Part shown: one piece after another, positions 1-64,000 of the stretch
How positions within the stretch are numbered: the first letter of the stretch is position 1
How the letters are laid out: every line of letters begins with the position of its first letter
Source: Labrys okinawensis
Lineage (GTDB): Bacteria > Pseudomonadota > Alphaproteobacteria > Rhizobiales > Labraceae
Assembly: GCF_002982075.1 (NCBI RefSeq)
Contig: NZ_PUEJ01000002.1
Location: 62,001 to 126,000, forward strand
Reading direction: 5' to 3'
DNA length: 64,000 nt
Notes under the pieces: model-generated
Databases searched by the model: none
What the model was told of the DNA's origin: nothing
The model's input: the letters and a program-made list of their open reading frames with translations, nothing else
Program-made: the position numbers and the translations under genes

Positions 1-87
1 GACCATCGCCTGTCCCGGCCGCAGGATCTCGACAAGCTGGTGGAGGCGGTGGAGGGCATTGCGCCCAAATCGCAGCTTCTCCTATAA
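1..87 (+). CDS. 3' end of an unidentified CDS (partial)
   Basis: The reading frame from base 1 is open for 28 codons and closes with TAA at 85-87. The tail contains RPQDLDKLVEAVEGIAPKSQ and ends in LLL. I do not recognise the protein. The frame is assigned because its codon use (G/C at third positions) matches the neighbours and its stop leaves a normal 49-base gap before the next gene. The rest of the gene lies outside the window. Confidence 0.45.
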   Translation, partial: DHRLSRPQDLDKLVEAVEGIAPKSQLLL

Positions 88-136
88 TTGAGAGGTCCTG
101 ACCGGCCTTGACCCGGTTGCTGGAGCGGAGAGAAAG

Positions 137-697
137 ATGTTCATTCAGACCGAGGCGACGCCGAATCCCTCGACCCTCAAATTCCTGCCCGGCCGCGAAG
201 TGCTGCCCGAAGGCACCACGCTGCACATGACGAATGCCGCCGAAGGCGCGCAATCGCCGCTCGCGCAGAAGCTCTTCTCGATCGAGGGCGTCGCCGGCGT
301 GTTCTTCGGCTCGGACTTCATCACCATCACCCGCTCGGGCGTGGAATGGCAGCACCTCAAGCCCGCCGTGCTCGGCGCGATCATGGAGCATTACCTCTCC
401 GGCGTGCCGATCCTCAATGCGGACGTCGCGCCGCTGGAGGAAGGCGAGGAGTTCTTCGACGAGGCGGACGAGGACACGGTCGAGACGATCAAGGATCTGC
501 TTGAGACCCGCGTGCGCCCGGCCGTGGCGGCCGATGGCGGTGACATCACCTTCCGCGGCTATCGCGAAGGCGTGGTCTATCTCGCCATGAAGGGCGCCTG
601 CTCGGGCTGCCCCTCCTCCACGGCCACGCTGCGCAACGGCATCCAGAACCTGCTGCGCCATTTCGTGCCCGAGGTTCAGGAAGTCCGCGCCGCCTGA
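137..697 (+). CDS. NifU-family Fe-S cluster scaffold/carrier protein (Nfu type)
   Basis: The protein has 186 residues with the two-domain layout of bacterial and mitochondrial NFU1. An N-terminal Nfu_N domain covers about residues 1-88 (starting MFIQTEATPNPSTLKFLPG) and a C-terminal NifU domain covers about 113-180. The C-terminal domain carries the cluster-binding CxxC motif (CSGC, Cys155 and Cys158). The family holds or transfers [4Fe-4S] clusters to target enzymes in the cytoplasm. The ATG at 137 follows a GGAGAGAAAG ribosome-binding site. Length and motifs are normal for the family, and no nitrogenase genes are near, so a housekeeping role is inferred. Confidence 0.93.
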   Translation: MFIQTEATPNPSTLKFLPGREVLPEGTTLHMTNAAEGAQSPLAQKLFSIEGVAGVFFGSDFITITRSGVEWQHLKPAVLGAIMEHYLSGVPILNADVAPLEEGEEFFDEADEDTVETIKDLLETRVRPAVAADGGDITFRGYREGVVYLAMKGACSGCPSSTATLRNGIQNLLRHFVPEVQEVRAA

Positions 698-797
698 GGC
701 GATAGAAGGTCGGCAAGGGCGGCGGTGCGCCGCCTTCATGAATGTTTAAGGCGACAGGTGCTTAATCCCCTCGGGGGGGCCGGAGTTCGCTACGGCC

Positions 798-1367
798 ATG
801 CGCCTGCTGCTATCCATATTCTTTACGAGTGCCCTGTTCGGCACGGTCCAGGCCCAATCTGCGCCGCTGACGGAGTGGCGTCTGGTTGAGATGTTCGATG
901 CGCGCCTCCTCCGGGACGGCTTGGACCCGATCCGTGCCTGTCGGGGGAAGGACGGGGAGTCCCATGCCTGCACGTTCGACGACACCGAATATCTGACGAC
1001 GATCAGGCCGGGGGCCGATGTCACCGGTTCGATCGGCGCCTCCCGTTCGCCCACTTCGATGACCATCGTCCTCGCCGGCAATGCGATCGATTCGATCGGC
1101 CTGGTCGGTGACCGGGCCAGCCCGGCGGACCTCATCAATTTCACTGCCCATCTCGAAAGCCTGCTGCACACGATCGGGCCGGAGAAGAGTGACTACGACA
1201 TCGAGCAGGACATGCTCGATCTCGGCGTGATGCGCGGCGATGCCGATGGCGACATCGGCAGGGCCCGGGTCGTCAGCGAAAGCTTCGCCACCATCCGCTG
1301 TCTCAATCAGCGCCTCGTCGCGAGTGCCGGCATCGCCTGCACGATCACGATGAGGCCAGCCGGCTGA
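798..1367 (+). CDS. Hypothetical exported protein
   Basis: The product is 189 residues. A cleavable signal peptide is clear: a short charged start, a hydrophobic stretch (LLLSIFFTSALFG) and an A-x-A-like cleavage site after VQA at about residue 19. The mature part holds four cysteines in two clusters (RACRGKDGESHAC and RCLNQRLVASAGIAC), which would allow disulfides in the periplasm. I do not recognise a domain. It lies 100 bases downstream of the NifU-type gene on the same strand, with a weak GGAG 12 bases before the ATG. Function unknown. Confidence 0.7.
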   Translation: MRLLLSIFFTSALFGTVQAQSAPLTEWRLVEMFDARLLRDGLDPIRACRGKDGESHACTFDDTEYLTTIRPGADVTGSIGASRSPTSMTIVLAGNAIDSIGLVGDRASPADLINFTAHLESLLHTIGPEKSDYDIEQDMLDLGVMRGDADGDIGRARVVSESFATIRCLNQRLVASAGIACTITMRPAG

Positions 1368-1450
1368 GTTCCGTCATGCAGCCATCGCGCGGCCGATCGG
1401 AAAACGGGCATTTCCGGAACGCCTGCCCGTTTCCCCTGAAGCGGAACGTT

Positions 1451-1819
1451 CTATTCCCATTCGAAATAGTCTGGATGGGTACGGCGCCATTCCGCCACCC
1501 GCTCGCGATGGGCCCCGATCATTTCGCCGAACTGGACGCAGGCCCGGCGATCGCCCCTGTCGCAGCCGGCATGCAGACGATCGAGGCGGTCGATATAGGG
1601 ATCATAGGCCACCGGGGCCGCTTCATAGACCGGCGCCGGCCGCGGCGGCGGCGCGGGGCGATCGGCCAGTGCCTGGCCGAGCAGGACGCCGCCGACCGCA
1701 CCAAGGGCTGCGCCACCCACGAAGGCGCCGGTGCGACCGTCGCCTGCAGAGGCCGGCGTGATCGCCAATGCTGTCGTCACGCAGAGCATTGCGGCTGAAA
1801 GGCAGATCTTCATCGTCAT
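1451..1819 (-). CDS. Small exported glycine-zipper protein
   Basis: This is a predicted 122-residue protein when started at the ATG at 1819, which has GGAG 11 bases upstream; an upstream in-frame ATG at 1870 would add 17 residues before the signal peptide. The N-terminus is a signal peptide ending in PASA. It is followed by a glycine-zipper stretch (GAFVGGAALGAVGGVLLG) as in outer-membrane-associated Gly-zipper proteins, then a proline-rich linker. The C-terminal region has the pattern CDRGDRRACVQFG, reminiscent of a single Sel1-like helix pair. An envelope location is inferred; function unknown. Confidence 0.7.
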   Translation of the reverse strand: MTMKICLSAAMLCVTTALAITPASAGDGRTGAFVGGAALGAVGGVLLGQALADRPAPPPRPAPVYEAAPVAYDPYIDRLDRLHAGCDRGDRRACVQFGEMIGAHRERVAEWRRTHPDYFEWE

Positions 1820-2606
1820 TGCAACGGAAACTCCGATTTGATTACCCCAGCTATAACAGTAAAATATCACGGACCGCCTTAAGACCAGATGAACAACAAT
1901 GGTTTATTTTGAATATTCACCTCTAAGGAATCAGTAATTCCTGCGACAAGCAGGCCCAATTCAGCCACAATCGTGAATCGGCTGACTGACATCATAACCC
2001 CGGCGCCATTCCGGCGCACATCGAGACCGGCTTCTGGGCTGGCATCTTGCCAATGGGCACCAACCGAAGGGCCGGGCCAGATGATCAGGTTGAAGACCAG
2101 GCCGGACGTGCATGCCCGCGCTCTGGTCAACTCAAGGGAGTTGACGATATCCCTTATAGCGTTCTGCGATTAGACGGGGTCACCTAGAATCGCAAAGACG
2201 CGTCAGAACAATGAGTTGGAGCAAATAAGCGTTCACGCCTGAACGCGCTTTGCTCTAGGAGGGAGAGGGGTGGCTGGCGCCGCGCCTCTCAATCGGCGAC
2301 ACGGCCGCGACATCCGCCGGCAGCACGACCGCCCGGGGCCACGGTTGCGCACCATCGCCGCCCATCGGGACAGCGACAGTATCGGCGAGCTGTCCGGCGC
2401 CATCTCGGCAGAGCGACGACTTAAAAAAGGTCGAATATTCTTAAAATATTCTGACCGGACACCTATCTGAGCTTTATTGAACAGTTCTGTCTATTAGAAT
2501 ATGCATATGATTTGCCTTTCTGCCGTAAAGGTAGTAGGCAAGCACCCCAGCGACAAAAAATACTTTTCAATTTGGCCGAAGAAAGCCTCCTGCCCCAAGT
2601 AGAGGC
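1820..2606. other. Long intergenic region, no convincing gene
   Basis: Nothing here looks coding: short frames on both strands lack family features and ribosome-binding sites. It holds one copy of dispersed repeat family A (2155-2257). An AT-rich stretch lies before the LacI-family gene and contains an imperfect inverted repeat at 2429-2456 centred on TTAA, with GGTC/GACC ends and AATATT arms. The inverted repeat could be a regulatory site for the downstream regulator, but this is inference from position only. Confidence 0.5.
2155..2257. repeat. Dispersed palindromic repeat, family A, copy 1
   Basis: This roughly 100-base element has two parts. The first is a stem formed by GCGTTCTGCGATT and AATCGCAAAGACGC. 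The second runs from GAGCAAATAAGCG to CGCGCTTTGCTC and has a GCGTTC/GAACGC stem inside. The same two-part architecture recurs at 16341, 16441, 29218 and, as parts, at 35508, 50946 and 57742. It resembles REP/BIME-type intergenic elements. Confidence 0.85.
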
Positions 2607-3701
2607 ATGACTCAAAAAGAGAAAACCGCCGAGGAAAGCCAGCAGTCCGGCAGTTCCCGCCCCGCCCGCCTTCTGGACGTTGCACGCCTTGCCAAGGTTT
2701 CCCGCGCCACCGCGGCCCGCGCCCTCGGCGGCTACGGCCTGGTGACCGAGGAGACCCGGGAACGCGTCGCGGCGGCCGCCCGGGCGTTGAACTACCGGCT
2801 CAATGAGGCGGCCCGGGCCATGCGCGCGGGCCGCACCCAGGTCATCGGTGTCGTCCTTGCAGACATCAGCAATTCCTTTTTTGCCAGCGCGGCCCGGGCG
2901 ATCATCGATACCTGCGCCTCGCTGGGATATCAGACCCTGATCGTGAATACGGACGACGATCTGAAGACCGAGATCGAGGCGGTGCAGACGCTGACGGAGA
3001 AGCGTGTTGCCGGCATGATCGTCGTGCCCTCCTCGCCCGACCACAACGAGCATCTGCAGAAGGCCGGTGCCGGCGAGGGACGCATGGTACTGCTCGATCG
3101 CCGCATTGCCGACATCCCGGTGAGCACCGTAACCACGGATGATCGCGGCGGCGCGCGCGAGGCCGTGGAATTGTTCATCGCGCGCGGACATACCCGCATC
3201 GGCCTGGTGGTCCTCACGGCCGCCGCCACCTCGCAACGCCAGAGCGAACCGCGAGGGGCCGTCTCCAGCGCCCGAGACCGTGTTCTAGGCGCGAGGGAGG
3301 CGCTGGAGGCAGCCGGCCTCGACCTGCCGAAGGCCTGGTTGCGCTACACGCCAAACAATCCCCGGATGATCATCGACGCCGTGACATCGATTCTGCGCGC
3401 CGAACCCCGGCCCACCGCGATTCTGGCGACCTGCGAGGAAATCGCCATTGGCGTGCTGGCCGCCTGCCGGGCCCTGAACCTGGTGGTGGGACGGGATGTC
3501 GCCCTCGTCAGCTTCGACGAATCGCCCTGGTCCGGCGCCCTCACGCCGGCCATCTCGGTGGTACAGCGCCCGATCTATGAAATGGGTCGCGCCGCCGTCA
3601 ATTTGTTGGTTCGGCAGATCCAGGGTGGCGAGGCTGGCAGGGATGTCGAGATGCCGACCATCCTGATCGATCGGGAGTCCGTCTTCGATCTCGCGCCTTG
3701 A
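2607..3701 (+). CDS. LacI-family transcriptional regulator
   Basis: The protein is 364 residues, normal for the family. An N-terminal helix-turn-helix (LLDVARLAKVSRATAARALGG, from about residue 22) and hinge helix (RLNEAARAMRAG) are followed by a periplasmic-binding-protein-like effector domain starting IGVVLADISNSFFA. Members repress sugar-uptake operons and release DNA on binding the sugar or a metabolite. It lies just upstream of and co-oriented with an RbsABC-type importer. A perfect palindrome with a central CG at 3768-3785 in front of the first transporter gene is the likely operator. The inducer cannot be named from sequence. Confidence 0.92.
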   Translation: MTQKEKTAEESQQSGSSRPARLLDVARLAKVSRATAARALGGYGLVTEETRERVAAAARALNYRLNEAARAMRAGRTQVIGVVLADISNSFFASAARAIIDTCASLGYQTLIVNTDDDLKTEIEAVQTLTEKRVAGMIVVPSSPDHNEHLQKAGAGEGRMVLLDRRIADIPVSTVTTDDRGGAREAVELFIARGHTRIGLVVLTAAATSQRQSEPRGAVSSARDRVLGAREALEAAGLDLPKAWLRYTPNNPRMIIDAVTSILRAEPRPTAILATCEEIAIGVLAACRALNLVVGRDVALVSFDESPWSGALTPAISVVQRPIYEMGRAAVNLLVRQIQGGEAGRDVEMPTILIDRESVFDLAP

Positions 3702-3759
3702 TCGCCGAGCCTCCATTGACAGTCTCATTTTCTCGTGCATCAATTTAAATGTATTATTT

Positions 3760-3785
3760 TATAATAAAATGAGATCGATCTCATT
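3760..3785 (+). promoter_or_regulatory. -10 element plus LacI-type operator before the importer operon
   Basis: A perfect TATAAT lies at 3760-3765, without a good -35 at 16-18 bases. It is followed immediately by the perfect 18-base palindrome AATGAGATCGATCTCATT at 3768-3785, with the central C-G step typical of LacI-family operators. The placement just downstream of the -10 suits repression. Start codon and a strong AGGAGG ribosome-binding site follow at 3790-3801. Confidence 0.7.
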
Positions 3786-3800
3786 CATGAGGAGGAAGTC

Positions 3801-4760
3801 ATGAGGGGTTTGAAATGCCTCGCCGGCATCGCCATGGCCGGTGCGGCGCTGGTCATGGGCGCATCGCTCCCCGCCCAGGCCAAGGAGGTCAGGGCAGTCG
3901 GCATATCCGTGGGATCGCTCGGCAATCCCGGCTTCGTGATCATCGCCAACACCGCGACCAGGATCATCAAGAAGGCCTATCCCCAGGCGCAGGTGACCAC
4001 CGTCGGTTACGACTACGATCTCGGCAAGCAGGTCAACCAGATCGACAATTTCATCGCGGCCGGCGCCGATTTCATCCTGCTCAACCCCGGCGATCCCAAG
4101 GCGATCACGCCGGCGATCAAGAAGGCGCAGGCTGCGGGCGTCCCGGTCATCGCCTTCGACACCGGCGCCGAGGGCGCCGATGCCATCGTGATGACCGACA
4201 ACATCATGGCCGGCAGCATTTCCTGCCAGTATATCGCCGACAGGCTGAAGGGCGCCGGCAATGTCGTCATCCAGAATGGGCCGCAAGTCTCCTCAGTGAT
4301 CGATCGCGTGGTGGGCTGCAAGCAGGTCCTGGCCAAATATCCCGACATCAAGATCCTGTCGGACGACCAGGACGGCAAGGGATCGCGCGACGGCGGCATG
4401 GCGGTAGCGCAGGGCTACCTGACCCGCTTCCCCAAGATCGACGCGATCTTCACCATCAACGATCCGCAGGCCATCGGTACCGCGCTCGCCGCCAAGCAGG
4501 CGGGCCGCAGCGAGTTCTTCATCACCTCGGTCGATGGTTCGCCCGATATCGAGGCTGCCCTTAAGGACCCGGCCCTGGACATGATCAAGGCCTCGGCGAG
4601 CCAGGATTTCTACGCCATTCCCAAGGTCTCGGCGCAGACTGCGATGGACCTGGTCAACGGCAAGAAGCCCGAGAAGCCCGTCATCCTGATTCCCTCCGCC
4701 CTGGTCACCCGCGAGAATGTCGGCGACTACAAGGGCTGGAATGCCAAGCACGACGACTGA
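3801..4760 (+). CDS. Sugar ABC transporter substrate-binding protein (RbsB-like)
   Basis: The 319-residue product has a signal peptide cleaved after about residue 27 (PAQA). A Peripla_BP_4-type sugar-binding fold follows, starting with EVRAVGISVGSLGNPGF. The segments FILLNPGDPKAI, VPVIAFDTGAEG and FTINDPQAIG match the usual strand/loop signatures of class B binding proteins for pentoses and hexoses. It would deliver the ligand in the periplasm to the ATPase (6514-8052) and permease (8360-9385). The ATG at 3801 has an excellent AGGAGG site. The substrate is not evident; the adjacent dehydrogenase suggests a sugar alcohol or sugar acid. Confidence 0.92.
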   Translation: MRGLKCLAGIAMAGAALVMGASLPAQAKEVRAVGISVGSLGNPGFVIIANTATRIIKKAYPQAQVTTVGYDYDLGKQVNQIDNFIAAGADFILLNPGDPKAITPAIKKAQAAGVPVIAFDTGAEGADAIVMTDNIMAGSISCQYIADRLKGAGNVVIQNGPQVSSVIDRVVGCKQVLAKYPDIKILSDDQDGKGSRDGGMAVAQGYLTRFPKIDAIFTINDPQAIGTALAAKQAGRSEFFITSVDGSPDIEAALKDPALDMIKASASQDFYAIPKVSAQTAMDLVNGKKPEKPVILIPSALVTRENVGDYKGWNAKHDD

Positions 4761-4819
4761 CGTCGCCGTCTGACGTAAGCTGGCCTCCTCCCGCCCTGGA
4801 GCAATCGGGTGAAAGCCCG

Positions 4820-4945
4820 CTGTCATCCCGGACGCACAGCAGCACGCAGTGATGCGGTGCAGATCCGGGATCGCAAGACGATAAAAGCGCTATTCCTATC
4901 TTGCGGTCCCGTGTCTGCGACGCGTTCCGCCGATTGTCCTCCCCA
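4820..4945. repeat. Intergenic repeat, family E, copy 1, inside the importer operon
   Basis: The 256-base gap between the binding protein and the dehydrogenase contains a segment starting TGTCATCCCGGACGC and ending near GCGGTCCCGTGTCTGCG. It resembles the segment at 21242-21385, sharing the TGTCATCCCG start, GCAGTG, GGGATCGC and GCGGTCCCG blocks in the same order. It has no coding features. It separates genes that would otherwise be a normal operon. Confidence 0.6.
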
Positions 4946-5016
4946 GCTCTCGAGCCTGGCGTCCATCACTGGCGACAGGCCCGAGGAGACTGTTTCAACT
5001 CCTGAAAGTACAGGCC

Positions 5017-6492
5017 ATGCCCCCGCTCGACATGTCGACGCTCGCCTCGTTCGGTCCGACCGTGACCAAGCCTTCTTATGACCGTAGCCGGCTGCGGGCC
5101 GGGATCGTGCATTTCGGGGTCGGCAATTTTCACCGCGTGCACCAGGCCGTCGCCATCGAGGCCTGCCTGCATCATCCCGGGCAAGAGGATTGGGCGATCT
5201 GCGGCGTGGGCCTGACCAACGGCCCCACAGCGCGGGCCAAGGCCGAGGCCTATCGCCGGCAGGACAATCTCTACACGGTGACGCAGCTCACCTCCCCGGC
5301 ACCGAAGGAAACGCAGATCGTCGGCGCGATGATCGATTATCTGCATGCCCCGGCGGGCCCGGACGCCGTGCTGGCCCGCCTCGCCGATCCCGCCACCCGC
5401 ATCGTCTCGCTCACCATCACCGAAGGCGGCTACAATATCGACGAAGCCAGCGGTGCATTCCGCCTCGATACCCCCGATATTCGCCATGATCTCAGTGGTG
5501 GGCCGCCGCGGACGGTGTTCGGCTATATCGTGGCCGCGCTGGCGCGCCGGCGCCAGGCCGGCCTGCCGCCCTTCACCGTGATGTCCTGCGACAACCTTCC
5601 GCGCAATGGCGACACCTCGCGCCTTGCCGTGCTCGGCTTTGCCCGTGCCCTCGATCCCGACCTCGCCGACTGGATCGAGGCGAACGGCGCCTTCCCCAAC
5701 TCGATGGTCGACCGCATCGCCCCGCAAGTGCCCGAGGACGAACGCCGGCGCATCACCGCCGGCATCGGCGTCGAGGATCTCGTCGCCGCCACCTGCGAAC
5801 CCTATACGAGCTGGGTGGTGGAAGACCGTTTCTGCGCCGGCCGCCCCGAGCTCGAGCGGGCCGGCGTGGTGTTCAGCAGCCAAGTGCCGGCCTATGTCGC
5901 GGTGAAGGGCAGGCTCTCCAACGCCGCCCATATGCTGATGTGCTATCCGTCCCTGCTGATGGGGAGCCGCCTGGTCGACGAAGGCATGCGCCATCCCGAC
6001 ATTCCCCGCCTTCTCCACGCCTTCTGGGACCGCGACGCCCGCCGCCTCGTCGAGCCGCCAGCCGGCTATTCGACGCAAGCTTTCACCGACACGGTGATCG
6101 AGCGCTTCGCCAATCCCGCCATCAAGGACCAGCTTCTCCGGGTGGCCGGCGACGGCGCCTCCAAGATCGTGGTCTTCCACGGCAAGACGATCGGCCAGCT
6201 GATCGCCGAGGGCTCGGACCTTGGGCGCGAAGCCTTCCTGCTCGCCTGTTTTGCCCGCTATCTCGGCGGCGTGGATGATCGGGGTGTTGGCTTCGACATC
6301 TTCGAGCCGCGCATCGGCCAGGCCGATTGGCAGCGGCTGAAAAGCGGCGCCCCCCTGGCCGTGCTCGACATCGAGGCCTTTGCCGGTCTTGGCCTTCGCC
6401 AGAGCCCGGCCTTCGTCGCCGCTTACCAAATCCAGTCAAAATCATTGGCAAGCCAGGGAACAGCTGCAACATTGGCGCAACTGCTGCAATAA
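5017..6492 (+). CDS. Mannitol dehydrogenase family oxidoreductase (polyol/fructuronate type)
   Basis: At 491 residues this is full length for the polyol-specific long-chain dehydrogenase family (mannitol 2-dehydrogenase, arabinitol dehydrogenase, fructuronate reductase). The N-terminal NAD-binding region shows IVHFGVGNFHRVHQA. The centre has TEGGYNID and MSCDNLPRNGD, and the C-terminal catalytic domain includes FPNSMVDRIAP and VKGRLSNAAHMLM, all typical blocks. It interconverts a sugar alcohol and a ketose using NAD(H) in the cytoplasm. It lies inside the LacI-controlled importer gene set, which fits a role in oxidising the imported compound. Exact substrate not determinable. Confidence 0.88.
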   Translation: MPPLDMSTLASFGPTVTKPSYDRSRLRAGIVHFGVGNFHRVHQAVAIEACLHHPGQEDWAICGVGLTNGPTARAKAEAYRRQDNLYTVTQLTSPAPKETQIVGAMIDYLHAPAGPDAVLARLADPATRIVSLTITEGGYNIDEASGAFRLDTPDIRHDLSGGPPRTVFGYIVAALARRRQAGLPPFTVMSCDNLPRNGDTSRLAVLGFARALDPDLADWIEANGAFPNSMVDRIAPQVPEDERRRITAGIGVEDLVAATCEPYTSWVVEDRFCAGRPELERAGVVFSSQVPAYVAVKGRLSNAAHMLMCYPSLLMGSRLVDEGMRHPDIPRLLHAFWDRDARRLVEPPAGYSTQAFTDTVIERFANPAIKDQLLRVAGDGASKIVVFHGKTIGQLIAEGSDLGREAFLLACFARYLGGVDDRGVGFDIFEPRIGQADWQRLKSGAPLAVLDIEAFAGLGLRQSPAFVAAYQIQSKSLASQGTAATLAQLLQ

Positions 6493-6513
6493 CAGCGTGC
6501 AAACGGGGGCAGG

Positions 6514-8052
<1,539 letters not shown>

Positions 8053-8100
8053 CGCACCCGGCTTTTACGAGTCATCGAAGAATGAGTGAATCGCTGCCAG

Positions 8101-8276
8101 GCTGTCATCCCCGGCGAGCACGTCGCAAGCTTTGCTTGCGACTGGGAGGGAAGGGGATCCAGAGCCAAGGATCGAGCTCTTCAGCTCCTGGATTCCACTC
8201 ACAAACAAAGCTTGTGAGGATACCTCGCCCTCTCTCGCTTCGCTCAAGAGCGGCTCTGCCGGGGATGACGGCAGCA
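8101..8276. repeat. Intergenic palindromic element between ATPase and permease genes
   Basis: The 307-base gap from 8053 to 8359 is filled largely by an element whose ends are inverted (GTCATCCCCGGC near 8105 and GCCGGGGATGAC near 8260-8271). Smaller internal stems include GTCGCAAGC/GCTTGCGAC and AGCGAAGCGAGAG-like blocks. A frame runs through it and joins the permease frame, but no protein signature is present upstream of 8360. ATPase and permease genes of this family are normally adjacent, so insertion of the element is inferred. Confidence 0.65.
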
Positions 8277-8359
8277 CTTATTGGGTTTCTCACCCATCGA
8301 TCCCGCGCGATGACATACCGGCAAGACGAGGCGGCCCCCAAGACAGGCAGGACTGTGCG

Positions 8360-9385
8360 ATGACATCCACCAACCCTTCCACCGCAGATACCGCCCGCCG
8401 CAAATTCGCCCTGTCAGCCACGCTGCGGGGCCTGGGCATGCTGCCCGCCCTCGTGCTGATCGCCATCCTGTTCCAGCTCCTGTCGGGCTATGTCGAATCC
8501 GGCGGCCTGTCCTGGGCCAGCGGGCGCTTCATGAGCTGGAACAATCTGTCGATCGTGGCCCAGCAGGCCTCGATCAACACCGTGCTCGCCGCCGGCATGA
8601 CCTTCGTCATCCTCACCGGCGGTATCGACCTCTCGGTCGGCTCGGTGCTCGCGGCCTCGGCCATGATCGCCCTGATCGTCTCGCTGATCCCGGGCTGGGG
8701 CATGATGGGGCTGGTGGCCGCTTTGGTGACCGGCGGCCTGCTCGGCCTCGTCAATGGCGCGCTGATCGCCTTCATGCGCCTGCCGCCCTTCATCGTCACC
8801 CTCGGCTCGATGACGGCGGTGCGCGGCCTCGCCCGTCTGTTCGGCGAGGACAAGACGATCTTCAATCCCAGCCTGCCCTTCGCCTTCATCGGCAACGGCA
8901 CGATCTTCGGGGTGCCTTGGCTGATGGTGATCGCGCTCGCCACGGTGGTGGTGTCCTGGCTGATCCTGCGCCGCACCGTGCTGGGCCTGCGCATCTACGC
9001 CATCGGCGGCAATGCCGAGGCCTCGCGGCTGTCGGGCATCAAGGTCTGGTCGATCCTGCTCATCGTCTATGGCATTTCCGGCCTGCTGGCAGGCCTCGGC
9101 GGGGCGATGTCCGCCGCCAAGCTCTATGCCGCCAACGGCTTGCAGCTCGGCCAGTCCTACGAGCTCGACGCCATCGCCGCCGTGATCCTCGGCGGCACCA
9201 GCTTCGTGGGCGGCATCGGCTCGATCTGGGGCACGCTCATCGGGGCCCTGATCATCGCCGTGCTTTCCAACGGCCTGATCCTGATCGGTGTTTCCGATAT
9301 CTGGCAGTTCATCATCAAGGGTCTGGTGATCATCGGCGCCGTCGCCCTCGACCGCCTGCGCTCCTCCGGCAGCGCCCGCACCTGA
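8360..9385 (+). CDS. Sugar ABC transporter permease (RbsC-like)
   Basis: Started at ATG 8360, the product is 341 residues, normal for RbsC/XylH-type permeases; the longer frame upstream reads through a repeat and is rejected. It is strongly hydrophobic with about nine to ten membrane helices. The family blocks VILTGGIDLSVGSVLA, LPPFIVTLGSMTAVRGLA and AVILGGTSFVGGIGSIWGTLIGAL are all present. It forms the inner-membrane channel with the double ATPase upstream. It is the last gene of the importer set. Confidence 0.94.
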   Translation: MTSTNPSTADTARRKFALSATLRGLGMLPALVLIAILFQLLSGYVESGGLSWASGRFMSWNNLSIVAQQASINTVLAAGMTFVILTGGIDLSVGSVLAASAMIALIVSLIPGWGMMGLVAALVTGGLLGLVNGALIAFMRLPPFIVTLGSMTAVRGLARLFGEDKTIFNPSLPFAFIGNGTIFGVPWLMVIALATVVVSWLILRRTVLGLRIYAIGGNAEASRLSGIKVWSILLIVYGISGLLAGLGGAMSAAKLYAANGLQLGQSYELDAIAAVILGGTSFVGGIGSIWGTLIGALIIAVLSNGLILIGVSDIWQFIIKGLVIIGAVALDRLRSSGSART

Positions 9386-9635
9386 CCCGGCCGCCGGACC
9401 GCAAGCCTTCCCGCCTCCGTTGCACGCGCGACGGAGGCGGTTCTCGTTGAGGCGGTCGTCATGCCGGCTTCACCGATGGCCGGGATTCACGGCGCTCTCA
9501 CGCGATTATGCTAAAGCATTCCGCCAGTGGACAGAGACACCTGGGAACCGCGAGGACGCGACGAAGCAAGGAGCTCGAGCAGGCAAGCGCTCAGCCAGGG
9601 GCCGGCATCGAGATGATCGAGCGAGGGGGGCGAAG

Positions 9636-10754
9636 GTGGACAAGCTCACAGGCGCGCAGGTCTCCGAACTGGCCAAGGCCCTGTCGACGACCGTCAATCT
9701 CGATGATCTCGGCAATTTCGTCTATGTGGCGACCGGCGACCAGCTCGAGGTCTACTGGACCGACGTCGCCAAGCCGCTGGTCTCCGTGCTGCGCGAATTG
9801 GTCATCCGCCTCGAACAGGAAGGTCAGACCGGCAATTTCCTCAAGGCGATCTATGTCGACCGCCCGCGTCGCGACGATATCCGCCAGCTCATCGCCCGGC
9901 TGGCGCCGGAAGCGGCGGCTGAAACCCTGACCAATCCCTATGACCTGGTGGTGCTGGACAAGGACAATCGCGGCACGCAGCCCAGCGCCGCGACCCTGGG
10001 CCCCGGCCTGCAGCGCAACATCAAGCCTCATTTGCGCATGCTCGATCCCGCCTTGTGGATCGCCGGAATGAACGATACGCTGCGCCGGGTCTGCCGCATC
10101 GAGATCGACGGCAGCCCGGCCGGCACCGGTTTCCTGGTCGGCCCACGGGCGGTTCTGACCAACTGGCATGTCGTCGAGGCGGTCGCCGGGCAGAACGGCC
10201 TGTCCGCCGTTTCCTGCCGTTTCGACTATGCGCGCAAGGCCGACGGTTCCTTCAACGAGGGCGAGGCGGCCGCGCTGTCCGGCACCGCGCTGCTGCACCA
10301 TCGCCCCTACGCGCCGGCCGAAATGACCGCGGCGCCGGACGAGCCGCCCCCCTCGGCGACCGAGCTCGACTTTGCGCTGCTGGAGCTGGCCGGGAACACC
10401 GGCACCGAGCGCGGCTGGTTCGCCCTGCCGGGCCGGGACGACGCCCTGGGCCAAGGCTCGCCCCTGATCATCGCCCAGCATCCCCATGGGGGGCCGATCA
10501 AGCTGGCGATCGACACCGAGGCGATCCTGCCCACACCCGCTCCGCCGGGCCGGCCGAGGCTGCGCTATGCCACCAACACCGATCCGGGCTCTTCAGGCTC
10601 ACCCTGCCTGAGCATGGAGTGGCAGCTTCTCGCCCTCCATCATTTCGGCGATCCGGCCTGGGGCGAGCCGACATTCAACCAGGGCGTCCCCGCGGGACTG
10701 ATCCGGGCGGATATCGAGGCGGCCGGCCTCGGCGCCGCCATTCCGGCGGCCTGA
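9636..10754 (+). CDS. Trypsin-like serine protease with N-terminal effector-associated domain (EAD1-like)
   Basis: The chosen start is GTG 9636, with GAGGGG about six bases upstream; it gives 372 residues. An upstream frame to 9420 is low-complexity Arg-rich sequence and is rejected. Residues 5-92 (GAQVSELAKALSTTVNLDDL, then NFLKAIYVDRPRRDDIRQLI) look like effector-associated domain 1, a small all-helical adaptor module. Residues 150-360 are a trypsin-like peptidase with an intact triad: His178 in TNWHVV, Asp245 in ELDFALLEL, Ser320 in DPGSSGSP. No signal peptide or membrane segment, so it is probably cytoplasmic. It is followed after 13 bases by the second cassette gene. EAD-coupled trypsins are known from NTP-dependent conflict systems; a role here is inference. 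Confidence 0.85.
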   Translation: MDKLTGAQVSELAKALSTTVNLDDLGNFVYVATGDQLEVYWTDVAKPLVSVLRELVIRLEQEGQTGNFLKAIYVDRPRRDDIRQLIARLAPEAAAETLTNPYDLVVLDKDNRGTQPSAATLGPGLQRNIKPHLRMLDPALWIAGMNDTLRRVCRIEIDGSPAGTGFLVGPRAVLTNWHVVEAVAGQNGLSAVSCRFDYARKADGSFNEGEAAALSGTALLHHRPYAPAEMTAAPDEPPPSATELDFALLELAGNTGTERGWFALPGRDDALGQGSPLIIAQHPHGGPIKLAIDTEAILPTPAPPGRPRLRYATNTDPGSSGSPCLSMEWQLLALHHFGDPAWGEPTFNQGVPAGLIRADIEAAGLGAAIPAA

Positions 10755-10767
10755 GAAGGGGAACGGC

Positions 10768-12111
10768 ATGGGCGTCGTCACACTCCCCCCTCAAAGCGTC
10801 ATCTCGATCTCCAACGCGATCGGAGACCTGTGCACCTTTCGCGAACTGGGCGACCTCATGCAGATCTGCTACGGCACGTCGGTTGCCATCACCGGTGTGA
10901 GCTTTGCCGAGCAGCCCCGGCGCAAGGTCGCCCGCGATTGCGTCGACTGGGCGCAAAAATGCGGGATCCTGACGAATTTCGTCGCCATCGTGCTGCATGC
11001 CAAGAACGACAACACGGCGTTCAGGGAATTGGTGACGCAATTGATCCCCGATGCCCTGACCGCACCGCCGAGCGTAGCGTCGCAGGTCGGCACCGTCGTC
11101 ACCGGGCTCGACAGTCTCGCCGCCTATTTGGCCAAGGACGAGGTCGGGAAGAAGGCGGGCATCTCCAAGCAGCGCCTTGGCGAGATCGGCCGACGCATCA
11201 ACCTGCTGGCTGCCTATAAGGGGCTGCACGACAGCCTCCACCATATCCAGATCAACCACACCCGCATCCTGCTGCAGGCCGTGGCGAGCATGGACAACCC
11301 GATCAGCTACGAGACGGTGCAGGTCTACATCGCCCAGGTCCGTGCCGCCGTCGCCGCCATCCGCACCCAGATCGCCAGGCCGGGCGCGGACGAGATCCTG
11401 GCCGGCCTCGACCTTTCCTGGGTCGACGAGCTGGAAAGCAGCTCGCAGCGCTGTCAGGAGGGGCTCGACGCCGACAGGCCGGGGCCGGTGCTCATCGCCA
11501 TCCGGCAGATCGCATCGATCAGCGACAGCCAGTCGGTGCAGCTGAACAAGGGTATCTTCGATGCCGCGACGAAATTGCCCCTGCCGGAACTGGCAGGCGC
11601 CCTGGTCGAAATCGGCGCAGCCGATGCTGGCCTGCAGGCGGCGCTCGACGAGGCCATCGTCGCCCTCGGGGCCCTGCAGCGCACCTTGATGAGCCGGATC
11701 GCGACCCATAACCGCCTGCAGAAAGTGGAGCAGAACCTCTCGATCCTCGCCAGTTGCCTGGACGATCCCGGTGTCCTGATCGTGGATGAGATCGCCGCCC
11801 TCTGGCCCGAGACCAGGGCGATGCTGCTGAACCTGGCGTCGCTGGGCCTGGAACGCGCGGATCTGACCGTCGATGGAGAGGATTGCGACAAGATCGACGC
11901 CTGCCTGCAGGATGTCGAGATCGCCCAGCGCGACACCGCGTTCAACCTCAAGAACGCGCCGGCAATCCGGGCCCTGCAGCGGGCCTTCTCGGGTTTCCAG
12001 AAGAATGCCAGTGCCCAGTTCTTCGCGCTCGACAGCCGGCTGAAGGCGGATTTCGACAGCGTCTTCCAGATCAGCGGCCGCCTGAAGGACATTCTGGGGG
12101 CCGTGCCATGA
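10768..12111 (+). CDS. Unknown protein with EAD-like N-terminal domain
   Basis: The product is 447 residues, starting at an ATG with AGGGG six bases upstream. Residues 10-96 parallel the N-terminus of the upstream protease by eye: AIGDLCTFRELGDL against ALSTTVNLDDLGNF, and GILTNFVAIVLHAKNDNTAF against GQTGNFLKAIYVDRPRRDDI, ending QLIPDAL against RLAPEAA. The rest (about 120-447) is predominantly helical with long amphipathic stretches, no membrane segment and no Walker motif. I know no family for it. Sharing an adaptor domain with the protease suggests homotypic association. The stop overlaps the next gene's ATG (ATGA), so the two are translationally coupled. Confidence 0.75.
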   Translation: MGVVTLPPQSVISISNAIGDLCTFRELGDLMQICYGTSVAITGVSFAEQPRRKVARDCVDWAQKCGILTNFVAIVLHAKNDNTAFRELVTQLIPDALTAPPSVASQVGTVVTGLDSLAAYLAKDEVGKKAGISKQRLGEIGRRINLLAAYKGLHDSLHHIQINHTRILLQAVASMDNPISYETVQVYIAQVRAAVAAIRTQIARPGADEILAGLDLSWVDELESSSQRCQEGLDADRPGPVLIAIRQIASISDSQSVQLNKGIFDAATKLPLPELAGALVEIGAADAGLQAALDEAIVALGALQRTLMSRIATHNRLQKVEQNLSILASCLDDPGVLIVDEIAALWPETRAMLLNLASLGLERADLTVDGEDCDKIDACLQDVEIAQRDTAFNLKNAPAIRALQRAFSGFQKNASAQFFALDSRLKADFDSVFQISGRLKDILGAVP

Positions 12112-13460
12112 CCGAAACAGCGCCCCCTCTTCAGCCGAACATCTACGCAAGCATCGCGGATATCAGCCACGCACATCTCGACCTGCTCAGGTCCAGCAGC
12201 CAGCGGAGTGACGATAGTCCGCAAGCAATCGAAGCCTTTCACAATCGCGTTGCGGCTTTCCGGGACAGTGTCGCGGCAGCCGGCGCTCGCCTTGGACAGG
12301 AGGAGGATCGCGAAGCAGCCCAGGGCATCATCGACTATTGGAGCACGCAGCTGCTGACCTGGTCGACGAACGGCGCGAGGCTGGATCTCGACCTGCCGCT
12401 CGCTCCCTATCTCACATCGGACAAGGCTCTCCCCGCCGGCGCAACGGTGGCCGGGAGTTCGACGGGGGCGGCGACGGCGCAGGACGCCCGCGCCCAGATC
12501 CGCATCGGTGCCCTGGCCTATCAATGGCGCCGGTCGAACCGGGCGCCCGGCTATCTGCTTACCGGCAATGCCCTGGTGGAAGCTGCCGGATATCGCGACA
12601 AGGACCCGGAAATCGAGGCCTTCGTGAGCGCGAGCACGGCGGCCGAACGCCGGGCGCGCCATATCCGCATCGGGTTCATCGTCACGCTCCTCCTGTCCGT
12701 CGCCTTTGCCATCCTCGCTGTCCTCTCCTTCCTTCGGGAGAACGAGGCCCGCAAGGAGGCCGATCGCCTGCGCGAGCAGGCGGAGGAACTGTCGGCGGAC
12801 AATGACAAGCGGGCCCAGCGCTTCCTCAAGGCCGATGTTCAACTCCAGACCGAGCGGTTTCGGCACGAGGCCGAACTCAAGGATCTCAACGACCAGCTGC
12901 TGGCGATGAAACGCTCGCTGGAGGAAGCCCAGACCAAACTCAAGGATGCCCTGAAGTCGGCGCCGGCACCAACGGCGAACCCGTCCCAGCACCAGTTCCT
13001 GCGTGCTTCGGACGCTGTGCTGACACAGGCCATCGACCAGTCCCGGGCCTACAAGCTTCCCCCTCCCCCCAAGCTGACGGCCGGCGAACAATTGCTCGCC
13101 AACGTCAACCTGATCGATGGCCCCAATGGCGATGCGCGGCGGGCGACCACGGACAATCTCGTGCGGGCATTGCGCGACGGGACGGTCTCGCCCGCCGACC
13201 AGCGCATGCTGGTCGGCGCCCTCGTCAACATGCTGGCGCGGCCGGCCGTCCAGAGCCTGACGCTGACGGGGCGCTACAACGTCCTCTACATCCTCTCGAC
13301 CATCACGCAGACCCAATGGACCTTGCCGGACTGGGCGGCCCTGCGCGAGCGGGCTCGCGTCGTGACGGCCGACCTGGTCGGCCCCAATGCCCAGAACGAC
13401 CTTCCAATGGGAACGGAATCGCAGAAATTCTACCAGCAGCTGGTGCAGAGGCTGCAATGA
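12108..13460 (+). CDS. Membrane-anchored coiled-coil protein of the EAD/protease cassette
   Basis: Started at ATG 12108 within an ATGA overlap, the protein has 450 residues. The N-terminal 90 residues (from NIYASIADISHAHLDLLRSS, later REAAQGIIDYWSTQLL) form a compact helical module that recalls, uncertainly, modules preceding STAND NTPases or WD40 repeats. A single membrane helix spans about 188-209 (IGFIVTLLLSVAFAILAVLSFL). A charged heptad-like coiled coil covers about 210-285. A C-terminal helical domain (about 320-450) includes ADQRMLVGALVNMLARP. No catalytic motif is visible. It may anchor the complex or report to it; this is inference. Confidence 0.72.
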   Translation: MTETAPPLQPNIYASIADISHAHLDLLRSSSQRSDDSPQAIEAFHNRVAAFRDSVAAAGARLGQEEDREAAQGIIDYWSTQLLTWSTNGARLDLDLPLAPYLTSDKALPAGATVAGSSTGAATAQDARAQIRIGALAYQWRRSNRAPGYLLTGNALVEAAGYRDKDPEIEAFVSASTAAERRARHIRIGFIVTLLLSVAFAILAVLSFLRENEARKEADRLREQAEELSADNDKRAQRFLKADVQLQTERFRHEAELKDLNDQLLAMKRSLEEAQTKLKDALKSAPAPTANPSQHQFLRASDAVLTQAIDQSRAYKLPPPPKLTAGEQLLANVNLIDGPNGDARRATTDNLVRALRDGTVSPADQRMLVGALVNMLARPAVQSLTLTGRYNVLYILSTITQTQWTLPDWAALRERARVVTADLVGPNAQNDLPMGTESQKFYQQLVQRLQ

Positions 13461-13487
13461 CGCCAGCGGTCGCGAATCCAGAAGCCA

Positions 13488-13545
13488 TGGCCACTGCATC
13501 TGCGAGACCTGGATTGCTTCGCTACGCTCGCAATGACGGTGCTTG
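13488..13545. repeat. Short intergenic repeat fragment
   Basis: The gap between the cassette and glnD contains CTGGATTGCTTCGCTACGC followed by TCGCAATGACGG, a sequence type common in alphaproteobacterial intergenic repeats, with a weak inverted counterpart (GAATCCAG) upstream. The two flanking genes converge here. Confidence 0.4.
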
Positions 13546-13559
13546 ATCGGCCACCCCGT

Positions 13560-16331
13560 TCAGCCCGATTTCCCTTCACCCCGGAACACCGCCAGCAGGT
13601 TGCTGCGGATGCTGTCCTGGCGCTGCAGCGACGTGATCTTCGCCCCGGTAAGGTCGGTGACGTAGAACACGTCGACCGCTTTTTCGCCGAAGGTGGCGAT
13701 ATGGGCCGAGGCGATGTTCAGGTTCAGCCGCGAGATCGCCGTGGTGAGGTCGTAGAGCAGCCCGGGGCGGTCAAGGCCCCAGACCTCCACCACCGTGTGC
13801 CGGTTCGACCATTCATTGTCGACCACCACCTCGGGCGCGACCTGGAAGGCCTTCTGCCGCGGCTTGATGGCGCTGCGCTTGGCTACGGCGTCAGGCAGTC
13901 GGATGGTGCCGGTGAGTGCCTGCTCCATCGCCTGGGCAATGCGCCCCGCCCGGCGCAACTCGTCCTCGTCCTGCGGAAATTCACGGCTGACGAAGATGGT
14001 GTCGAGCGCCAGGCCATCCGTGGTGGTGTTGATCTGGGCATCGACGATGTTGGCCCCGGAAGCCGCGCAGGCGCCCGTGATGATCGACAACAGGCGCGGA
14101 TGGTCGGGGGCGAGGATGGTCAGTTCGGTCACGCCGCGGAAGGCATCGGTGGCGACCTCGGTGCCGAGCGTCTCGCCGCGCTCGCGCACGGCCCGCACGA
14201 AGCGGGCGTGGCGCAGCCGCCGCGGCAGGTCCACCTTGAGCCAATAGGGCGGATACAGGCGCGCCACATAGGCATCGACCTCCGCCTTGCTCCAGTCGGA
14301 CAGGCCGGCCCTCAGTTCGTCCTGGGACAACTGCACGCTGGCGCGCCGGTCCACATTCGAATGGCCGCCGGCCAGCACCAGCTCGGTCTCCCAGAACAGC
14401 GAGCGCAGGAGCTGGCCCTTCCAGCCGTTCCACACGCCCGGCCCCACCGCCCGGATGTCGGCCACGGTGAGGATGAGCAGCAGCTTGAGGCGCTCCAGCG
14501 TCTGTACCGTGCCCGCGAAGGTCTCGATGGTCTTGCGGTCGGAAATGTCGCGGGACTGCGCCGTCATCGACATCACCAGGTGCTGCTCGATCAGCCAGGA
14601 GACCGTATCCGTCTGGGCCGGGGTGAGGCCGAGGCGAGGCCCCAGCTTCTTGGCGATCCTGGCGCCGGCGAGCGAGTGATCCTCCGGCCTGCCCTTGGCG
14701 ATGTCGTGGAGGAAGGTGGCGACATAGAGGGCGGTACGGTTCTGGATGCTCGGCATGATCTCGTTGACGAGAGGATGCTCGTCGCCGCCCTCGCCGCGAT
14801 CGATGTCGGCGAGCTCGCCGACCGACCGCAGCAGATGCTCGTCCACGGTGTAGCGGTGATACATGTTGAACTGCATCATCGCCACGACCTTGCCGAAATC
14901 GGGGATGAAACGGCCGAGCACGCCGGCTTCGTTCATGCGCCGGAGCACGGTCTCGGGCGCATTGCGCGAGGTCAGGATCTCCAGGAACAGCCGGTTGGCC
15001 TCGGCGTTCTCGCGCAGTGCCGCGTTCACCAGTTTGAGCGAGCGGGTGACGAGGCGCATCGCGTCGGGATGCAAGGCGAGGGAATGCAGGTCGGCAAGGT
15101 GGAACAGGCGGATCAGGTTGACGGGGTCGCGCGCGAACACCTGGTCGTTGGCGACGTTGAGCCGGCCTGTCTCAATCACGAAATCCTTGGTGCCGATCAG
15201 GGCCTGGCGCTGACTGCGGCGGAAGGGAGCGATGAAGCGGTCCAGCATCGCCTTGGGCTTTTCCTGGCGCGCCTCCAGCGCCGCGCAGACGATGGCCGTG
15301 AGATCCCCGACATCCTTGGCGACCAGGAAATAGTGCTTCATGAACCGCTCGACACCGCGCAGGCCCCCGCGGTCCGCATAGCCCAGAAAGGTCGCTATCT
15401 CGCGCTGGGTGTCGAAGGTCAGGCGCTCCTCGGGCCGGCGGGTGAGGAAATGGAGGGCGCAGCGCGTCGCCCACAGAAAGTCCTCGGCCAGGGTGAACTG
15501 GCGATATTCGCGCCGGGTGAACAGGCCGGCCTCGACGAGATCGGCGGCATCCCTGACGCGATAGACATATTTGGCGATCCAATAGAGCGTGTTGAGATCG
15601 CGCAGGCCCCCCTTGCCTTCCTTGACGTTGGGCTCGACGCGGTAGCGCGAGTTGCCGGCCTTGATCAGGCGCTCGTCGCGCTCGGCGAGCTTGGCGGCCA
15701 CGAACTCGGCCGCGGTAAGCTGGACGAGCTCGCGGTCGAAACGGGCGGCGAGCTCCGCGGCCAGCCCCATGTCGCCGAGGATCGGACGCGCCTCGAGCAA
15801 GGCGGTGCGGATGGTCATGTCGCCGCGGGCGAGGCGCAGGCACTCGTCGATCGTGCGGGTGGCATGGCCGACCTTCTGCCCGAGATCCCACAAGACGTAG
15901 AGGATGGCTTCGGTGACGCTCTCGCCCCAGGCCGTCTGCTTGGCCGGCAGCAGGAACAAGAGATCGATGTCCGAACCCGGCGCGAGAGTGCCGCGGCCAT
16001 AGCCGCCCACCGCGATGACGGCCATGCGCTCGCCTGCCGTCGGATTGTGGGTGGTATAGACGTAGCGCGTCACATAGGCGTAGCTGGCGCGGATGATCTC
16101 GTCCTCGAGCCAGGACAGGCGCTGGGCGCAGGCGGTGCCGAGACGGTCCTCGCTGAACCAGGTTCGGATGGTCTCGCGGCCGTCCCGCAAGGTTGTCTTG
16201 AGCAGGGTGACCACCGCCAGGCGCAAGGCGTCGGCATGCCCCTCATGCTCCAGCGCCAAGGCGTCGATCTCGGCTTCGAGCGCCATACGGTCGAGGACGA
16301 GGTGGAGCTCACGATTGGGCTTGTCGAGCAT
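13560..16331 (-). CDS. glnD: [Protein-PII] uridylyltransferase/uridylyl-removing enzyme GlnD
   Basis: From ATG 16331 (AAGG six bases upstream) the protein is 923 residues, normal for GlnD. The nucleotidyltransferase motif GGYGRGTLAPGSDID lies at residues 109-123. A central HD domain shows FLHDIAKGRPEDHS. Two C-terminal ACT domains follow (around ELTILAPDHPRLLSII and EVWGLDRPGLLYDL). GlnD senses glutamine and uridylylates or de-uridylylates PII, controlling nitrogen assimilation. A longer frame to 16379 runs into a repeat and is rejected. It lies downstream of mutS on the same strand, separated by a 311-base repeat-filled gap. Confidence 0.96.
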   Translation of the reverse strand: MLDKPNRELHLVLDRMALEAEIDALALEHEGHADALRLAVVTLLKTTLRDGRETIRTWFSEDRLGTACAQRLSWLEDEIIRASYAYVTRYVYTTHNPTAGERMAVIAVGGYGRGTLAPGSDIDLLFLLPAKQTAWGESVTEAILYVLWDLGQKVGHATRTIDECLRLARGDMTIRTALLEARPILGDMGLAAELAARFDRELVQLTAAEFVAAKLAERDERLIKAGNSRYRVEPNVKEGKGGLRDLNTLYWIAKYVYRVRDAADLVEAGLFTRREYRQFTLAEDFLWATRCALHFLTRRPEERLTFDTQREIATFLGYADRGGLRGVERFMKHYFLVAKDVGDLTAIVCAALEARQEKPKAMLDRFIAPFRRSQRQALIGTKDFVIETGRLNVANDQVFARDPVNLIRLFHLADLHSLALHPDAMRLVTRSLKLVNAALRENAEANRLFLEILTSRNAPETVLRRMNEAGVLGRFIPDFGKVVAMMQFNMYHRYTVDEHLLRSVGELADIDRGEGGDEHPLVNEIMPSIQNRTALYVATFLHDIAKGRPEDHSLAGARIAKKLGPRLGLTPAQTDTVSWLIEQHLVMSMTAQSRDISDRKTIETFAGTVQTLERLKLLLILTVADIRAVGPGVWNGWKGQLLRSLFWETELVLAGGHSNVDRRASVQLSQDELRAGLSDWSKAEVDAYVARLYPPYWLKVDLPRRLRHARFVRAVRERGETLGTEVATDAFRGVTELTILAPDHPRLLSIITGACAASGANIVDAQINTTTDGLALDTIFVSREFPQDEDELRRAGRIAQAMEQALTGTIRLPDAVAKRSAIKPRQKAFQVAPEVVVDNEWSNRHTVVEVWGLDRPGLLYDLTTAISRLNLNIASAHIATFGEKAVDVFYVTDLTGAKITSLQRQDSIRSNLLAVFRGEGKSG

Positions 16332-16340
16332 TGCAGGCCT

Positions 16341-16440
16341 TATAGCGTTTTGCGATTCGACGGGGCCCCCGAATCGCAAAGGCGCGTTGGAACAATGAGT
16401 TAGGGCAAATGAGCGTTCACACTTGAACGCACTTTGCTCT
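16341..16440. repeat. Dispersed palindromic repeat, family A, copy 2
   Basis: This copy begins TATAGCGTTTTGCGATTCG and ends CGCACTTTGCTCT, with the same two-stem layout as copy 1. It directly abuts copy 3, forming a tandem pair just upstream of the glnD start codon. It may lie within the glnD leader. Confidence 0.85.
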
Positions 16441-16541
16441 ATAGCGTTTTGCGATTAGACGGAGTCACCAAGAATCGCAAAGACGCGTCAAAACAATGAG
16501 CTAGAGCAAATAAGCGTTCACGCTTGAACGCGCTTTGCTCT
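16441..16541. repeat. Dispersed palindromic repeat, family A, copy 3
   Basis: Second member of the tandem pair, starting ATAGCGTTTTGCGATTAGAC and ending GCGCTTTGCTCTA. It is closer to copy 1 at 2155 than to its tandem neighbour (both have GATTAGACGG and AATAAGCGTTCACGC), so the pair did not arise by a simple recent local duplication. Confidence 0.85.
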
Positions 16542-16555
16542 AGGAAGGAGAGTGT

Positions 16556-16640
16556 CCTGGGACCGCCGGCTTCCAGCCGGTTCTTGGAACCGCAGCGTTC
16601 GCCGGATGAGAAGAGCCGGCTGGAAGCCGGCGGTCCCAGG
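16556..16640. repeat. Palindromic element, family B, copy 1
   Basis: The element has perfect 25-base inverted arms at 16556-16580 and 16616-16640, each containing the inner palindrome CCGGCTTCCAGCCGG or its complement. The 35-base core includes GTTCGCCGGAT. Together with family A copies 2 and 3 it fills the 311-base gap between mutS and glnD. The long stem ends three bases before the mutS stop codon and could act as a transcription terminator or RNA-stability element. Confidence 0.85.
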
Positions 16641-16642
16641 TA

Positions 16643-19372
16643 TTATCCCTTCTTGGCGCTATCGCGTTTGGCTTTCAAGGAAAACAAGGCGTCGAGCGCC
16701 TGGCGAGGCGTCATGTCGTTGGGATCGAGCGCATCGAGGGCTTCCGCGACTTCGTCCCGGGCCTTGATCGCGGGCTGGGCCGGCGCCCGCGGGGCCGCCG
16801 CGAACAGGGGCAAATCGTCGACCAGGCGCGCCGCCGGAGCCTGGCGGTCGGTCGCCTCCAGCTGCGCCAGCACGGCCCGCGCCCGTTCCACCACGGCGGC
16901 CGGCATGCCGGCGAGCTTGGCGACCTGGATGCCGTAGGAGCGATCGGCGGCGCCGGGCACCACCTCATGCAGGAAGACGACGTCGCCGTGCCATTCGGTT
17001 ACCCGCATGGTGGCGTTGGCGAGCCTCGGCAGCTTCTTCGTCAGCTGGGTCAGCTCGTGATAATGCGTGGCGAACAAAGCGCGGCAGCGATTGACGGCGG
17101 AGAGGTTCTCGATCGCCGCCCAGGCGATCGAGAGGCCGTCGAAGGTGGCGGTGCCGCGTCCGATCTCGTCGAGGATGACGAGCGCGCGCGGCCCGGCCTG
17201 GTTGAGGATCGCCGCCGTCTCCACCATTTCTACCATGAAGGTGGAGCGCCCGCGCGCCAGGTCGTCGGCGGCGCCGACGCGTGAGAACAGCGCGTCCACC
17301 GCACCGATATGGGCCGATTTCGCCGGCACGAAGGAGCCGATCTGCGCCAGCACCGCGATCAGGGCGTTCTGGCGCAGGAAGGTCGACTTACCCGCCATGT
17401 TCGGGCCGGTGAGCAACCAGATCTTGCCGGCCGCCTTCTGGCCCTCGCCCTCGCCGCTCAATTCGCAATCATTGGCGACGAAGGGCTTGCCCTCGCGCTT
17501 CAGCGCCCGCTCCACCACGGGATGGCGCCCGCCCTCGATGGCGAAGGCGAGCGAGGTGTCGACGACGGGACGGACATAGTTCTCTTCCTCGGCCAGCACG
17601 GCGAGCGCCACGATCACATCGAGCAGGGCCAGCGCCTCGGTGGCGGCCCGGATGGCGGCGCCGTCGGCGATGAGGGCCGCGGCGAGATCGGAGAAGATCT
17701 GGAGTTCGCTCGCCAGAGAGCGCTCGGCCGCCGAGGCGATGCGCGATTCCAGGGTCGAGAGCTCGGCGGTCGAGAACCGCATGGCGCCGGCCATGGTCTG
17801 GCGATGCACATAGGTTTCGCGCAGGCCCGGCTGCAGGAAGGCTTCGCCCGCCTGCTGCGGCACCTCGACGAAATAGCCGATCATGTTGTTGTGCTTGATC
17901 TTGAGCTGGCGGACCTGGCTCTCCTCGGCATAGCGCGCCTGCAGGCCGGCGATGACGCGCCGGCTTTCGTCGCGCAGCGCCCTGGTCTCGTCGAGGCCGG
18001 CATCATAGCCGGCGCGCACGAAGCCGCCATCGCGCTTGAGCAGCGGCAGATCGTCCTGCAGGGCAGCGGCCAGGCGCGCCGCCTGGCCCTGGTCCGGCCT
18101 TGCCAGGGCCGACAGGATGCCGGCGAGCACCGGCGGCAATTCGCTCTCGCGCTGGCGCAGCAGGGCCTCGATGGCAGCGATGCCGGTCAGCCCTTCCCTG
18201 AGAGCCGCCAGATCGCGCGGGCCGGCCCGGTCGAGGGCGAGGCGCGCCATGGAGCGGGCGATGTCCGGCGCCGATTTCAGCCGGGCGCGGACCTGGCCGC
18301 GCAGCAGCGCCTGCTCGGCGAAAAAGGCCACCGCATCCTGGCGCAGGGCAATGGCCTCCGGCGCCAGCAGCGGGCTCGCAAGCCATTGCGCCAGGAGGCG
18401 GCCGCCGGCCGCCGTCACCGAGCGGTCGACGGCATCGAACAGGGAGCCGGCCCGCTCGCCGCCCAGCGTGCGCGTCAGCTCCAGATTGGCGCGGGTGGCG
18501 GCGTCGATCGCCATATGGGCGCTGGCGCCGTCCCGGCGCGGCGGATCGAGCGCCGGCTTCTGACCGACCTGAGTGCGCAGGATATAGGTGACCAGGCCGG
18601 AAGCGGCGACCAGCTCGGCCCGGGAAAAGCTGCCGAAGCCGTCGATGGTGCCGACATCGTAGAAGGCGGCGAGGCGGCGCTCGGCCTGGGAGCCGTCGAA
18701 GACGTCGCGCCCGACCGGCGTGACGGCGGCGCGGCTCTCGCGCCAGAGCGAAGCCAGTTCGGCATCCTCATGCACCGCCTCGGCCATCACGATCTCGGAC
18801 GGGTCGAGCCGGGCGATTTCGGCCGGCAGGCCGGCCTCGTCGCATTCCGACAGGCCGAACTCGCCGGTGGAGATATCGGCGAAGGCGAGCCCGAAACGGG
18901 CCTCGTCGTCGGAAATGCGCAGGCGCGCCAGGGCGAGCAGCAGATTGGTGCGCGTCGGCTCCAGCAGCGTCTCCTCGGTGATGGTGCCGGGCGTGACCAG
19001 GCGGACCACGCCGCGCTTGACCACCGATTTGGAGCCGCGCTTCTTGGCCTCGGCCGGATCCTCCATCTGCTCGCAGACCGCGACGCGGTGGCCATGGGCG
19101 ATCAGGCGCTGCAGATATTCGTCCGCCCTGACGACCGGCACGCCGCACATGGCGATGTCCTCGCCCTGGTGCTTGCCGCGCTTGGTCAGGACGATGCCGA
19201 GCGTCTTGGAGGCGATTTCCGCATCCTCGAAGAACAATTCGTAGAAATCGCCCATGCGATAGAACAGCAAGGCGCCGGGATGGCCAGCCTTGATCTCGAG
19301 ATATTGCGCCATCATCGGCGTGACGGGCGCCGAGGCGTCAGCGGTGTCGAGTTTGCGGGGCGAGGAGGTCAT
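16643..19372 (-). CDS. mutS: DNA mismatch repair protein MutS
   Basis: The 909-residue protein is full length for MutS. The N-terminal mismatch-recognition domain contains the phenylalanine-bearing motif in [19 protein letters not shown]. The C-terminal ATPase has Walker [11 protein letters not shown], Walker [11 protein letters not shown] and the later [10 protein letters not shown] block. It recognises mispairs and recruits MutL in the cytoplasm. The start codon at 19372 follows closely on a short repeat-containing gap shared with the divergent nadE. Downstream lies glnD, a gene pairing common in this order of bacteria. Confidence 0.97.
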
Positions 19373-19435
19373 GGCGGCACGCTAGCAGATGCGGGCAAAG
19401 GGAGCACGAGGGCGACGCCGGAGGCTTGTGGATAG

Positions 19436-19563
19436 GTGGGGCATCTGGAGGGCCGACCTTCTCAGCTCCATTCAGTGATGGAGCGGGATCGACCTCCTGG
19501 AAACGACGCGCATGACGGAGAGCGCAAGGTGGTCGATCTGAAGATCGCCCCTCCAAGTGCCCC
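19436..19563. repeat. Imperfect inverted element between mutS and nadE
   Basis: The ends are inverted copies with mismatches: TGGGGCATCTGGAGGG near 19436 and CCCCTCCAAGTGCCCCA near 19548-19563. The right part includes CGATCTGAAGATCG, like the inner palindrome of the element at 62291. It is placed with family B by architecture and lies between two divergent genes. Confidence 0.55.
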
Positions 19564-19627
19564 ATATTGACGCTCCGGAACGAACATGGCCTGTTGTCGC
19601 CCGATTCAACTGCCCGGAAGCTTGCCC

Positions 19628-20437
19628 ATGCCGCAGCCGCTCACGCCCGACATCATCGTGCCCGAAACCTTCGATCCCGCCGTAGAGGCCGAGCGGCGCA
19701 TCGCCTTCCTCGCCGACTACCTGAAGGCTTCGGGCGCACACTCCTATGTGCTGGGCATCAGCGGCGGCGTCGATTCGCTCACCGCGGGCATGCTGGCTCA
19801 GGCCGCCGTCGAAAAGCTGCGGTCGGAAGAATACGACGCCTGGTTCTTCGCCATGCGCCTGCCCTATGGCGTGCAGGCGGACGAGGGCGATGCCCAGCGT
19901 TCGCTCGCCACCATCAAGCCCGACCGCACCGTCACCGTGAACATCAAGCCGGCCGCCGACGCGATGATGGCGGAACTCGCCCGCGAGGCCGCCGACCTGA
20001 TCGATCCCGTGCGGGCGGATTTTCATCACGGCAATATCAAGGCGCGCCAGCGCATGATCGCCCAGTTCGGCCTCGCCGGCGCGGTGCGCGGCCTGGTCAT
20101 CGGCACCGATCACGCCGCCGAGGCGGTGATGGGCTTCTACACCAAGTTCGGTGACGGCGCGGCCGACATCCTGCCGCTGGCAGGCCTCAACAAGAGGCGG
20201 GTGCGGGCCCTGGCCACCCATCTCGGCGCCCCGCGCGAATTGGTCTTCAAGGTACCCACCGCCGACCTCGAGACCAATGTGCCGCTGAAGCCCGACGAGG
20301 ATGCCTATGGCGTGACCTATGAGGAGATCGACGACTTTCTGGAGGGCAAGCCGATCGCCGATGCCTCGCACCAGCGCATCCTGTCGACCTATCGGGCCAC
20401 TGCCCACAAGCGCGCCTTGCCGGTGGCGGCGGGCTGA
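19628..20437 (+). CDS. nadE: NAD(+) synthase, NH3-dependent type
   Basis: Started at ATG 19628 with GGAAG seven bases upstream, the product is 269 residues, the usual size of ammonia-dependent NadE without a glutaminase domain. The pyrophosphatase P-loop SGGVDS is at residues 45-50, and GTDHAAEAVMGFYTKFGDGAAD is the conserved deamido-NAD/ATP loop. It converts deamido-NAD to NAD using ATP and ammonia in the cytoplasm. An in-frame ATG 14 codons upstream lacks a ribosome-binding site. A 20-base perfect palindrome follows the stop. Confidence 0.94.
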   Translation: MPQPLTPDIIVPETFDPAVEAERRIAFLADYLKASGAHSYVLGISGGVDSLTAGMLAQAAVEKLRSEEYDAWFFAMRLPYGVQADEGDAQRSLATIKPDRTVTVNIKPAADAMMAELAREAADLIDPVRADFHHGNIKARQRMIAQFGLAGAVRGLVIGTDHAAEAVMGFYTKFGDGAADILPLAGLNKRRVRALATHLGAPRELVFKVPTADLETNVPLKPDEDAYGVTYEEIDDFLEGKPIADASHQRILSTYRATAHKRALPVAAG

Positions 20438-20444
20438 TTGGGAG

Positions 20445-20521
20445 GGCTGGTCTGCAGACCAGCCTGCAAACACGGAGTTCGCCGGATAGAAAGATGCCGG
20501 CTGGAAGCCGGCGGTCCCAGG
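20445..20521. repeat. Palindromic element, family B variant, copy 2
   Basis: The right arm (20495-20520) and the core GTTCGCCGGAT match the element at 16556. The left arm is different: it is replaced by the perfect palindrome GGCTGGTCTGCAGACCAGCC at 20445-20464. This gives a chimeric element. Placed seven bases after the nadE stop, the 20-base palindrome may also serve as a terminator. Confidence 0.75.
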
Positions 20522-20555
20522 AAGCGCGCCTCTCGACAAATCGGCACACCTGAAA

Positions 20556-20565
20556 TTATCTATAA
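20556..20565. promoter_or_regulatory. BioR operator (TTATCTATAA) before bioR
   Basis: TTATCTATAA matches the published alphaproteobacterial BioR consensus TTATMKATAA. It lies three bases before the start codon of the GntR gene, consistent with autoregulation. The same ten bases recur before bioY. Confidence 0.85.
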
Positions 20566-20568
20566 ATC

Positions 20569-21237
20569 ATGAGCGCTCCGAAGGACGAAACCATCGCCAT
20601 CCGCATCGCCAAGGTGCTGGCGGATCGCATCATCTCCGGGGCGATCGAACCCGGTGCCCGATTGCGCCAGGACCATGTCGCCGAGGAGTTCGCGACCAGC
20701 CATGTGCCGGTACGCGAGGCCTTCCGGCGCCTGGAGGCGCAGGGCCTTGCGGTGAGCGAGCCCCGGCGCGGCGTGCGCGTGGCCGCTTTCAACCTCGAAG
20801 AGGTGAAGGAGGTCGCGCAGATGCGCGCGGCCTTGGAGGGGCTGGCCTTGCGCCAGGCTGCACCGCACCTGACCGCGACCATTCTCGACGAGGCCGAGGA
20901 AGCCACCAAGGCGGGCGACCGGTCGCGCGACGTGCGCTCCTGGGAAGAGGCCAATCGCCGCTTCCATCGCCTGATCCTGGCACCCTGCCGCATGCCCCGC
21001 CTGCTGGCGGCGATCGACGATCTCCATGCCGCCAGCGCCCGCTTCCTGTTCGCGGCCTGGCGCTCGGAATGGGAAACCCCGACCGACCAGGACCACCGCG
21101 CCATCCTGGCGGCCCTGCGCGCGGGCAAGCTGGACGATGCCGCCGCCACCCTGGCCCGCCATGTGCAGCGGGTCGGCCTGAAACCGGTCCGGTCGGCCTC
21201 CGGCGCGACGCGGGAAGCCTTCGCCATCATCGGGTGA
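20569..21237 (+). CDS. bioR: GntR-family regulator, probable BioR biotin repressor
   Basis: The 222-residue protein has an N-terminal winged helix (IAKVLADRIISGAIEPGARL, then HVPVREAFRRLEAQGL) and an all-helical FCD effector domain with metal-binding-type residues (EANRRFHRLI, DQDHRAIL). This is the GntR/FadR layout. The identification as BioR rests on context: BioR boxes directly before this gene and before the biotin transporter gene 244 bases downstream. BioR represses biotin synthesis and uptake genes in alphaproteobacteria that lack a DNA-binding BirA. Confidence 0.85.
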   Translation: MSAPKDETIAIRIAKVLADRIISGAIEPGARLRQDHVAEEFATSHVPVREAFRRLEAQGLAVSEPRRGVRVAAFNLEEVKEVAQMRAALEGLALRQAAPHLTATILDEAEEATKAGDRSRDVRSWEEANRRFHRLILAPCRMPRLLAAIDDLHAASARFLFAAWRSEWETPTDQDHRAILAALRAGKLDDAAATLARHVQRVGLKPVRSASGATREAFAIIG

Positions 21238-21241
21238 CCTG

Positions 21242-21385
21242 TGTCATCCCGTGCGCGTTGCGGCGCGCAGTGCCGCGGCGCAGACACGGGGATCGCCATC
21301 AAGATAGGCGCTTTTCTCCTCTCGCGGTCCCGGCTCTGCGGTGCAGCACGACGTGCCAGCTCCGCGTCCGGGATGACATCGATTA
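21242..21385. repeat. Intergenic repeat, family E, copy 2
   Basis: The segment from TGTCATCCCGTGCGCG to TCCGCGTCCGGGATGACA has inverted ends (GTCATCCCG / CGGGATGAC). It shares ordered blocks with the element at 4820-4945. It lies between bioR and the bioY promoter region and has no coding features. Confidence 0.6.
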
Positions 21386-21432
21386 TGTCGCCCGCGCACC
21401 CGGATATTGCCAATCGTCCCATTTTGTGACCT

Positions 21433-21464
21433 CTATAGATGATTGAATTCGAAATTATCTATAA
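21433..21464. promoter_or_regulatory. BioR operator(s) before bioY
   Basis: A perfect TTATCTATAA lies at 21455-21464, 16 bases before the bioY ATG. A degenerate copy on the same consensus (CTATAGATGA, 8 of 10) lies 22 bases upstream at 21433-21442. Two spaced sites could allow cooperative binding; the second is tentative. Confidence 0.82.
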
Positions 21465-21480
21465 TTCCCGTGGAGCTCCC

Positions 21481-22071
21481 ATGTCGCACACCGTCACCCC
21501 CTCCCTGGCTCCGGCTTTCAGCCCCCTCGACATCTCGCGGCGCTCCCTTGGTTGGCAGGCGGCTGCTGTGGTCGCGGGCACGGCCGTTCTGGCCCTGGCC
21601 TCCCACATCCAGGTGCCGATGTTCCCCGTGCCGATGACCATGCAGACCCTGGCCGTCACCCTCATCGGTGCGCTCTATGGCTGGCGTCTCGGCGCCATCA
21701 CCGTCCTGGCCTGGCTGGCGGAAGCCTGGATGGGCCTTCCGGTCACCGCGACGGGAAGCATCGGCACCTTGTTGTTCGTCGGTCCGACGGCCGGCTATCT
21801 GATCTCCTTCCCGCTCGTGGCCGCTTTTTGCGGCTTGCTGGCCGAGCGTGGCTGGAACGGCAACCGCCCGGTTCTCGCCTTCGTCAACATGACTCTGGGC
21901 AATGCCCTCTGCCTGGCCATCGGCGGGGCCTGGCTTGGCGCCCAGATCGGCCTGGAGAAGGCCTTCCTGCTCGGCGTCGCGCCCTTCCTTCTCGGCGGCC
22001 TGCTGAAGTCGGTCATCGGCGCCGTCACCCTGATGGCCCTGGTTCGCGGCAAGGCCGGCACCGCCCGGTGA
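21481..22071 (+). CDS. bioY: Biotin transporter BioY
   Basis: The 196-residue membrane protein starts at ATG 21481 with GGAG five bases upstream. It shows the BioY (ECF S-component) signatures VPMFPVPMTMQTLAVTLIGALYG and GPTAGYLISFPLVA, with about six helices. BioY binds biotin in the inner membrane and works alone or with BioM/BioN. Control by BioR is supported by the TTATCTATAA box just upstream. Its stop overlaps the GTG of the next gene by four bases, so the two are coupled. Confidence 0.95.
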   Translation: MSHTVTPSLAPAFSPLDISRRSLGWQAAAVVAGTAVLALASHIQVPMFPVPMTMQTLAVTLIGALYGWRLGAITVLAWLAEAWMGLPVTATGSIGTLLFVGPTAGYLISFPLVAAFCGLLAERGWNGNRPVLAFVNMTLGNALCLAIGGAWLGAQIGLEKAFLLGVAPFLLGGLLKSVIGAVTLMALVRGKAGTAR

Positions 22072-22493
22072 CGGTGCGGCTTCGTGCCCACCATCTCCTC
22101 TGCATGCTGACCTATGTCGGCAAGGGATACAGCCCCGGCTTCGTCGCCAATTACGATGCCATCGCAGCGCGACTGAGCCAGGGTGAAGACATCGAGATCG
22201 TGGCGGGGCCGGACGATATCTGCGCCCCGCTCGCAGAAGAGGCCGATTCGCATTGCCATGAGCCGCGGATCGACCAGCGCGACGAACTCGCCATCCGTGA
22301 TGTCAGCGCCCTGATGCGCCTGCCCATCCGCACCGGTACCCGCATCGCCCTGACTCCGACCCTGCTGGCGCGTTTCCGCGGCGCCTTCGCCGCCAATCTC
22401 ACCCGCTCGGCCTGTGTGGGCTGCGAATGGTCGGGCCTGTGCAGTGAAGTGGCCCGCGACCGCTACCGGGACTCCCGCGTCAGGCGGGATTGA
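22068..22493 (+). CDS. DUF1284 domain-containing protein
   Basis: Reading from GTG 22068 gives 141 residues beginning VTVRLRAHHLLCMLTYVGKG, the hallmark start of the DUF1284 family. Cysteines and histidines are abundant (LRAHHLLC, DDICAP, DSHCHEP, SACVGCEWSGLC), suggesting metal or cluster binding; this is inference. The GTGA overlap with bioY makes a BioR-controlled two-gene operon likely. The function of the family is not known to me. Confidence 0.85.
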   Translation: MTVRLRAHHLLCMLTYVGKGYSPGFVANYDAIAARLSQGEDIEIVAGPDDICAPLAEEADSHCHEPRIDQRDELAIRDVSALMRLPIRTGTRIALTPTLLARFRGAFAANLTRSACVGCEWSGLCSEVARDRYRDSRVRRD

Positions 22494-22525
22494 CGTAGCT
22501 CCGAGCAACTGCCACTTGAGCCGGC

Positions 22526-23686
22526 ATGATCCCCAACTCCTCCGAGCCCGGCTTCGGCGTTTACGTGCATTGGCCGTTCTGCCTGGCCAAATGCCCCTAT
22601 TGCGATTTCAACAGCCATGTCCGCACCGGCGGCGTCGACCAGGCCGGCTATGTCGAGGCCTATCTTCGGGAAATCGCCCATATGGCCGCCGTCGCGCCGG
22701 GGCGGCAGGTGCAGTCGATCTTCTTCGGCGGCGGCACGCCCTCGCTGATGGACCCGAAAACGGTCGGCGCCATTCTCGATGCCATCGGCGGGGCCTGGAC
22801 CATCGCGCCCAATGCCGAAATCTCGCTGGAAGCCAATCCGACCAGCGTCGATGCCACCCGCTTCGCCGGCTACCGCGCCGCGGGGGTCAACCGCGTCTCG
22901 CTCGGCGTACAGGCGATGAACGACGCCGACCTCAAGCGCCTGGGCCGCATGCATTCGGTGGCCGAGGCCATGGCAGCCGTCGAGATCGCCGCCAAATCCT
23001 TCGAGCGCTATTCCTTCGATTTGATCTATGCCCGCCCGGACCAGCAGCCCCGGGATTGGCAGGCCGAGCTCGACCAAGCCATCGACCGGGCGGCCGAGCA
23101 TCTCTCGCTCTATCAGCTCACCATCGAGCCGGACACCATGTATGAGCGCCTGGTCGCCGCCGGCAAACTCATTCCGATGCCGGACGAGGATGCCCGCATC
23201 CTGTTCGACATCACCCGCGAGACCTGCGAAAGGCGCGGCCTGCCGGCCTATGAGATCTCCAACCATGCCCGCCCCGGCGCCGAATGCCGGCACAATCTGG
23301 TCTATTGGCGCTATGGCGAATATGCCGGCATCGGCCCCGGCGCCCATGGCCGCCTCATCGATGCCGATGGCGTCCGCCGGGCGCTCTCCACCGAGCGCAG
23401 CCCGGAGAAATGGCTTGCGGGGGTGCGTGCGAACGGCCATGGCCTCGTCGACGACCAGCCCCTGACGGCGGACCAGCAAGGCGACGAAATGCTGCTGATG
23501 GGCCTGCGCCTGGCGGAAGGCATCGATCTCGCCCGCCTCGCCCGGCTGCGCGGCCGGCCTGTGGCGGAGAGCACACTGGCCGCCCTGCAGGACAGCGGCA
23601 TGGTCGAGCGCCGGGAGGACCGCGTGCGGGTCACCCGTGCGGGTTTTCCGCTGCTCGATACGGTGGTGGCCGAGCTGGCGGGCTGA
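22526..23686 (+). CDS. hemW: Radical SAM heme chaperone HemW
   Basis: The 386-residue protein has the radical SAM CxxxCxxC motif (Cys19, Cys23, Cys26 in CLAKCPYC). The HemW-type blocks VHWPFC, FGGGTPSL, RVSLGVQAMND and HNLVYWRYGEYAGIGPGAHG are present. It is related to coproporphyrinogen III oxidase HemN but shorter and acts as a heme chaperone. Its last 56 bases overlap the 3' end of the convergent VirJ-like gene. Confidence 0.93.
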   Translation: MIPNSSEPGFGVYVHWPFCLAKCPYCDFNSHVRTGGVDQAGYVEAYLREIAHMAAVAPGRQVQSIFFGGGTPSLMDPKTVGAILDAIGGAWTIAPNAEISLEANPTSVDATRFAGYRAAGVNRVSLGVQAMNDADLKRLGRMHSVAEAMAAVEIAAKSFERYSFDLIYARPDQQPRDWQAELDQAIDRAAEHLSLYQLTIEPDTMYERLVAAGKLIPMPDEDARILFDITRETCERRGLPAYEISNHARPGAECRHNLVYWRYGEYAGIGPGAHGRLIDADGVRRALSTERSPEKWLAGVRANGHGLVDDQPLTADQQGDEMLLMGLRLAEGIDLARLARLRGRPVAESTLAALQDSGMVERREDRVRVTRAGFPLLDTVVAELAG

Positions 23687-24371
23687 CGGCCAGGCGCCGC
23701 AGGATCGCCTGCGCCACCGCCCCGGCATCGCCATCGCGGTCATGCCCGCCGGGCCGCGCGATGCGCTCGGCGCCCGCAAGCTCGGGCAAGGTGCAGGCAC
23801 TATGCTCCTCCCGGCCATAGAGGCAGACCACCCTGCGCACGGGCAGTTGCAGCAGCATCGGCGCGACCGGCGTGTCGTCCGCCGCCGGCAGGTCGAGCAT
23901 TTCGAGGAGCGAGATGCGGAAATTGGCCTCCGGCAGCAGGCCGACCAGGGCAATCAGCCCGGTTTCCCGCCGTGTCCTCGCCGAAAGCAGGGGCCAGGCG
24001 AAAGGCAAGGCGTCCGCGCCGAAGGAATAGCCGGCCAGGACGATGCGGCCGGCATGCCAGCGCCGGCGATAGACGGCCAGGATACGCTCGATATCCCGGG
24101 CAAGTTCGGCGGGCGAGCGCTTGACGAAGAAATAGCGGCGCGCATCCAGCCCGACGACACCGATTCCCGCCCTGGCAAGGCGGCGAGCCAGGCTTCGTTC
24201 CAGCCCGCCCCAGCCTGTATCGCCCGACAGGAAGAGCACGAGCTTGCCCTGCTCGGAGGGAGCTGCCGAAATCTCGAGCGGCAGGTCCGCGAGGCGGTCG
24301 CCAGCCAAAGACGAGCGGGCCGGGGCAGGCTGCCCCAAAGCGAGCAGCATCAGGCCGGATGCCAGCCTCAT
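23631..24371 (-). CDS. VirJ/AcvB-family alpha/beta hydrolase, exported
   Basis: From ATG 24371 the protein has 246 residues with a signal peptide ending near PAPARS. An alternative TTG at 24404 would add 11 residues. The mature part has VLFLSGDTGWGGLERSLARRL, VGLDARRYFF and the nucleophile elbow GYSFGAD, typical of the VirJ/AcvB C-terminal domain. AcvB in Agrobacterium hydrolyses lysyl-phosphatidylglycerol in the periplasm; here only the single hydrolase domain is present, as in VirJ. Its 3' end overlaps hemW by 56 bases. The gene upstream on the same strand is an unknown small protein. Confidence 0.82.
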   Translation of the reverse strand: MRLASGLMLLALGQPAPARSSLAGDRLADLPLEISAAPSEQGKLVLFLSGDTGWGGLERSLARRLARAGIGVVGLDARRYFFVKRSPAELARDIERILAVYRRRWHAGRIVLAGYSFGADALPFAWPLLSARTRRETGLIALVGLLPEANFRISLLEMLDLPAADDTPVAPMLLQLPVRRVVCLYGREEHSACTLPELAGAERIARPGGHDRDGDAGAVAQAILRRLAVSPPARPPPYRAAENPHG

Positions 24372-24408
24372 GACGGCGGTGCGCCAGCCGGACCGCCTGT
24401 GCAAGCGG

Positions 24409-24816
24409 CTACCCCTCCTGCCAGGGTTCGAGCAATCCCTGGCGCAGGGCCTCGCTATAGGTCCCCTTGTCGATGGTGCCGACGATCTCCTTGTCGAAGG
24501 CGATCTCGACGTCGAAGCGATGGCGGGCCGAGAGCCGGCGCAACTGCTCGATCAGCGCCATGGCGCCGGCAAAGTCGGCTTTCTCGCCGGCAATGGTCTC
24601 CCCGGCAAGCGTGGCGCGCACCGGCAGTTCCACCGCGCAGCCCGTGTCCGGATCGGTTTCGCTGATCTTGTGCTTGAACGCATCCGGCGCCTCGATCGGC
24701 CAGTCCACACCATCGGCGAACTCCTCGATCTCATCGATGATATCATCCATGGCATCCTCGCCGGCGATGCCGAGGAGATGGAAGGTCAGCATGTGAATCT
24801 TGCGGGCGGCGCTCAT
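24409..24816 (-). CDS. Conserved-looking hypothetical protein, acidic
   Basis: The 135-residue product has no signal peptide or membrane helix. It is acidic at the N-terminal half (EDAMDDIIDEIEEFADGVDWP) and ends LEPWQEG. Codon use and a start 37 bases upstream of the VirJ-like gene support a real gene in a two-gene operon. I do not recognise a domain. Confidence 0.65.
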   Translation of the reverse strand: MSAARKIHMLTFHLLGIAGEDAMDDIIDEIEEFADGVDWPIEAPDAFKHKISETDPDTGCAVELPVRATLAGETIAGEKADFAGAMALIEQLRRLSARHRFDVEIAFDKEIVGTIDKGTYSEALRQGLLEPWQEG

Positions 24817-24909
24817 CAGGCTCTCATTTTAGCGGATCACTGCTGACAGGAAGATGTCAGTAGGCAGGCTTTATCAAGAGCTAGCGCGAAGATCGGAAAG
24901 GAACAAGCC

Positions 24910-25278
24910 ATGGCTCTCAAAGGCAGCTGCCATTGCGGCGGCACGACATTCGAGTTGAGCGAGGCGCCACGGGAGGTGACGCGCTGCACCTGCAGCTTCT
25001 GTTCCAAGCGCGGCTCGCTCTGGGCCTACTACAAGCCCGAACAGTTCCAGCTGACATCGCCGCCCGAACAGGTTGCGACCTATCGCTGGGGGTCGAAGAC
25101 CATCCAGCACCATTTCTGCGCCACCTGCGGCTGCGGCACCTATACCGAGACGCCGGACTGGTCGACCGGCGAGCCCGATTTCGACAATCCCAAGATCAGC
25201 ATCAATGCCCGGCTCTTCGACGATTTCGACCTGGAGGCGGTGCCTGTCACCGTGATCGACGGCAAGAATCTCTGGTGA
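24910..25278 (+). CDS. GFA-family zinc protein (glutathione-dependent formaldehyde-activating-like)
   Basis: The 122-residue protein shows the GFA/Mss4-like zinc pattern: CHCGG near the start, RCTCSFCSKRG, then HFCATCGCGTY. The start at 24910 follows GGAAAGGAACAAGCC. The family includes Gfa, proposed to bind S-hydroxymethylglutathione, but most members have no tested activity. A second family member is at 32986-33396. Confidence 0.85.
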   Translation: MALKGSCHCGGTTFELSEAPREVTRCTCSFCSKRGSLWAYYKPEQFQLTSPPEQVATYRWGSKTIQHHFCATCGCGTYTETPDWSTGEPDFDNPKISINARLFDDFDLEAVPVTVIDGKNLW

Positions 25279-25287
25279 AGGCGACAC

Positions 25288-25596
25288 TCAATCCCTGCGA
25301 TCGACCCGCAATGGTTGCCACATTGAAACGGCCCGCGGCTCCGCCAGCAGTTCCGGCAGGGCTTCGTGCCAGGCCTGCCGATAGGGGCGGCCGAGCTGGA
25401 CGTCGAGCACGTCCTGGTGATCGGCCCAGGTTTCGTGGAGCAGAAAGCGGCAGGGGTCTTCGGGATCGGTGTGAAGCGTGGCGTTCACGAAATTCTCTTC
25501 GTGGCGCATGGTATCCAGCAATTCATCGAGCATGACCAGAAAGCGCTCGCGCTGTTCGAATTTGACGGCAAAGCCGATCAGATAGGTCACGCTCAT
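25288..25596 (-). CDS. Antibiotic biosynthesis monooxygenase (ABM) family protein
   Basis: Started at ATG 25596, which has GGAGG eight bases upstream, the protein is 102 residues. The pattern YLIGFAVKFEQRERFLVMLDELLDTMRHEENFVNATLHTDPEDPCRFLLHETWADHQ is the ferredoxin-like ABM fold with its conserved E-W and H. Relatives are quinol or heme-degrading monooxygenases, often of unknown substrate. It converges on the GFA-family gene. Given as blocks, the conserved HETWAD is the clearest family mark. Confidence 0.8.
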   Translation of the reverse strand: MSVTYLIGFAVKFEQRERFLVMLDELLDTMRHEENFVNATLHTDPEDPCRFLLHETWADHQDVLDVQLGRPYRQAWHEALPELLAEPRAVSMWQPLRVDRRD

Positions 25597-25707
25597 TCGA
25601 CTGTCCTCCCGCGGCAATCCCGCCACCGATGCTGCCGACAATAGCGGACAGGCCGGGAAAGGCGATTACCTGCCAGGTCATTGCCGCGCGCCGCGTGACC
25701 GGCCTGC

Positions 25708-26409
25708 TTATTTCTTCGGCTGCAGGCAGTTCGCCGGAAGGGCCGGATTGCCGAACCAGATCTCGAAGGTGTTGGGGCGCGAATCGCGCGCTCCGCTCCA
25801 GCTGGTCGAGAGGTCCTTGGTGGTGAGCTGCAGGCCGACGGCGGCGAAGAGTTCGGCGAGATTGTCGGCGCGCTTGCGATCGGAGGTCTTGAAATAGCGC
25901 AGTTCATGCGCCTCGCCCGACCATTTGGCGAGGATCACCGAGGGAAAGGTGATGGCGGCCTTGTCGCCATCCTTCATCTCGTCGAGCAGGATGCCGGCAC
26001 AAGGACGCTGGGCATCGTTGAGGGCATGCACGAAGATGCGGCTAGGGAGCCTTGCGGTCGCCTCCTCATAGGCGGATTTCACCGAATTGTTGACGATCGA
26101 GGCCTTCTGCACCGCGTTCTCCAGCAAGGGCAGCAGGTCGCGGTCGGACGAGGAATTGGCATAGTCGAGCTGTGCGGTGATGAATTCCACCGGCACCTTG
26201 TCGTTCTTGAGGAGATATTCGAACATGGCCACGCCATATTTGCGCTTCTCCGGCGCGGCGTCGGTCATCAGGTCGATCATGGTGCGCAGATCGGCGAGGT
26301 TCTGCTGCCAGCGCGTATAGTACCAGCCGATGCCGGCTACGGTGAGCGGAATCAAGGCCGTCGACAGGAGTTGCGGCAGGATTTCACGCCAGGGGCGAGG
26401 CAGCGACAT
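25708..26409 (-). CDS. Membrane-anchored protein with a LytR_C-like C-terminal domain
   Basis: The 233-residue product has one N-terminal membrane helix (about residues 12-31, LPQLLSTALIPLTVAGIGWY) and a soluble remainder. The C-terminal part (from ELRYFKTSDRKRADNLAELF to NTFEIWFG) has the strand-helix-strand rhythm of LytR_C/SPOR-like modules, but the match is weak and made by eye. The middle is helical and charged. Function unknown. Confidence 0.62.
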   Translation of the reverse strand: MSLPRPWREILPQLLSTALIPLTVAGIGWYYTRWQQNLADLRTMIDLMTDAAPEKRKYGVAMFEYLLKNDKVPVEFITAQLDYANSSSDRDLLPLLENAVQKASIVNNSVKSAYEEATARLPSRIFVHALNDAQRPCAGILLDEMKDGDKAAITFPSVILAKWSGEAHELRYFKTSDRKRADNLAELFAAVGLQLTTKDLSTSWSGARDSRPNTFEIWFGNPALPANCLQPKK

Positions 26410-26538
26410 AGGAAAGCTCCGAGCAGAGCTTCCTGCTTAGCGCCGAATCAGGGCGCCAGCCATGCCGCGTGCAGGGCGGGCGCGCGTCCCCCACAGGATC
26501 CGCGCGCCCGGTGCCGAACATCGCTCCCGAACGCGATC

Positions 26539-26967
26539 TCAGACCACGCTGAGGCGGACGTCGAGATTCTTGCGGGTCGCTTCCGAATAGGGGCAGACGA
26601 TATGGGCCTTGGCGACGAGATCCTCGGCGCGGGCGTGCTCGATGCCCGGCAAAGCCACCGCGAGAGCAACGTCGAGGCCGAAACCGGCGCCGTCGTCACG
26701 CGGGCCGATGCCGACCGTGGCGGTGACGCTGGCGTCCTCGGGAAGGGCCACCTTTTCCTTGCCGGCCACGAAGCGCAGAGCCCCCATGAAGCAGGCGGCA
26801 TAGCCTGTGGCGAACAACTGCTCCGGATTGGTGCCGGGGCCGCCGGCACCGCCCAGCTCCTTGGGCAGGTCGAGCTTGACCGAGAAATGACCGTCCACGG
26901 TCCCCGAGCGGCCGCCATCACGGCCATTGTGATCGGAACGGGCGGAGGTGGTGTAGAGAACCTTCAT
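26539..26967 (-). CDS. ohr: Organic hydroperoxide resistance protein Ohr
   Basis: The 142-residue protein starts at ATG 26967 with AGGAG seven bases upstream. It has both reactive cysteines of the Ohr/OsmC family, in [12 protein letters not shown] and [14 protein letters not shown], and the start [17 protein letters not shown]. Ohr reduces organic hydroperoxides with a two-cysteine thiol mechanism. It is divergent from ohrR, with a clear palindromic operator between them. Confidence 0.94.
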
Positions 26968-26997
26968 GGCAAAACTCCTTTGGGGTTGAACACGAGT

Positions 26998-27035
26998 TAT
27001 ATATCGCACACATTTATATCGTACACGATATAAAT
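26998..27035. promoter_or_regulatory. Probable OhrR operator between ohr and ohrR
   Basis: A perfect inverted repeat with 11-base arms (ATTTATATCGT and ACGATATAAAT, 2-base spacer) spans 27012-27035. It is preceded by a related half, TATATCGCACACATT, at 26999-27013, which forms a direct repeat with TATATCGTACACGAT. The position between divergent ohr and ohrR suggests control of both. Confidence 0.8.
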
Positions 27036-27240
27036 TTTGGTGGAAATGCAATTTTTTTGAGAGGGCGATTTTTATCGGGAAAGTGTGCGAAAAATGATTC
27101 AGCATCCTTGTCGCGTGCGATATGATTCGCAAACGACAATCGCCTGCCGCGTTTCTGCAGCCGGCACCGCGCAAAGACCCGTCACGCATCCGCCGAAATC
27201 CGAACGTTGCGTCATATGCGTTGCGCCAAAGGAGGCACCG

Positions 27241-27714
27241 ATGGAACCATCTTCCAACGAGTTCACGCCGCTGCTCTTGCAGAACCAGCTCTGCTTTGCG
27301 CTCTACGCCGCCAACAATGCCTTTGGCCGTTCCTACAAGCCCCTGCTCGACCCGCTGGGCCTGACCTATCCGCAATATCTGGTCATGCTCTGCCTGTGGG
27401 AGCGTGACGGCCTGAAGGTGGGTGAGATCGGCGCCCGGCTCTTCCTGGAAACCAACACGCTGACCCCCCTGCTCAAGCGGCTGGAGGCAGCGGGACTGCT
27501 GAAGCGACGGCGCGACAGCCATGACGAGCGTCAGGTTCGCATTTCCCTGACCGCCGAGGGCAAGGCCTTGCGGGAAAAAGCCCGTATTGTGCCGTCCCAG
27601 ATCGCCGCCAATACCGGCCTCGAAGCCGCCCAGGCCGGGGCGCTCAAGGACTGGCTGGAATGGCTGCGCGAAGCTCTGGACCTGCATCAGAAGCAGGAAA
27701 GCGACGCCGCCTGA
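27241..27714 (+). CDS. ohrR: MarR-family peroxide sensor OhrR
   Basis: Started at ATG 27241 with GGAGG five bases upstream, the product is 157 residues; the frame continues upstream to 27085 without support. The N-terminus has the OhrR mark [17 protein letters not shown] with the peroxide-sensing Cys18. The winged-helix DNA-binding part is [20 protein letters not shown] and [16 protein letters not shown]. OhrR represses ohr until oxidised by organic hydroperoxides. The divergent ohr gene and the palindromic operator support the assignment. Confidence 0.93.
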
Positions 27715-27726
27715 GGCTGCGCTCGC

Positions 27727-28683
27727 TCAGCCTTCGCCGCCGATCTTCTTCCACACCAGGATAGCCGCAGCGAGGTCCTCCAGCGCGCTGCCGATCGACT
27801 TGAACAGCGTCAGCGCTTCGCTGGAAGCGCGGCCGGGATGGCTGCCGCGGGCGAGCCTGGCCAGATCAGCCCTGATATCCTCGGTCCTGACAATGCCGGC
27901 CTTGAGGGCCAGCGCGATGTCGCCGCCCTCGGTCAGTGCACTCGGCGTGTCGATGAACAGATCGCTGGCACGCATGGCCTCGTCATCGGCTTCGCGCATC
28001 TGCAGGTTGAAGGCGCCGACCAGATCCAGATGCATGCCCGGCCGCAGCCAGGCTCCCTTGACCAAGGGCAGATTCGACAGCGTGGCACAGGAAACCAGGT
28101 CGGCCGTGCGCACCGCCCGCTCGAGATCCGGCTCGTAGCGGGCCGCGATCCCCTGCTGCGCCAGTTCCTCCACGAGCTTTTCGGCACGCTCCGCCCGATG
28201 GTTCCAGATCGCCACGTCGCCGATCGGCCTCTGGCTGGCATGGGCGCGGATGAGGAAGGGCGCCAGGGCGCCGGCCCCCACCATGGCAAGGCGGCTGGCA
28301 TCCGGGCGGGCGAGATAGGAGGCGGCGAGCCCCGAGGCAGCGGCGGTACGCCAATGGGTCAGCCGGGTGCCGTCGATCGCGGCCAAGGGCGCTCCGGTTT
28401 CCCCCGACATCAGGACATAGGTGCCGAGCACGGCCGGCAGGCCGCGGGCGCCATTGGCCGGGAATACGTTCACCAGTTTCGTGCCGAGATAGGCGCCCGG
28501 CCCGGGTGCGTCGGCGCTCCAGGACGGCATGATCAGGGCGGTGGCCGCCTCGGAACCATGGCCGATTTCCAGATGCTGGCGCGGCGGCGTGACGAAATCG
28601 GCGGCAAAGGCCGCGCGCAATGCCTCGATCAGGTCGGGAAAGGTCAGGAGGCGATCGATCTCATCGGCCGTGATGACGCGCAT
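27727..28683 (-). CDS. Ornithine cyclodeaminase / mu-crystallin family protein
   Basis: The 318-residue protein has an NAD-binding core with GAGALAPFLIRAHASQRPI and the family blocks RLTHWRTAAASGLAASYLARPD and HLDLVGAFNLQMREADDEA. Members include ornithine cyclodeaminase, alanine dehydrogenase and delta1-pyrroline-2-carboxylate reductase, which cannot be separated here by eye. It converges on ohrR with a 12-base gap. Confidence 0.87.
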   Translation of the reverse strand: MRVITADEIDRLLTFPDLIEALRAAFAADFVTPPRQHLEIGHGSEAATALIMPSWSADAPGPGAYLGTKLVNVFPANGARGLPAVLGTYVLMSGETGAPLAAIDGTRLTHWRTAAASGLAASYLARPDASRLAMVGAGALAPFLIRAHASQRPIGDVAIWNHRAERAEKLVEELAQQGIAARYEPDLERAVRTADLVSCATLSNLPLVKGAWLRPGMHLDLVGAFNLQMREADDEAMRASDLFIDTPSALTEGGDIALALKAGIVRTEDIRADLARLARGSHPGRASSEALTLFKSIGSALEDLAAAILVWKKIGGEG

Positions 28684-28826
28684 GGCTTTCCATCCCAGGC
28701 AACGAAAAGATCCGGGCCGTCGGGCCGGGAGCGCTGATTATAACCGATCCGGTTGCGGGAAACAGGCAGAGCCTGGCGGAAAGCGTTCGAGAGCGGGCGA
28801 GAATATCCGCGCTCCCGGCGACAGGA

Positions 28827-29195
28827 TCAGAACGGCACGCTCGACGGCAGAATGGCATGGCTATCGCGCGACTCGGCCGCGGGGGCGGTCTGGCTGCGCA
28901 GCCGGTCGAGTTCGTTGCGATGGCGTTCCGCCTCGACCTGGGCAATCCGTGCGGCACGGCGGAAACGGCTCTGCTTCAGCCAGACCGTGATTCCGCCGAT
29001 CAGCATGCCGATCACCAGGACCCCGAACAGAATCAGGAACATCGGCAGATGCAGCGTGCTCGCTTCGGCCCCAGGCGCGCTGGGGTCATAGGAGAGTGCG
29101 ACGCCTTCGGCGATCCACTGCTTGTTCGCGATGGCGAAGGCCGCCATCACGATCAAGGCCAGGATCAGGATGAAATAATAGAAGAGGCGCTTCAT
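28827..29195 (-). CDS. LapA-domain inner-membrane protein (DUF1049)
   Basis: The 122-residue protein has two hydrophobic helices (about residues 4-24 and 49-71) followed by a basic, coiled-coil-like tail. The blocks FAIANKQWI and FGVLVIGMLIGGI fit the LapA/DUF1049 family, in which E. coli LapA acts in lipopolysaccharide assembly control. It lies downstream of ihfB on the same strand, with a family A repeat between them. The order sppA-ihfB-lapA is usual in related genomes. Confidence 0.85.
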   Translation of the reverse strand: MKRLFYYFILILALIVMAAFAIANKQWIAEGVALSYDPSAPGAEASTLHLPMFLILFGVLVIGMLIGGITVWLKQSRFRRAARIAQVEAERHRNELDRLRSQTAPAAESRDSHAILPSSVPF

Positions 29196-29217
29196 GGCCT
29201 GCCCCGCTCCGGCATGA

Positions 29218-29323
29218 TCGCAAAGGCGCCCGGCGATTTCCCGGCATCGCGGAGAATCGCAAAGACGCGTCCAGACAAAGAGTTAGAGCAAACAAGCATT
29301 CTCGCCAAGGCGCGCTTTGCTCT
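29218..29323. repeat. Dispersed palindromic repeat, family A, copy 4 (diverged)
   Basis: The right half AATCGCAAAGACGCGTCC and the second stem region ending GCGCGCTTTGCTCT match the family; the left half is altered (ATCGCAAAGGCGCCC). It fills most of the gap between ihfB and lapA. Confidence 0.75.
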
Positions 29324-29326
29324 CGA

Positions 29327-29614
29327 TCAGGCCGTCGGCTTGTTCAGGCGCAGCCGCATGTCCTTGCCGGTCTTGAAGAAGGGCACGAATTTTTCGTCGA
29401 CGGGCACATGCGCGCCGGTGCGCGGATTGCGGCCGATGCGGGCGGGACGCGACTTGACCGAAAAGGCTCCGAAGCCGCGCAACTCGACGCGATCGCCCTT
29501 GGCCATGGCATTGACGATCTCGTCGAGGATGGCGTTGACGATATTCTCGATGTCACGCTGGTAGAGGTGCGGGTTGGCTTCCGCAATCTTCAGAACCAAT
29601 TCGGATTTGATCAT
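29327..29614 (-). CDS. ihfB: Integration host factor subunit beta
   Basis: The 95-residue HU/IHF-family protein starts [21 protein letters not shown]. It contains the DNA-intercalating arm with [25 protein letters not shown], including the family proline. The beta assignment rests on the MIKSEL start and the [10 protein letters not shown] block. It bends DNA and works with IhfA. It is flanked by sppA upstream and lapA downstream on the same strand. Confidence 0.94.
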
Positions 29615-29794
29615 TTTCGTTCCCGTCAGTCGCCGGTCTTGTGAAGTTACGTTCGCTCGACGCGAATCGCGTCGAAGCTTCCCTTACAGCATGATGCGGA
29701 TCGAGCCCAAAAGCTCCACCACCCAAATCCTTACTAGCCCAATCCTTGTTGGGCACCCTACGCTGGTCCGGACAGACCGTGGGACACGAGTGCC

Positions 29795-30751
29795 TCAAGG
29801 GTGCCAAACCGAGACAAGCCCGTCAAGCGCGCCCGGAGGCGTTTCGGGTGCCGAGCGGATGGCGTCGCCCAGGCTGGCGAGCCCGACGTTGTCGGCAAGC
29901 CAGGCCAGGCCCGTGCGCGCGAAGGGGAAGGAGGAACTGGTGGAAGGCTTGTCCCAATCCTCGACCGGCAGCGCCTTGAGGCGCGGCTTGTCCTTGCCGA
30001 GCCAAGCGATCGCGGTGGCCTCGTCGCCCATTTCGTCGATGAGCTTGAGGTCGAGCGCCTGCTTGCCGGTGAAGATGCGCCCGTCGGAGACCGCCGCAAG
30101 GCCGGCGTCGTCGAATTTACGCCGGTCCTTCACCAGGTCCTTGAACCAGCCATAGGTGTCGTTGACCACGGAAGCGAGCGCGGCCCGTGCCTCGGGGCTC
30201 GTCGGCGTGAAGCCGTCCGGCGCCGCCTTGAGCGGGGACGACTTCACCGCCTCGACGCTGACGCCGATGGTATCGAGCAGCTTGGAGACATTGGGATATT
30301 GCACCAGCACGCCGATGGAGCCGACCAAAGCCGAGCGCCGGGCTACGATGTGGTCGGTGCCGACGGCGGCCATATAGGCGGCGGACGCCCCGAGGCCATC
30401 GATGAAGGCCACCGTCGGCTTGCTGGCCGAGAGCTTGCGCAGGCCGTCATAGAGCGCCTCGCCGCCCGAGGTCGTCCCCCCGGGCGAGTTGATCCGCACG
30501 ATCACGCCCTCGGCCTGGGACGCGGCAATCTGGTCGAACAGCTTCAGATTGGCGGTCTGGTCGCCGACGAAGCCGTCGAGCTTGATGCGGGCGATATGGG
30601 GGCTGCGATGCTGCAGGGCGCTGTTGCCCGCAATGGCGAAATAGGCCACCACCAGGGTGACGGCCAGGAACAGGAAAGCCAGCACGCGCCAGACGGAAAG
30701 CTTGCGGCGCAGGACACGTCTGTCGACCAGGAGATCGGTCTCTAGGGACAT
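29795..30751 (-). CDS. sppA: Signal peptide peptidase SppA (short form, S49)
   Basis: The 318-residue protein has one N-terminal membrane anchor (VLAFLFLAVTLVVAYFAIAG) and a single S49 protease domain, as in the short bacterial SppA. The active-site region is AFIDGLGASAAYMAAVG with the nucleophile Ser. The dyad Lys is expected further C-terminal, probably in SPEARAALASVVNDTYGWFK or its vicinity. It degrades cleaved signal peptides in the membrane. The start at 30751 has AAGGG upstream. Confidence 0.93.
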   Translation of the reverse strand: MSLETDLLVDRRVLRRKLSVWRVLAFLFLAVTLVVAYFAIAGNSALQHRSPHIARIKLDGFVGDQTANLKLFDQIAASQAEGVIVRINSPGGTTSGGEALYDGLRKLSASKPTVAFIDGLGASAAYMAAVGTDHIVARRSALVGSIGVLVQYPNVSKLLDTIGVSVEAVKSSPLKAAPDGFTPTSPEARAALASVVNDTYGWFKDLVKDRRKFDDAGLAAVSDGRIFTGKQALDLKLIDEMGDEATAIAWLGKDKPRLKALPVEDWDKPSTSSSFPFARTGLAWLADNVGLASLGDAIRSAPETPPGALDGLVSVWHP

Positions 30752-30887
30752 GGAAGTATACCCTTGGGGAAATTGGCGCGAAACCTAGCCGAGCGATCGA
30801 ATGGGGGCAAGGCGGGCGATCGGGGGCGGGGCAATCACGTGAAGCCGTCAGCGTCATCCCCGGCGGGGTTGAAGACCCGGCCCCGAC

Positions 30888-31670
30888 TTACACCAGCATC
30901 ACGAATTTCAGGTCGGGCCGCGTCGTCGGGCTGAGGGTGATCTGCTGGAATTCGAGCGCGCCGCGCGTGGGATGGTTGAAGCGCCGCAGGCCCCCTTCAC
31001 GGCCGATCACGCTGTGGATCGGCCAGGCCTGCGCGAAAAAGGGGCTCCGCGCCGTCAGGCCGCTGACGAGCGCCTGCATCGCCTCTTCCTCGATATGGTG
31101 GCCATAATCGATGCGGAACTCGGCGATCACCCGCCGGGCCCGCCCTTCCCAGTTCTCGATCAGGTCCCGGGCTGCCGGGCTGAGGAAGATATAGGCCAGG
31201 AGGTTGCGGTCATTGTCGCCGTCCAGCCAGCCGCCGAAGAGTTCGGCCGCCTGGGCGTTCCAGCCCAGCGCATTCCAGAGGTGGTCGAGCAGATAGGCCG
31301 GACCGGCGATGGTGTCGAGGGCGGCGAGCAGTGCCGGCGGCGCGGCCGGCTCGGCTTCGGTACTCGCCTGCGGATCGCGCTTGCCGGCGAGATCGAAGAG
31401 ATAGGCACGCTCGGCCGTCGAAAAATTCAGGACATTGGCGAGCCGGCCGAGCGCGTGGGCCGACAGGGAAATGTCCCGCCCCTGCTCCAGCCAGGTGTAC
31501 CAGGTGGTCGACAGGCCGGCGAGCTGGGCCACTTCCTCGCGGCGCAGGCCCGGCGTCCGCCGCCGTGCCCCACCCTGCAGGCCGAAAAGGTCGGGCGTCA
31601 GACGCGACCGCTGCGACCGCAGGAACTCGCCGAGCTGCTGGCGGCGCGCCTGATCCGACTCCGCTGTCAT
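30888..31670 (-). CDS. XRE-family regulator with MmyB-like ligand-binding domain
   Basis: The protein is 260 residues from ATG 31670 (ATG 31682 would add four); the much longer open frame reads antisense through the divergent methyltransferase and is rejected. The helix-turn-helix (TPGLRREEVAQLAGLSTTWYTWLEQGRD) is followed by an MmyB-like domain (LDTIAGPAYLLDHLWNALGWN, later WPIHSVIGREGGLRRFNHPTRG). Such proteins control adjacent divergent enzymes, often dehydrogenases or methyltransferases. Repeated TACCAG/CTGGTA half-sites lie in the shared promoter region. Confidence 0.88.
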   Translation of the reverse strand: MTAESDQARRQQLGEFLRSQRSRLTPDLFGLQGGARRRTPGLRREEVAQLAGLSTTWYTWLEQGRDISLSAHALGRLANVLNFSTAERAYLFDLAGKRDPQASTEAEPAAPPALLAALDTIAGPAYLLDHLWNALGWNAQAAELFGGWLDGDNDRNLLAYIFLSPAARDLIENWEGRARRVIAEFRIDYGHHIEEEAMQALVSGLTARSPFFAQAWPIHSVIGREGGLRRFNHPTRGALEFQQITLSPTTRPDLKFVMLV

Positions 31671-31681
31671 GGCAACTTTCA

Positions 31682-31710
31682 TACCAGGATAAAAAAGGAT
31701 CTGGTACCAG
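31682..31710. promoter_or_regulatory. Candidate operator for the divergent XRE regulator/methyltransferase pair
   Basis: Three half-sites occur in 29 bases: TACCAG at 31682-31687, and the perfect palindrome CTGGTACCAG at 31701-31710, which is two facing half-sites. The position between divergent genes supports an operator for the XRE protein; unproven. Confidence 0.5.
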
Positions 31711-31769
31711 TGTAAGCGAGAACCTAGAGACGTTCCAGAGTGCTTCCAATCATCCCCGGAGAAAGAGCC

Positions 31770-32537
31770 ATGGCCCGATCGGTCACCCTGGAAAACCTGG
31801 TCACGAGCCAATTCGGTTCGCAGGCTGCCGCCTATGTCGCCAGCACGGTTCACGCCAAGGGTGAGGATCTGCGGCTGGTCGCCGAAGCGGTCGCGGCCCG
31901 GCAGCCCTCCCGCGTGCTGGATCTGGGTTGCGGCGGCGGCCATGTCAGCTTCGCGGCCGCGCCGGTGGCGGCCGAGGTCGTGGCTTACGATCTCTCCCCG
32001 GAAATGCTGGCGGCCGTCGCCGAGGAAGCCGCCAGGCGCGGCTTTGCCAACATCGCCACCCAGCAGGGCTCGGTCGAGCGGCTGCCCTTCGCCGACGCCA
32101 GCTTCGACATGGTGCTGAGCCGTTATTCGGCCCATCACTGGGGCGACGTGCCGGCCGCCTTGCGGGAGGCCTTCCGGGTGCTGAAACCGGGCGGTATGCT
32201 GGTGATGGCCGATGCCGTCGCGCCGGCGCGGGCCGTCTGCGACACCTTCCTGCAGGCGTTCGAGATGCTGCGCGATCCCTCGCATGTGCGTGACTATTCG
32301 ATCCGGGAATGGCAGGCGATGCTCGCCGCTGCCGGTTTCACGGTGACGGCGACCACCCCCGGGCACCAGCCCTTGGAATTTTCCTCCTGGATCGCCCGCA
32401 TGCGTACCCCGCCGGTCTTCGTCGAAGCCATCCGCGCCCTGCAGGCGGCGATGTCGGAGGAAGTGCGCGAGCACTTTGCCATCGAGGCGGACGGCTCCTT
32501 CGTCCTCGACAATGCGGTCTTCGTGGCGCAGCGCTAG
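31770..32537 (+). CDS. Class I SAM-dependent methyltransferase
   Basis: Started at ATG 31770 with GGAGAAAG upstream, the protein is 255 residues. SAM-binding motif I is VLDLGCGGGHVSFAAA, followed by the acidic post-II YDLSPEML and the motif DMVLSRYSAHHWGDVPAALREAFRVLKPGG in pieces, typical of the UbiE/Methyltransf_11 group. The substrate is unknown. It is divergent from an XRE regulator likely to control it. Its TAG stop lies inside the left arm of the 272-base inverted element that follows. Confidence 0.9.
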   Translation: MARSVTLENLVTSQFGSQAAAYVASTVHAKGEDLRLVAEAVAARQPSRVLDLGCGGGHVSFAAAPVAAEVVAYDLSPEMLAAVAEEAARRGFANIATQQGSVERLPFADASFDMVLSRYSAHHWGDVPAALREAFRVLKPGGMLVMADAVAPARAVCDTFLQAFEMLRDPSHVRDYSIREWQAMLAAAGFTVTATTPGHQPLEFSSWIARMRTPPVFVEAIRALQAAMSEEVREHFAIEADGSFVLDNAVFVAQR

Positions 32538-32805
32538 GGCGCGTCATCCGCTATGGTTTAGGGTTTGACGGGAGCGATTTTGGCCGAAGAGAAGGAGTTC
32601 GAGGACGCAAGCCTTCCGGCTTGCTACGAAGAACGGCGCGCTCATCGGCCAAAAGCGCCCCGCCGCCAGAGGCGGTGAGGTGAAAAATGGCCAGCTGCAA
32701 CGTCGCTTCGCTTGCCAAGACGAAAGTCTTGGCAGCGCTCACTCCTCCCATCCGACCATTTTTGACCTCATCAAACGCCAAACCATAGCGGATGACGCGC
32801 CCTAG
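32534..32805. repeat. 272-base nested palindromic element with 35-base terminal inverted repeats
   Basis: The arms at 32534-32568 and 32771-32805 match at 33 of 35 positions and start and end with CTAG. Inside lie further facing stems: ATTTTGGCCGA with TCGGCCAAAA, and TGAGGTGAAAAATGG with CCATTTTTGACCTCA-like sequence. No open frame of interest is present. It looks like a miniature inverted-repeat element or very large cruciform, and begins exactly at the upstream stop codon. Confidence 0.8.
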
Positions 32806-32837
32806 CTTTCCGCCCTGTCAGCCGGCGCTCGCCCGCC

Positions 32838-32881
32838 CCTGCGGTATCGGCCCCCTCACTGAGGGGAGCCGATACCGCAGG
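32838..32881. terminator. Hairpin upstream of the second GFA gene
   Basis: A perfect 14-base stem (CCTGCGGTATCGGC and its complement) with an inner CCCCTC/GAGGGG stem spans 32838-32881. No T-run follows, so a factor-independent terminator is uncertain. The remaining sequence to 32985 shows nothing recognisable. Confidence 0.45.
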
Positions 32882-32985
32882 TCTTCTTCAGACCCTCGTT
32901 TCCTGGAAGCCATCTCCCCTAGCGTCGCGCTTAGCTGTAAACTGCGCGGGAAGGCCGCTCGTGTCGTCGGCCCGGGGGGAACGCC

Positions 32986-33396
32986 ATGGCCTTGCTGACC
33001 GGCGGCTGCGAATGCGGGGCGATCCGCTATGAGGCGCGGGAAGCGCCCTTCGATGCCGGCTGGTGCCATTGCCGCATCTGCCAGCGTATTTCCGGCGCGC
33101 CGGCCCAACCCTGGGCGCTGTTTGCCGCCGAGGCCTTCGCCTATGCCAGGGGCGAGCCGCGCGTCTATCATTCCTCCAGCTTCGGGGAACGGCATTTTTG
33201 CGGCGAATGCGGAGCCTCGCTCGGCTTCCGGCTCCGCGAAAATCCCACTGAGATCAGCATCAATGCCGGCACGCTCGACGATCCCTCGCTGGCGGCGCCG
33301 CGCAAGCATATCTGGACCCGCAGCCAGGTTTCCTGGTTTGCCACGGCCGATGATCTGCCAACCTTCCTGGAATACGAGCCGGAAAAGGACGGCTAG
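32986..33396 (+). CDS. GFA-family zinc protein
   Basis: The 136-residue protein has the zinc pattern GGCECGAIRY, WCHCRICQRISG and HFCGECGASLGF, as in the GFA/Mss4-like fold. The start at 32986 follows GGGGGGAACGCC. It is a paralogue-type relative of the protein at 24910-25278 but not closely similar. Activity unknown. Confidence 0.86.
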   Translation: MALLTGGCECGAIRYEAREAPFDAGWCHCRICQRISGAPAQPWALFAAEAFAYARGEPRVYHSSSFGERHFCGECGASLGFRLRENPTEISINAGTLDDPSLAAPRKHIWTRSQVSWFATADDLPTFLEYEPEKDG

Positions 33397-33537
33397 GAAA
33401 GTGCGATTGCGGCGTTACTTGCCGGCTGCGCCATTGCCGCGCCCCCCTCTCCTGTGATATTGCGGCGCAAAATCCGACAGACGATCCCTTTTGAGCGCGG
33501 CCAATGTCCCGGCTGACGCAGGAACCCGGTTTAACCT

Positions 33538-35361
33538 ATGCAACTTCGCAATATCGCCATCATCGCCCACGTCGACCATGGCAAGACCACGCTGGTCGAC
33601 CAGCTGCTGCGGCAGTCCGGCGCCTTCCGCGACAACCAGCGCGTGGCCGAGCGCGTGATGGATTCGAACGATCTCGAAAAGGAACGCGGCATCACCATCC
33701 TGGCCAAGGCCACCTCGGTGGTGTGGAAGGATACCCGCATCAACATCGTCGACACCCCCGGCCACGCCGATTTCGGCGGCGAGGTCGAGCGCATCCTCAA
33801 CATGGTCGATGGCGCCATCGTGCTGGTCGATGCCGCCGAAGGTCCGATGCCCCAGACCAAGTTCGTGGTGGCCAAGGCCCTCAAGATCGGCCTCAAGCCG
33901 ATCGTCGCCATCAACAAGGTCGACAAGCCCGACGCCCGCACCACCGAGGTGATCAACGAGGTGTTCGACCTGTTCGCCGCGCTCGACGCCACCGACGAGC
34001 AGCTCGACTTCCCCATCCTCTACGGTTCGGGCAAGCAGGGCTGGATGGGCACGTCCCCGGAAGCCGACCAGAGCGCCGGCATGGCCCCGCTGTTCGACCT
34101 GGTGCTCAAGCATGTCGCCCAGCCCACCGTCGAGCCCGGCCCCTTCCGCATGCTCGCCACCATCCTGGAAGCCAATCCCTATCTCGGCCGCGTGCTCACC
34201 GGCCGCATCTCCTCCGGCACGCTGAAGCCCAACATGGCGATCAAGGCCCTGTCGCGCGACGGCACGGTGATCGAGCAGGGCCGCGTGTCCAAGGTGCTCG
34301 CCTTCCGCGGCATCGAGCGCCAGCCGGTCGAGGAAGCCGAGGCGGGCGACATCGTCGCCATCGCCGGCCTGACCCAGGGCACCGTGGCCGATACCTTCGC
34401 CGCGCTCGAAGTCACCGAGCCGCTGCAGGCCCAGCCGATCGACCCGCCGACCGTGTCGATGACCTTCACCGTCAACGATTCCCCGCTCGCCGGCACCGAA
34501 GGCGACAAGGTCACCAGCCGCGTCATCCGAGACCGCCTGCTCAAGGAAGCCGAGGGCAATGTCGCGCTGAAGATCGAGGAATCGGCCGACAAGGACTCGT
34601 TCATCGTCTCCGGCCGCGGCGAACTCCAGCTCGCCATCCTCATCGAGGTGATGCGCCGCGAGGGCTTCGAGCTCGGCGTCTCCCGCCCGCGCGTCGTCTT
34701 CCAGAAGAACGAGGCCGGCGAGATCCTCGAGCCGATCGAGGAAGTGGTGATCGACGTCGACGAGGAATTCTCCGGCGCCGTGGTGCAGAAGATGTCGGAG
34801 CGCAAGGCCGAGATGATCGAGATGCGCCCCTCCGGCGGCAACCGCCAGCGCCTGGTCTTCCACGCCCCGACCCGCGGCCTGATCGGCTATCAGAACGAAC
34901 TCTTGACCGACACCAAGGGCACTGCCGTTCTCAACCGCCTGTTCCACGCCTATGCGCCCTATAAGGGCGAGGTGGCCGGCCGCCGCAACGGCGTGCTGAT
35001 CTCCACTGATGCCGGCGAGGCGGTGGCGTACGCGCTGTGGAACCTGGAAGATCGCGGCCCGATGATGATCGAGCCCGGCTGGAAGGTCTATCAGGGCATG
35101 ATCGTGGGCGAACACACCCGCGAGAACGATCTGGAAGTCAACGTGCTCAAGGGCAAGAAGCTCTCCAACGTGCGCGCCGCCGGCAAGGACGAGGCCGTGC
35201 GCCTGACGCCGCCGATCCGCATGACGCTGGAGAAGTCGATCGCATGGATCCAGGATGACGAACTCCTGGAAGTCACGCCGAAGTCGATCCGCTTGCGCAA
35301 GGCCATCCTCGATCCCAACGAGCGCAAGAAGGCCGAACGCGCCAAGGATGCGGCCGCGTAA
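33538..35361 (+). CDS. typA: Translational GTPase TypA/BipA
   Basis: The 607-residue protein is full length. G1 is HVDHGKTT (residues 11-18), G3 [12 protein letters not shown] and G4 NKVDKPDA. Translation-factor domains II, III and V and the BipA-specific C-terminal domain ([16 protein letters not shown]) follow. It binds the ribosome and aids assembly and stress adaptation. A good terminator hairpin lies 24 bases after the stop. Confidence 0.97.
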
Positions 35362-35385
35362 AGGCCAGCCAACGAATTTTGAAGA

Positions 35386-35411
35386 GGGCCGGTCTCAGCA
35401 CCGGCCCTTTT
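35386..35411 (+). terminator. Factor-independent terminator after typA
   Basis: GGGCCGGT and ACCGGCCC form a perfect 8-base stem with a six-base loop (CTCAGC), followed by TTTT. It lies 24 bases after the typA stop. Confidence 0.85.
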
Positions 35412-35494
35412 CATGTTCGACAACGAGGCGGCGTGGCAATCGGCTGGGACCGGGGACGTCCCGTCCCAGGCGCAGCGTATCCTGCGTGAAAAAA

Positions 35495-35565
35495 CCGCCG
35501 GCCCCGGGAGCGTTTTGCGATTTGACGGAATGATGTCAAATCGCAAAGACGCTCAGGGCCGGCGG
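35495..35565. repeat. Long hairpin containing family A stem, copy 5
   Basis: The inner part (35508-35554) is a family A first stem: GAGCGTTTTGCGATTTGAC facing GTCAAATCGCAAAGACGCTC. It is embedded in a second perfect 10-base stem, CCGCCGGCCC at 35495-35504 and GGGCCGGCGG at 35556-35565. The whole could form one 30-base-pair hairpin between the 3' ends of typA and epmA. No gene was found in 35412-35703. Confidence 0.8.
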
Positions 35566-35703
35566 GTGCAATGAGGTCTCTCGCGGATCAAGTTCGTGCC
35601 GCGTCAACGGCATGGAGTGGAAGCTCACAGCTCCTTTTGTCGAGATTGTGGCCTCTGGTACGCCCTATCCCCGTTATTCACAATCCAAAGCGAGGGCCTG
35701 GTA

Positions 35704-36747
35704 CTAGGCGACCGGCGTCCAGATCACTTGGTCGATGCGGCTGGCGCCCGTTGTCAGCATGGCAAGCCGGTCGAAGCCCAGCGCAATGCCGCTGGCCTGC
35801 GGCATGATGGCGAGGGCAGCCAGGAAATCCTCGTCGATCGGGTAGCGCTCGCCATAGACGCGCTCCTTCTCGTCCATCTCGGCTTGGAAGCGGCGGCGCT
35901 GCTCGTCGGGATCGGTCAGCTCGCCGAAGGCATTGGCCAGCTCGACGCCGCAGGCATAGAGCTCGAAGCGCTCCGATACACGCGGATCGTCGGCGGTGCG
36001 GCGGGCCAGCGCCGCCTCCACGCTCGGATAGTCGTGGAGGATGGTGGCTCTGTTATGCCCGAGATGGGGTTCGATCTTCTGCACCAGCACGCCGGAATAG
36101 ATGTCGGACCAGGTGTCGTCCTCGGCCACGCGCAGCCCGGCCCGGCGGGCCGCCGCCGCCAGGGCGCCGCGGTCGCTGCCGCCGTCCCGGTCGAGCGTCG
36201 CCAGCAGATCGATGCCCGCAAAACGTTCGAAGGCTTCGGCCACGCTGAGCCTTTCGGGCTCGGCGAAGGGATCGGTCTCCACGCCGCGATAGCGGAACCG
36301 CTTCAGGCCGCCGGTTTCGGCGGCGAGCACCAGCAGGCGGGCGCAATCCTCCATCAGCACCTGATAGGGCTCGCTGCTGCGGTACCATTCCAGCATGGTG
36401 AATTCGGGCGAATGGGTGGCCGTGCGCTCGCGGTTGCGGAAGACCTTGGCGAAGGTGAACAGGCGCTTTTCCCCCGCCGCCAGCAGCTTCTTGCAGGCGA
36501 ATTCCGGCGAGGTGTGGAGATAGAGCCGACGCACGCTGAGGTCGGCATCGATCAGGTCGGTGGCAAAGGCATGCAGATGCGCCTCATTGCCGGGCGAAAC
36601 CTGCAGGATTGACGTGTCGACCTCGGTGAAATTCTCAGCCGCGAAGAAGCTGCGCAGCGCCGTCATCAGCCGGTTGCGCCCGATCAGGAAGGGCCGGCGA
36701 TCCTGATGGGCCGATGGCTGCCACCAGGGGGTGGGATCGGAAGGCAT
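35704..36747 (-). CDS. epmA: EF-P lysine ligase EpmA (LysRS-like)
   Basis: The 347-residue protein is a stand-alone class II lysyl-tRNA synthetase catalytic domain without the anticodon-binding domain, the hallmark of EpmA (GenX/PoxA). Class II motif 2 is RVFRNRERTATHSPEFTMLEWYR, and the C-terminal motif 3 region is ALGFDRLAML. It attaches (R)-beta-lysine or lysine to elongation factor P. The start has AAGGAG five bases upstream. No epmB or efp is in the window. Confidence 0.92.
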   Translation of the reverse strand: MPSDPTPWWQPSAHQDRRPFLIGRNRLMTALRSFFAAENFTEVDTSILQVSPGNEAHLHAFATDLIDADLSVRRLYLHTSPEFACKKLLAAGEKRLFTFAKVFRNRERTATHSPEFTMLEWYRSSEPYQVLMEDCARLLVLAAETGGLKRFRYRGVETDPFAEPERLSVAEAFERFAGIDLLATLDRDGGSDRGALAAAARRAGLRVAEDDTWSDIYSGVLVQKIEPHLGHNRATILHDYPSVEAALARRTADDPRVSERFELYACGVELANAFGELTDPDEQRRRFQAEMDEKERVYGERYPIDEDFLAALAIMPQASGIALGFDRLAMLTTGASRIDQVIWTPVA

Positions 36748-36839
36748 GGCGGCTCCTTTTGATGGATTGCCTCGCCCCTACGCCAGCCGCGGCAAAACCG
36801 CAATCCGGGTTATGATGTCGCCTCACACCTGATTCGAGC

Positions 36840-37574
36840 ATGATATCGCTGTTTCGACGCAATCCGACGCCCCAACCCGAACAGATCACCGTCAGGATCG
36901 GGGCAACGACCTATCCGGTCGCCGTCAGGCGGCTGGTTTCGGCGCGCCGCTACACGCTGAGGGTCCGCACGGCCCAGCGCGACATCGTGCTCTCCATGCC
37001 GGCGCGCGGCAGCCTGACCACCGCCAAGGCCTTCGCTGACAAGCATGCCGGCTGGATCGCCCTGAAGCTCGCCAAGCTTGCCCAGGACGTCAGCTTCGCC
37101 GACGGCGCCATGGTGCCCTTCCGCGACGTGCCGCACCGCATCGAGCATCGGGAGGGCCGCGGCACCGTGAAGGTCGAGGCAGGCACACCGCCCGTCCTCG
37201 TCGTCCATGGCGATATCCAGCATCTGCCGCGCCGCCTGACCGACTGGCTGAAGAAGCAGGCCCTGCGCGAATTGCAGGCGGCCGTCACCCGCCATACCGC
37301 AGCGCTCGGCGTCAAGCACGGCCCGATCAGCGTCAAGGACACCACCAGCCGCTGGGGATCCTGCTCCTCGGCCGGCGCGCTGGCCTTCTCCTGGCGTCTG
37401 ATCCTGGCGCCGCCCTTCGTGCTCGACTATCTGGCCGCGCACGAGGTTTCGCACCTGAAGGAAATGAACCACTCGCCCCGTTTCTGGCGCCTGTGCCACC
37501 AGCTCTGCCCCCGTACCGAGGAAGCTCGAGCCTGGCTGAAGTCGCATGGCGCCGGGCTGCACCGCTACGGGTGA
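36840..37574 (+). CDS. YgjP/SprT-like M48 metallopeptidase (DUF45)
   Basis: The 244-residue protein has the zincin motif HEVSH (His201, Glu202, His205) in YLAAHEVSHLKEMNHSP. It also has the family mark TTSRWGSCSS just upstream. These define the YgjP-type (formerly DUF45) metallopeptidases. No signal peptide is present, so it is cytoplasmic. Substrate unknown. It diverges from epmA with a 92-base gap. Confidence 0.9.
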   Translation: MISLFRRNPTPQPEQITVRIGATTYPVAVRRLVSARRYTLRVRTAQRDIVLSMPARGSLTTAKAFADKHAGWIALKLAKLAQDVSFADGAMVPFRDVPHRIEHREGRGTVKVEAGTPPVLVVHGDIQHLPRRLTDWLKKQALRELQAAVTRHTAALGVKHGPISVKDTTSRWGSCSSAGALAFSWRLILAPPFVLDYLAAHEVSHLKEMNHSPRFWRLCHQLCPRTEEARAWLKSHGAGLHRYG

Positions 37575-37583
37575 GCGTATATC

Positions 37584-37727
37584 ACCCTCCCCTGGAGGGG
37601 GAGGGTCGGCCTGAAAGGCCGGGGTGGGGTGAAAATACGCCGGTCATAAGAATGAAGACGGTTATTGCTGCTGTGAGGCCACCCCACCCCGAGGCTTCGC
37701 CTCGACCCTCCCCCTCCAGGGGAGGGT
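37584..37727. repeat. GC-rich palindromic element, family C, copy 1
   Basis: Perfect 25-base inverted arms lie at 37584-37608 and 37703-37727 (ACCCTCCCCTGG... and its complement). The inner flank GGTGGGGTGAAAA faces CCACCCCACC. A close relative lies at 43794-43940. It separates two convergent genes. Confidence 0.88.
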
Positions 37728-37743
37728 AAGTCGCGTCTACCCA

Positions 37744-38061
37744 TCACGCCAGATAGAACACCCGCTTCAGCGGCACCTGCACCGGGGAACTGTCCGGATT
37801 GGTCTCCATGATATCGCCCATGAAAGCCCACCAGCGCTTCATCACCGCCTCGTCGGGCAGGCGGTCCAGGCCGTGGTCGTCGCTCCGGGTGAGGATGGCG
37901 AAGAGATGGTGATCCTCCGGGTCGAGCCAGATCGTGTAGTCGGAGATGCCGACCTCCTTCAGCAGCGCTACCAGCTCGGGAAAGATCTCGTCATGGCGCT
38001 TTTCATATTCGGCCGCCTGGCCGGGATGGAGATTCATGCGAAAGGCGATGCGGTCCGGCAT
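37744..38061 (-). CDS. rhaM: L-rhamnose mutarotase family protein
   Basis: The 105-residue protein matches RhaM (DUF718): RIAFRMNLHPGQAAEYEKRHDEIFPEL, YTIWLDPEDHHLFAIL and KRWWAFMGDIMETNPDSSP in order, with the conserved His, Tyr and Trp pair. It interconverts anomers of L-rhamnose (or a related deoxysugar) in the cytoplasm. It is the last gene of a minus-strand operon with a GntR regulator and a lactonase, opposite a RhaS-type importer. Confidence 0.88.
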   Translation of the reverse strand: MPDRIAFRMNLHPGQAAEYEKRHDEIFPELVALLKEVGISDYTIWLDPEDHHLFAILTRSDDHGLDRLPDEAVMKRWWAFMGDIMETNPDSSPVQVPLKRVFYLA

Positions 38062-38119
38062 GGTACGTTCCCTTGAGACGTGGCCTTGGGGGCGTTTCGT
38101 TGCGGGTTCGAGAGCGTGA

Positions 38120-38920
38120 TCAGCGCTTGGCCGCCGCCTCGCTGCCGATCACGTCCTGCGCCTGGCTGGAGGTGTCGCGCACATGTTCGAGATGCCGGCG
38201 ATAGGCCGCCATCGCAGCCTCGGCGTCACGGGCCACCACGGCCTGGGCGATCTCGACATGCTGGGCGACGCTGATCTCGATCACGCCCGGCAGGGCGCTG
38301 GCGACGCGGCGCACGTCGAGCCCGACATCGTAGAGCCCTTCCGCCATCGCGGCGAGCAGGCGGCTGCCGCCGCCGCCATAGAGGGCCCGATGGAACTCGA
38401 TGTCGAGCAGGCGGAAGGCGACCGGATCCTCGTGGAAAGCACGGCCGTCGACGGCGAGTTCGAGGATACGCGCCCGCGTCTCCTCATCCGCCCGTTCGGC
38501 GCAGAGCCGCACCAGTTCAAGCTCGACCACCACGCGCGCTTCGAAATGCTCGCGCACATCGTAGTCGGCGAAGGACAGCATGGTCGAGAACGGTGCCACC
38601 AGGCGGCTGGGCGACAGGTCGGTGACGCTGTAGCGCCCGCCCTGGCGGCTTTCGAGCACGCCCATCAGGGTCAGCGCCTTGAGCGCCTCGCGCAAAGGCG
38701 GACGCGAGATGCCGAAGGCGATGCCCATCTGCTGCTCTGTCGGCAGGCGGTCGCCGGAGCGAAGATTGCCCGACTTGATCATGCCCATGATGCGGGTGGC
38801 GACCTGCTCGGCGATGGGGCGCCGCTCCAGCGCGCCGCCGCCGAACGGCTCGCCGAAGGCATCGCCGGCGTCCAGGGCGGCCAGGTCGCTGAAATCGGGG
38901 TCTTTGATCAGCTTACTCAC
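38120..38920 (-). CDS. GntR/FadR-family regulator of the deoxysugar cluster
   Basis: The protein is 266 residues from GTG 38920, which has AAGG seven bases upstream. The winged helix (GDRLPTEQQMGIAFGISRPPLREALKALTLMGVL) and the FCD effector domain (VELELVRLCAERADEETRARIL, FRLLDIEFHRAL) are intact. It lies between the lactonase and mutarotase genes. FadR-type sites (TTGTCTGACAA) in the divergent promoter region upstream of the lactonase suggest it controls both arms of the cluster. Confidence 0.9.
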   Translation of the reverse strand: MSKLIKDPDFSDLAALDAGDAFGEPFGGGALERRPIAEQVATRIMGMIKSGNLRSGDRLPTEQQMGIAFGISRPPLREALKALTLMGVLESRQGGRYSVTDLSPSRLVAPFSTMLSFADYDVREHFEARVVVELELVRLCAERADEETRARILELAVDGRAFHEDPVAFRLLDIEFHRALYGGGGSRLLAAMAEGLYDVGLDVRRVASALPGVIEISVAQHVEIAQAVVARDAEAAMAAYRRHLEHVRDTSSQAQDVIGSEAAAKR

Positions 38921-38937
38921 AGGACTGCCTTACTGCT

Positions 38938-39813
38938 TCACAGATGGAGGCGGTAGAAGGAATTGGCGTTATCCCGGTAGAACTTGCGCAGATCGCTTTC
39001 CGAAAAGCCCGCCAGGGCCCGATCGAGCGTCTCGACCCAGCGCGTCATGCTGGTGGCCTGCAGGCAGATCGGCCAGTCCATGGCGAAGATGGTACGGTCG
39101 ACGCCGAAGCTCTCGAAGGTGGCATCGATGAAGGGGCGGAGATCCGCATCGGTCCAGGCCGCGTGGTCGGCCTCCACCGGCAGGTCGGAGAGCTTGATGA
39201 AGAGGTTGGGGCAGCGCGCCAGTTCCTCCACGTCATCGCGATATTGGGCGATGGCGCCTTCCTTGATGCCGGGCTTGCCGCAATGGTCGAGGATCATCTG
39301 CACATGCGGGATGCGCTTCACGAAGTCCCGCACGATATCCATCTGGTGGTGATGGACGTTGATCTCGAAATGGTAGCCGAACTTTTCGAGAAGATTGACG
39401 CCTTCGACGAAACTGTCCGACAGGGTCAAAGCACGCGGATCGGCGTCGAACTCGACGATGCGGCGGATGCCCCGCACCGCGGGATGCTTCTCCTTCATCT
39501 CCGCCAGGATCGGCTCCGCCCGGCTTCCCCATTCGAGCGGCGCCATCGGCACGATCGCCTTGATGCCGGGGTCGCGCCGGGCTTCCTCCTCAACGAAGCG
39601 GATCTCGTCGAGATATTGCCCGCCGTCGTCCCAGAAATCGGCATAGCATTCGAGAAAAACCATCGCCTCGACTTCGACCGCGCCGAGGTCGCGCCGGTAG
39701 TCCTCGACATGGTAGTCCCTGAAAAACAGGGGGCTGCCCTCGAACGCCGAATATTTCAGCTTCGAATGGTCCCAGACGTGAAGATGCGTGTCGATGATGG
39801 GAAAATCGGGCAT
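38938..39813 (-). CDS. Amidohydrolase-family sugar lactonase (L-fucono/L-rhamnono-lactonase type)
   Basis: The 291-residue protein is an amidohydrolase_2 member: IDTHLHVWDHSKLKY with the metal-binding HxH near the start, MILDHCGKPGI and TIFAMDWPICLQ with the C-terminal Asp. In sugar operons such proteins hydrolyse L-fucono- or L-rhamnono-lactone to the acid. The neighbouring mutarotase, dehydrogenases and importer fit this step. It is the first gene of the minus-strand operon. Confidence 0.85.
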   Translation of the reverse strand: MPDFPIIDTHLHVWDHSKLKYSAFEGSPLFFRDYHVEDYRRDLGAVEVEAMVFLECYADFWDDGGQYLDEIRFVEEEARRDPGIKAIVPMAPLEWGSRAEPILAEMKEKHPAVRGIRRIVEFDADPRALTLSDSFVEGVNLLEKFGYHFEINVHHHQMDIVRDFVKRIPHVQMILDHCGKPGIKEGAIAQYRDDVEELARCPNLFIKLSDLPVEADHAAWTDADLRPFIDATFESFGVDRTIFAMDWPICLQATSMTRWVETLDRALAGFSESDLRKFYRDNANSFYRLHL

Positions 39814-39912
39814 GGCATCCTCGAGTTGTGAGCCTTAACGCGGCATCCGACGTTTCTGCACCGGTGCCTGCCTTGGCCAAACGCAGCTTTACTTCAGGGA
39901 TAAATCTCCCGA

Positions 39913-40006
39913 TTTGTCATAGCCGGGCTTGACCCGGCTATCCAGAAACGGTTTCCGCAACAGGCTCGGAGCTGGATTGCCGGGTCAAGCCCGGCAATGA
40001 CAAAAG
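39913..40006. repeat. Inverted intergenic repeat in the divergent promoter region
   Basis: Two facing copies of a 30-base unit around GCCGGGCTTGACCCGGC lie at 39913-39945 and about 39973-40006, each itself palindromic (GCCGGGTCAAGCCCGGC). This type is common between alphaproteobacterial genes. It lies between the divergent lactonase and aldo/keto reductase genes. Confidence 0.75.
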
Positions 40007-40078
40007 TCGCGAAAATTCCAAGGCGCCCAAGTAAACAGCATCGGATCTCGCCCCCATTCTCCGCCAGCCAGTAAAAAC

Positions 40079-40104
40079 TTGTCAAACTAATTTTTGTCTG
40101 ACAA
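40079..40104. promoter_or_regulatory. Candidate GntR/FadR-type operators
   Basis: TTGTCTGACAA at 40094-40104 is a perfect palindrome around one base and fits the TNGTNNNACNA pattern of FadR-type sites. A degenerate copy, TTGTCAAACTA, lies 15 bases upstream at 40079-40089. The likely binder is the GntR protein at 38120-38920. Confidence 0.6.
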
Positions 40105-40169
40105 CTTACCCCAAAGGCGACCGGGGCCACCCCGGTAACGCAGATTCAGAAATGCCCGGGAGTGCCGCA

Positions 40170-41189
40170 ATGCCCAAGGAATTCGAGCGCCGCCGCGTCG
40201 GCCAGACAGCGATGACCGTGCCGACCTTCGGCTATGGCGCGGCGCATCTCGGCGAGCTCTACAGCCTGGTGACGGAGGCCGATGCGAGCGCCACCATCGA
40301 CGCCGCCTGGGATGCGGGCGTGCGCCTGTTCGACACCGCGCCCTGGTACGGCCTGGGCCTCTCCGAGCACCGTCTCGGCTATGGCCTCCGGCACCGGCCG
40401 CGCAACGAATACCAGCTGATCACCAAGGTCGGGCGCATCCTCGAACGCCCCTTCGACCCCGCCACCTTCAAATCGGAAATGTGGCTCGGCGGCCTGCCCT
40501 TCCAGCACCGCTACGACTACAGCTATGACGGCATCATGCGCTCTTATGAGCAGTCGATGATGCGGCTCGGCCTCAACACCATCGATGCCCTGGTCATCCA
40601 CGACCTCGATGCCGCCTATCAGGGCCCGGATTTCGGCTACCGCAAGAAGGACCTGGTCTATTCCGGCATCAAGGCCCTGGAGGAATTGAAGCGGCGCGGC
40701 GAGATCAAAGCCATCGGCATGGGTATCAACACCACCGAGGCGCTGGAGACCGTGGCCCCGCTGGTCGATCTCGACTTCGTGCTGGTCGCCATGCCCTACA
40801 CCCTGATCGACCAAGGGTGCCTTCATACTGGCATGGCCGAATGCGTGAAGCGCAAGGTCAGCGTGATCATCGGCTCGCCCTTTGCCTCGGGCATCCTGGT
40901 CACCGGCTCCGGCGGCAGCGCCAACTACAATTACAGCAAGGCGCCGGAGGCCGTGCAGGCCAAGGTGCGCGGTATCGAGGCGGTCTGCAAGGCCCACGGC
41001 GTGGCCTTGCCGGCGGCGGCCTTGCAATTCGTGTTGGCCCATCCCGCCGTGGTCTCGGAAATTCCCGGCGCCGTGAAGCCGAGCGAGGTGACGGAGAACG
41101 TCGCCTCGCATCACGCCCCCATCCCGGCCGGCTTCTGGTCTGACCTCAAGGCGGAAGGCCTGATCGACAAGGACGCGCCGACGCCATGA
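40170..41189 (+). CDS. Aldo/keto reductase, aldose 1-dehydrogenase type
   Basis: Started at ATG 40170 with GGGAG seven bases upstream, the protein is 339 residues. The AKR tetrad is visible: Asp and Tyr in RLFDTAPWYG, Lys in LITKVG and His in LVIHDLD. The sequence resembles L-fucose / D-threo-aldose 1-dehydrogenases, which oxidise the sugar to its lactone. The adjacent lactonase and importer support that role. Its stop overlaps the ATPase start (ATGA). Confidence 0.87.
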   Translation: MPKEFERRRVGQTAMTVPTFGYGAAHLGELYSLVTEADASATIDAAWDAGVRLFDTAPWYGLGLSEHRLGYGLRHRPRNEYQLITKVGRILERPFDPATFKSEMWLGGLPFQHRYDYSYDGIMRSYEQSMMRLGLNTIDALVIHDLDAAYQGPDFGYRKKDLVYSGIKALEELKRRGEIKAIGMGINTTEALETVAPLVDLDFVLVAMPYTLIDQGCLHTGMAECVKRKVSVIIGSPFASGILVTGSGGSANYNYSKAPEAVQAKVRGIEAVCKAHGVALPAAALQFVLAHPAVVSEIPGAVKPSEVTENVASHHAPIPAGFWSDLKAEGLIDKDAPTP

Positions 41190-42748
41190 CCGGCGGAGCG
41201 TGGAGCATGGACGGCGTGCCCGCATCGGCGCGGCCGGTCCTCATCTCTGCCCGCGGCATCTCCAAGCAGTTTGCCGGCGTGGAAGTATTGCGCGACGTCG
41301 ATCTCGATCTGCATGCCGGCGAGATCCACGCTCTGCTCGGCGAGAACGGGGCCGGCAAATCGACCTTCGCCAAGATCATTGCCGGCGTGCACCGGCCCAG
41401 CCGTGGCTCGCTCGCCCTCAACGGCACAACTGTCGAGGTGGCGACGCCGCTGATCGCCCAGAAGCTCGGCATCACCCTGATCCACCAGGAACCGATCTCC
41501 TTTCCCGATCTCTCCGTCGCCGAAAACCTCGTGCTCGGCCGCCATGAAGGCCCGGCGCTCGGGCGGGTGCGCTGGGGCGAACTCCGCCGCGAGGCTGACA
41601 GCCTGATGGCCCGCCTCGGCATCGCCATCGATGTCGGCAAGCCCATGCGCGGCCTCTCCATCGCCGACCAGCAGATGGTCGAGATCGCCCGGGCGCTGGC
41701 CAGCGACAGCCGCCTGATCATCATGGACGAGCCGACGGCCCCGCTGACGCCGAGGGAAGTCGAAACCCTGTTCGGCATCGCCCGCCAGCTCCGCCAGGAG
41801 GGCCGCACCATCATCTTCATCAGCCACCGGCTCGAGGAGGTGCGGGCGCTGTGCGACCGCGTCACCATCTTCCGGGACGGCAGCAGGATCGCCACCGAGG
41901 AAACCGCCAGACTCTCCGATAACGACATCATCCGCCTGATGATCGGACGGGAGGTGAAGAACTATATTCCCCAGCACAAATCGCAGATCGGCCCGGTCGC
42001 GTTGGCGGTGCGGGGTCTGAGCCTGCCCGGCAAGTTCGAGGACATCAGCTTCGAGGTGCGCAGGGGCGAGATCGTCGGCCTCGGCGGACTGGTCGGCGCC
42101 GGCCGCACCGATGTCGCCCGCGCTCTGTTCGGCGTGGTTCCCGCCGCCAGCGGCAGCATCGAGATAGGCGGGCGGGCCATCACCATCCGCGAACCCGCGG
42201 ATGCGGTGGCCCAAGGCCTCGCCTTCGTGCCGGAGGACCGCGCCGTCGCCGGCATCTTCCGCAGCCTGCCCGTCGAGCAGAACATCACGGCAGCCGTGCC
42301 TGGGAAGGTCGCTCCCGGCGGCGTGATCCGTCGCGCGCTCGAGCGCTCGATCGCCCGAGAACAGGTGCGCAAATTGCGCATCCGCCTCGCCAGCCCGCGC
42401 CAGCCCATCGGCGAGCTCTCCGGCGGCAACCAGCAGAAGGCCATCCTGGCCCGCTGGCTCCTCACCGATCCCCAGATCCTCATCCTCGACGAGCCGACGC
42501 GCGGCATCGACATCGGGGTCAAGGCCGAGTTCTACGAAATGATCGGCGAGCTGGCCGCCTCGGGCCGCGCCGTGCTGCTGATTTCCTCCGAGCTGCCGGA
42601 GCTCCTGGCGCTCAGCGACCGCGTGCTGGTGATGTCGGAAGGGCGACTCACCGCCAATCTCCCCCGCGGCCAGGCCAGCGAGGAGAGCGTGATGCACGCC
42701 GCCGTTCCGCGCCGCAAGTCGACCCCGGATGGACAGGCCGCCGCATGA
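41186..42748 (+). CDS. Sugar ABC transporter ATP-binding protein (RhaT-like, double ATPase)
   Basis: The 520-residue protein has two ABC domains: [27 protein letters not shown] and LIIMDEPTAPLT in the first; [25 protein letters not shown] and [14 protein letters not shown] in the second. It drives the deoxysugar importer with the two permeases downstream. The start at 41186 overlaps the upstream stop; a second ATG at 41207 is possible. Its own stop overlaps the first permease start by four bases. Confidence 0.94.
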   Translation: MTGGAWSMDGVPASARPVLISARGISKQFAGVEVLRDVDLDLHAGEIHALLGENGAGKSTFAKIIAGVHRPSRGSLALNGTTVEVATPLIAQKLGITLIHQEPISFPDLSVAENLVLGRHEGPALGRVRWGELRREADSLMARLGIAIDVGKPMRGLSIADQQMVEIARALASDSRLIIMDEPTAPLTPREVETLFGIARQLRQEGRTIIFISHRLEEVRALCDRVTIFRDGSRIATEETARLSDNDIIRLMIGREVKNYIPQHKSQIGPVALAVRGLSLPGKFEDISFEVRRGEIVGLGGLVGAGRTDVARALFGVVPAASGSIEIGGRAITIREPADAVAQGLAFVPEDRAVAGIFRSLPVEQNITAAVPGKVAPGGVIRRALERSIAREQVRKLRIRLASPRQPIGELSGGNQQKAILARWLLTDPQILILDEPTRGIDIGVKAEFYEMIGELAASGRAVLLISSELPELLALSDRVLVMSEGRLTANLPRGQASEESVMHAAVPRRKSTPDGQAAA

Positions 42749-43731
42749 ACATCGCCAGCCTCTTCCGCCGCCGCGAGGCGGGCATCGTGGTGATGATCGC
42801 GCTCTTCGCCGTCGTCGTCGGCCTGATCCAGCCGCGCTTCCTCTCGACGGAGACGCTGCGCATCGTGCTGCTCGCGGTGCCCCTGATCATGGTGGCGGCG
42901 ATGGGCGAGATGATGGTGCTGGTCGCCCGCCATGTCGATCTCTCGATCGGCTCGATCCTCGGCTTCTCCGCCATCGTGGCCGGCATGCTCTGGCGCGACC
43001 ATCCGGAACTGCCCGTCATCGTCGGCGTCGGCGCCGCGATCGCCGTGGGCGCCGCGCTGGGCCTGGTCAACGGGCTGGTGGTCACCGTCTTCAAGCTCCC
43101 CTCCATCATCGTGACGCTCGGCACGCTCAGCCTCTATCGCGGCCTGGTCTTCTTCATCTCCGATGCCCGGCAGGTCGATCCGCAATATATTCCGCGTGGC
43201 CTGATCGAGCTCAGCCAGACCTCGCCTGTCTTCGGCATTCCCTGGATCATCCTGATCGCCTTTGCCGTGGCGCTCGCCACCTATCTCTTCCTCGGTCATT
43301 CCAGGCTCGGCCGCCAGATCTACGCCATCGGCTCCAATCCCGTGGCTGCGCCGCTGCGCGGCATCCGCGCCGCGCCGATCACCGTGCTGGTCTTCGTGCT
43401 CTCCGGCGCTCTCGCCGGGCTCGCGGGCGTGATGTATGCCTCGCGCTTCGGCTATGTGAATCCCGGCATCACCGGGGTCGGCTTCGAGTTCACGGTGATC
43501 GCCCCCGTGGTGATCGGCGGGGTCTCGATCAATGGCGGCTCCGGCTCGGTCGCCGGCACCGTGCTCGGCGTGCTGCTGCTCGGCGCCGTCAGCGTGGCGC
43601 TGCCGATCCTCGGCGTCTCCGGCTTCTGGCAGCAGGCGATCTATGGAGCGGTGATCCTCGCCGCTCTGGTGATCGACCGCAGCGTCCGGCAGGGCGGCCT
43701 CAAGGGCCTGCTGGCGAGGGATGCGGCATGA
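42745..43731 (+). CDS. Sugar ABC transporter permease 1 (RhaP/RhaQ-like)
   Basis: The 328-residue protein has about nine membrane helices and the family blocks MMVLVARHVDLSIGSIL, LPSIIVTLGTLSLYRGLV and VIGGVSINGGSGSVAGTVLG. It pairs with the second permease at 43976-44974, as in rhamnose importers that use two different permeases. The ATG overlaps the ATPase stop (ATGA). Its stop in turn overlaps the ATG of a repeat-derived frame. Confidence 0.93.
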   Translation: MNIASLFRRREAGIVVMIALFAVVVGLIQPRFLSTETLRIVLLAVPLIMVAAMGEMMVLVARHVDLSIGSILGFSAIVAGMLWRDHPELPVIVGVGAAIAVGAALGLVNGLVVTVFKLPSIIVTLGTLSLYRGLVFFISDARQVDPQYIPRGLIELSQTSPVFGIPWIILIAFAVALATYLFLGHSRLGRQIYAIGSNPVAAPLRGIRAAPITVLVFVLSGALAGLAGVMYASRFGYVNPGITGVGFEFTVIAPVVIGGVSINGGSGSVAGTVLGVLLLGAVSVALPILGVSGFWQQAIYGAVILAALVIDRSVRQGGLKGLLARDAA

Positions 43732-43979
43732 ATGATATCGACATCAACTTTCCCCTTATAGGTGCCAACCCAAGCTTGGAGCTGCGGATTTTCTACCCTC
43801 CCCTCGATGGGGAGGGTCGGCCCGAAGGGCCGGGGTGGGGTGAAAACACGCCGACCTCGATAATGAAAACAGCGGGTCTTTTCGAAGAAATCACCCCACC
43901 CCGACGCTACGCGTCGACCCTCCCCATCAAGGGGAGGGTAAAGAACCCGCGTCTCGGTCGGCAAAGGGCGCGCCCATGA
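43728..43979 (+). CDS. Repeat-borne 83-codon frame bridging two permease genes
   Basis: A frame of 83 codons starts at an ATG overlapping the stop of permease 1 (ATGA, 43728-43731). It ends in a TGA overlapping the ATG of permease 2 (ATGA, 43976-43979). Most of it is the family C palindromic element, read as YPPLDGEGRPEGPGWGENTP and so on. It has no known domain. It may be translated and so keep ribosomes coupled across the insertion, but it could equally be an accidental open frame. Confidence 0.4.
   Translation: MNDIDINFPLIGANPSLELRIFYPPLDGEGRPEGPGWGENTPTSIMKTAGLFEEITPPRRYASTLPIKGRVKNPRLGRQRARP
43794..43940. repeat. GC-rich palindromic element, family C, copy 2
   Basis: Inverted arms at 43794-43819 and 43915-43940 match at all but one position and resemble those of copy 1 at 37584. 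The inner blocks GGGGTGGGGTGAAAA and TCACCCCACCCCGA also match copy 1. It lies inside the importer operon between the two permease genes. Confidence 0.88.
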
Positions 43980-44974
43980 GCCATACCCCCGCCACCGCCG
44001 TCTCGCCGCAGGACGCCGCCAAGCCCCTGCCGCTCTGGCGCGTCGTGCTGGTGCGGCCGGAGATGATGACCCTGGTGCTGCTGGCCGCCGCCTTCGTGAT
44101 CGCCTGCCTGCTCTCGCCCTTCTTCGCCTCGCTGACCTTCATCCTCGAAAGCGCCACCTACTACGCCGAATTCTCGATCATCGCTTTGGTGCTGACCCTG
44201 GTGATCATCGCCGGCGAGATCGACCTGTCTCCCGCCTCCACCATGGCGCTGACGGCCTGCCTGTTCGGCACCGTGTTCCAGGCCGGCCTGCCGATCGGCT
44301 GGGCGATCGCGGCGAGCCTTGCCGCCGGGCTCGTCATGGGTGCCTTCAACGGCGTCATGGTGCTGTGGCTGCGCCTGCCGTCGCTGATGGTGACCATCGG
44401 CACGCTGATCATGTATCGCGGCCTCGCCCAGGTACTGGCCGGCGACAAATCCATCGGCAAGTTCCCGGCCTGGTTCGTCGGTATCGACTATCGCACCCTG
44501 CTCGGTGTGCCCGTGCCGGTGCTGGTCTTCGTCATCGCCTCGCTGGCCCTGGCCTTCGTGCTGGGCGCCACCATCCTCGGGCGGCAGATCTACCAGATCG
44601 GCACCAGCGAGATTGCCGCGCGCCATGCCGGCATCAAGGTCCGGCGCATCAAGTTCGCCCTGTTCCTGGCGATGGGCCTCACCAGCGCGCTCTGCGGCCT
44701 GCTGGCGGCCTCGCGGCTGGCCTCGGTGCGCTATGATCTGGCCACCGGCGGCGAACTGCAGATGGTGCTGATCGTCATGCTCGGCGGCACCTACATCTTC
44801 GGCGGCCGCGGCACCATTGCCGGCACCTTCATCGCCTCCTGGCTCCTGGTGATCATCGCCACCGGCATGACGGTCGCCAACATCCCGGTGACCTACCAGC
44901 TCACGGTGATGGGCCTCCTGCTCATCGTCTCCATCATCGCGACCAACGCGATCTACGCCCGCAACCAGAGATAG
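43976..44974 (+). CDS. Sugar ABC transporter permease 2 (RhaP/RhaQ-like)
   Basis: The 332-residue protein has a soluble N-terminal 30 residues and about nine membrane helices. The blocks VIIAGEIDLSPASTMALTA, LPSLMVTIGTLIMYRGLAQVL and LGGTYIFGGRGTIAGTFIAS identify the RbsC-type family. It is not close to permease 1, consistent with a heteromeric channel. The binding protein gene follows after 40 bases. Confidence 0.93.
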   Translation: MSHTPATAVSPQDAAKPLPLWRVVLVRPEMMTLVLLAAAFVIACLLSPFFASLTFILESATYYAEFSIIALVLTLVIIAGEIDLSPASTMALTACLFGTVFQAGLPIGWAIAASLAAGLVMGAFNGVMVLWLRLPSLMVTIGTLIMYRGLAQVLAGDKSIGKFPAWFVGIDYRTLLGVPVPVLVFVIASLALAFVLGATILGRQIYQIGTSEIAARHAGIKVRRIKFALFLAMGLTSALCGLLAASRLASVRYDLATGGELQMVLIVMLGGTYIFGGRGTIAGTFIASWLLVIIATGMTVANIPVTYQLTVMGLLLIVSIIATNAIYARNQR

Positions 44975-45014
44975 CCGGCAAACAACGGCCTTAGACCATC
45001 ACCAGGAGGGAACC

Positions 45015-46019
45015 ATGCTGAGGAAAACGCTTCTGCTCGGGCTGTCGCTCGGGCTCGCCTTGACCGCCGCCGTCGGCGCGCAGGCGGCCGACAAGGTCTC
45101 GATCGTCTATATTCCCAAGAATACCGGCAACCCCTATTTCGATTCGCTGGTGAAAGGCTTCCAGGACGGCTGCGCCAAGGTCGGCTGCGACTTCGACATG
45201 CAGGCCCCGGCGACCGCCGAGGCCACCTCGCAGATCCCCTTCATCACCGCGCAGACCCAGCGCGGCGTCGGCGTGATCGCCATCTCCCCCAACAGCCCCG
45301 ACGCCCTCAACCAGGTGCTCGACCGCGCCCGCTCCCGCGGCATCCTGGTGCTGGCGGTCAATGGCGACCTCGTCGGCAATCTCGACCATCGCGATGCCGG
45401 CATCCTGCCGGTCGACTTCACCAAGACCGGGCCGAGCCAGGTGGAGCTCCTGGGCTCGCAGATCAATTACGAGGGCGAGATCGCCATCCTCTCCGCCACC
45501 ACCGACGCGCCCGACCAGAACACCTGGATCGCGGCGATGAAGGACAGCCTCGCCAGCAATCCCAAATACGCCAAGATGAAGCTGGTGGCCGTGGCCTATG
45601 GCGACGACGACCCACAGAAATCAACCACCGAGATGGAAGCGCTGATCCAGAAATACCCCAACCTAAAGGGCGTGATCTCGCCGACCACCGTGGGCGTCGC
45701 CGCCGCGGCGCAGGTGCTGCAGACCCAGGGCAAGGCCAAGCAGATCACGCTTACCGGGCTCGGCACGCCCAACCAGATGCGCCCCTTCATCAAGGACGGC
45801 ACGCTCAAGGCCTTCCAGCTCTGGAGCCCCTACAATGAAGGCCTGCTCACCTCCTATTTCGCCGTGGGGGTGAAGAACGGCACCATCAAGAACGAGCCCG
45901 GCACCAAGTTCGAGGTTCCGGGCCTCGGCGAGATCACCATCGGGGCCGATCATATCATCAACACCCAGGCCGAGCTGACGACCTTCGACGCCGGCAATAT
46001 CGACCAGTTCAACTTCTGA
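45015..46019 (+). CDS. rhaS: Rhamnose-type ABC transporter substrate-binding protein RhaS
   Basis: The 334-residue protein has a signal peptide cleaved after about residue 24 (GAQA). The mature start KVSIVYIPKNTGNPYFDSLV and the blocks APATAEATSQIPFI, AISPNSPDALNQVLDRA and ILSATTDAPDQNTWI match RhaS-type binding proteins of rhizobial rhamnose importers. It captures the sugar in the periplasm. The start has AGGAGG upstream. A perfect hairpin follows the stop. Confidence 0.88.
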   Translation: MLRKTLLLGLSLGLALTAAVGAQAADKVSIVYIPKNTGNPYFDSLVKGFQDGCAKVGCDFDMQAPATAEATSQIPFITAQTQRGVGVIAISPNSPDALNQVLDRARSRGILVLAVNGDLVGNLDHRDAGILPVDFTKTGPSQVELLGSQINYEGEIAILSATTDAPDQNTWIAAMKDSLASNPKYAKMKLVAVAYGDDDPQKSTTEMEALIQKYPNLKGVISPTTVGVAAAAQVLQTQGKAKQITLTGLGTPNQMRPFIKDGTLKAFQLWSPYNEGLLTSYFAVGVKNGTIKNEPGTKFEVPGLGEITIGADHIINTQAELTTFDAGNIDQFNF

Positions 46020-46026
46020 TTCCGAT

Positions 46027-46050
46027 CCGGCGCGGGACATCCCGCGCCGG
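46027..46050 (+). terminator. Hairpin after rhaS
   Basis: CCGGCGCGGG and CCCGCGCCGG form a perfect 10-base stem with an ACAT loop, seven bases after the rhaS stop. No T-run follows, so it may limit rather than end transcription into the SDR gene, or protect the upstream mRNA end. Confidence 0.55.
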
Positions 46051-46083
46051 CCTTCCCTCATCCCAGTTTCCCCGGACGTTCCC

Positions 46084-46836
46084 ATGAACAGCTACGATTT
46101 CGCAGGACAGGCCGCCATCGTCACCGGAGGTGGCCAGGGCATCGGGCTGACGGTCGCCGAACGCATCCTGGCCGGCGGCGGCACTGTCTCGATCTGGGAC
46201 CGGGACGCCTCCCTCCTGCAGGCCCTGGAGGCCAGATATGGCCGGGACGGCAAGGTCCAGGCCCTCAATGTCGATATCGGCGACCTCGCCTCGGTGGAGG
46301 CCGGCGTCAAGCAGACCCTGGCGCGCTTCGGCCAGATCGATGTCCTCATCAACAATGCCGCGATCGTCGGCCCCAATGCCAATACCTGGGAATACCCGCC
46401 CACGGCCTTCGCCGAGGTGGTGCATGTCGGGCTGGTCGGCACCTTCCATGTCTGCCACGCGGTCGTGCCGCACATGATCGCCCGCAATTACGGGCGCATC
46501 GTCAATCTGAGCTCGGTCGCCGGCAAGGAAGGCAATCCCGGCGCACCGGCCTATTCGGCCACCAAGGCCGGCGTGCTGGCGCTGACCAAGTCGCTCGGCA
46601 AGGAACTCGCCAAATACGACATATCCGTCAATGCGGTGACACCGGCCGTGGCCAAGACCACGATGGCGATGAGCCAGGATCCGGAATTCCTGAAGATGAT
46701 CCTCTCCAAGATCCCGCGCGGGCGCATGCTCGAACTCGCCGAGGCGGCCGCGATGATCTGCTGGCTGGCCACCAAGGAGAATTCCTTCACCACGGGCGCG
46801 GTGTTCGATCTCTCCGGCGGCCGGGCGACCTATTGA
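46084..46836 (+). CDS. SDR-family oxidoreductase
   Basis: The 250-residue short-chain dehydrogenase has the cofactor motif TGGGQGIG, NNAAIVG, the catalytic Ser in VNLSSVAG and YxxxK as YSATKAG. The tail SFTTGAVFDLSGGRATY is typical. In deoxysugar pathways such enzymes act as sugar 1-dehydrogenase or 2-keto-3-deoxy-sugar-acid dehydrogenase; which one cannot be told. It is co-oriented with the importer, 64 bases after rhaS. Confidence 0.9.
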   Translation: MNSYDFAGQAAIVTGGGQGIGLTVAERILAGGGTVSIWDRDASLLQALEARYGRDGKVQALNVDIGDLASVEAGVKQTLARFGQIDVLINNAAIVGPNANTWEYPPTAFAEVVHVGLVGTFHVCHAVVPHMIARNYGRIVNLSSVAGKEGNPGAPAYSATKAGVLALTKSLGKELAKYDISVNAVTPAVAKTTMAMSQDPEFLKMILSKIPRGRMLELAEAAAMICWLATKENSFTTGAVFDLSGGRATY

Positions 46837-46874
46837 TATCGAGCTCGCAGGTGCCGGGGTAATTGCCCACGGTC

Positions 46875-47058
46875 GCGCTGCCCCTCACCGTACCTCTCCC
46901 CGCAAGAACGGGGCGAGGGGACTTTGACGTCGCATTTCATGCCGAGAACCCACCATCTCGCCCAACGGCCGGGCGAGATGAAAAGGCTGAGGATCAATCG
47001 CAACGCCTGTGCCTCCTCGCCCCGTTCTTACGGGGAGAGGTACGGTGAGGGGCAGCGC
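46875..47058. repeat. Inverted element with 44-base arms, family D
   Basis: Arms at 46875-46918 and 47015-47058 are complementary with a single mismatch and begin GCGCTGCCCCTCACCGTACC. The centre includes a short CATCTCGCCC/GGGCGAGATG stem. It lies between the convergent SDR and Gfo/Idh genes and has no coding features. Confidence 0.88.
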
Positions 47059-47107
47059 CACCTAAAAGGAGAAGGTGGGCGGATCATACCGTGAGCGCCT
47101 CGAGCGA

Positions 47108-48049
47108 TCACCACTCGAAGGCGTCGGTGGTCTCGCGCTTGCCCACCACCATGGCGTCGGCGACCAGATGGAAGGGCGCGGCATCCACCGCGCTCTCGCC
47201 GCGATCGAGCAGGCCGGCGAAGCGGGCATAAATGCCTTCATATTCGGCCATGGGCTCGGCCACGGTCAGGTCGCCGTTGACGGCGAGCTTGGAGCCCCCG
47301 TCGATCAGGGTGAGCCGGGTGCCGTCCTCCAGGGCGATCTCGATCGTCCAGGTCTGGTCGCCGGTCTGGCGCCAGTCGAACTCCGCCGTCAGCGCCGCGC
47401 CGGGCAGGCCGGCATCGGAGGCGAAGGTGAGTCTGGCCGCGATCGGCGTATCGCGATTGGCAGGATAGGTCAGGCTCGCTGCCGTGACGAAGAAGGGCTC
47501 GGGCGCGATCTCGGTGAGAATCGACAGCGCGTTGATGCCGGGATCGAACACACCGAAGCCGCCGGGCTGCCAGATCCATTCCTGGCCTGGATGCCAGCGC
47601 CGCACATCTTCCTTCCAGGTGATGGCGAGGGAGGCGATCTTGCCGCCGGCAAGGCGCTTCTTCGCCTCCTCCACGCCGGCATTGTATTGCGAGTGCCAGG
47701 TGGCGAACAGCACGCAGCGCCGCGCCGCGGCCTGGCGCACGAGGTCGGCCAATTCGCTGACGGTAGGCGCCGGCGGCTTTTCCAGAAGCACGTTCATGCC
47801 GGCATTCAGCGCCTCCAGCGCCACCTGGTGGCGCACGGAGGGCGGCGTGCAGATCGCCACGGCGTCGAGATCCGGCATCGCCGCATAGAGCTCGGCCGGC
47901 GTGCGGAAGGTCGGCACGCCCGCCTGCTCGATGCCGCGCTGGCTCACCAGCGCCGCCAGCCGGAAGGCGGGATTCTTGGCGATAACAGGCAGATGCTGGT
48001 CGACCGCGATCTTGCCGACGCCGATGATGGCGATGGAATGCTGGCTCAT
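47108..48049 (-). CDS. Gfo/Idh/MocA-family sugar dehydrogenase (galactose 1-dehydrogenase-like)
   Basis: The 313-residue protein has the Rossmann start SIAIIGVGKIAVDQHLPVIA, the mid block AVAICTPPSVRHQVALEALNAG and the EKP signature (LLEKPPAPT). The pattern is like rhizobial D-galactose/L-arabinose 1-dehydrogenases, which make the lactone with NAD(P). It lies downstream of argS on the minus strand and converges on the deoxysugar operon; joint function is inferred. Confidence 0.87.
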   Translation of the reverse strand: MSQHSIAIIGVGKIAVDQHLPVIAKNPAFRLAALVSQRGIEQAGVPTFRTPAELYAAMPDLDAVAICTPPSVRHQVALEALNAGMNVLLEKPPAPTVSELADLVRQAAARRCVLFATWHSQYNAGVEEAKKRLAGGKIASLAITWKEDVRRWHPGQEWIWQPGGFGVFDPGINALSILTEIAPEPFFVTAASLTYPANRDTPIAARLTFASDAGLPGAALTAEFDWRQTGDQTWTIEIALEDGTRLTLIDGGSKLAVNGDLTVAEPMAEYEGIYARFAGLLDRGESAVDAAPFHLVADAMVVGKRETTDAFEW

Positions 48050-48103
48050 GAAGGCCGCCTCTATTTGTCAGTCAATTCGAGGCGTGCGTAGCAGCAAATC
48101 GCG

Positions 48104-48127
48104 AGCGCGGGAAGGGACTCCCGCGCT
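48104..48127 (-). terminator. Hairpin after argS
   Basis: AGCGCGGGA and TCCCGCGCT form a perfect 9-base stem with a six-base loop, just after the argS stop on the minus strand. No T-run is seen. Confidence 0.5.
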
Positions 48128-48134
48128 TGGCGCA

Positions 48135-49856
48135 TCACATCCGCTCGGGAACTGCGATGCCGAGCAGCCACAGCCCCTTGGCCAGCACGGCGCGGGCGAG
48201 ACCGCACAGGGCCAGGCGCGAGGCTCGCTCGGCTTCCGTGTCGGCCGCCAGCACCGGACAATCGGTGTAGAAGCGGCTGAAGGCTTGCGCCACCGAGAAG
48301 ACGTAGTCGGCGACCTCGTTCGGCGCATTGTTGCGTCCGGCCGAGGCGACCACTTCAGGCAGCCTGGCGCATTCGAGCACCAAAGCGCGCTCGGCCGGAG
48401 CCGTCACCTGCAGGGCACCGGCCTGATAGCCCTTGGCCTCGGCATTGGCCAAGATGGAGCCGATGCGCACGCAGGCATATTGCACATAGGGTCCGGTCTT
48501 GCCCTCGAAGGAGACCATGCGGTCCGCGTCGTAGATGTAGCCCGAGATGCGGTAGGACGAGAGATCGGCGAATTTGAGCGCGGCAACGCCCACCAGCTTG
48601 GCGAGTTCGATGCGGTCGAGCGTCAGATCGTCATTGACCAGCCGCTCGCCGGCTTTCTCGATCGCCTCGCCGATCAGATCCTTGAGCAGGGCCACCCCGC
48701 CATCGCGCGTCTTGTAGGGCTTGCCGTCCGCGCCGTTCACCGTGCCGAAGCCGGCATGGATCAGCTCGACGCCCGGCGCCAGATCCCCCCGCTCCGCTGC
48801 CTTGAAGACCTGGCGGAAATGCAGCTCCTGGCGCTGGTCGACGACATAGACGATGCGCTTGGGATCCTGGTCGCGCACCCGGGCCACGATGGTGGCGAGG
48901 TCCGTGGTGGCGTAGAGGGCCGCGCCGTCCTTCTTCTGCAGCAAGAGCGGGGGCATCGGCTTGTTGTCGCCGGGGGTGGCGACGTCGACGATCAGGGCGC
49001 CGTCGCTTTCCACCGCCACACCCTTGGCGCGCATGTCGGCGATCATGCCGGGGATCAGCGGCTGCACGTCGCTTTCGCCCAGGAACAGATCGAAATGGGT
49101 GTCGAGAAGATCGATGTCGAGGCGCTGGGCCGTCAGCGAGATGTCGCGCAGCTTCTGCCAGATCGCCGTGGCGTCGGGATCGCCGGCCTGCAGGGCGGCG
49201 GTGGCGGCACGGGCCAGTTCCATGCGGGCGGGATCGGCCTTGCAGGCCGCCGCCGCCTCGGGATAGAGGCGCTGCAGATCGTCCATGGTCAGGTCAGGCG
49301 TCTCGCCCGGGCCGAGCTCAGGCCAGCGCAGCCGGATCTCGGAGATCAGCTGGCCCATCTGCAGGCCCCAATCGCCGAGATGGATGTCTGAAACCGTGTT
49401 GAGGCCCTGTGCGGCGTTGATGCGCCTGAGGCTCTCGCCGATCACCAGAGCTCGCAGGTGGCCGACATGCAGCGGCTTGGCGACATTCGGGCCGCCATAG
49501 TCGAGCACCACCGTGTCCGCCGGCAGCTGCACGATACCGAGATCGGGCGAAGCGGCCTGCGCCGCGGCGCATTCGGACAGGAATTCATCGGACAGGCGAA
49601 GATTGAGGAAGCCGGGGCCGGCCACGGAAACTTCCTTGAAGGCAGGCTGGTCCTTCAGCTTTTCGGCGACCTCGGCGGCGAGCTCGCGCGGATTGCGCTT
49701 GAGGCTTTTGGCGAGCGGCATGGCGCCATTGCACTGCAGATCCGCGAGCTCGGGCAGCGTGGAGCGGGTGGCGCGGGCAGTCTCGGTCGGCAATCCACAG
49801 GCTGAAAAGGCATTCGCCAACATTTCGTCGACGAGGCGGTTCAAAGAGGCAGACAT
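48135..49856 (-). CDS. argS: Arginine--tRNA ligase
   Basis: From ATG 49856 the protein has 573 residues, normal for ArgRS; the longer open frame adds 24 residues without support. The class I HIGH motif appears as HVGH in NVAKPLHVGHLRALVIGE. The KMSKS region is the usual ArgRS variant (MVSFEGKTGPYVQYA). The DALR anticodon-binding domain ends the protein. It charges tRNA-Arg in the cytoplasm. Confidence 0.96.
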   Translation of the reverse strand: MSASLNRLVDEMLANAFSACGLPTETARATRSTLPELADLQCNGAMPLAKSLKRNPRELAAEVAEKLKDQPAFKEVSVAGPGFLNLRLSDEFLSECAAAQAASPDLGIVQLPADTVVLDYGGPNVAKPLHVGHLRALVIGESLRRINAAQGLNTVSDIHLGDWGLQMGQLISEIRLRWPELGPGETPDLTMDDLQRLYPEAAAACKADPARMELARAATAALQAGDPDATAIWQKLRDISLTAQRLDIDLLDTHFDLFLGESDVQPLIPGMIADMRAKGVAVESDGALIVDVATPGDNKPMPPLLLQKKDGAALYATTDLATIVARVRDQDPKRIVYVVDQRQELHFRQVFKAAERGDLAPGVELIHAGFGTVNGADGKPYKTRDGGVALLKDLIGEAIEKAGERLVNDDLTLDRIELAKLVGVAALKFADLSSYRISGYIYDADRMVSFEGKTGPYVQYACVRIGSILANAEAKGYQAGALQVTAPAERALVLECARLPEVVASAGRNNAPNEVADYVFSVAQAFSRFYTDCPVLAADTEAERASRLALCGLARAVLAKGLWLLGIAVPERM

Positions 49857-50094
49857 GCGGACGCTTCCTATCAGTTCGGTCAGCGTTCGCAGTAAGCACC
49901 TTGACGCGCGGAGGCAAGCCTCAGGCACGCCTCGGGGCCGGAATTCGCGATTTCAGCCCTTGGAAGGGCAAATTTTGGGGATTGGGCGGAAAAGTCCGTC
50001 GTCATCGCCACAGAACAGTCTGTCACGGCTCGGGGCCGGAGCGCCCTCGCGCTCCAGCCGTTTGATAAAAATTCCCTGCTCTTGGCGACTGGAT

Positions 50095-50385
50095 TCAGCC
50101 GCGCCCGCCGGCGACCCTCCTGAGCGGTACTTCGGCTTCCACCACATCTTCTCCGATATGGGTGAGGTCCGGGATCTCGCGCAGATTATCCGGCGCGGCC
50201 AGAGGGTCGATCAGATCTTCGATGCAGGGCGGGGTCGGCACCAATGTGAATTCGGCGGTATTCTCCTGCAGCACCAGCTGGCGGGCCAAGTCCCAATGGA
50301 ACAATTCGCGGCCTTCCGGCTGCCCGTCCAAAACCCACAATTCATGGGCCTTGTCGCGGATCTTCTGTTCTATCTCGTTGCTCAT
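50095..50385 (-). CDS. DUF2934 domain-containing protein
   Basis: Started at ATG 50385 with GGGAGA five bases upstream, the protein is 96 residues. The N-terminal segment IRDKAHELWVLDGQPEGRELFHW is the DUF2934 motif. The rest is acidic and proline-containing, without a known domain. DUF2934 proteins are small and common in soil alphaproteobacteria; function unknown. Confidence 0.82.
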   Translation of the reverse strand: MSNEIEQKIRDKAHELWVLDGQPEGRELFHWDLARQLVLQENTAEFTLVPTPPCIEDLIDPLAAPDNLREIPDLTHIGEDVVEAEVPLRRVAGGRG

Positions 50386-51007
50386 CGATGTCTCCCGGTC
50401 TGGGTTATGGCAAGTAACGCCCATGGCCTAGAGTCTGTATGGCCTTTGTCAGGTCAAACATGGAACTGCTGCGACCGGCGGCTTCCGGTCCCCACGGACG
50501 AACTCGAACACCCCTCGTCCGGGTGCCCGGAACGAGCCGGGCGCGGCAAACGTCGCGCTATGGCATATAGCCTCAACCCGCCACGATCCCGGCGGTTCCC
50601 CGCTGCGATCAATTTCCTTCCCGCTCGGCGGAGCACCTCTGGGAGGCGGATGCGCGACCCGGTTAAGATAGGGTGAGAGAGACAGATTTCAACCAAAATC
50701 GACATCTCAAAGCGCTTTGAGTGCGACCATCTTTGAATGACCGACAAGAGTCCGGCCGCTTAGGCATGTTATTTTGGGCATCTCGGATGCGTTCACGGGA
50801 GGCCGGCAAAGTGCGGAAACAGGCGATGGCACCGAGGCTGGAACCTTCCGCCCCAGGGACACGTTTTTCAGGGCCGACGCGTTCATGACCGGACGCTTGT
50901 TTGCCCTTGTTTCTTGTTTCCAAGGCCAATCCAACCGATTGGCTGGAGCGTTTTGCGATCCTTGATGCTTCCGTCTGATCACAAAACGCCTTAGAATTCA
51001 TGTTCGG
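50386..51007. other. 622-base intergenic region
   Basis: No gene is supported. The only recognisable structure is a family A stem at 50946-50992 (GAGCGTTTTGCGATC facing GATCACAAAACGCC), close to the hybrid kinase start. A partial GGAAC-N17-CGTC at 50526-50551 was considered as an EcfG promoter and not accepted. Confidence 0.6.
50946..50992. repeat. Family A partial copy 6
   Basis: Only the first stem of family A is present: GAGCGTTTTGCGATC at the left and GATCACAAAACGCC at the right. Here the right arm complements the left rather than matching the usual AATCGCAAAGACGC. It lies about 15 bases before the hybrid kinase start. Confidence 0.65.
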
Positions 51008-53044
51008 ATGCGGATGGGAACACAGCCCGATGGCAGGGCAGTGATCGTGGTGGGTACAATGGAGTTTCGACGCCATCTCGTCCTCAACCTCGACGACCAC
51101 GCCGACGAAAGGCGTGCCAAGACCGAGGCCCTTGGCCGGGCGATAGAAATCGAAGTGATCGAGGCAGGCACGGGCTTCGATGGCCTCGTTCTGATCCGCG
51201 AGAGACGTCCGACGCTGGTGCTTCTCGAAGAGAGGCTGCCCGACATGAGCGGCCATGATCTATGCCGCATCATCAAGCAGGATTATCCCGAGACCCTGGT
51301 CCTGCAGACCTCGGCGTCCTTCGTTTCGGGCGACAATCGCATGCGGGCTCTGGAAGCCGGCGCCGATTCCTGCCTCGCCCAGCCTTGGGAACCGGTCGAA
51401 CTCCTCGCCTCCGTCCGCGCTTTGCTGCGCATCCGCGCGGCCGAGACGGCCCTGCGCGAAAGCGAAGCCAATTTCCGCACCCTCGCGGACAATATCCCGA
51501 TCCTGTGTTGGATGGCCGCCGCGCATGGCGGCATCTATTGGTACAATCAGCGATGGTATGATTATACAGGCTCCTCATTCGAGCAAATGCAGGGGTGGGG
51601 CTGGCGCTCGGTGCATGACCGCGCGAAACTACCCCAGGTCATCGCCCGCTGGAGGGAGTCGCTCGAACAGGGCAGCGCCTTCGAGATGGTCTTCCCACTC
51701 CGCGGCAGAGACGGCATCTTTCGCCCCTTCCTTACCCGCGTCGCTCCGGTCAGGGACGACACCGGCCGGATCCTGCGCTGGTTCGGCACCAACACCGACA
51801 TTTCCAAGCAGACAGAAGCGGAGGCAGAGCTTCGCGAACTCAACGAGACGCTGGAGCAGCGGGTCCAAGCCGCCATCGCCGCCCGGGCCGCGGCTGAGAA
51901 CAGCCTGCATCAGTTGCAGAAGGTCGAGGCCCTCGGGCAGCTCACCGGCGGTATTGCCCATGATTTCAACAATATGCTGGCCGTGGTCATCGGCGGCCTC
52001 ACTTTGCTCAAGCGCAAGCTCGACCGCGGCCAGACCAATGTCGGGCGCTATATCGACGGCGCTCTCGATGGCGCCGAGCGCGCCGCTGCGCTGACCAAGC
52101 GCCTGCTCGCCTTCTCCCGCCAACAGCCGCTGACGGTGGAAGCCGTGTCGCCGAATGTGATGATCGCCGACATGACCGATCTCTTGTCGCGCACGCTCGG
52201 TGAGCATATCCACATCACCACCATCCTGGCGCCGGATGCCTGGGCGGTGGAGACCGACAGGAGCCAGCTGGAAAACGCCCTGCTCAACATGTCGGTGAAT
52301 GCCCGCGACGCCATGCCCGATGGCGGCGAACTCACCATCGAGACCTGCAACACCATGCTGGGCCGCACCCAGGCCGAGGAATTCGGCATCGCGGCCGGCC
52401 CCTATCTCAGCGTGGCGGTAATGGATACGGGCATCGGCATGTCGGAAGAGGTGGCCGCTCGCGCCTTCGACCCCTTCTTCACCACCAAGGGCGTGGGCAA
52501 GGGCACCGGCATGGGGCTCAGCCAGGTCTTCGGCTTCGTGCGCCAGACCGGCGGCCATGTCACCATCGCATCGACACCGGGACAGGGCACCACCATCAGG
52601 CTGTATTTGCCGCGCTCCGAAGCGGCCGAAGCCCAGCGTCCGCTCTGGGATGGGCTTTCCGCCACCTTCCACGGCCATCCCGGCGAAACCGTGCTGGTGG
52701 TGGAGGACGAGGACAGGGTGCGCTCCATGGCGGTGGAGGCCTTGAGCGGGCTCGGCTATACCATTCTGGAAGCTGCCTCCCCGAGCGAGGCGCTCGGTTT
52801 CGTCGCGGCGGGCCGGCCGATCACCTTGCTGTTCACGGATATCGTCATGCCCGGGATGAATGGCGGCGAACTCGCGAGCCGCGCCCGGGCTCATTCCCCC
52901 GGCATCAAGGTGCTGTTCACCACCGGTTATGCCCCTGACGACAATGGCGCGGTGGACATTCCAGGCCTCGACACCAGGCCACTCTACAAACCCTATTCGA
53001 TCGACCAGCTGTCACGCCGCGTCCGGGCGGCTATCGACGGATGA
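51008..53044 (+). CDS. Hybrid sensor histidine kinase (pseudo-receiver, PAS, HisKA, HATPase, REC)
   Basis: The 678-residue protein has no membrane helix. Residues 1-135 form a receiver-like domain lacking the N-terminal acidic pair, with Glu74 in place of the phospho-Asp (LLEERLPDMSG). A PAS domain covers about 150-275. HisKA has His318 in GGIAHDFNN. HATPase_c has NARDAMPDGG, DTGIGMS and GTGMGLS. A C-terminal receiver has Asp611 in LLFTDIVMPGMNG. It is thus an intact cytoplasmic hybrid kinase with a degenerate input receiver. Its neighbourhood is the general stress response block, so a role there is possible. Confidence 0.92.
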   Translation: MRMGTQPDGRAVIVVGTMEFRRHLVLNLDDHADERRAKTEALGRAIEIEVIEAGTGFDGLVLIRERRPTLVLLEERLPDMSGHDLCRIIKQDYPETLVLQTSASFVSGDNRMRALEAGADSCLAQPWEPVELLASVRALLRIRAAETALRESEANFRTLADNIPILCWMAAAHGGIYWYNQRWYDYTGSSFEQMQGWGWRSVHDRAKLPQVIARWRESLEQGSAFEMVFPLRGRDGIFRPFLTRVAPVRDDTGRILRWFGTNTDISKQTEAEAELRELNETLEQRVQAAIAARAAAENSLHQLQKVEALGQLTGGIAHDFNNMLAVVIGGLTLLKRKLDRGQTNVGRYIDGALDGAERAAALTKRLLAFSRQQPLTVEAVSPNVMIADMTDLLSRTLGEHIHITTILAPDAWAVETDRSQLENALLNMSVNARDAMPDGGELTIETCNTMLGRTQAEEFGIAAGPYLSVAVMDTGIGMSEEVAARAFDPFFTTKGVGKGTGMGLSQVFGFVRQTGGHVTIASTPGQGTTIRLYLPRSEAAEAQRPLWDGLSATFHGHPGETVLVVEDEDRVRSMAVEALSGLGYTILEAASPSEALGFVAAGRPITLLFTDIVMPGMNGGELASRARAHSPGIKVLFTTGYAPDDNGAVDIPGLDTRPLYKPYSIDQLSRRVRAAIDG

Positions 53045-53085
53045 GGCTGGCACCGCCTGCGCTTCAGCAGTGCGGTACCAGAAAA

Positions 53086-53123
53086 CGGAATGGGGGAGGA
53101 ACCCAGGTTCCTCCCCCATTCCG
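53086..53123. terminator. Bidirectional 18-base-pair hairpin
   Basis: CGGAATGGGGGAGGAACC at 53086-53103 is perfectly complementary to 53106-53123 with two bases between. It lies between the 3' ends of the hybrid kinase and the convergent small gene, as expected of a bidirectional terminator, although no T-run follows on either side. Confidence 0.65.
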
Positions 53124-53145
53124 TCCTACTTGCTATGAAACGGGC

Positions 53146-53283
53146 TCAATCCCGGGGCAGGGGCCGCCTGTTGCGCCGCGCAATCACCTTGACGCGGGCC
53201 GGCTGGCGCATCGACGCAACCGCGAGGGTGCAGAGCCCCGTGGCCAGTAAGGTCGAAAGAACCGCAAGCAGAGTGTTCATCAT
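53146..53283 (-). CDS. 45-residue predicted single-pass membrane protein
   Basis: The frame starts at ATG 53283 (second ATG directly after), with AGGGG about eight bases upstream, and ends TGA at 53146. The protein starts MMNTLLAVLSTLLATGLCTL, a single membrane helix, followed by a strongly basic tail (RQPARVKVIARRNRRPLPRD). It fits the pattern of small inner-membrane proteins with a cytoplasmic basic tail. No family is recognised. The strong hairpin just downstream supports a transcribed unit. Confidence 0.5.
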   Translation of the reverse strand: MMNTLLAVLSTLLATGLCTLAVASMRQPARVKVIARRNRRPLPRD

Positions 53284-53552
53284 GTTCTATACCCCTGATA
53301 CTCGGCCGAACGTCCGATCATGCTGAATTGTTAACGCGCCAGGGGGCGCAAAGTTCAGTTACAATTTCCTAACAATCCCGCAGCGATCGACCATCGGGCG
53401 GCACCTAGCCTGAGCAGCATCGGCGGGAGAACATCGCCTAAGCGATATCACCTGCCGGTGCCCTCGTGGAAAACATAGGCACTATATGACCGTTGGCAAG
53501 GGTTATTCCGCTGCGGCAGCGTCGATGGACGAGGGAGCGGGACTGCGCCGTG

Positions 53553-55283
53553 TCAGCCTCCGGCGGACACCCCGACATTCGGATCACCGCCCCGGTCCTG
53601 CACCTGTTTCTCACCCCCGCCGGCGACGACGAGCTCCCAGGCACCCAGGTTGCCCGCGGCGAGGTCCTTCGTCTCGGCCGCGTCAAGCTGCTGCACCAGG
53701 CCCAGCAGGATGCGCGAGGGCCGCGGCGCTTCGACCGGCCTGTCGGCGGAAAAGCCGAAACCGAATCGCCCGCCATCGAGATCCGCGATCTCGAGCGTGA
53801 GGGCGAGCGCCAAACCGGCGTGCAGGATGGCAGAGGCATGGTCGACCACGAGCAGGCCGAGGGGGATGGCGCGATCCACGGGCAGCGCCATGTCGGTCCG
53901 GCCGCGTAAAATCATGGCCTGCCCGGGGCGGCAGAGCAGCCTGCCGATCACCAGCGTCACGTCGCGCAGGAAAGGCTCGACCGCCACCGGATGCATCTCG
54001 CCCTCCGACAGGGCGCCGCGATAGGCCGCCGACAGCACGTGAACCCGGCACTCGGCCTCGCTCAAGGCCATGCGTGCGTCGCCGGCATAGGCGTTCTTGG
54101 ACAGGCCGATATAGCTCTGCACCACCTGGAGATTGTTCTTCACGCGGTGATGAAGTTCGCGGGTAAGGGCATGGTTGGCTGCGAGCGCCGTCTGCAGCCG
54201 GTGCTCGCGAGCTTCCTGCTCCTCGACCATATCATTGAAAGCCACCACGACATTGCGGATGTCCGACGGCATCTGGGCGCTGAGCGGCACCCGTCCCCAG
54301 CCGGAGTGACGACGGGCGCGGGACGCAGCCTCGATGCCCTTGAGCCATTGCACCAGATGCCGCTTCATCACCCGGGCAAAGACGACCAGCAGCAACAGCA
54401 GCGCGGCGAGGGGCGCCAGCAGCAGGAAAAGGAATTGCGAGCGTGCTGCCCGCAGATGGATGTCGCGGAAGCTTGCGATGATATAAAGATCGGGGGCCGC
54501 CGGCATGGCGTAGTAGATCCGCGTCTGGCCGGCGTCACTGACGGCCACCCAGCGCTGCCGGGTGCCGGGAATGGTTCCCTTGCCCGGCAGCCAGCTATTG
54601 TCGACGGCCGGCCGCCCCCGCGCAAATACGATGTCCTCATGCAGGGTGATCAGGGCGGCAACGAAATCGCGATCGCCCTCGCCGAGATTGAAAACGCGAT
54701 CGAGAGCCTGCGGGGCGACCACCAGCAGCGCCCGCCAGCCCGGCGCATCCGGCTTGCCCTCGCGCCGGGCATAGACCACGAGCCGGCGCTCGCCAGCGAG
54801 CACCACCGAATCGTAGCGGCTGGTTACCGGTGACAACACGGCCCGGGGCTGAATGACCGGCTTGCCGGCCTGCGCCTCCAGTTCTGCAGCGAGTGCGGCC
54901 TGGTCGAGACCGGACACGCCGGAAAACAGGCAGGCCGGGCCGCCATCCCCCTGGATCAACAATGCCTGATAGCCGTCGAGCTGCCCGACATTGGCCTTGC
55001 CGACCGCGTCGCAGGAGGCCCCCGCCGTGACCTCGGCAGCCGAGATCATCAGGCCGCGCAGCACGCCGACATACCAGATGTTCATGCGGACGACGAAATT
55101 GCCGACCGTCTGCGCCTGGGAGGTCTCGATCGTCTTGACATCGTCGCGATAGGTCACCACCGCGATAATGCTGGTGATGGCGCCGACCGGTATGGCAACC
55201 ATCAGAAAGAAGGTCAGCAGCTTGGCCTGGACGGTATCGAAGGCCAAGATCTTATTGAAGACATGGCGAAAGCGCGCCGTCAC
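53553..55283 (-). CDS. HisKA_2-type membrane sensor with degenerate ATPase domain, in the GSR operon
   Basis: The 576-residue protein starts at GTG 55283, overlapping the ecfG stop (GTGA). Two membrane helices (about 22-46 and 284-304) flank a periplasmic sensor region. A HAMP-like linker (about 305-360) leads to a HisKA_2 box with the phospho-acceptor His379 (ELHHRVKNNLQ). The following ATPase region lacks the expected N-box Asn (LGLLVVDHASAILHAGL instead of a VNELVTNA-like block) and has no DxGxG motif. It may thus not be a kinase. PhyP of Sphingomonas, a HisKA_2 protein that dephosphorylates PhyR, is a recalled precedent. Confidence 0.85.
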   Translation of the reverse strand: MTARFRHVFNKILAFDTVQAKLLTFFLMVAIPVGAITSIIAVVTYRDDVKTIETSQAQTVGNFVVRMNIWYVGVLRGLMISAAEVTAGASCDAVGKANVGQLDGYQALLIQGDGGPACLFSGVSGLDQAALAAELEAQAGKPVIQPRAVLSPVTSRYDSVVLAGERRLVVYARREGKPDAPGWRALLVVAPQALDRVFNLGEGDRDFVAALITLHEDIVFARGRPAVDNSWLPGKGTIPGTRQRWVAVSDAGQTRIYYAMPAAPDLYIIASFRDIHLRAARSQFLFLLLAPLAALLLLLVVFARVMKRHLVQWLKGIEAASRARRHSGWGRVPLSAQMPSDIRNVVVAFNDMVEEQEAREHRLQTALAANHALTRELHHRVKNNLQVVQSYIGLSKNAYAGDARMALSEAECRVHVLSAAYRGALSEGEMHPVAVEPFLRDVTLVIGRLLCRPGQAMILRGRTDMALPVDRAIPLGLLVVDHASAILHAGLALALTLEIADLDGGRFGFGFSADRPVEAPRPSRILLGLVQQLDAAETKDLAAGNLGAWELVVAGGGEKQVQDRGGDPNVGVSAGG

Positions 55284-55837
55284 AAGGGTGGCTCGCGTCC
55301 GCCGACCCGCAGCGCCGCCAGCATCTTGGCATCCGGCCCGGTTTCATCCACGTCGCTGGTCGAGAGCATCTCGGCCAGCCGCGATCTCGCCCGGTTGACG
55401 CGGCTCTTGATGGTGCCGAGCGCCACGCCGCAGATCTCGGCGGCCTCCTCATAGGAAATGCCCGAGGCACCCACCATGATCAGGGCCTCGCGCTGCTCCT
55501 CGGGAAGCTTGGCGAGCGCCGCCGCGAAATCGGCCACCGCCAGATGCCCTTCCTGGTCGGCATGGACGGCCAGACGCTCGGCATAGACCCCGTCGCTGTC
55601 CTGCACCTCACGCGAACGTTTGCGGTAGAGAGAGTAGTAGATGTTGCGCAGGATGGTGAACAGCCAAGCCCGCATATTGGTGCCTGGCTCGAATTTGTCG
55701 GCATTGGCCCAGGCCTTCAGCAGCGTATCCTGCACCAGATCGTCCGCCAGGGTAATCGACCCCGACAGGGAGGCGGCGAAGGCACGCAGGCTGGGGATAT
55801 GTGCGACGAGCCCGTCCTTGAAGCTATCGCCGCTCAT
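55280..55837 (-). CDS. ecfG: General stress response ECF sigma factor EcfG
   Basis: The 185-residue protein has sigma regions 2 (SGSITLADDLVQDTLLKAWAN, NMRAWLFTILRNIYYS) and 4 (LPEEQREALIMVGASGISYEEAAEICGVALGTIKSRVNRARSRL), the pattern of the EcfG group. It recognises GGAAC-N16/17-CGTT promoters when freed from NepR. Its start overlaps the nepR end by 14 bases, and its stop overlaps the sensor gene start, so the three genes are coupled. Confidence 0.94.
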   Translation of the reverse strand: MSGDSFKDGLVAHIPSLRAFAASLSGSITLADDLVQDTLLKAWANADKFEPGTNMRAWLFTILRNIYYSLYRKRSREVQDSDGVYAERLAVHADQEGHLAVADFAAALAKLPEEQREALIMVGASGISYEEAAEICGVALGTIKSRVNRARSRLAEMLSTSDVDETGPDAKMLAALRVGGREPPL

Positions 55838-56045
55838 CGTCCTTGCCCTCCCCGGCCTTCTTCTCCTGCTCTTCGAGCTCGGCCAGGAGCGTCAAAAACC
55901 TGTCGGGCACGGGTGCCCGGATGATTGATTCATAATGAGCCTGCAGGGAGCGAGCGACATAGTCTCGAATCTGCGGATCGAGCTTGCCGCCGCCGGGAGA
56001 GCTCTGATCGGGCAGATCCTCGTCTGGCTTCTTGTTCCTCGACAT
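55824..56045 (-). CDS. nepR: Anti-sigma factor NepR
   Basis: From ATG 56045 the protein is 73 residues. The central segment DPQIRDYVARSLQAHYESIIRAPVPDRFLTLLAELE contains the NepR family core (helices alpha1 and alpha2, given here in part: LQAHYESIIRAPVPDRF). NepR binds EcfG until phosphorylated PhyR takes it away. The longer open frame upstream is noncoding. A GGAAC-N17-CGTT promoter lies about 200 bases upstream. Confidence 0.93.
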   Translation of the reverse strand: MSRNKKPDEDLPDQSSPGGGKLDPQIRDYVARSLQAHYESIIRAPVPDRFLTLLAELEEQEKKAGEGKDDERR

Positions 56046-56251
56046 TACTACTCCCGTAAAACGGCCTGGCACCGCCATCGCTTCCAAGCAGTTTCCCCGC
56101 GCGTCGCAATGGGCACGTTCGCGAGGGACCTGCAAGATACCGACCATTTGCAGAGTTCCTGGATAAGGTCCACCATGGGCCTTTCCGCGAATGCTGCTTG
56201 GGCTGGCTGGAAACCCAACGTCGGTGAAGATCATGCAATGCCAACCGGCGA

Positions 56252-56277
56252 AACGCATCCCATGCCGAATACGTTCC
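56252..56277 (-). promoter_or_regulatory. EcfG-dependent promoter of the nepR-ecfG operon
   Basis: On the minus strand GGAAC (56277-56273) is followed after 17 bases by CGTT (56255-56252), the general stress response promoter consensus. It faces nepR, whose start is about 207 bases downstream, consistent with positive autoregulation of ecfG. No equivalent promoter facing phyR was found. Confidence 0.8.
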
Positions 56278-56367
56278 ATGCTGTCGACGAAATAAATTCA
56301 TTGTCAGGAACTATTCGTCTGTGGTGCTCTTCCGAGTCGCATGAGCGACCGATTGGGAGCATGTTCA

Positions 56368-57159
56368 ATGTCGATCGCAGCCGAGATAGCGCCGCAACTG
56401 CCTTATCTGAGGCGTTTTTCCCGAGCCCTGAGCGGCAGCCAGGCCAGCGGGGACGCCTATGTGGTGGAGACGCTCGAGGCCCTGGTTGCCGATCCCGGCT
56501 CCTTTCCGCGCGACCTGCCGCCGCGCATCGCGCTCTATCAGGTGTTCCTGAGATTGTGGTCTTCCCTCGCCCTGAACATGGAACCGGCCAAGCAGGTCGA
56601 GGGCATTTCGCCGGAACAGCGCCTGGAACGCCTGGCTCCGCGCTCGCGCCAGGCCTTTCTGCTGACCACGATGGAGGGCTTTTCCTCGGAAGAAGCCGCC
56701 ACCGTCATGCGTGTCGACGAGAAGGAAGTCATCATCCTGGTGACCGAGGCAACCGAGGAGGTGGCCCGCCAGATCGCAACCGAGATCCTGATCATCGAGG
56801 ATGAGCCGATCATCGCGCTCGATCTGCAATCGATCGTGGAAGAGCTGGGACACAGGGTCGTCGGCATCGCGCGCACCCATGCCCAGGCCCTCGCCCAGGT
56901 GGCGGAGCACTCGCCTGGCCTGATTCTCGCCGATATCCAGCTCGCCGACGGCAGCTCCGGCCTGAAAGCGGTGAACGAGATCCTGGCGAGCGTGGAGTTG
57001 CCGGTGATCTTCATCACCGCCTATCCCGAAAGGCTGTTGACCGGGCAGCAGCCGGAACCGACTTTCCTGATCACCAAGCCCTTCCGGCCCGAAATCGTGA
57101 AGGCCACAATCAGCCAAGCCCTGTTTTTCGACAAGCGCGCCAGCCTGCGTTCCACCTGA
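56368..57159 (+). CDS. phyR: General stress response anti-anti-sigma regulator PhyR
   Basis: Started at ATG 56368 with GGGAG eight bases upstream, the protein is 263 residues. Residues 1-130 form the sigma-factor-like domain (IAPQLPYLRRFSRALSGSQASGD). The C-terminal receiver (about 142-260) has the acidic pair in IIEDEPIIALDL, phospho-Asp189 in LADIQLADGSSG, and Lys in LITKPFRP. On phosphorylation its sigma-like domain binds NepR and frees EcfG. It is divergent from nepR, the usual arrangement. Confidence 0.96.
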   Translation: MSIAAEIAPQLPYLRRFSRALSGSQASGDAYVVETLEALVADPGSFPRDLPPRIALYQVFLRLWSSLALNMEPAKQVEGISPEQRLERLAPRSRQAFLLTTMEGFSSEEAATVMRVDEKEVIILVTEATEEVARQIATEILIIEDEPIIALDLQSIVEELGHRVVGIARTHAQALAQVAEHSPGLILADIQLADGSSGLKAVNEILASVELPVIFITAYPERLLTGQQPEPTFLITKPFRPEIVKATISQALFFDKRASLRST

Positions 57160-57204
57160 AAACCGCGGCCCTTGCCGGAAAGCGCAACGGCTGTAGCAGG
57201 CCGG

Positions 57205-57693
57205 TCAGCTCGCGCGCTCGGCCAAGCCACGCACCTGGCTGACGAATTCGTCGGGATTGAAAGGCTTGCTGACCAGCAGGCAATCGAAATAAAGCCGGCG
57301 CCGCTCCGGCAAGCCAAAGCCCGAAACGAACATGATTTCCAGGCTCGGCCAGCGCTCCCTGGCCTTCAAGGCAAGATCATAGCCGCTCATCGGGCCGGGC
57401 ATGCGGACATCGGTGATCAATACCCGGGCATCGCCGTTCGAGGCCAGGATGTCGAGGGCCGCTTCGGCACGCCCCGCCTGCAGGACCCTGAAGCCGGCAT
57501 CCTCGAGCAGGTCGGCCGTGATCAGCCTGACGTCATTGTCGTCATCGACCAGCACCACGGTCACCGGAGGGGAACTATCGATGTCATCGTGTCCTGATGC
57601 AGTCTCACGACTGTCATGGGCCGGCTTGCGCGAGCCGGTATGGTGTTCCGGCGCATTGTATATGGCCGGTTCGGCGAAGGCTTGCTGTTTCAC
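57205..57693 (-). CDS. Single-domain response regulator
   Basis: The chosen start is GTG 57693 with GAGGGGAC upstream, giving 162 residues. The open frame upstream crosses a family A repeat and the next gene's end and is rejected. After a 50-residue polar N-terminus the receiver shows VVLVDDDNDVRLI, phospho-Asp in VLITDVRMPGPMSGYD and Lys in LLVSKPFNPDEF. No output domain. An EcfG-type promoter lies about 125 bases upstream. It converges on phyR. Confidence 0.85.
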   Translation of the reverse strand: MKQQAFAEPAIYNAPEHHTGSRKPAHDSRETASGHDDIDSSPPVTVVLVDDDNDVRLITADLLEDAGFRVLQAGRAEAALDILASNGDARVLITDVRMPGPMSGYDLALKARERWPSLEIMFVSGFGLPERRRLYFDCLLVSKPFNPDEFVSQVRGLAERAS

Positions 57694-57741
57694 GATTCTT
57701 GTCCCCTCAGGCTCCGTCAGGCTGCCCAGCGGTGGAGGTGC

Positions 57742-57808
57742 ATCGCAAAGGCGTTTCGAAACAACGGGTTGGAGCAGACGGGCGTTCAACCCGAACACGC
57801 TTTGCTCT
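57742..57808. repeat. Family A partial copy 7 in a 5' leader
   Basis: ATCGCAAAGGCGTTTCG, then GGAGCAGACGGGCGTTC and ACACGCTTTGCTCTGG match the right half of the family. It lies between the EcfG-type promoter at 57817-57841 and the start of the response regulator, so it would be transcribed as part of the leader. Confidence 0.75.
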
Positions 57809-57816
57809 GGGGAACG

Positions 57817-57841
57817 AACGCCCAACGCCGGTCTTTGTTCC
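57817..57841 (-). promoter_or_regulatory. EcfG-type promoter of a single-domain response regulator
   Basis: On the minus strand GGAAC (57841-57837) and CGTT (57820-57817) are spaced by 16 bases, matching the consensus exactly. It lies in the gap between two response regulator genes and faces the one at 57205-57693. Confidence 0.75.
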
Positions 57842-57844
57842 GGC

Positions 57845-58222
57845 TCAGCTTGCAGGTAGCATCGAGTAGACCTTGGCCTCGAATTCGCCGGTCTCGAAGG
57901 GCTTGACGATGACGTCTTGACCTTGGTCCATTTCGAGTTCCTGGCGCTCGGCGGCTTCATAGCCGGTGAGGAAGAGCACCTTCAGCGCGGGCCTCGCCTT
58001 GCGTGCCCGCCGGGCCAGGTCCCAGCCGTTCATGCCCGGCAGCCCGATATCCGTAATCAACAGATCGATGCTTTGTGGGCCCTCCAGCAGGGGAATGGCC
58101 GAATCGGCGTCCTTGGCCTCCAGCGTGGCGAAGCCGAGATCGTTCAGGATATCGACGACGAGCAACTGGATGACTGCTTCGTCTTCGACGACGAGAATGG
58201 TCCTCTTGTCGGGATCGGCCAT
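57845..58222 (-). CDS. Single-domain response regulator
   Basis: From ATG 58222 the protein has 125 residues and is a bare receiver: ILVVEDEAVIQLLVVDIL, phospho-Asp in LLITDIGLPGMNGWD, Thr in VLFLTGYEAA and Lys in VIVKPFETGEF. It is similar in shape to the downstream response regulator but not closely alike. A role in phosphorelay with the hybrid kinase or the stress response is inferred from position. Confidence 0.9.
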   Translation of the reverse strand: MADPDKRTILVVEDEAVIQLLVVDILNDLGFATLEAKDADSAIPLLEGPQSIDLLITDIGLPGMNGWDLARRARKARPALKVLFLTGYEAAERQELEMDQGQDVIVKPFETGEFEAKVYSMLPAS

Positions 58223-58354
58223 GCTTGGGATCTCGGGCTCAAATCGAAATTGTTGCCGGAAACCACTTCCGGAACTGAGAATCACTAGCTGCTGAAATGG
58301 GCGCCTCGGGCGCCCGAGCCACTATAGAGATCCGCCGGGAAAACAGGAGCGCGC

Positions 58355-60472
58355 TCAATCGACGCGCTCGAACAGCACCAGCGAGCGGCCGGCAAGCGCA
58401 TAGGCTTCACCGACGGCGATGTCGGCTTCGGGCAGATCCGGATCGTCGGTGGCGATCAGGCGCTTCCATGCCGAGCCGTCATAGCAGGGGGGCATGGTGA
58501 AGCTCATCGTCTCATGATGGGCGTTGAGCAGGACGAGCAGCGTGGCGTCCGATCCGCGCTTGCGGATGCCGCTGGCCTGGGCCCGACCGTCCAGCAGCAG
58601 ACCGAAGCAGGAAGGTTCGCCGGTATCGTCCCAGCGCGACCGCGTCATCTCCTCGCCGCTGCGATGGATCCAGGTCGCCTCGCGCACGTCGATCGCCTCG
58701 TTGATGCGCTCGCCGATCAGAAAGCGCGACCGCCGCAGGATGGGATATTTGCGCCTGAGCGCGGTCAGCCTGCGAACGAAATCGGTAAGCGCCTTGCCCT
58801 CTTCGGCCGCCTGCCAATCGAGCCAGCTGATCTCGTTGTCCTGGCAATAGGCATTGTTGTTGCCCTGCTGGCTGCGGCCGAACTCGTCGCCGGCCAGGAT
58901 CATCGGCGTCCCCTGCGACAGCAGCAGCAGGGCCAGGAAATTGCGCATCTGGCGATCGCGCAGATCGTTGACGGCCGCGTCCTCGCTCGGCCCCTCGGCG
59001 CCGCAATTCCAGGAACGGTTATTGGAACTGCCGTCGCGATTGTCCTCGCCATTGGCTTCGTTATGACGGTCATTGTAGGAGACCAGGTCGCGCAGGGTGA
59101 AGCCGTCATGGGCGGTGACGAAGTTGACGGAAGCCCAGGGCTTGCGGCCGCGATGGCCGAACTTGTCGGGCGAGCCGCACAGGCGCGGGGCCAGGGCCGC
59201 CGGCCGGGCCTCGCCTCGCCAGAAATCGCGTACGGTGTCGCGATAGACATCGTTCCACTCGGCCCAGCCCGGCGCGAAGCCGCCGACCTGGTAGCCGCCG
59301 GGGCCGACATCCCATGGTTCGGCAATCAGCTTGACGTTCTCCAGCACAGGGTCCTGGCTGACGGCCTTGAGGAAGCCGCTCTCGGGATTGAAGCCGTCGA
59401 CCTCGCGGGCCAGCACGGTGCCGAGGTCGAAACGGAAACCGTCGACATGCATCTCGTTGACCCAGTAGCGCAGGCTGTCCGTCACCATCTGGATCACGCG
59501 CGGATGGCTGACATTGAGTGTATTTCCGGTGCCGGTGTCGTTGATGTAGTAGCGCGGCTGATCGGGCATCAGCCGGTAGTAAGAGGCGTTGTCGATGCCT
59601 TTGAACGACAGGGTCGGGCCGAGTTCATTGCCTTCGGCCGTGTGGTTGTAGACGACGTCGAGGATGACTTCGAGGCCGGCATCGTGGAAACGCGCCACCA
59701 TCTGCTTGAACTCGGCCAGCACGCCCGAGGGGTCGGCGGCATAACGCGGATCGGGCGCGAAGAAGCCGATGGAATTATAGCCCCAATAGTTCCTCAGCCC
59801 GCGCTGGAGCAGGTGATCATCATCGACGAAGGTATGCACCGGCAGGAGCTCGACCGTGGTGACGCCGAGCGAACGGATGTGCTCGAGCGCCTGGATCGAG
59901 GCTAGACCGGCATAGGTGCCCTGCAGCGCCGGCGCGATCTCGGGATGGCGCTTGGTGAAGCCCTTCACATGGGTTTCGTAGATGATGGTCTGGTCCCAGG
60001 GCACCAGCGAGCGATTGCCCGGCCAGTCGAAACGCGCATCCACCACCATGCAGCGGGGCATGAAGGGGGCGCTGTCGCGCGTATCGAAGCTGAGATCGCC
60101 CTCGCCGAGCGTATAGCCGAACAGGGCAGGGTCCCAGCTCAGCTTGCCGACATGGGCGCGGGCATAGGGATCGAGCAGGAGCTTGTTGGGATTGAAGCGA
60201 TGGCCGGCCTCGGGCTCATAGGGACCGTGCACGCGATAGCCATAGAGCATGCCGGGGCTGACATCGGGCAGATAGCCGTGCCAGATCTCGTCGGTGAATT
60301 CCGGCAATTCGATGCGCTCGAGCTCCTGCTCGCCGCTCGAATCGAACAGACAGACCTCGACCTTGGTGGCATGCGCCGAAAACAGTGCGAAATTGGTGCC
60401 TGCTCCATCCCAGATCGCGCCGCGCGGATGGGGATGTCCCTCGCGGATCCTGGTGCCGAAGAGCTGGGTCAT
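58355..60472 (-). CDS. glgX: Glycogen debranching enzyme GlgX
   Basis: The 705-residue GH13 enzyme has an N-terminal CBM48 (HPHPRGAIWDGAGTNFALFSA) and the catalytic domain with DVVYNHTAEG, nucleophile Asp in VDGFRFDLGTVLA, acid Glu in KLIAEPWDVG and the transition-state Asp in NFVTAHDGFTL. It cleaves alpha-1,6 branches of limit dextrins. No other glycogen genes are in the window. It is preceded by a 652-base gene-free region. Confidence 0.95.
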   Translation of the reverse strand: MTQLFGTRIREGHPHPRGAIWDGAGTNFALFSAHATKVEVCLFDSSGEQELERIELPEFTDEIWHGYLPDVSPGMLYGYRVHGPYEPEAGHRFNPNKLLLDPYARAHVGKLSWDPALFGYTLGEGDLSFDTRDSAPFMPRCMVVDARFDWPGNRSLVPWDQTIIYETHVKGFTKRHPEIAPALQGTYAGLASIQALEHIRSLGVTTVELLPVHTFVDDDHLLQRGLRNYWGYNSIGFFAPDPRYAADPSGVLAEFKQMVARFHDAGLEVILDVVYNHTAEGNELGPTLSFKGIDNASYYRLMPDQPRYYINDTGTGNTLNVSHPRVIQMVTDSLRYWVNEMHVDGFRFDLGTVLAREVDGFNPESGFLKAVSQDPVLENVKLIAEPWDVGPGGYQVGGFAPGWAEWNDVYRDTVRDFWRGEARPAALAPRLCGSPDKFGHRGRKPWASVNFVTAHDGFTLRDLVSYNDRHNEANGEDNRDGSSNNRSWNCGAEGPSEDAAVNDLRDRQMRNFLALLLLSQGTPMILAGDEFGRSQQGNNNAYCQDNEISWLDWQAAEEGKALTDFVRRLTALRRKYPILRRSRFLIGERINEAIDVREATWIHRSGEEMTRSRWDDTGEPSCFGLLLDGRAQASGIRKRGSDATLLVLLNAHHETMSFTMPPCYDGSAWKRLIATDDPDLPEADIAVGEAYALAGRSLVLFERVD

Positions 60473-61124
60473 GCCGTCGTCTCCCGTTCGGCTGTCCTGC
60501 GAACCACCGGTGCATCGAGCGGCGGGAGGGGCAGCGCATCACCGCGACATATTGCACTGCAACATGGGCAGATGCAAGCATTTGAACCCCGCCTCGGAAC
60601 GAAAGGCAACCGCACCACCTGGATTCCTGTCATTCTCGATTGTTTTCTCTAAATATAATTTCTTTTATACGGACCATAAATTGTTCAAATACATAAGAAT
60701 GTAGAAGAATTGATTCGAAATTCATTTCGAAATATTTAAAATTTAGATGCCCAGTGAGGGAGTTCATTTATAGCAGCGATCCGCGAAATTGCCCAACATC
60801 ACACGGCGACATGCAGCTCCGGTTTCACATGAAACGGGCAGGATCCGGGAAAGCGCCGCAGCCCGGCACCGCTTGGAGACCCGCCCAACCGGCACCGCCG
60901 AAGCCGCATGATGGTGGAACCACGCACATCATCCTTTCATCGACGAGCACCGCGGCATTCAACACGCCATATCGGCGATGGTTCCGCTGAACCCGCCCCG
61001 TTCGCATGTCGTTTCATGCCGGCAGGAACTCTCTGGCTTCCCATCGTGTTGGGCGAAGATGGCGCGCCGGCTTGGCTTTCCCTATAGGAAGGCAACGAAT
61101 TCGGCCACCACAGCAGGGGCATGC
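60473..61124. other. 652-base intergenic region with an AT-rich island
   Basis: No gene is supported. An AT-rich segment at about 60636-60755 contrasts with the GC-rich surroundings and holds two TTCGAAAT-type repeats (60715-60735) and ATAATTT/AAATTT runs. It lies between the divergent glgX and the AI-2E-family transporter gene and may hold promoters or an architectural-protein site. Open frames through it lack protein features. Confidence 0.5.
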
Positions 61125-62213
61125 ATGCAAGACCAGAACAACTCGCTTTCCGCCAACAAGCCCGCCTCGCAGCCCGATGCCTCACCCGAGCTCGAAGAGG
61201 CCGTCAGCCGCGTCTCGCCCCAGACAGCGATCCAGGCTTGCCTGCTCGTTCTCGCGAGCCTGACGATCGCCTATGTCGCCGCCGACATCATCCTGCCGCT
61301 GGTGCTCGCTTTCGTGCTGAAATTGCTGTTCCAGCCCGCCATGCGCCAGCTCGAACGCTTGCGCGTGCCGCGCAGCATCGCCGCCCTCCTGATGATCTTC
61401 GTGTTCTTCGGCCTGTTCGTGGGGCTGGGAGCGGCCGTCGCGGGTCCCGCCGCCGAATGGGCCAGCCGCCTGCCGGACGCCCTGCCGCGGCTGCAGGAGC
61501 GCCTGTCCTTCCTCAACAGGCCGATCCAGACGTTTCAGAACTTCATGCAGCAGATCGGCGCCGCCGCGGGCGCCAATGTCGATATTCTCGGCGCGGCTTT
61601 CCGCGGCACGCAGCATTTCGCCAGCGGCTTCTTCGAGACGATCCTGATCCTGTATTTTCTGCTGGTGTCCGGCGACACGTTCCTGCGCAGGATGGTCGAA
61701 ATCCTGCCGCGCTTCAGCGACAAGCGGCAGGTCGTCACCCTGTCGCAGCAGATCGAGGAGAACATCTCGATCTATCTGGCGACGATCACCGTGATGAATG
61801 CGCTGGTTGGGCTGGCCACCGGCCTGACCATCTGGGCCACCGGGTTGGGCGATCCGGTTCTATGGGGGGTGGTTGCCTTCGCCCTCAACTTCGTGCCGAT
61901 CATGGGTCCCTTCTTCGGGGTGGCCCTGTTCGCCTTTGCCGGTCTGCTGCAGTTCGACACGCTCCTGGCGGCCTTCCTGCCAGCCGGTCTTTATCTGGTG
62001 ATCCATCTGATCGAGGGCGAACTCGTCACGCCCATGCTGCTGGCCAGACGCTTCACCCTCAACCCGGTGCTGATCATTCTTGCCTTGATCTTCTGGTTCT
62101 GGCTGTGGGGCGCACCGGGAGCCATCCTGGCGGTCCCGATGCTCGCCATCCTCAAGATCATCTGCGACGGGGTCGGCCCTCTCAACAATATCGGCCGTTT
62201 CCTGGAGGCTTGA
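61125..62213 (+). CDS. AI-2E family transporter (TqsA/PerM-like)
   Basis: Started at ATG 61125 with AGGGG five bases upstream, the protein has 362 residues and about eight membrane helices. The PerM/AI-2E family pattern is clear: paired helices near the start (IAYVAADIILPLVLAFVLKL), a soluble central part, then NFVPIMGPFFGVALFAFAG and the C-terminal LLARRFTLNPVLIILALIFW. Members export AI-2 or act as cation antiporters; substrate unknown. Confidence 0.9.
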   Translation: MQDQNNSLSANKPASQPDASPELEEAVSRVSPQTAIQACLLVLASLTIAYVAADIILPLVLAFVLKLLFQPAMRQLERLRVPRSIAALLMIFVFFGLFVGLGAAVAGPAAEWASRLPDALPRLQERLSFLNRPIQTFQNFMQQIGAAAGANVDILGAAFRGTQHFASGFFETILILYFLLVSGDTFLRRMVEILPRFSDKRQVVTLSQQIEENISIYLATITVMNALVGLATGLTIWATGLGDPVLWGVVAFALNFVPIMGPFFGVALFAFAGLLQFDTLLAAFLPAGLYLVIHLIEGELVTPMLLARRFTLNPVLIILALIFWFWLWGAPGAILAVPMLAILKIICDGVGPLNNIGRFLEA

Positions 62214-62290
62214 GAGTTGGAGGGAAAGTGCGCTTCAGGGAAATCGCACTTCGCTCCAGGGGCCGACTTTGGCAAGCGAGGCGCGGGAGC

Positions 62291-62371
62291 GGTGTGCCGA
62301 TCTCCAGATCGGCATCTTCTCTGCCGGCGATTGCATCGTTTCAAGCATGACGATCTGGAGATCGGCACACC
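62291..62371. repeat. Palindromic element, family B-like, copy 3
   Basis: Perfect 21-base inverted arms at 62291-62311 and 62351-62371 contain the inner palindrome CGATCTCCAGATCG. The core reads TCTGCCGGCGATTGCATCG. Size and layout match the elements at 16556 and 20445 although the arms differ. It lies between the convergent AI-2E transporter and puuE genes. Confidence 0.8.
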
Positions 62372-62380
62372 TGCCCCCCC

Positions 62381-63811
62381 TCAGCCCGGCAGCATGTCCT
62401 TCAGGCGCAGGCGGGCGATCTCGCCGATCTGCTTGACGGCCTCGGCGAATTCCTGGGTCCGGTCATGCTGCAGGCGTCGCTCGAAGGCAGCGATGATCTC
62501 GGCCTTGCTTCGCCCCTTGATCGCCATGATGAACAGGAAGCCGAACCGGGCCTTATAGGCGTCGTTGAGCTCGGTGAATTGCTGGAGTTCGGCGGGGGTG
62601 AGGCGATCGAGGCCGGCGGAGGCCTGCTCCGAGGTCGATTCGGCGGTCAGCATCTTGGCCTGTGCCAGTTTTCCGGCAAGGTCGGGGTGCGCCATGATCA
62701 AGGCGAGCTTGGCCTCGTCGGATGCCGACAGCAGCACCTTCATCATGGCCGCGTGCAAGCCTTCGGCCGTGTCCTCGGCCGGCGTCAGCCCCTTGTCATA
62801 GGCGCCTTCCGCCACCCAGGGGGAATGCTCGAACACGCCGCCGAAACGCTCGACGAACAAGGCGCGATTGAGACGCGTCGGCACATAGCCTCCTTCCGGC
62901 GGATGCTGGCGGATCCAGTGGCGGGCGACGTCGAGGCGGGTGGCGAACCAGACATCGGCATGGCCGCGGGCGTAGTCGAGGAAGCGGGCGAGCGCGGCGG
63001 CGCGGCCGGGCCGCCCGACTAGGCGGCAATGCAGGCCGATCGACATCATCGCCGGCTGCTCGCCGCCCTCGGCATAGAGCGTGTCGAAGCTGTCCTTGAG
63101 ATAGGCGAAGAACTGGTCACCGCTGTTGAAGCCCTGCGGCGTGGCAAAGCGCATGTCGTTGGCATCCAGCGTATAGGGCACGATCAATTGCGGGCCGCGC
63201 GGCCCTTCGACCCAATAAGGCAGCTCGTCGGCATAGGAATCGGCCGAATAGAGAAAACCGCCCTCCTCCATGGTCAATTGCAGCGTCTGCGCCGAGGTGC
63301 GGCCCTGATAGAAGCCGAGCGGCCTGGAACCGGTGACCTCGGTGTGGATGCGAATGGCTTCCTCGATATGCTCGCGTTCGCCCTCCTTGGTGTAGTCGCG
63401 ATAATCGATCCATTTCAGGCCGTGGCTGGCGATTTCCCAGCCGGCCTCGATCATGGCGGCGACGGCGCCGGGATTGCGCTGCATGGCGGTGGCGATGCCG
63501 AAGACGGTGACCGGGATCTGGCGCTCGGTGAACATCCGGTGCAGGCGCCAGAAGCCGACGCGCGAGCCATATTCGTAGATGGATTCCATGTTCATGTGGC
63601 GCTGGCCCGGCCAGGGCTGGGCGCCGACGATCTCGGACAGGAAGGCTTCCGAGGCCGCATCGCCATGCAGGATGCAGTTCTCGCCGCCTTCCTCGTAATT
63701 CACCACGAATTGCAGGCAGACCCGCGCCTTGCCGGGCCAGGCCGCCCGGGGCGGCTTGCCGCCATAGCCGATGAGGTCGCGATCATAGCGTCCTTGCGTC
63801 GTCCCGGCCAT
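62381..63811 (-). CDS. puuE: PuuE allantoinase fused to OHCU decarboxylase (UraD)
   Basis: The 476-residue protein is a fusion. Residues 1-300 are a polysaccharide-deacetylase-type cofactor-free allantoinase (PuuE: RYDRDLIGYGGKPPRAAWPG, EIASHGLKWIDYRDY, GFYQGRTSAQT). Residues 310-476 are an OHCU decarboxylase (LNRALFVERFGGVFEHSPWVAEGAYDKG, ending with the EIARLRLKDML tail). It would carry out two steps from uric acid oxidation products to allantoate. The HIU hydrolase gene directly upstream completes the route. Confidence 0.94.
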   Translation of the reverse strand: MAGTTQGRYDRDLIGYGGKPPRAAWPGKARVCLQFVVNYEEGGENCILHGDAASEAFLSEIVGAQPWPGQRHMNMESIYEYGSRVGFWRLHRMFTERQIPVTVFGIATAMQRNPGAVAAMIEAGWEIASHGLKWIDYRDYTKEGEREHIEEAIRIHTEVTGSRPLGFYQGRTSAQTLQLTMEEGGFLYSADSYADELPYWVEGPRGPQLIVPYTLDANDMRFATPQGFNSGDQFFAYLKDSFDTLYAEGGEQPAMMSIGLHCRLVGRPGRAAALARFLDYARGHADVWFATRLDVARHWIRQHPPEGGYVPTRLNRALFVERFGGVFEHSPWVAEGAYDKGLTPAEDTAEGLHAAMMKVLLSASDEAKLALIMAHPDLAGKLAQAKMLTAESTSEQASAGLDRLTPAELQQFTELNDAYKARFGFLFIMAIKGRSKAEIIAAFERRLQHDRTQEFAEAVKQIGEIARLRLKDMLPG

Positions 63812-63814
63812 CGC

Positions 63815-64000
63815 TTACGAGCCCCGATAGGTCGAATAGCTGAAGGGCGAGCAGACCAGCGGCACGTGATAGTGACCGTCCTTGTCGGCCAGCGTCACCC
63901 GCAGCGGCACGACATCGAGGAATTCGCCGGCCCCGATGGCGCCGAGACCACGGAAATAGGCGCCGACATGGAAGACGAGCTCGTAGACGCCGGGCACGAA
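63815..64000 (-). CDS. uraH: 5-Hydroxyisourate hydrolase (partial, start outside window)
   Basis: The 61 C-terminal residues of a transthyretin-like HIU hydrolase run off the window edge. [18 protein letters not shown] ends in the diagnostic YRGS tetrapeptide, and [14 protein letters not shown] is the usual upstream block. It hydrolyses 5-hydroxyisourate to OHCU, the substrate of the fused UraD domain encoded three bases downstream. Confidence 0.92.

Follow-up and report, generated by a model that had tools for sequence, protein, structure and literature searches.

The second gene of a three-gene protease cassette in the soil bacterium Labrys okinawensis very probably encodes, at residues 11-96 of its product, a divergent relative of EAD1 that is homologous to the N-terminus of the protease encoded just upstream. 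The cassette was found in a window of 64,000 nucleotides (the whole stretch of DNA that was analysed), and its three genes, coding for an EAD1-trypsin protease, protein 2, and protein 3, were co-directional on the + strand. The protease gene (9636..10754, 372 aa) had a GTG start behind an AGGGGGG ribosome-binding-like run, a start position consistent with the Bradyrhizobium orthologue. Protein 2 (10768..12111, a 447-aa frame) started 13 bp behind the protease gene, and the gene for protein 3 (12108..13460, 450 aa) overlapped that of protein 2 by ATGA. The cassette was flanked by what we take, by sequence recognition, to be a sugar ABC transporter on one side and glnD on the other. The stretch separating the cassette from the transporter operon upstream of it held a GC-rich hairpin (9411..9440, +) with a 13-bp stem and a weak T tail, a possible terminator; hairpin sites like this one were no commoner here than in shuffled sequence. 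The same three genes were found in Labrys sp. KNU-23 and WJW at 77-95% identity, and the cassette was present in 3/5 Labrys genomes. When the two cassette-less Labrys genomes were compared as empty sites, the neighbouring transporter was missing there as well. Palindromic intergenic sequences were observed in the flanks on both sides (8100-8280 and 13500-13540 of the window); they resembled dispersed rhizobial repeats, with each core occurring once in the window.

The protease carried the sole Pfam EAD1 domain of the Labrys genome (PF19955, residues 3-89, 9642..9902, +), scored at 25.8 bits and thus just over the cut-off of 24.2. Its catalytic part matched Pfam Trypsin_2 (E=2e-16), and the motifs TNWHV, ELDFALL, and GSSGSPC placed the triad of a trypsin-like serine protease at about H178, D245, and S320. 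The first-pass annotation had assigned to 10768-11060 an EAD-like domain matching the protease's own. These coordinates were correct, corresponding to codons 1-98 of the 447-aa frame, and the domain itself, supported by BLASTP, HMM, and hhalign, spans 10798..11055 (+). The match to the protease's domain was upheld by profile-profile, shuffle, leave-one-out, and cross-species tests.

When the whole protease was compared with the whole of protein 2 by BLASTP, the best match joined both N-termini in register (protease 9-93, protein 2 11-96, 21% identity, E=0.002 for a single comparison). An EAD1 profile was then built on 12 alphaproteobacterial and cyanobacterial proteins that carry EAD1, with all protein 2s left out. 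Residues 1-105 of protein 2 scored 19.6 bits against this profile, a value reached by none of 2000 shuffles (best 5.9 bits) and by none of 934 further segments, whether real or translated from frames (best 5.3). With the Labrys protease removed from the profile, protein 2 still scored 15.3 bits (0/1000 shuffles). The profile-profile alignment of both N-termini, the check named beforehand, gave an hhalign match at Prob 92-96. The EADs of the cassette proteases against the protein-2 family yielded Prob 95.7 and E 9e-9, with 0/300 column permutations reaching the protein 2 score, and protein 2 against the 12-member EAD1 set yielded Prob 92 and E 6.5e-7 over 77 columns. No other segment of protein 2, the helical rest included, matched the protease EADs in hhalign.

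The Pfam EAD1 model returned nothing for protein 2, even at E=10, leaving it under the curated cut-off, and for this reason we filed the domain as EAD1-like and not as a Pfam member. The EAD of the Bradyrhizobium protease, 39% identical to that of the Labrys protease, was also missed by this model. Using solely EAD1s from outside these cassettes, hhalign gave Prob 2% for protein 2, and an HMM built from the outside EAD1s scored protein 2 at 9.8 bits, the Labrys protease at 12.2 bits, and the Bradyrhizobium protease at 1.2 bits. On these HMM scores, protein 2 resembled EAD1 to about the same degree as the proteases of the group did. Homology to EAD1 domains extended over the whole domain, and was weaker with the outside-cassette EAD1s alone. 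The resemblance might instead be generic, in that visual inspection might align any small bundle of helices in this manner; an identity of just 21%, the silence of Pfam, and the insignificant hhalign score with outside-cassette EAD1s would all fit such a reading. We regard it as very improbable, since the shuffles (0/2000), segments (0/934), and column permutations (0/300) failed to reproduce the match, the helical remainder of protein 2 had no match, and an equivalent match was seen independently in Bradyrhizobium.

The landmarks that had been picked out by eye were also present: LG-N/D at residues 25-27 of the protease and 27-29 of protein 2, an NF turn (GQTGNF at protease 63-68, GILTNF at protein 2 66-71), and an end reading LAPEA in the protease and LIPDA in protein 2. 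They carried over in part to the Bradyrhizobium pair, in which the P-E-A/T end was kept but LG-D/N and the NF turn were absent. Protein 2 also has the layout described by Kaur et al. 2020, namely a non-enzymatic terminal domain of about 90 aa with copies on adjacent genes, one of them on an effector. We searched the Labrys genome with a combined EAD profile, which includes both Labrys domains by construction, so that its informative point is that no third EAD-type domain was found (next match E=0.18).

Relatives of the cassette were reached through the protease. A search with its sequence picked up a Bradyrhizobium barranii and a Caulobacter rhizosphaerae plasmid on which the genes follow one another in identical order, and the protein 2 counterparts there were identified by way of the protease, not of the protein 2 sequence. 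The protein 2 of B. barranii was 20% identical to that of Labrys, and its N-terminus matched its own protease at 32% over 79 aa (E=2.7e-4), with STGDRLYDSFVGEGKP aligned to STGIPITD-LVGERDPP and FPEAV to FPETL. It was closer to its own protease (score 79) than to the Labrys protein 2 (44). With Labrys and Bradyrhizobium only and fixed columns, a co-divergence test gave an excess that reached only a P of about 0.02. We then compared protease and neighbour N-termini in a matrix of seven loci, and the true pairing was the best of 5040 arrangements. An own-pair signal was seen in 4/7 loci, with z values of about 8 in Labrys, 11-13 in B. barranii, 15 in G117, and 21 in Paracoccus, and was absent from the other three taken alone (two Caulobacter loci and G709); the Caulobacter protein 2 had a z of -0.4 against its own protease. 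Adjacent copies were therefore closest to each other, in the sense of Kaur et al., over the seven-locus matrix but not in 3/7 loci individually.

Several neighbouring arrangements were noted in these genomes. The C. rhizosphaerae plasmid carried, just downstream of the first cassette, a second cassette of trypsin, small ATPase-like, and AAA genes (L031, 17258-22121). The N-terminus of its protease was EAD1-like (20.9 bits) and that of its neighbour was not; this neighbour, the protein 2 of the second locus (L031 18304), looked EAD-like by eye, failed every score, and was rejected, as was the G709 protein 2, which likewise failed as an EAD carrier. Triads of trypsin, unknown, and full nSTAND1 genes were found in G117 (L053, 5597-11818) and G709 (L058, 3-5538), and the N-terminus of the second L053 protein matched that of its own protease (z about 15) though it was undetected by any EAD profile. 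The B. barranii cassette lay in a peptidase island (L032, 3513-27414) with a caspase, an astacin-like M12 peptidase, and a trypsin-NucA fusion; the island also included Ku, plus unclassified proteins encoded after an alpha/beta hydrolase. An IS256 transposase follows the B. barranii protein 3, which may be truncated.

Beyond the EAD1-like domain, protein 2 consists of about 350 aa predicted to be all-helical. It matched no Pfam, NCBIfam, or PADLOC family, and no enzymatic domain was found in it; Pfam Trypco1 and Trypco2, which are trypsin partners, matched neither protein 2 nor protein 3 even at E=10. By sequence, Labrys was the only source of protein 2 relatives, both among 297 order-level genomes and in genome contigs; 385 class-level genomes had no convincing relative, and viral contigs, plasmids, and phages had none at all. 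Weak matches at class level had the appearance of helical or coiled-coil noise and were dropped, and TRADD-N on the Bradyrhizobium protein 2 (E=0.19) was insignificant. The protein 2 frame was 94-95% conserved in the two other Labrys genomes. Between Labrys genomes, dN/dS was 0.015-0.022 for the protein 2 EAD, 0.09 for the remainder of that protein, and 0.13-0.28 for the protease EAD; the protein 2 EAD, at about 0.02, is under extreme constraint. AlphaFold2 of protein 2, run with three close sequences, predicted five helices in residues 8-92 (block pLDDT 41-77, overall 57), followed by a low-confidence stretch at residues 96-132 between the EAD and the helical body. The model of the protease N-terminus (pLDDT 45) was too weak to use. 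Foldseek with the low-confidence protein 2 model returned nothing usable, and no EAD1 structure was retrieved by a sequence search of the PDB, profile searches there giving designed-protein noise.

Taken as sequence evidence, these results make protein 2 a likely EAD1-like adaptor that would contact the protease. The adaptor position was assigned to it because sister cassettes (G117, a Bradyrhizobium) have a matching gene order, and a contact between the two proteins is well motivated by the packed operon, the conservation of the three genes as a unit, the best-of-5040 pairing, the lack of a third EAD, the strong constraint, and the published EAD coupling. The two EADs might alternatively be paralogues, arisen by duplication or swap, that do not bind each other, each self-associating or binding an undetected third protein. 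Homology alone is no proof of contact, the CARD of LypA is predicted to self-interact, and three loci had no own-pair similarity. However, the genome yielded no further EAD-type domain, the operon is tightly packed with own-locus pairing the best of all arrangements, and the protein 2 EAD evolves far slower than that of the protease (dN/dS 0.02 vs 0.13-0.28), as would be expected of a binding hub; we consider non-binding paralogues unlikely. Protein 2 might also be a substrate or an inhibitor of the protease, its EAD delivering it to the active site and cleavage freeing an active or inactive helical fragment. Trypsin-like proteases of defence systems do activate partner pro-enzymes by cleavage (PMC12799240), and the stretch 96-132 between EAD and helical body could accommodate this reading, but protein 2 has no known cleavage site or enzymatic domain. 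Such a role has a similarly low probability and is compatible with an EAD contact rather than opposed to it.

The adaptor reading of protein 2 can be set against known systems. Kaur et al. 2020 proposed homotypic coupling by EADs and found that neighbouring EAD copies are closest to each other (PMC7159879). As in that EAD1 coupling, the Labrys cassette has a trypsin effector that begins with an EAD, next to a gene whose product begins with another copy. It differs in that the body of protein 2 matches no Pfam family (VMAP, iSTAND, GAP1, and Ubl were not recognised), the protein 2 EAD lies under Pfam detection, and the cassette has no MoxR/vWA or GTPase genes. Like the NucA-trypsin System 3 of the same authors, it is alphaproteobacterial and has a trypsin fused to EAD1 together with other EAD1 operon proteins, and the B. 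barranii cassette adjoins a trypsin-NucA fusion, but no nuclease of the NucA family (Endonuclease_NS) was found in the Labrys genome. In LypABC of Caulobacter, two-hybrid assays showed that LypA, a trypsin-like protease, binds through its CARD-like N-terminus to the N-terminus of LypB (PMC13236601). LypABC is by analogy the nearest experimental parallel: both CARD-NLR / LypABC and the Labrys cassette have three genes and an N-terminal helical adaptor on a trypsin-like protease, and partner binding has been shown in LypABC, whereas the Labrys cassette has no ATPase, its adaptor is EAD1-like, and protein 3 is a membrane protein. In Hachiman, toxicity is triggered when a fused dimeriser clusters the protease (PMC12799240).

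The related cassettes differ in the third gene. The EAD-trypsin / EAD-X / nSTAND1 triad of G117 resembled the Labrys cassette in gene order, position of protein 2, and protease sequence, and G709, of the genus Bradyrhizobium, had a similar layout with EADs that are unproven. In both, the third gene codes for a full nSTAND1 NTPase (matched at E=2e-54 and 5e-49, respectively), whereas the cassettes of Labrys, B. barranii, and C. rhizosphaerae are NTPase-less. Pfam detected no NTPase domain in the Labrys cassette, and the B. barranii third protein also lacks one; protein 3 had no Pfam nSTAND1 match and no P-loop NTPase module, and no nSTAND1 over the cut-off was present in the Labrys genome. Protein 3 comprised a helical N-terminal module, a segment resembling the nSTAND1 C-terminus, a single TM helix at about 188-206 (by hydropathy), a coiled coil, and a C-terminal domain at about 282-449. 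It matched its Bradyrhizobium counterpart (P0006) at 33% (E=2e-16) and that of Caulobacter (P0009) more weakly. The Caulobacter protein matched Pfam nSTAND1 at profile positions 259-378 only and had a TM helix after this part; the Labrys and B. barranii proteins aligned to it at the N-terminal module, and more weakly in the segment before the TM helix. Judged through this Caulobacter sequence, protein 3 seems to be what is left of an nSTAND1 protein, membrane-anchored and devoid of the ATPase.

A Bosea caspase protein carries, after a TM helix, a domain shared with the C-terminal part of protein 3 (25%, E=2e-10), and an LmuA-like MBL nuclease is encoded in the operon of this caspase (E=1e-69). 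The Labrys cassette shares a domain with caspase / MBL-nuclease operons (PMC12799240 type) but has neither a caspase nor an MBL nuclease. The Bosea operon, on a plasmid of Bosea vestrisii (L067, 12250-17951), consists of caspase, LmuA-like MBL nuclease, and caspase-TM-domain genes; it contains two caspases and is similar to defence operons of the caspase-nuclease type. Positive charges within 15 residues before versus after the TM helix numbered 6/1 in Bradyrhizobium, 6/0 in Bosea, and 4/4 in Labrys. The agreeing Bradyrhizobium and Bosea counts are consistent with an external C-terminus, the Labrys count being uninformative.

We propose that protein 2 is the adaptor of a defence-like cassette, and that its EAD1-type domain, of the same family origin as the protease EAD1, would bind the latter homotypically and thereby hold or cluster the protease. 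Protein 3 would serve as membrane anchor and sensor, replacing the ATP-driven switch of related cassettes; its C-terminal domain, probably extracytoplasmic, might sense an envelope or infection signal, a topology and role that we hold to be plausible rather than probable. Protein 2 would couple this signal to the protease through the EAD-EAD contact, and clustering of the protease would lead to target cleavage and then to growth arrest or death. A defence outcome is somewhat favoured, and the complete scheme remains tentative. More speculative still is a switchless EAD protease system, in which the nSTAND1 ATPase core was lost, the membrane remnant senses the envelope and signals via protein 2 to the EAD-protease, and the EADs co-evolve as a private pair at each locus.

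The EAD principle and EAD1-trypsins are already known. What is new is an EAD1-like domain that Pfam does not see, carried by a helical protein of no known class, its confirmation in a second species, and the ATPase-less third component. EAD coupling has so far been proposed from gene layouts, and none of the papers found reports a solved EAD1 complex; a genome with a single matching EAD pair, in one operon, offers a clean test of homotypic coupling and of its specificity. The Pfam EAD1 model under-reports the family, so that partner genes are missed. The apparent loss of the ATPase, if true, would show that an NTP switch is dispensable for the working of such protease cassettes.

Follow-up and report, generated by a model that had tools for sequence, protein, structure and literature searches.

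The Sphingomonas sensor PhyP was re-designated PhyT in 2018, after phosphotransfer had been shown: in the account given by PMC5898713, phosphate passes in vitro from SdrG to the His of PhyT and from there to PhyR, and PhyT binds unphosphorylated PhyR. For PhyK of Caulobacter, the available text of PMC5964349 reports that phosphate is accepted from MrrA and handed to PhyR, that mutants in the ATP boxes of PhyK complement fully in vivo while H371A fails, and that the known donor receivers have the motif PFxFATG(G/Y). The mechanism of ecfG-linked sensors beyond these two model species is called unresolved in PMC5898713, and PMC4438053, PMC12148442 and PMC12354254 do not settle it.

The window analysed here, 64,000 nucleotides of the Labrys okinawensis genome, contains a PhyT/PhyK-type sensor gene with no ATP-binding site, in an operon with the order nepR, ecfG, sensor on the minus strand and with phyR divergent (Table 1). 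As the original prediction had it, the GTG start of the sensor overlaps the stop codon of ecfG: TGA and GTG share four bases, GTGA, on the minus strand, and the same four-base overlap is present in the copies of Labrys sp. KNU-23 and WJW, records with about 90% identity to the source Labrys genome. At 11 ortholog loci of other genera, the nearest start is found 4-16 bases past the ecfG stop (one of the 11 has an additional in-frame TTG that overlaps the stop; one extra row of this comparison, L078, is no ortholog and stands outside the 11), thus the overlap itself is not conserved, whereas the tight linkage between ecfG and the sensor is. From the GTGA overlap, translational coupling of the sensor to ecfG is plausible. 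The true start of nepR is suggested to lie further downstream than that of the listed ORF, because its promoter site is inside this ORF, and the true start of RR1 is probably near 57777, because similarity to the KNU-23 protein starts at residue 62.

Table 1 Features of the locus, of its promoters and sensor protein, and of the C11 cluster (window coordinates unless marked otherwise)
Feature	Coordinates	Strand	Evidence or remark
PhyT/PhyK-type sensor without ATP-binding site	53553..55283	-	576 aa, GTG start
ecfG, general-stress sigma factor	55280..55837	-	Pfam and NCBIfam, ECF sigma factor
nepR, anti-sigma factor	55824..56279 (ORF as listed)	-	Pfam NepR, 40.0 bits
phyR, anti-anti-sigma response regulator, likely phosphate acceptor	56341..57159	+	NCBIfam PhyR family, 365 bits, above cut-off
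RR1, receiver protein	57205..57960 (ORF as listed)	-	Pfam; KNU-23 comparison
RR2, lone receiver	57845..58285	-	Pfam Response_reg
Hybrid histidine kinase REC-PAS-HisKA-HATPase-REC, HATPase_c intact, convergent neighbour	51008..53044	+	Pfam and NCBIfam
EcfG-type promoter GGAAC-N17-CGTT of nepR-ecfG-sensor	56252..56277	-	Conserved in KNU-23 and WJW
EcfG-type promoter upstream of RR1	57817..57841	-	Conserved in KNU-23 and WJW
EcfG-type promoter upstream of hybrid kinase	50840..50865	+	Similar site in KNU-23
Fourth exact EcfG-type promoter site	14984-15008	+	Window scan
HisKA_2 (DHp) domain, residues 376-443	53955..54158	-	Pfam 42.7 bits, cut-off 22.3
Acceptor His379 codon	54147-54149	-	HHRVKNN; HRxxN motif as H379-R-V-K-N
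Degenerate CA (ATPase-like) region, residues 446-552	53628..53948	-	Alignments, columns, profile comparison
N-box Asn column, Ala485	53829-53831	-	Alignment with intact relatives
DxGxG column, A513-D-R515	53739-53747	-	Alignment with intact relatives
Sensor region, residues 23-306, probable periplasmic domain	54366..55217	-	Translation read by eye
C11 cluster	Own genome C11:306500-319000 (L095)		HWE kinase frame 313378-314961; receivers 310261-310959, 309470-310078
Second C11 receiver, 202 aa	L095:2974-3579 (frame 309470-310078)	-	Receiver, then sigma region 2-like tail

Between the convergent genes of the hybrid kinase and the sensor, a G+C-rich, near-perfect inverted repeat is visible by eye at window positions 53090-53126; it is probably a terminator shared by the two genes. 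When window positions 55280-57159 were compared with the loci L078, L079 and L081-L087, EcfG and PhyR had 65-73% and 63-65% identity to their counterparts in another family, versus 61-66% and 61-62% to the proteins of two further Labrys genomes. In the two Labrys genomes with the more distant EcfG and PhyR, the sensor is absent or comes from another clade, and an exchange of the phyR-ecfG locus within the genus is possible.

Two hydrophobic stretches can be read from the translation of the sensor, at about residues 22-45 and 284-306, one on each side of the probable periplasmic domain. The phospho-acceptor that had been predicted, His379 in HHRVKNN, is within the Pfam HisKA_2 match, and the string LLVVDHASAILHAGL, which had been proposed as the region that should hold the N-box Asn, is the right place: in the alignment with box-intact relatives (reference L103, with EALTNVFKHAF, ADNGKG and GLGRSL) the Asn column is occupied by Ala. 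The same alignment revealed no conserved N- or G-box residues that had been misplaced; A513 and R515 replace the D and G of the DxGxG motif, which had also been reported as absent, the glycines of the second G-box have become P and P, and a deletion has removed the ATP lid. The N-box Asn is retained in each of the genome's four HWE paralogs (HELATNALKYG, HEFATNAAKYG, HELATNAAKYG and, in the fourth, again HELATNAAKYG). The hallmarks of an active HisKA_2/HWE kinase, the N-box Asn and DxGxG, are thus absent from the sensor (A485; A513, R515), and three of a PhyT-type protein are present: a phyR-nepR-ecfG locus, HRxxN in a HisKA_2 DHp domain and a degenerate ATPase domain. A Pfam search up to E<=1 returned no match to an ATPase or HATPase family; the match to the NCBIfam PhyK model (NF051872) covers residues 242-445, ending where the His domain ends, and has 91.4 bits, below the curated 750-bit cut-off of this equivalog. 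Nothing supports an ATPase domain encoded in another frame: the frames of all three Labrys can be aligned over their whole length at low dN/dS, and the relatives show their decay in the same position. AlphaFold models of the sensor were unusable (mean pLDDT 34.5 and 43.6, from alignments of three near-identical rows), and a phmmer search of solved structures with the sensor gave no chain at E<=0.01.

A search of 297 genomes of the order identified near-full-length orthologs in 12 genomes outside Labrys. ecfG adjoins the sensor in all 12 of these, phyR is also present in 10, where the fetched stretch reaches far enough, and the arrangement sensor-ecfG-nepR with phyR on the other side is kept in sister genera. 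In an alignment of 58 rows, all 29 ecfG-linked proteins of the same order are devoid of the N-box Asn, and among the 15 that come from the class's other orders, 11 have it and four have not; these numbers are not a random census, because the relatives were picked by similarity to the sensor and ecfG was looked for no further than the flanking sequence retrieved, in most cases 1.5 kb. This class alignment leaves out L108, L111, L112 and L127 (347-481 aa; flank without ecfG) and L078 (a duplicate of L026); L034, with no pathway gene in its flank, is unassigned. When a tree is constructed, the window sensor falls into a clade of 15 rows (100/99) inside a clade of 31 rows without the Asn (97/94). 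Loss of the Asn requires four changes with all 58 rows and two after leaving out seven long-branch rows; the Asn was likely, if not firmly so, lost repeatedly in independent lineages.

Profile comparison with hhalign connects the C-terminal region of the clade to other PhyK-like proteins (97.2%, E 3.6e-11) and these in turn to intact HWE ATPase domains (70.8%, E 3.8e-5); the direct match between the CA remnant of the clade and intact HWE ATPase domains is weak (8%, 0.004). The CA region is an ATPase-type domain in an advanced state of decay, its descent shown via intermediates and not by direct similarity. In the search of the order's genomes, Labrys G050 had no ortholog of the sensor, and an intact HWE kinase adjoins its phyR, indicating that the function of the sensor is not needed genus-wide.

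The sensor gene is under purifying selection. By the Nei-Gojobori method, dN/dS between the three Labrys copies is lowest in the linker (0.015-0.024) and the DHp domain with its His (0.025-0.05), higher in the sensor region (0.10-0.14) and the CA remnant (0.10-0.146) and highest in the variable C-terminal tail of 24 residues (553-576; 0.20-0.46). With the frame intact in three Labrys species and dN/dS below 0.15 except for the last 24 residues, the sensor is no broken gene. The CA remnant is presumably retained for a role other than ATP, which may be receiver docking or structure.

Exact sites of the form GGAAC-N16/17-CGTT, which we take to be the EcfG-type promoter consensus, occur four times in the window, versus 0.68 expected; none of 100 shuffles reached four. 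Read in reverse, towards phyR, the site in front of nepR has eight of the nine consensus bases, as if one element served both.

A motif search of the genome gave no exact match for a PFxFATG receiver; therefore, donors were searched with a profile of eight such receivers. This profile identified five lone FATGUY-like receiver genes with an altered motif: one directly behind each of the HWE kinases C15, C2 and C17, and another two some 3 kb away from the C11 kinase. The C11 kinase is the only one of the four HWE kinases seen in all three sensor-bearing Labrys, and it is conserved there together with its two receivers (79-86% identity). The C11 clusters of these genomes have 4, 3 and 6 exact GGAAC-N16/17-CGTT sites per 12.5 kb (L095, L128 and L129, respectively), and sequence simulated from the own C11 stretch has a mean of 0.15 sites and never reached four in 300 simulations. 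In sister genera, six of seven loci have a lone receiver near phyR in which the motif reads PFAFVSGS. Judged by their sequences, the five FATGUY-like receivers, the two of C11 included, and the PFAFVSGS receivers are candidates for phosphate donors to the sensor. RR1 and RR2 were rejected as donors, since the receiver profile gives them 22.0 and 44.1 bits, compared to 79.6-82.5 bits for the three top-scoring receivers from other parts of the genome, and since they have no clear counterpart in sister loci. The draft genome of WJW gives two HWE_HK matches, the sensor itself included; with few HWE proteins left in Labrys, the question of the donor becomes testable.

The second C11 receiver, with its sigma2-like tail, is to us the most interesting lead. 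Ten homologs from three families of the order (L130-L139) were examined: all ten match Pfam PhyR_sigma2 (best E 3.4e-7), eight match Response_reg, and an EcfG-type promoter is found upstream of the gene in all but L132. The profile of the tail matches both EcfG (96.4%, E 1.2e-9) and PhyR (89.8%, 1.8e-6). The sigma2-like tail and the EcfG-type promoters thus mark the protein as a stress-regulon receiver that has the parts of PhyR in reverse order and no sigma region 4; in the literature, judged by titles and abstract openings, we found no description of a receiver followed by sigma2. A wider proposal, which we put forward as speculation and regard as doubtful in its entirety, is that the ecfG-linked sensor of this order has generally ceased to function as a kinase and acts on PhyR only as carrier or brake, with the relay in Labrys running via the EcfG-controlled C11 cluster, whose HWE kinase is accompanied by two receivers lacking the FATGUY motif; the REC-sigma2 receiver would be a new kind of regulator, PhyR modules reversed and halved, and could donate phosphate to the sensor and at the same time act as a partial decoy for NepR.

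The sensor is probably a phosphotransferase of the PhyT/PhyK type and not a kinase, with phosphate moving from a phosphorylated receiver to His379 and on to PhyR; holding or dephosphorylating PhyR may be a further activity. Stress would cause active HWE kinases encoded at other sites of the genome to phosphorylate receiver proteins, the phosphate would reach His379 and then PhyR, and PhyR~P would bind NepR, releasing EcfG, which would transcribe the nepR-ecfG-sensor operon as well; without stress, the sensor may hold or drain PhyR. Phosphotransfer and PhyR binding are transferred to this sensor from its published relatives by analogy, and we infer which protein donates, what signal acts and in which direction control runs. 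Three findings count against this reading: the genome has no PFxFATG receiver, the CA remnant is linked to HWE ATPase domains only via intermediates, and G050 manages without an ortholog. A sensor that is mainly a brake, binding PhyR and removing or withholding its phosphate (as phosphatase or by sequestration) with no feeding of the pathway, would fit the retained His and the Asn at H+4 (HRVKN); a brake is also the role that was first given to Sphingomonas PhyP, whose loss is tolerated only with an impaired stress response, and PMC5898713, in its available text, leaves a phosphatase mode open. We nevertheless consider this unlikely, as transfer of phosphate to PhyR is reported for both biochemically tested relatives (PMC5898713, PMC5964349). 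The earlier expectation of relay or PhyR dephosphorylation in place of kinase activity agrees with the acceptor His, the lost ATP site and the ecfG operon, and of the two, relay is better supported because PhyT and PhyK have been shown to pass phosphate to PhyR. PhyP, which had been named as precedent, was a sound choice that calls for an update, the protein now being PhyT, with phosphotransfer shown (PMC5898713).

It is improbable that the phosphotransferase is fed by the neighbouring hybrid kinase via the kinase's own receiver domain: seven sensor-keeping loci of sister genera, each 9.5-11 kb long, have no counterpart of this gene. CckA and ChpT are the comparison for such a route, phosphate passing there from the hybrid kinase's own receiver domain, and the adjacent gene, which is preceded by an EcfG-type promoter both in the window and in KNU-23, does offer an intact HATPase_c and two receivers. 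The persisting purifying selection on the CA region could be explained by a sensor that is still an active kinase with non-canonical ATP binding, an idea we find hardly credible: the whole clade is without boxes and lid, and Caulobacter PhyK, with a conserved CA domain, is already without autokinase activity in the account of PMC5964349. Nor does a functionless, decaying remnant, to which the variable tail might point, agree with a reading frame that three Labrys and 12 further genomes have preserved intact, with low dN/dS and with a gene order that is kept; this explanation is very improbable. Since the ATP site is lost in all 29 examined proteins of the order, assays of ecfG-linked sensors should treat them as carriers of phosphate or as brakes rather than as kinases.

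Compared with the known systems, the Labrys sensor is a new protein of an already known type; what specialists may want to follow is the absence of an ATP site across the sampled order, together with the unusual receivers. PhyT of Sphingomonas melonis Fr1 resembles it, by published description, in the phyR locus, the HRxxN motif and the degenerate ATPase domain, and is membrane-anchored, as the Labrys sensor may be; PhyT is supplied by SdrG, a FATGUY receiver (as described in PMC5898713), whereas the Labrys genome has no exact PFxFATG receiver. PhyK of Caulobacter crescentus shares the HisKA_2 acceptor His and is a phosphotransferase to PhyR, but has kept the sequence of its CA domain without using it, as reported in PMC5964349, while that of the Labrys sensor is lost. 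The soluble PhyK of Brucella ovis, a PAS protein of 335 aa, is of another type (in the description of PMC12354254). RsiC of Sinorhizobium meliloti, Rpal_4707 of Rhodopseudomonas and Bab1_1673 of Brucella are named PhyP-type stress proteins, alike by their description in PMC5898713. The same source gives Spo0B and ChpT as precedents for dimeric phosphotransferases derived from kinases; these too are similar by description, and they serve sporulation and the cell cycle, unlike the general-stress sensor of Labrys.
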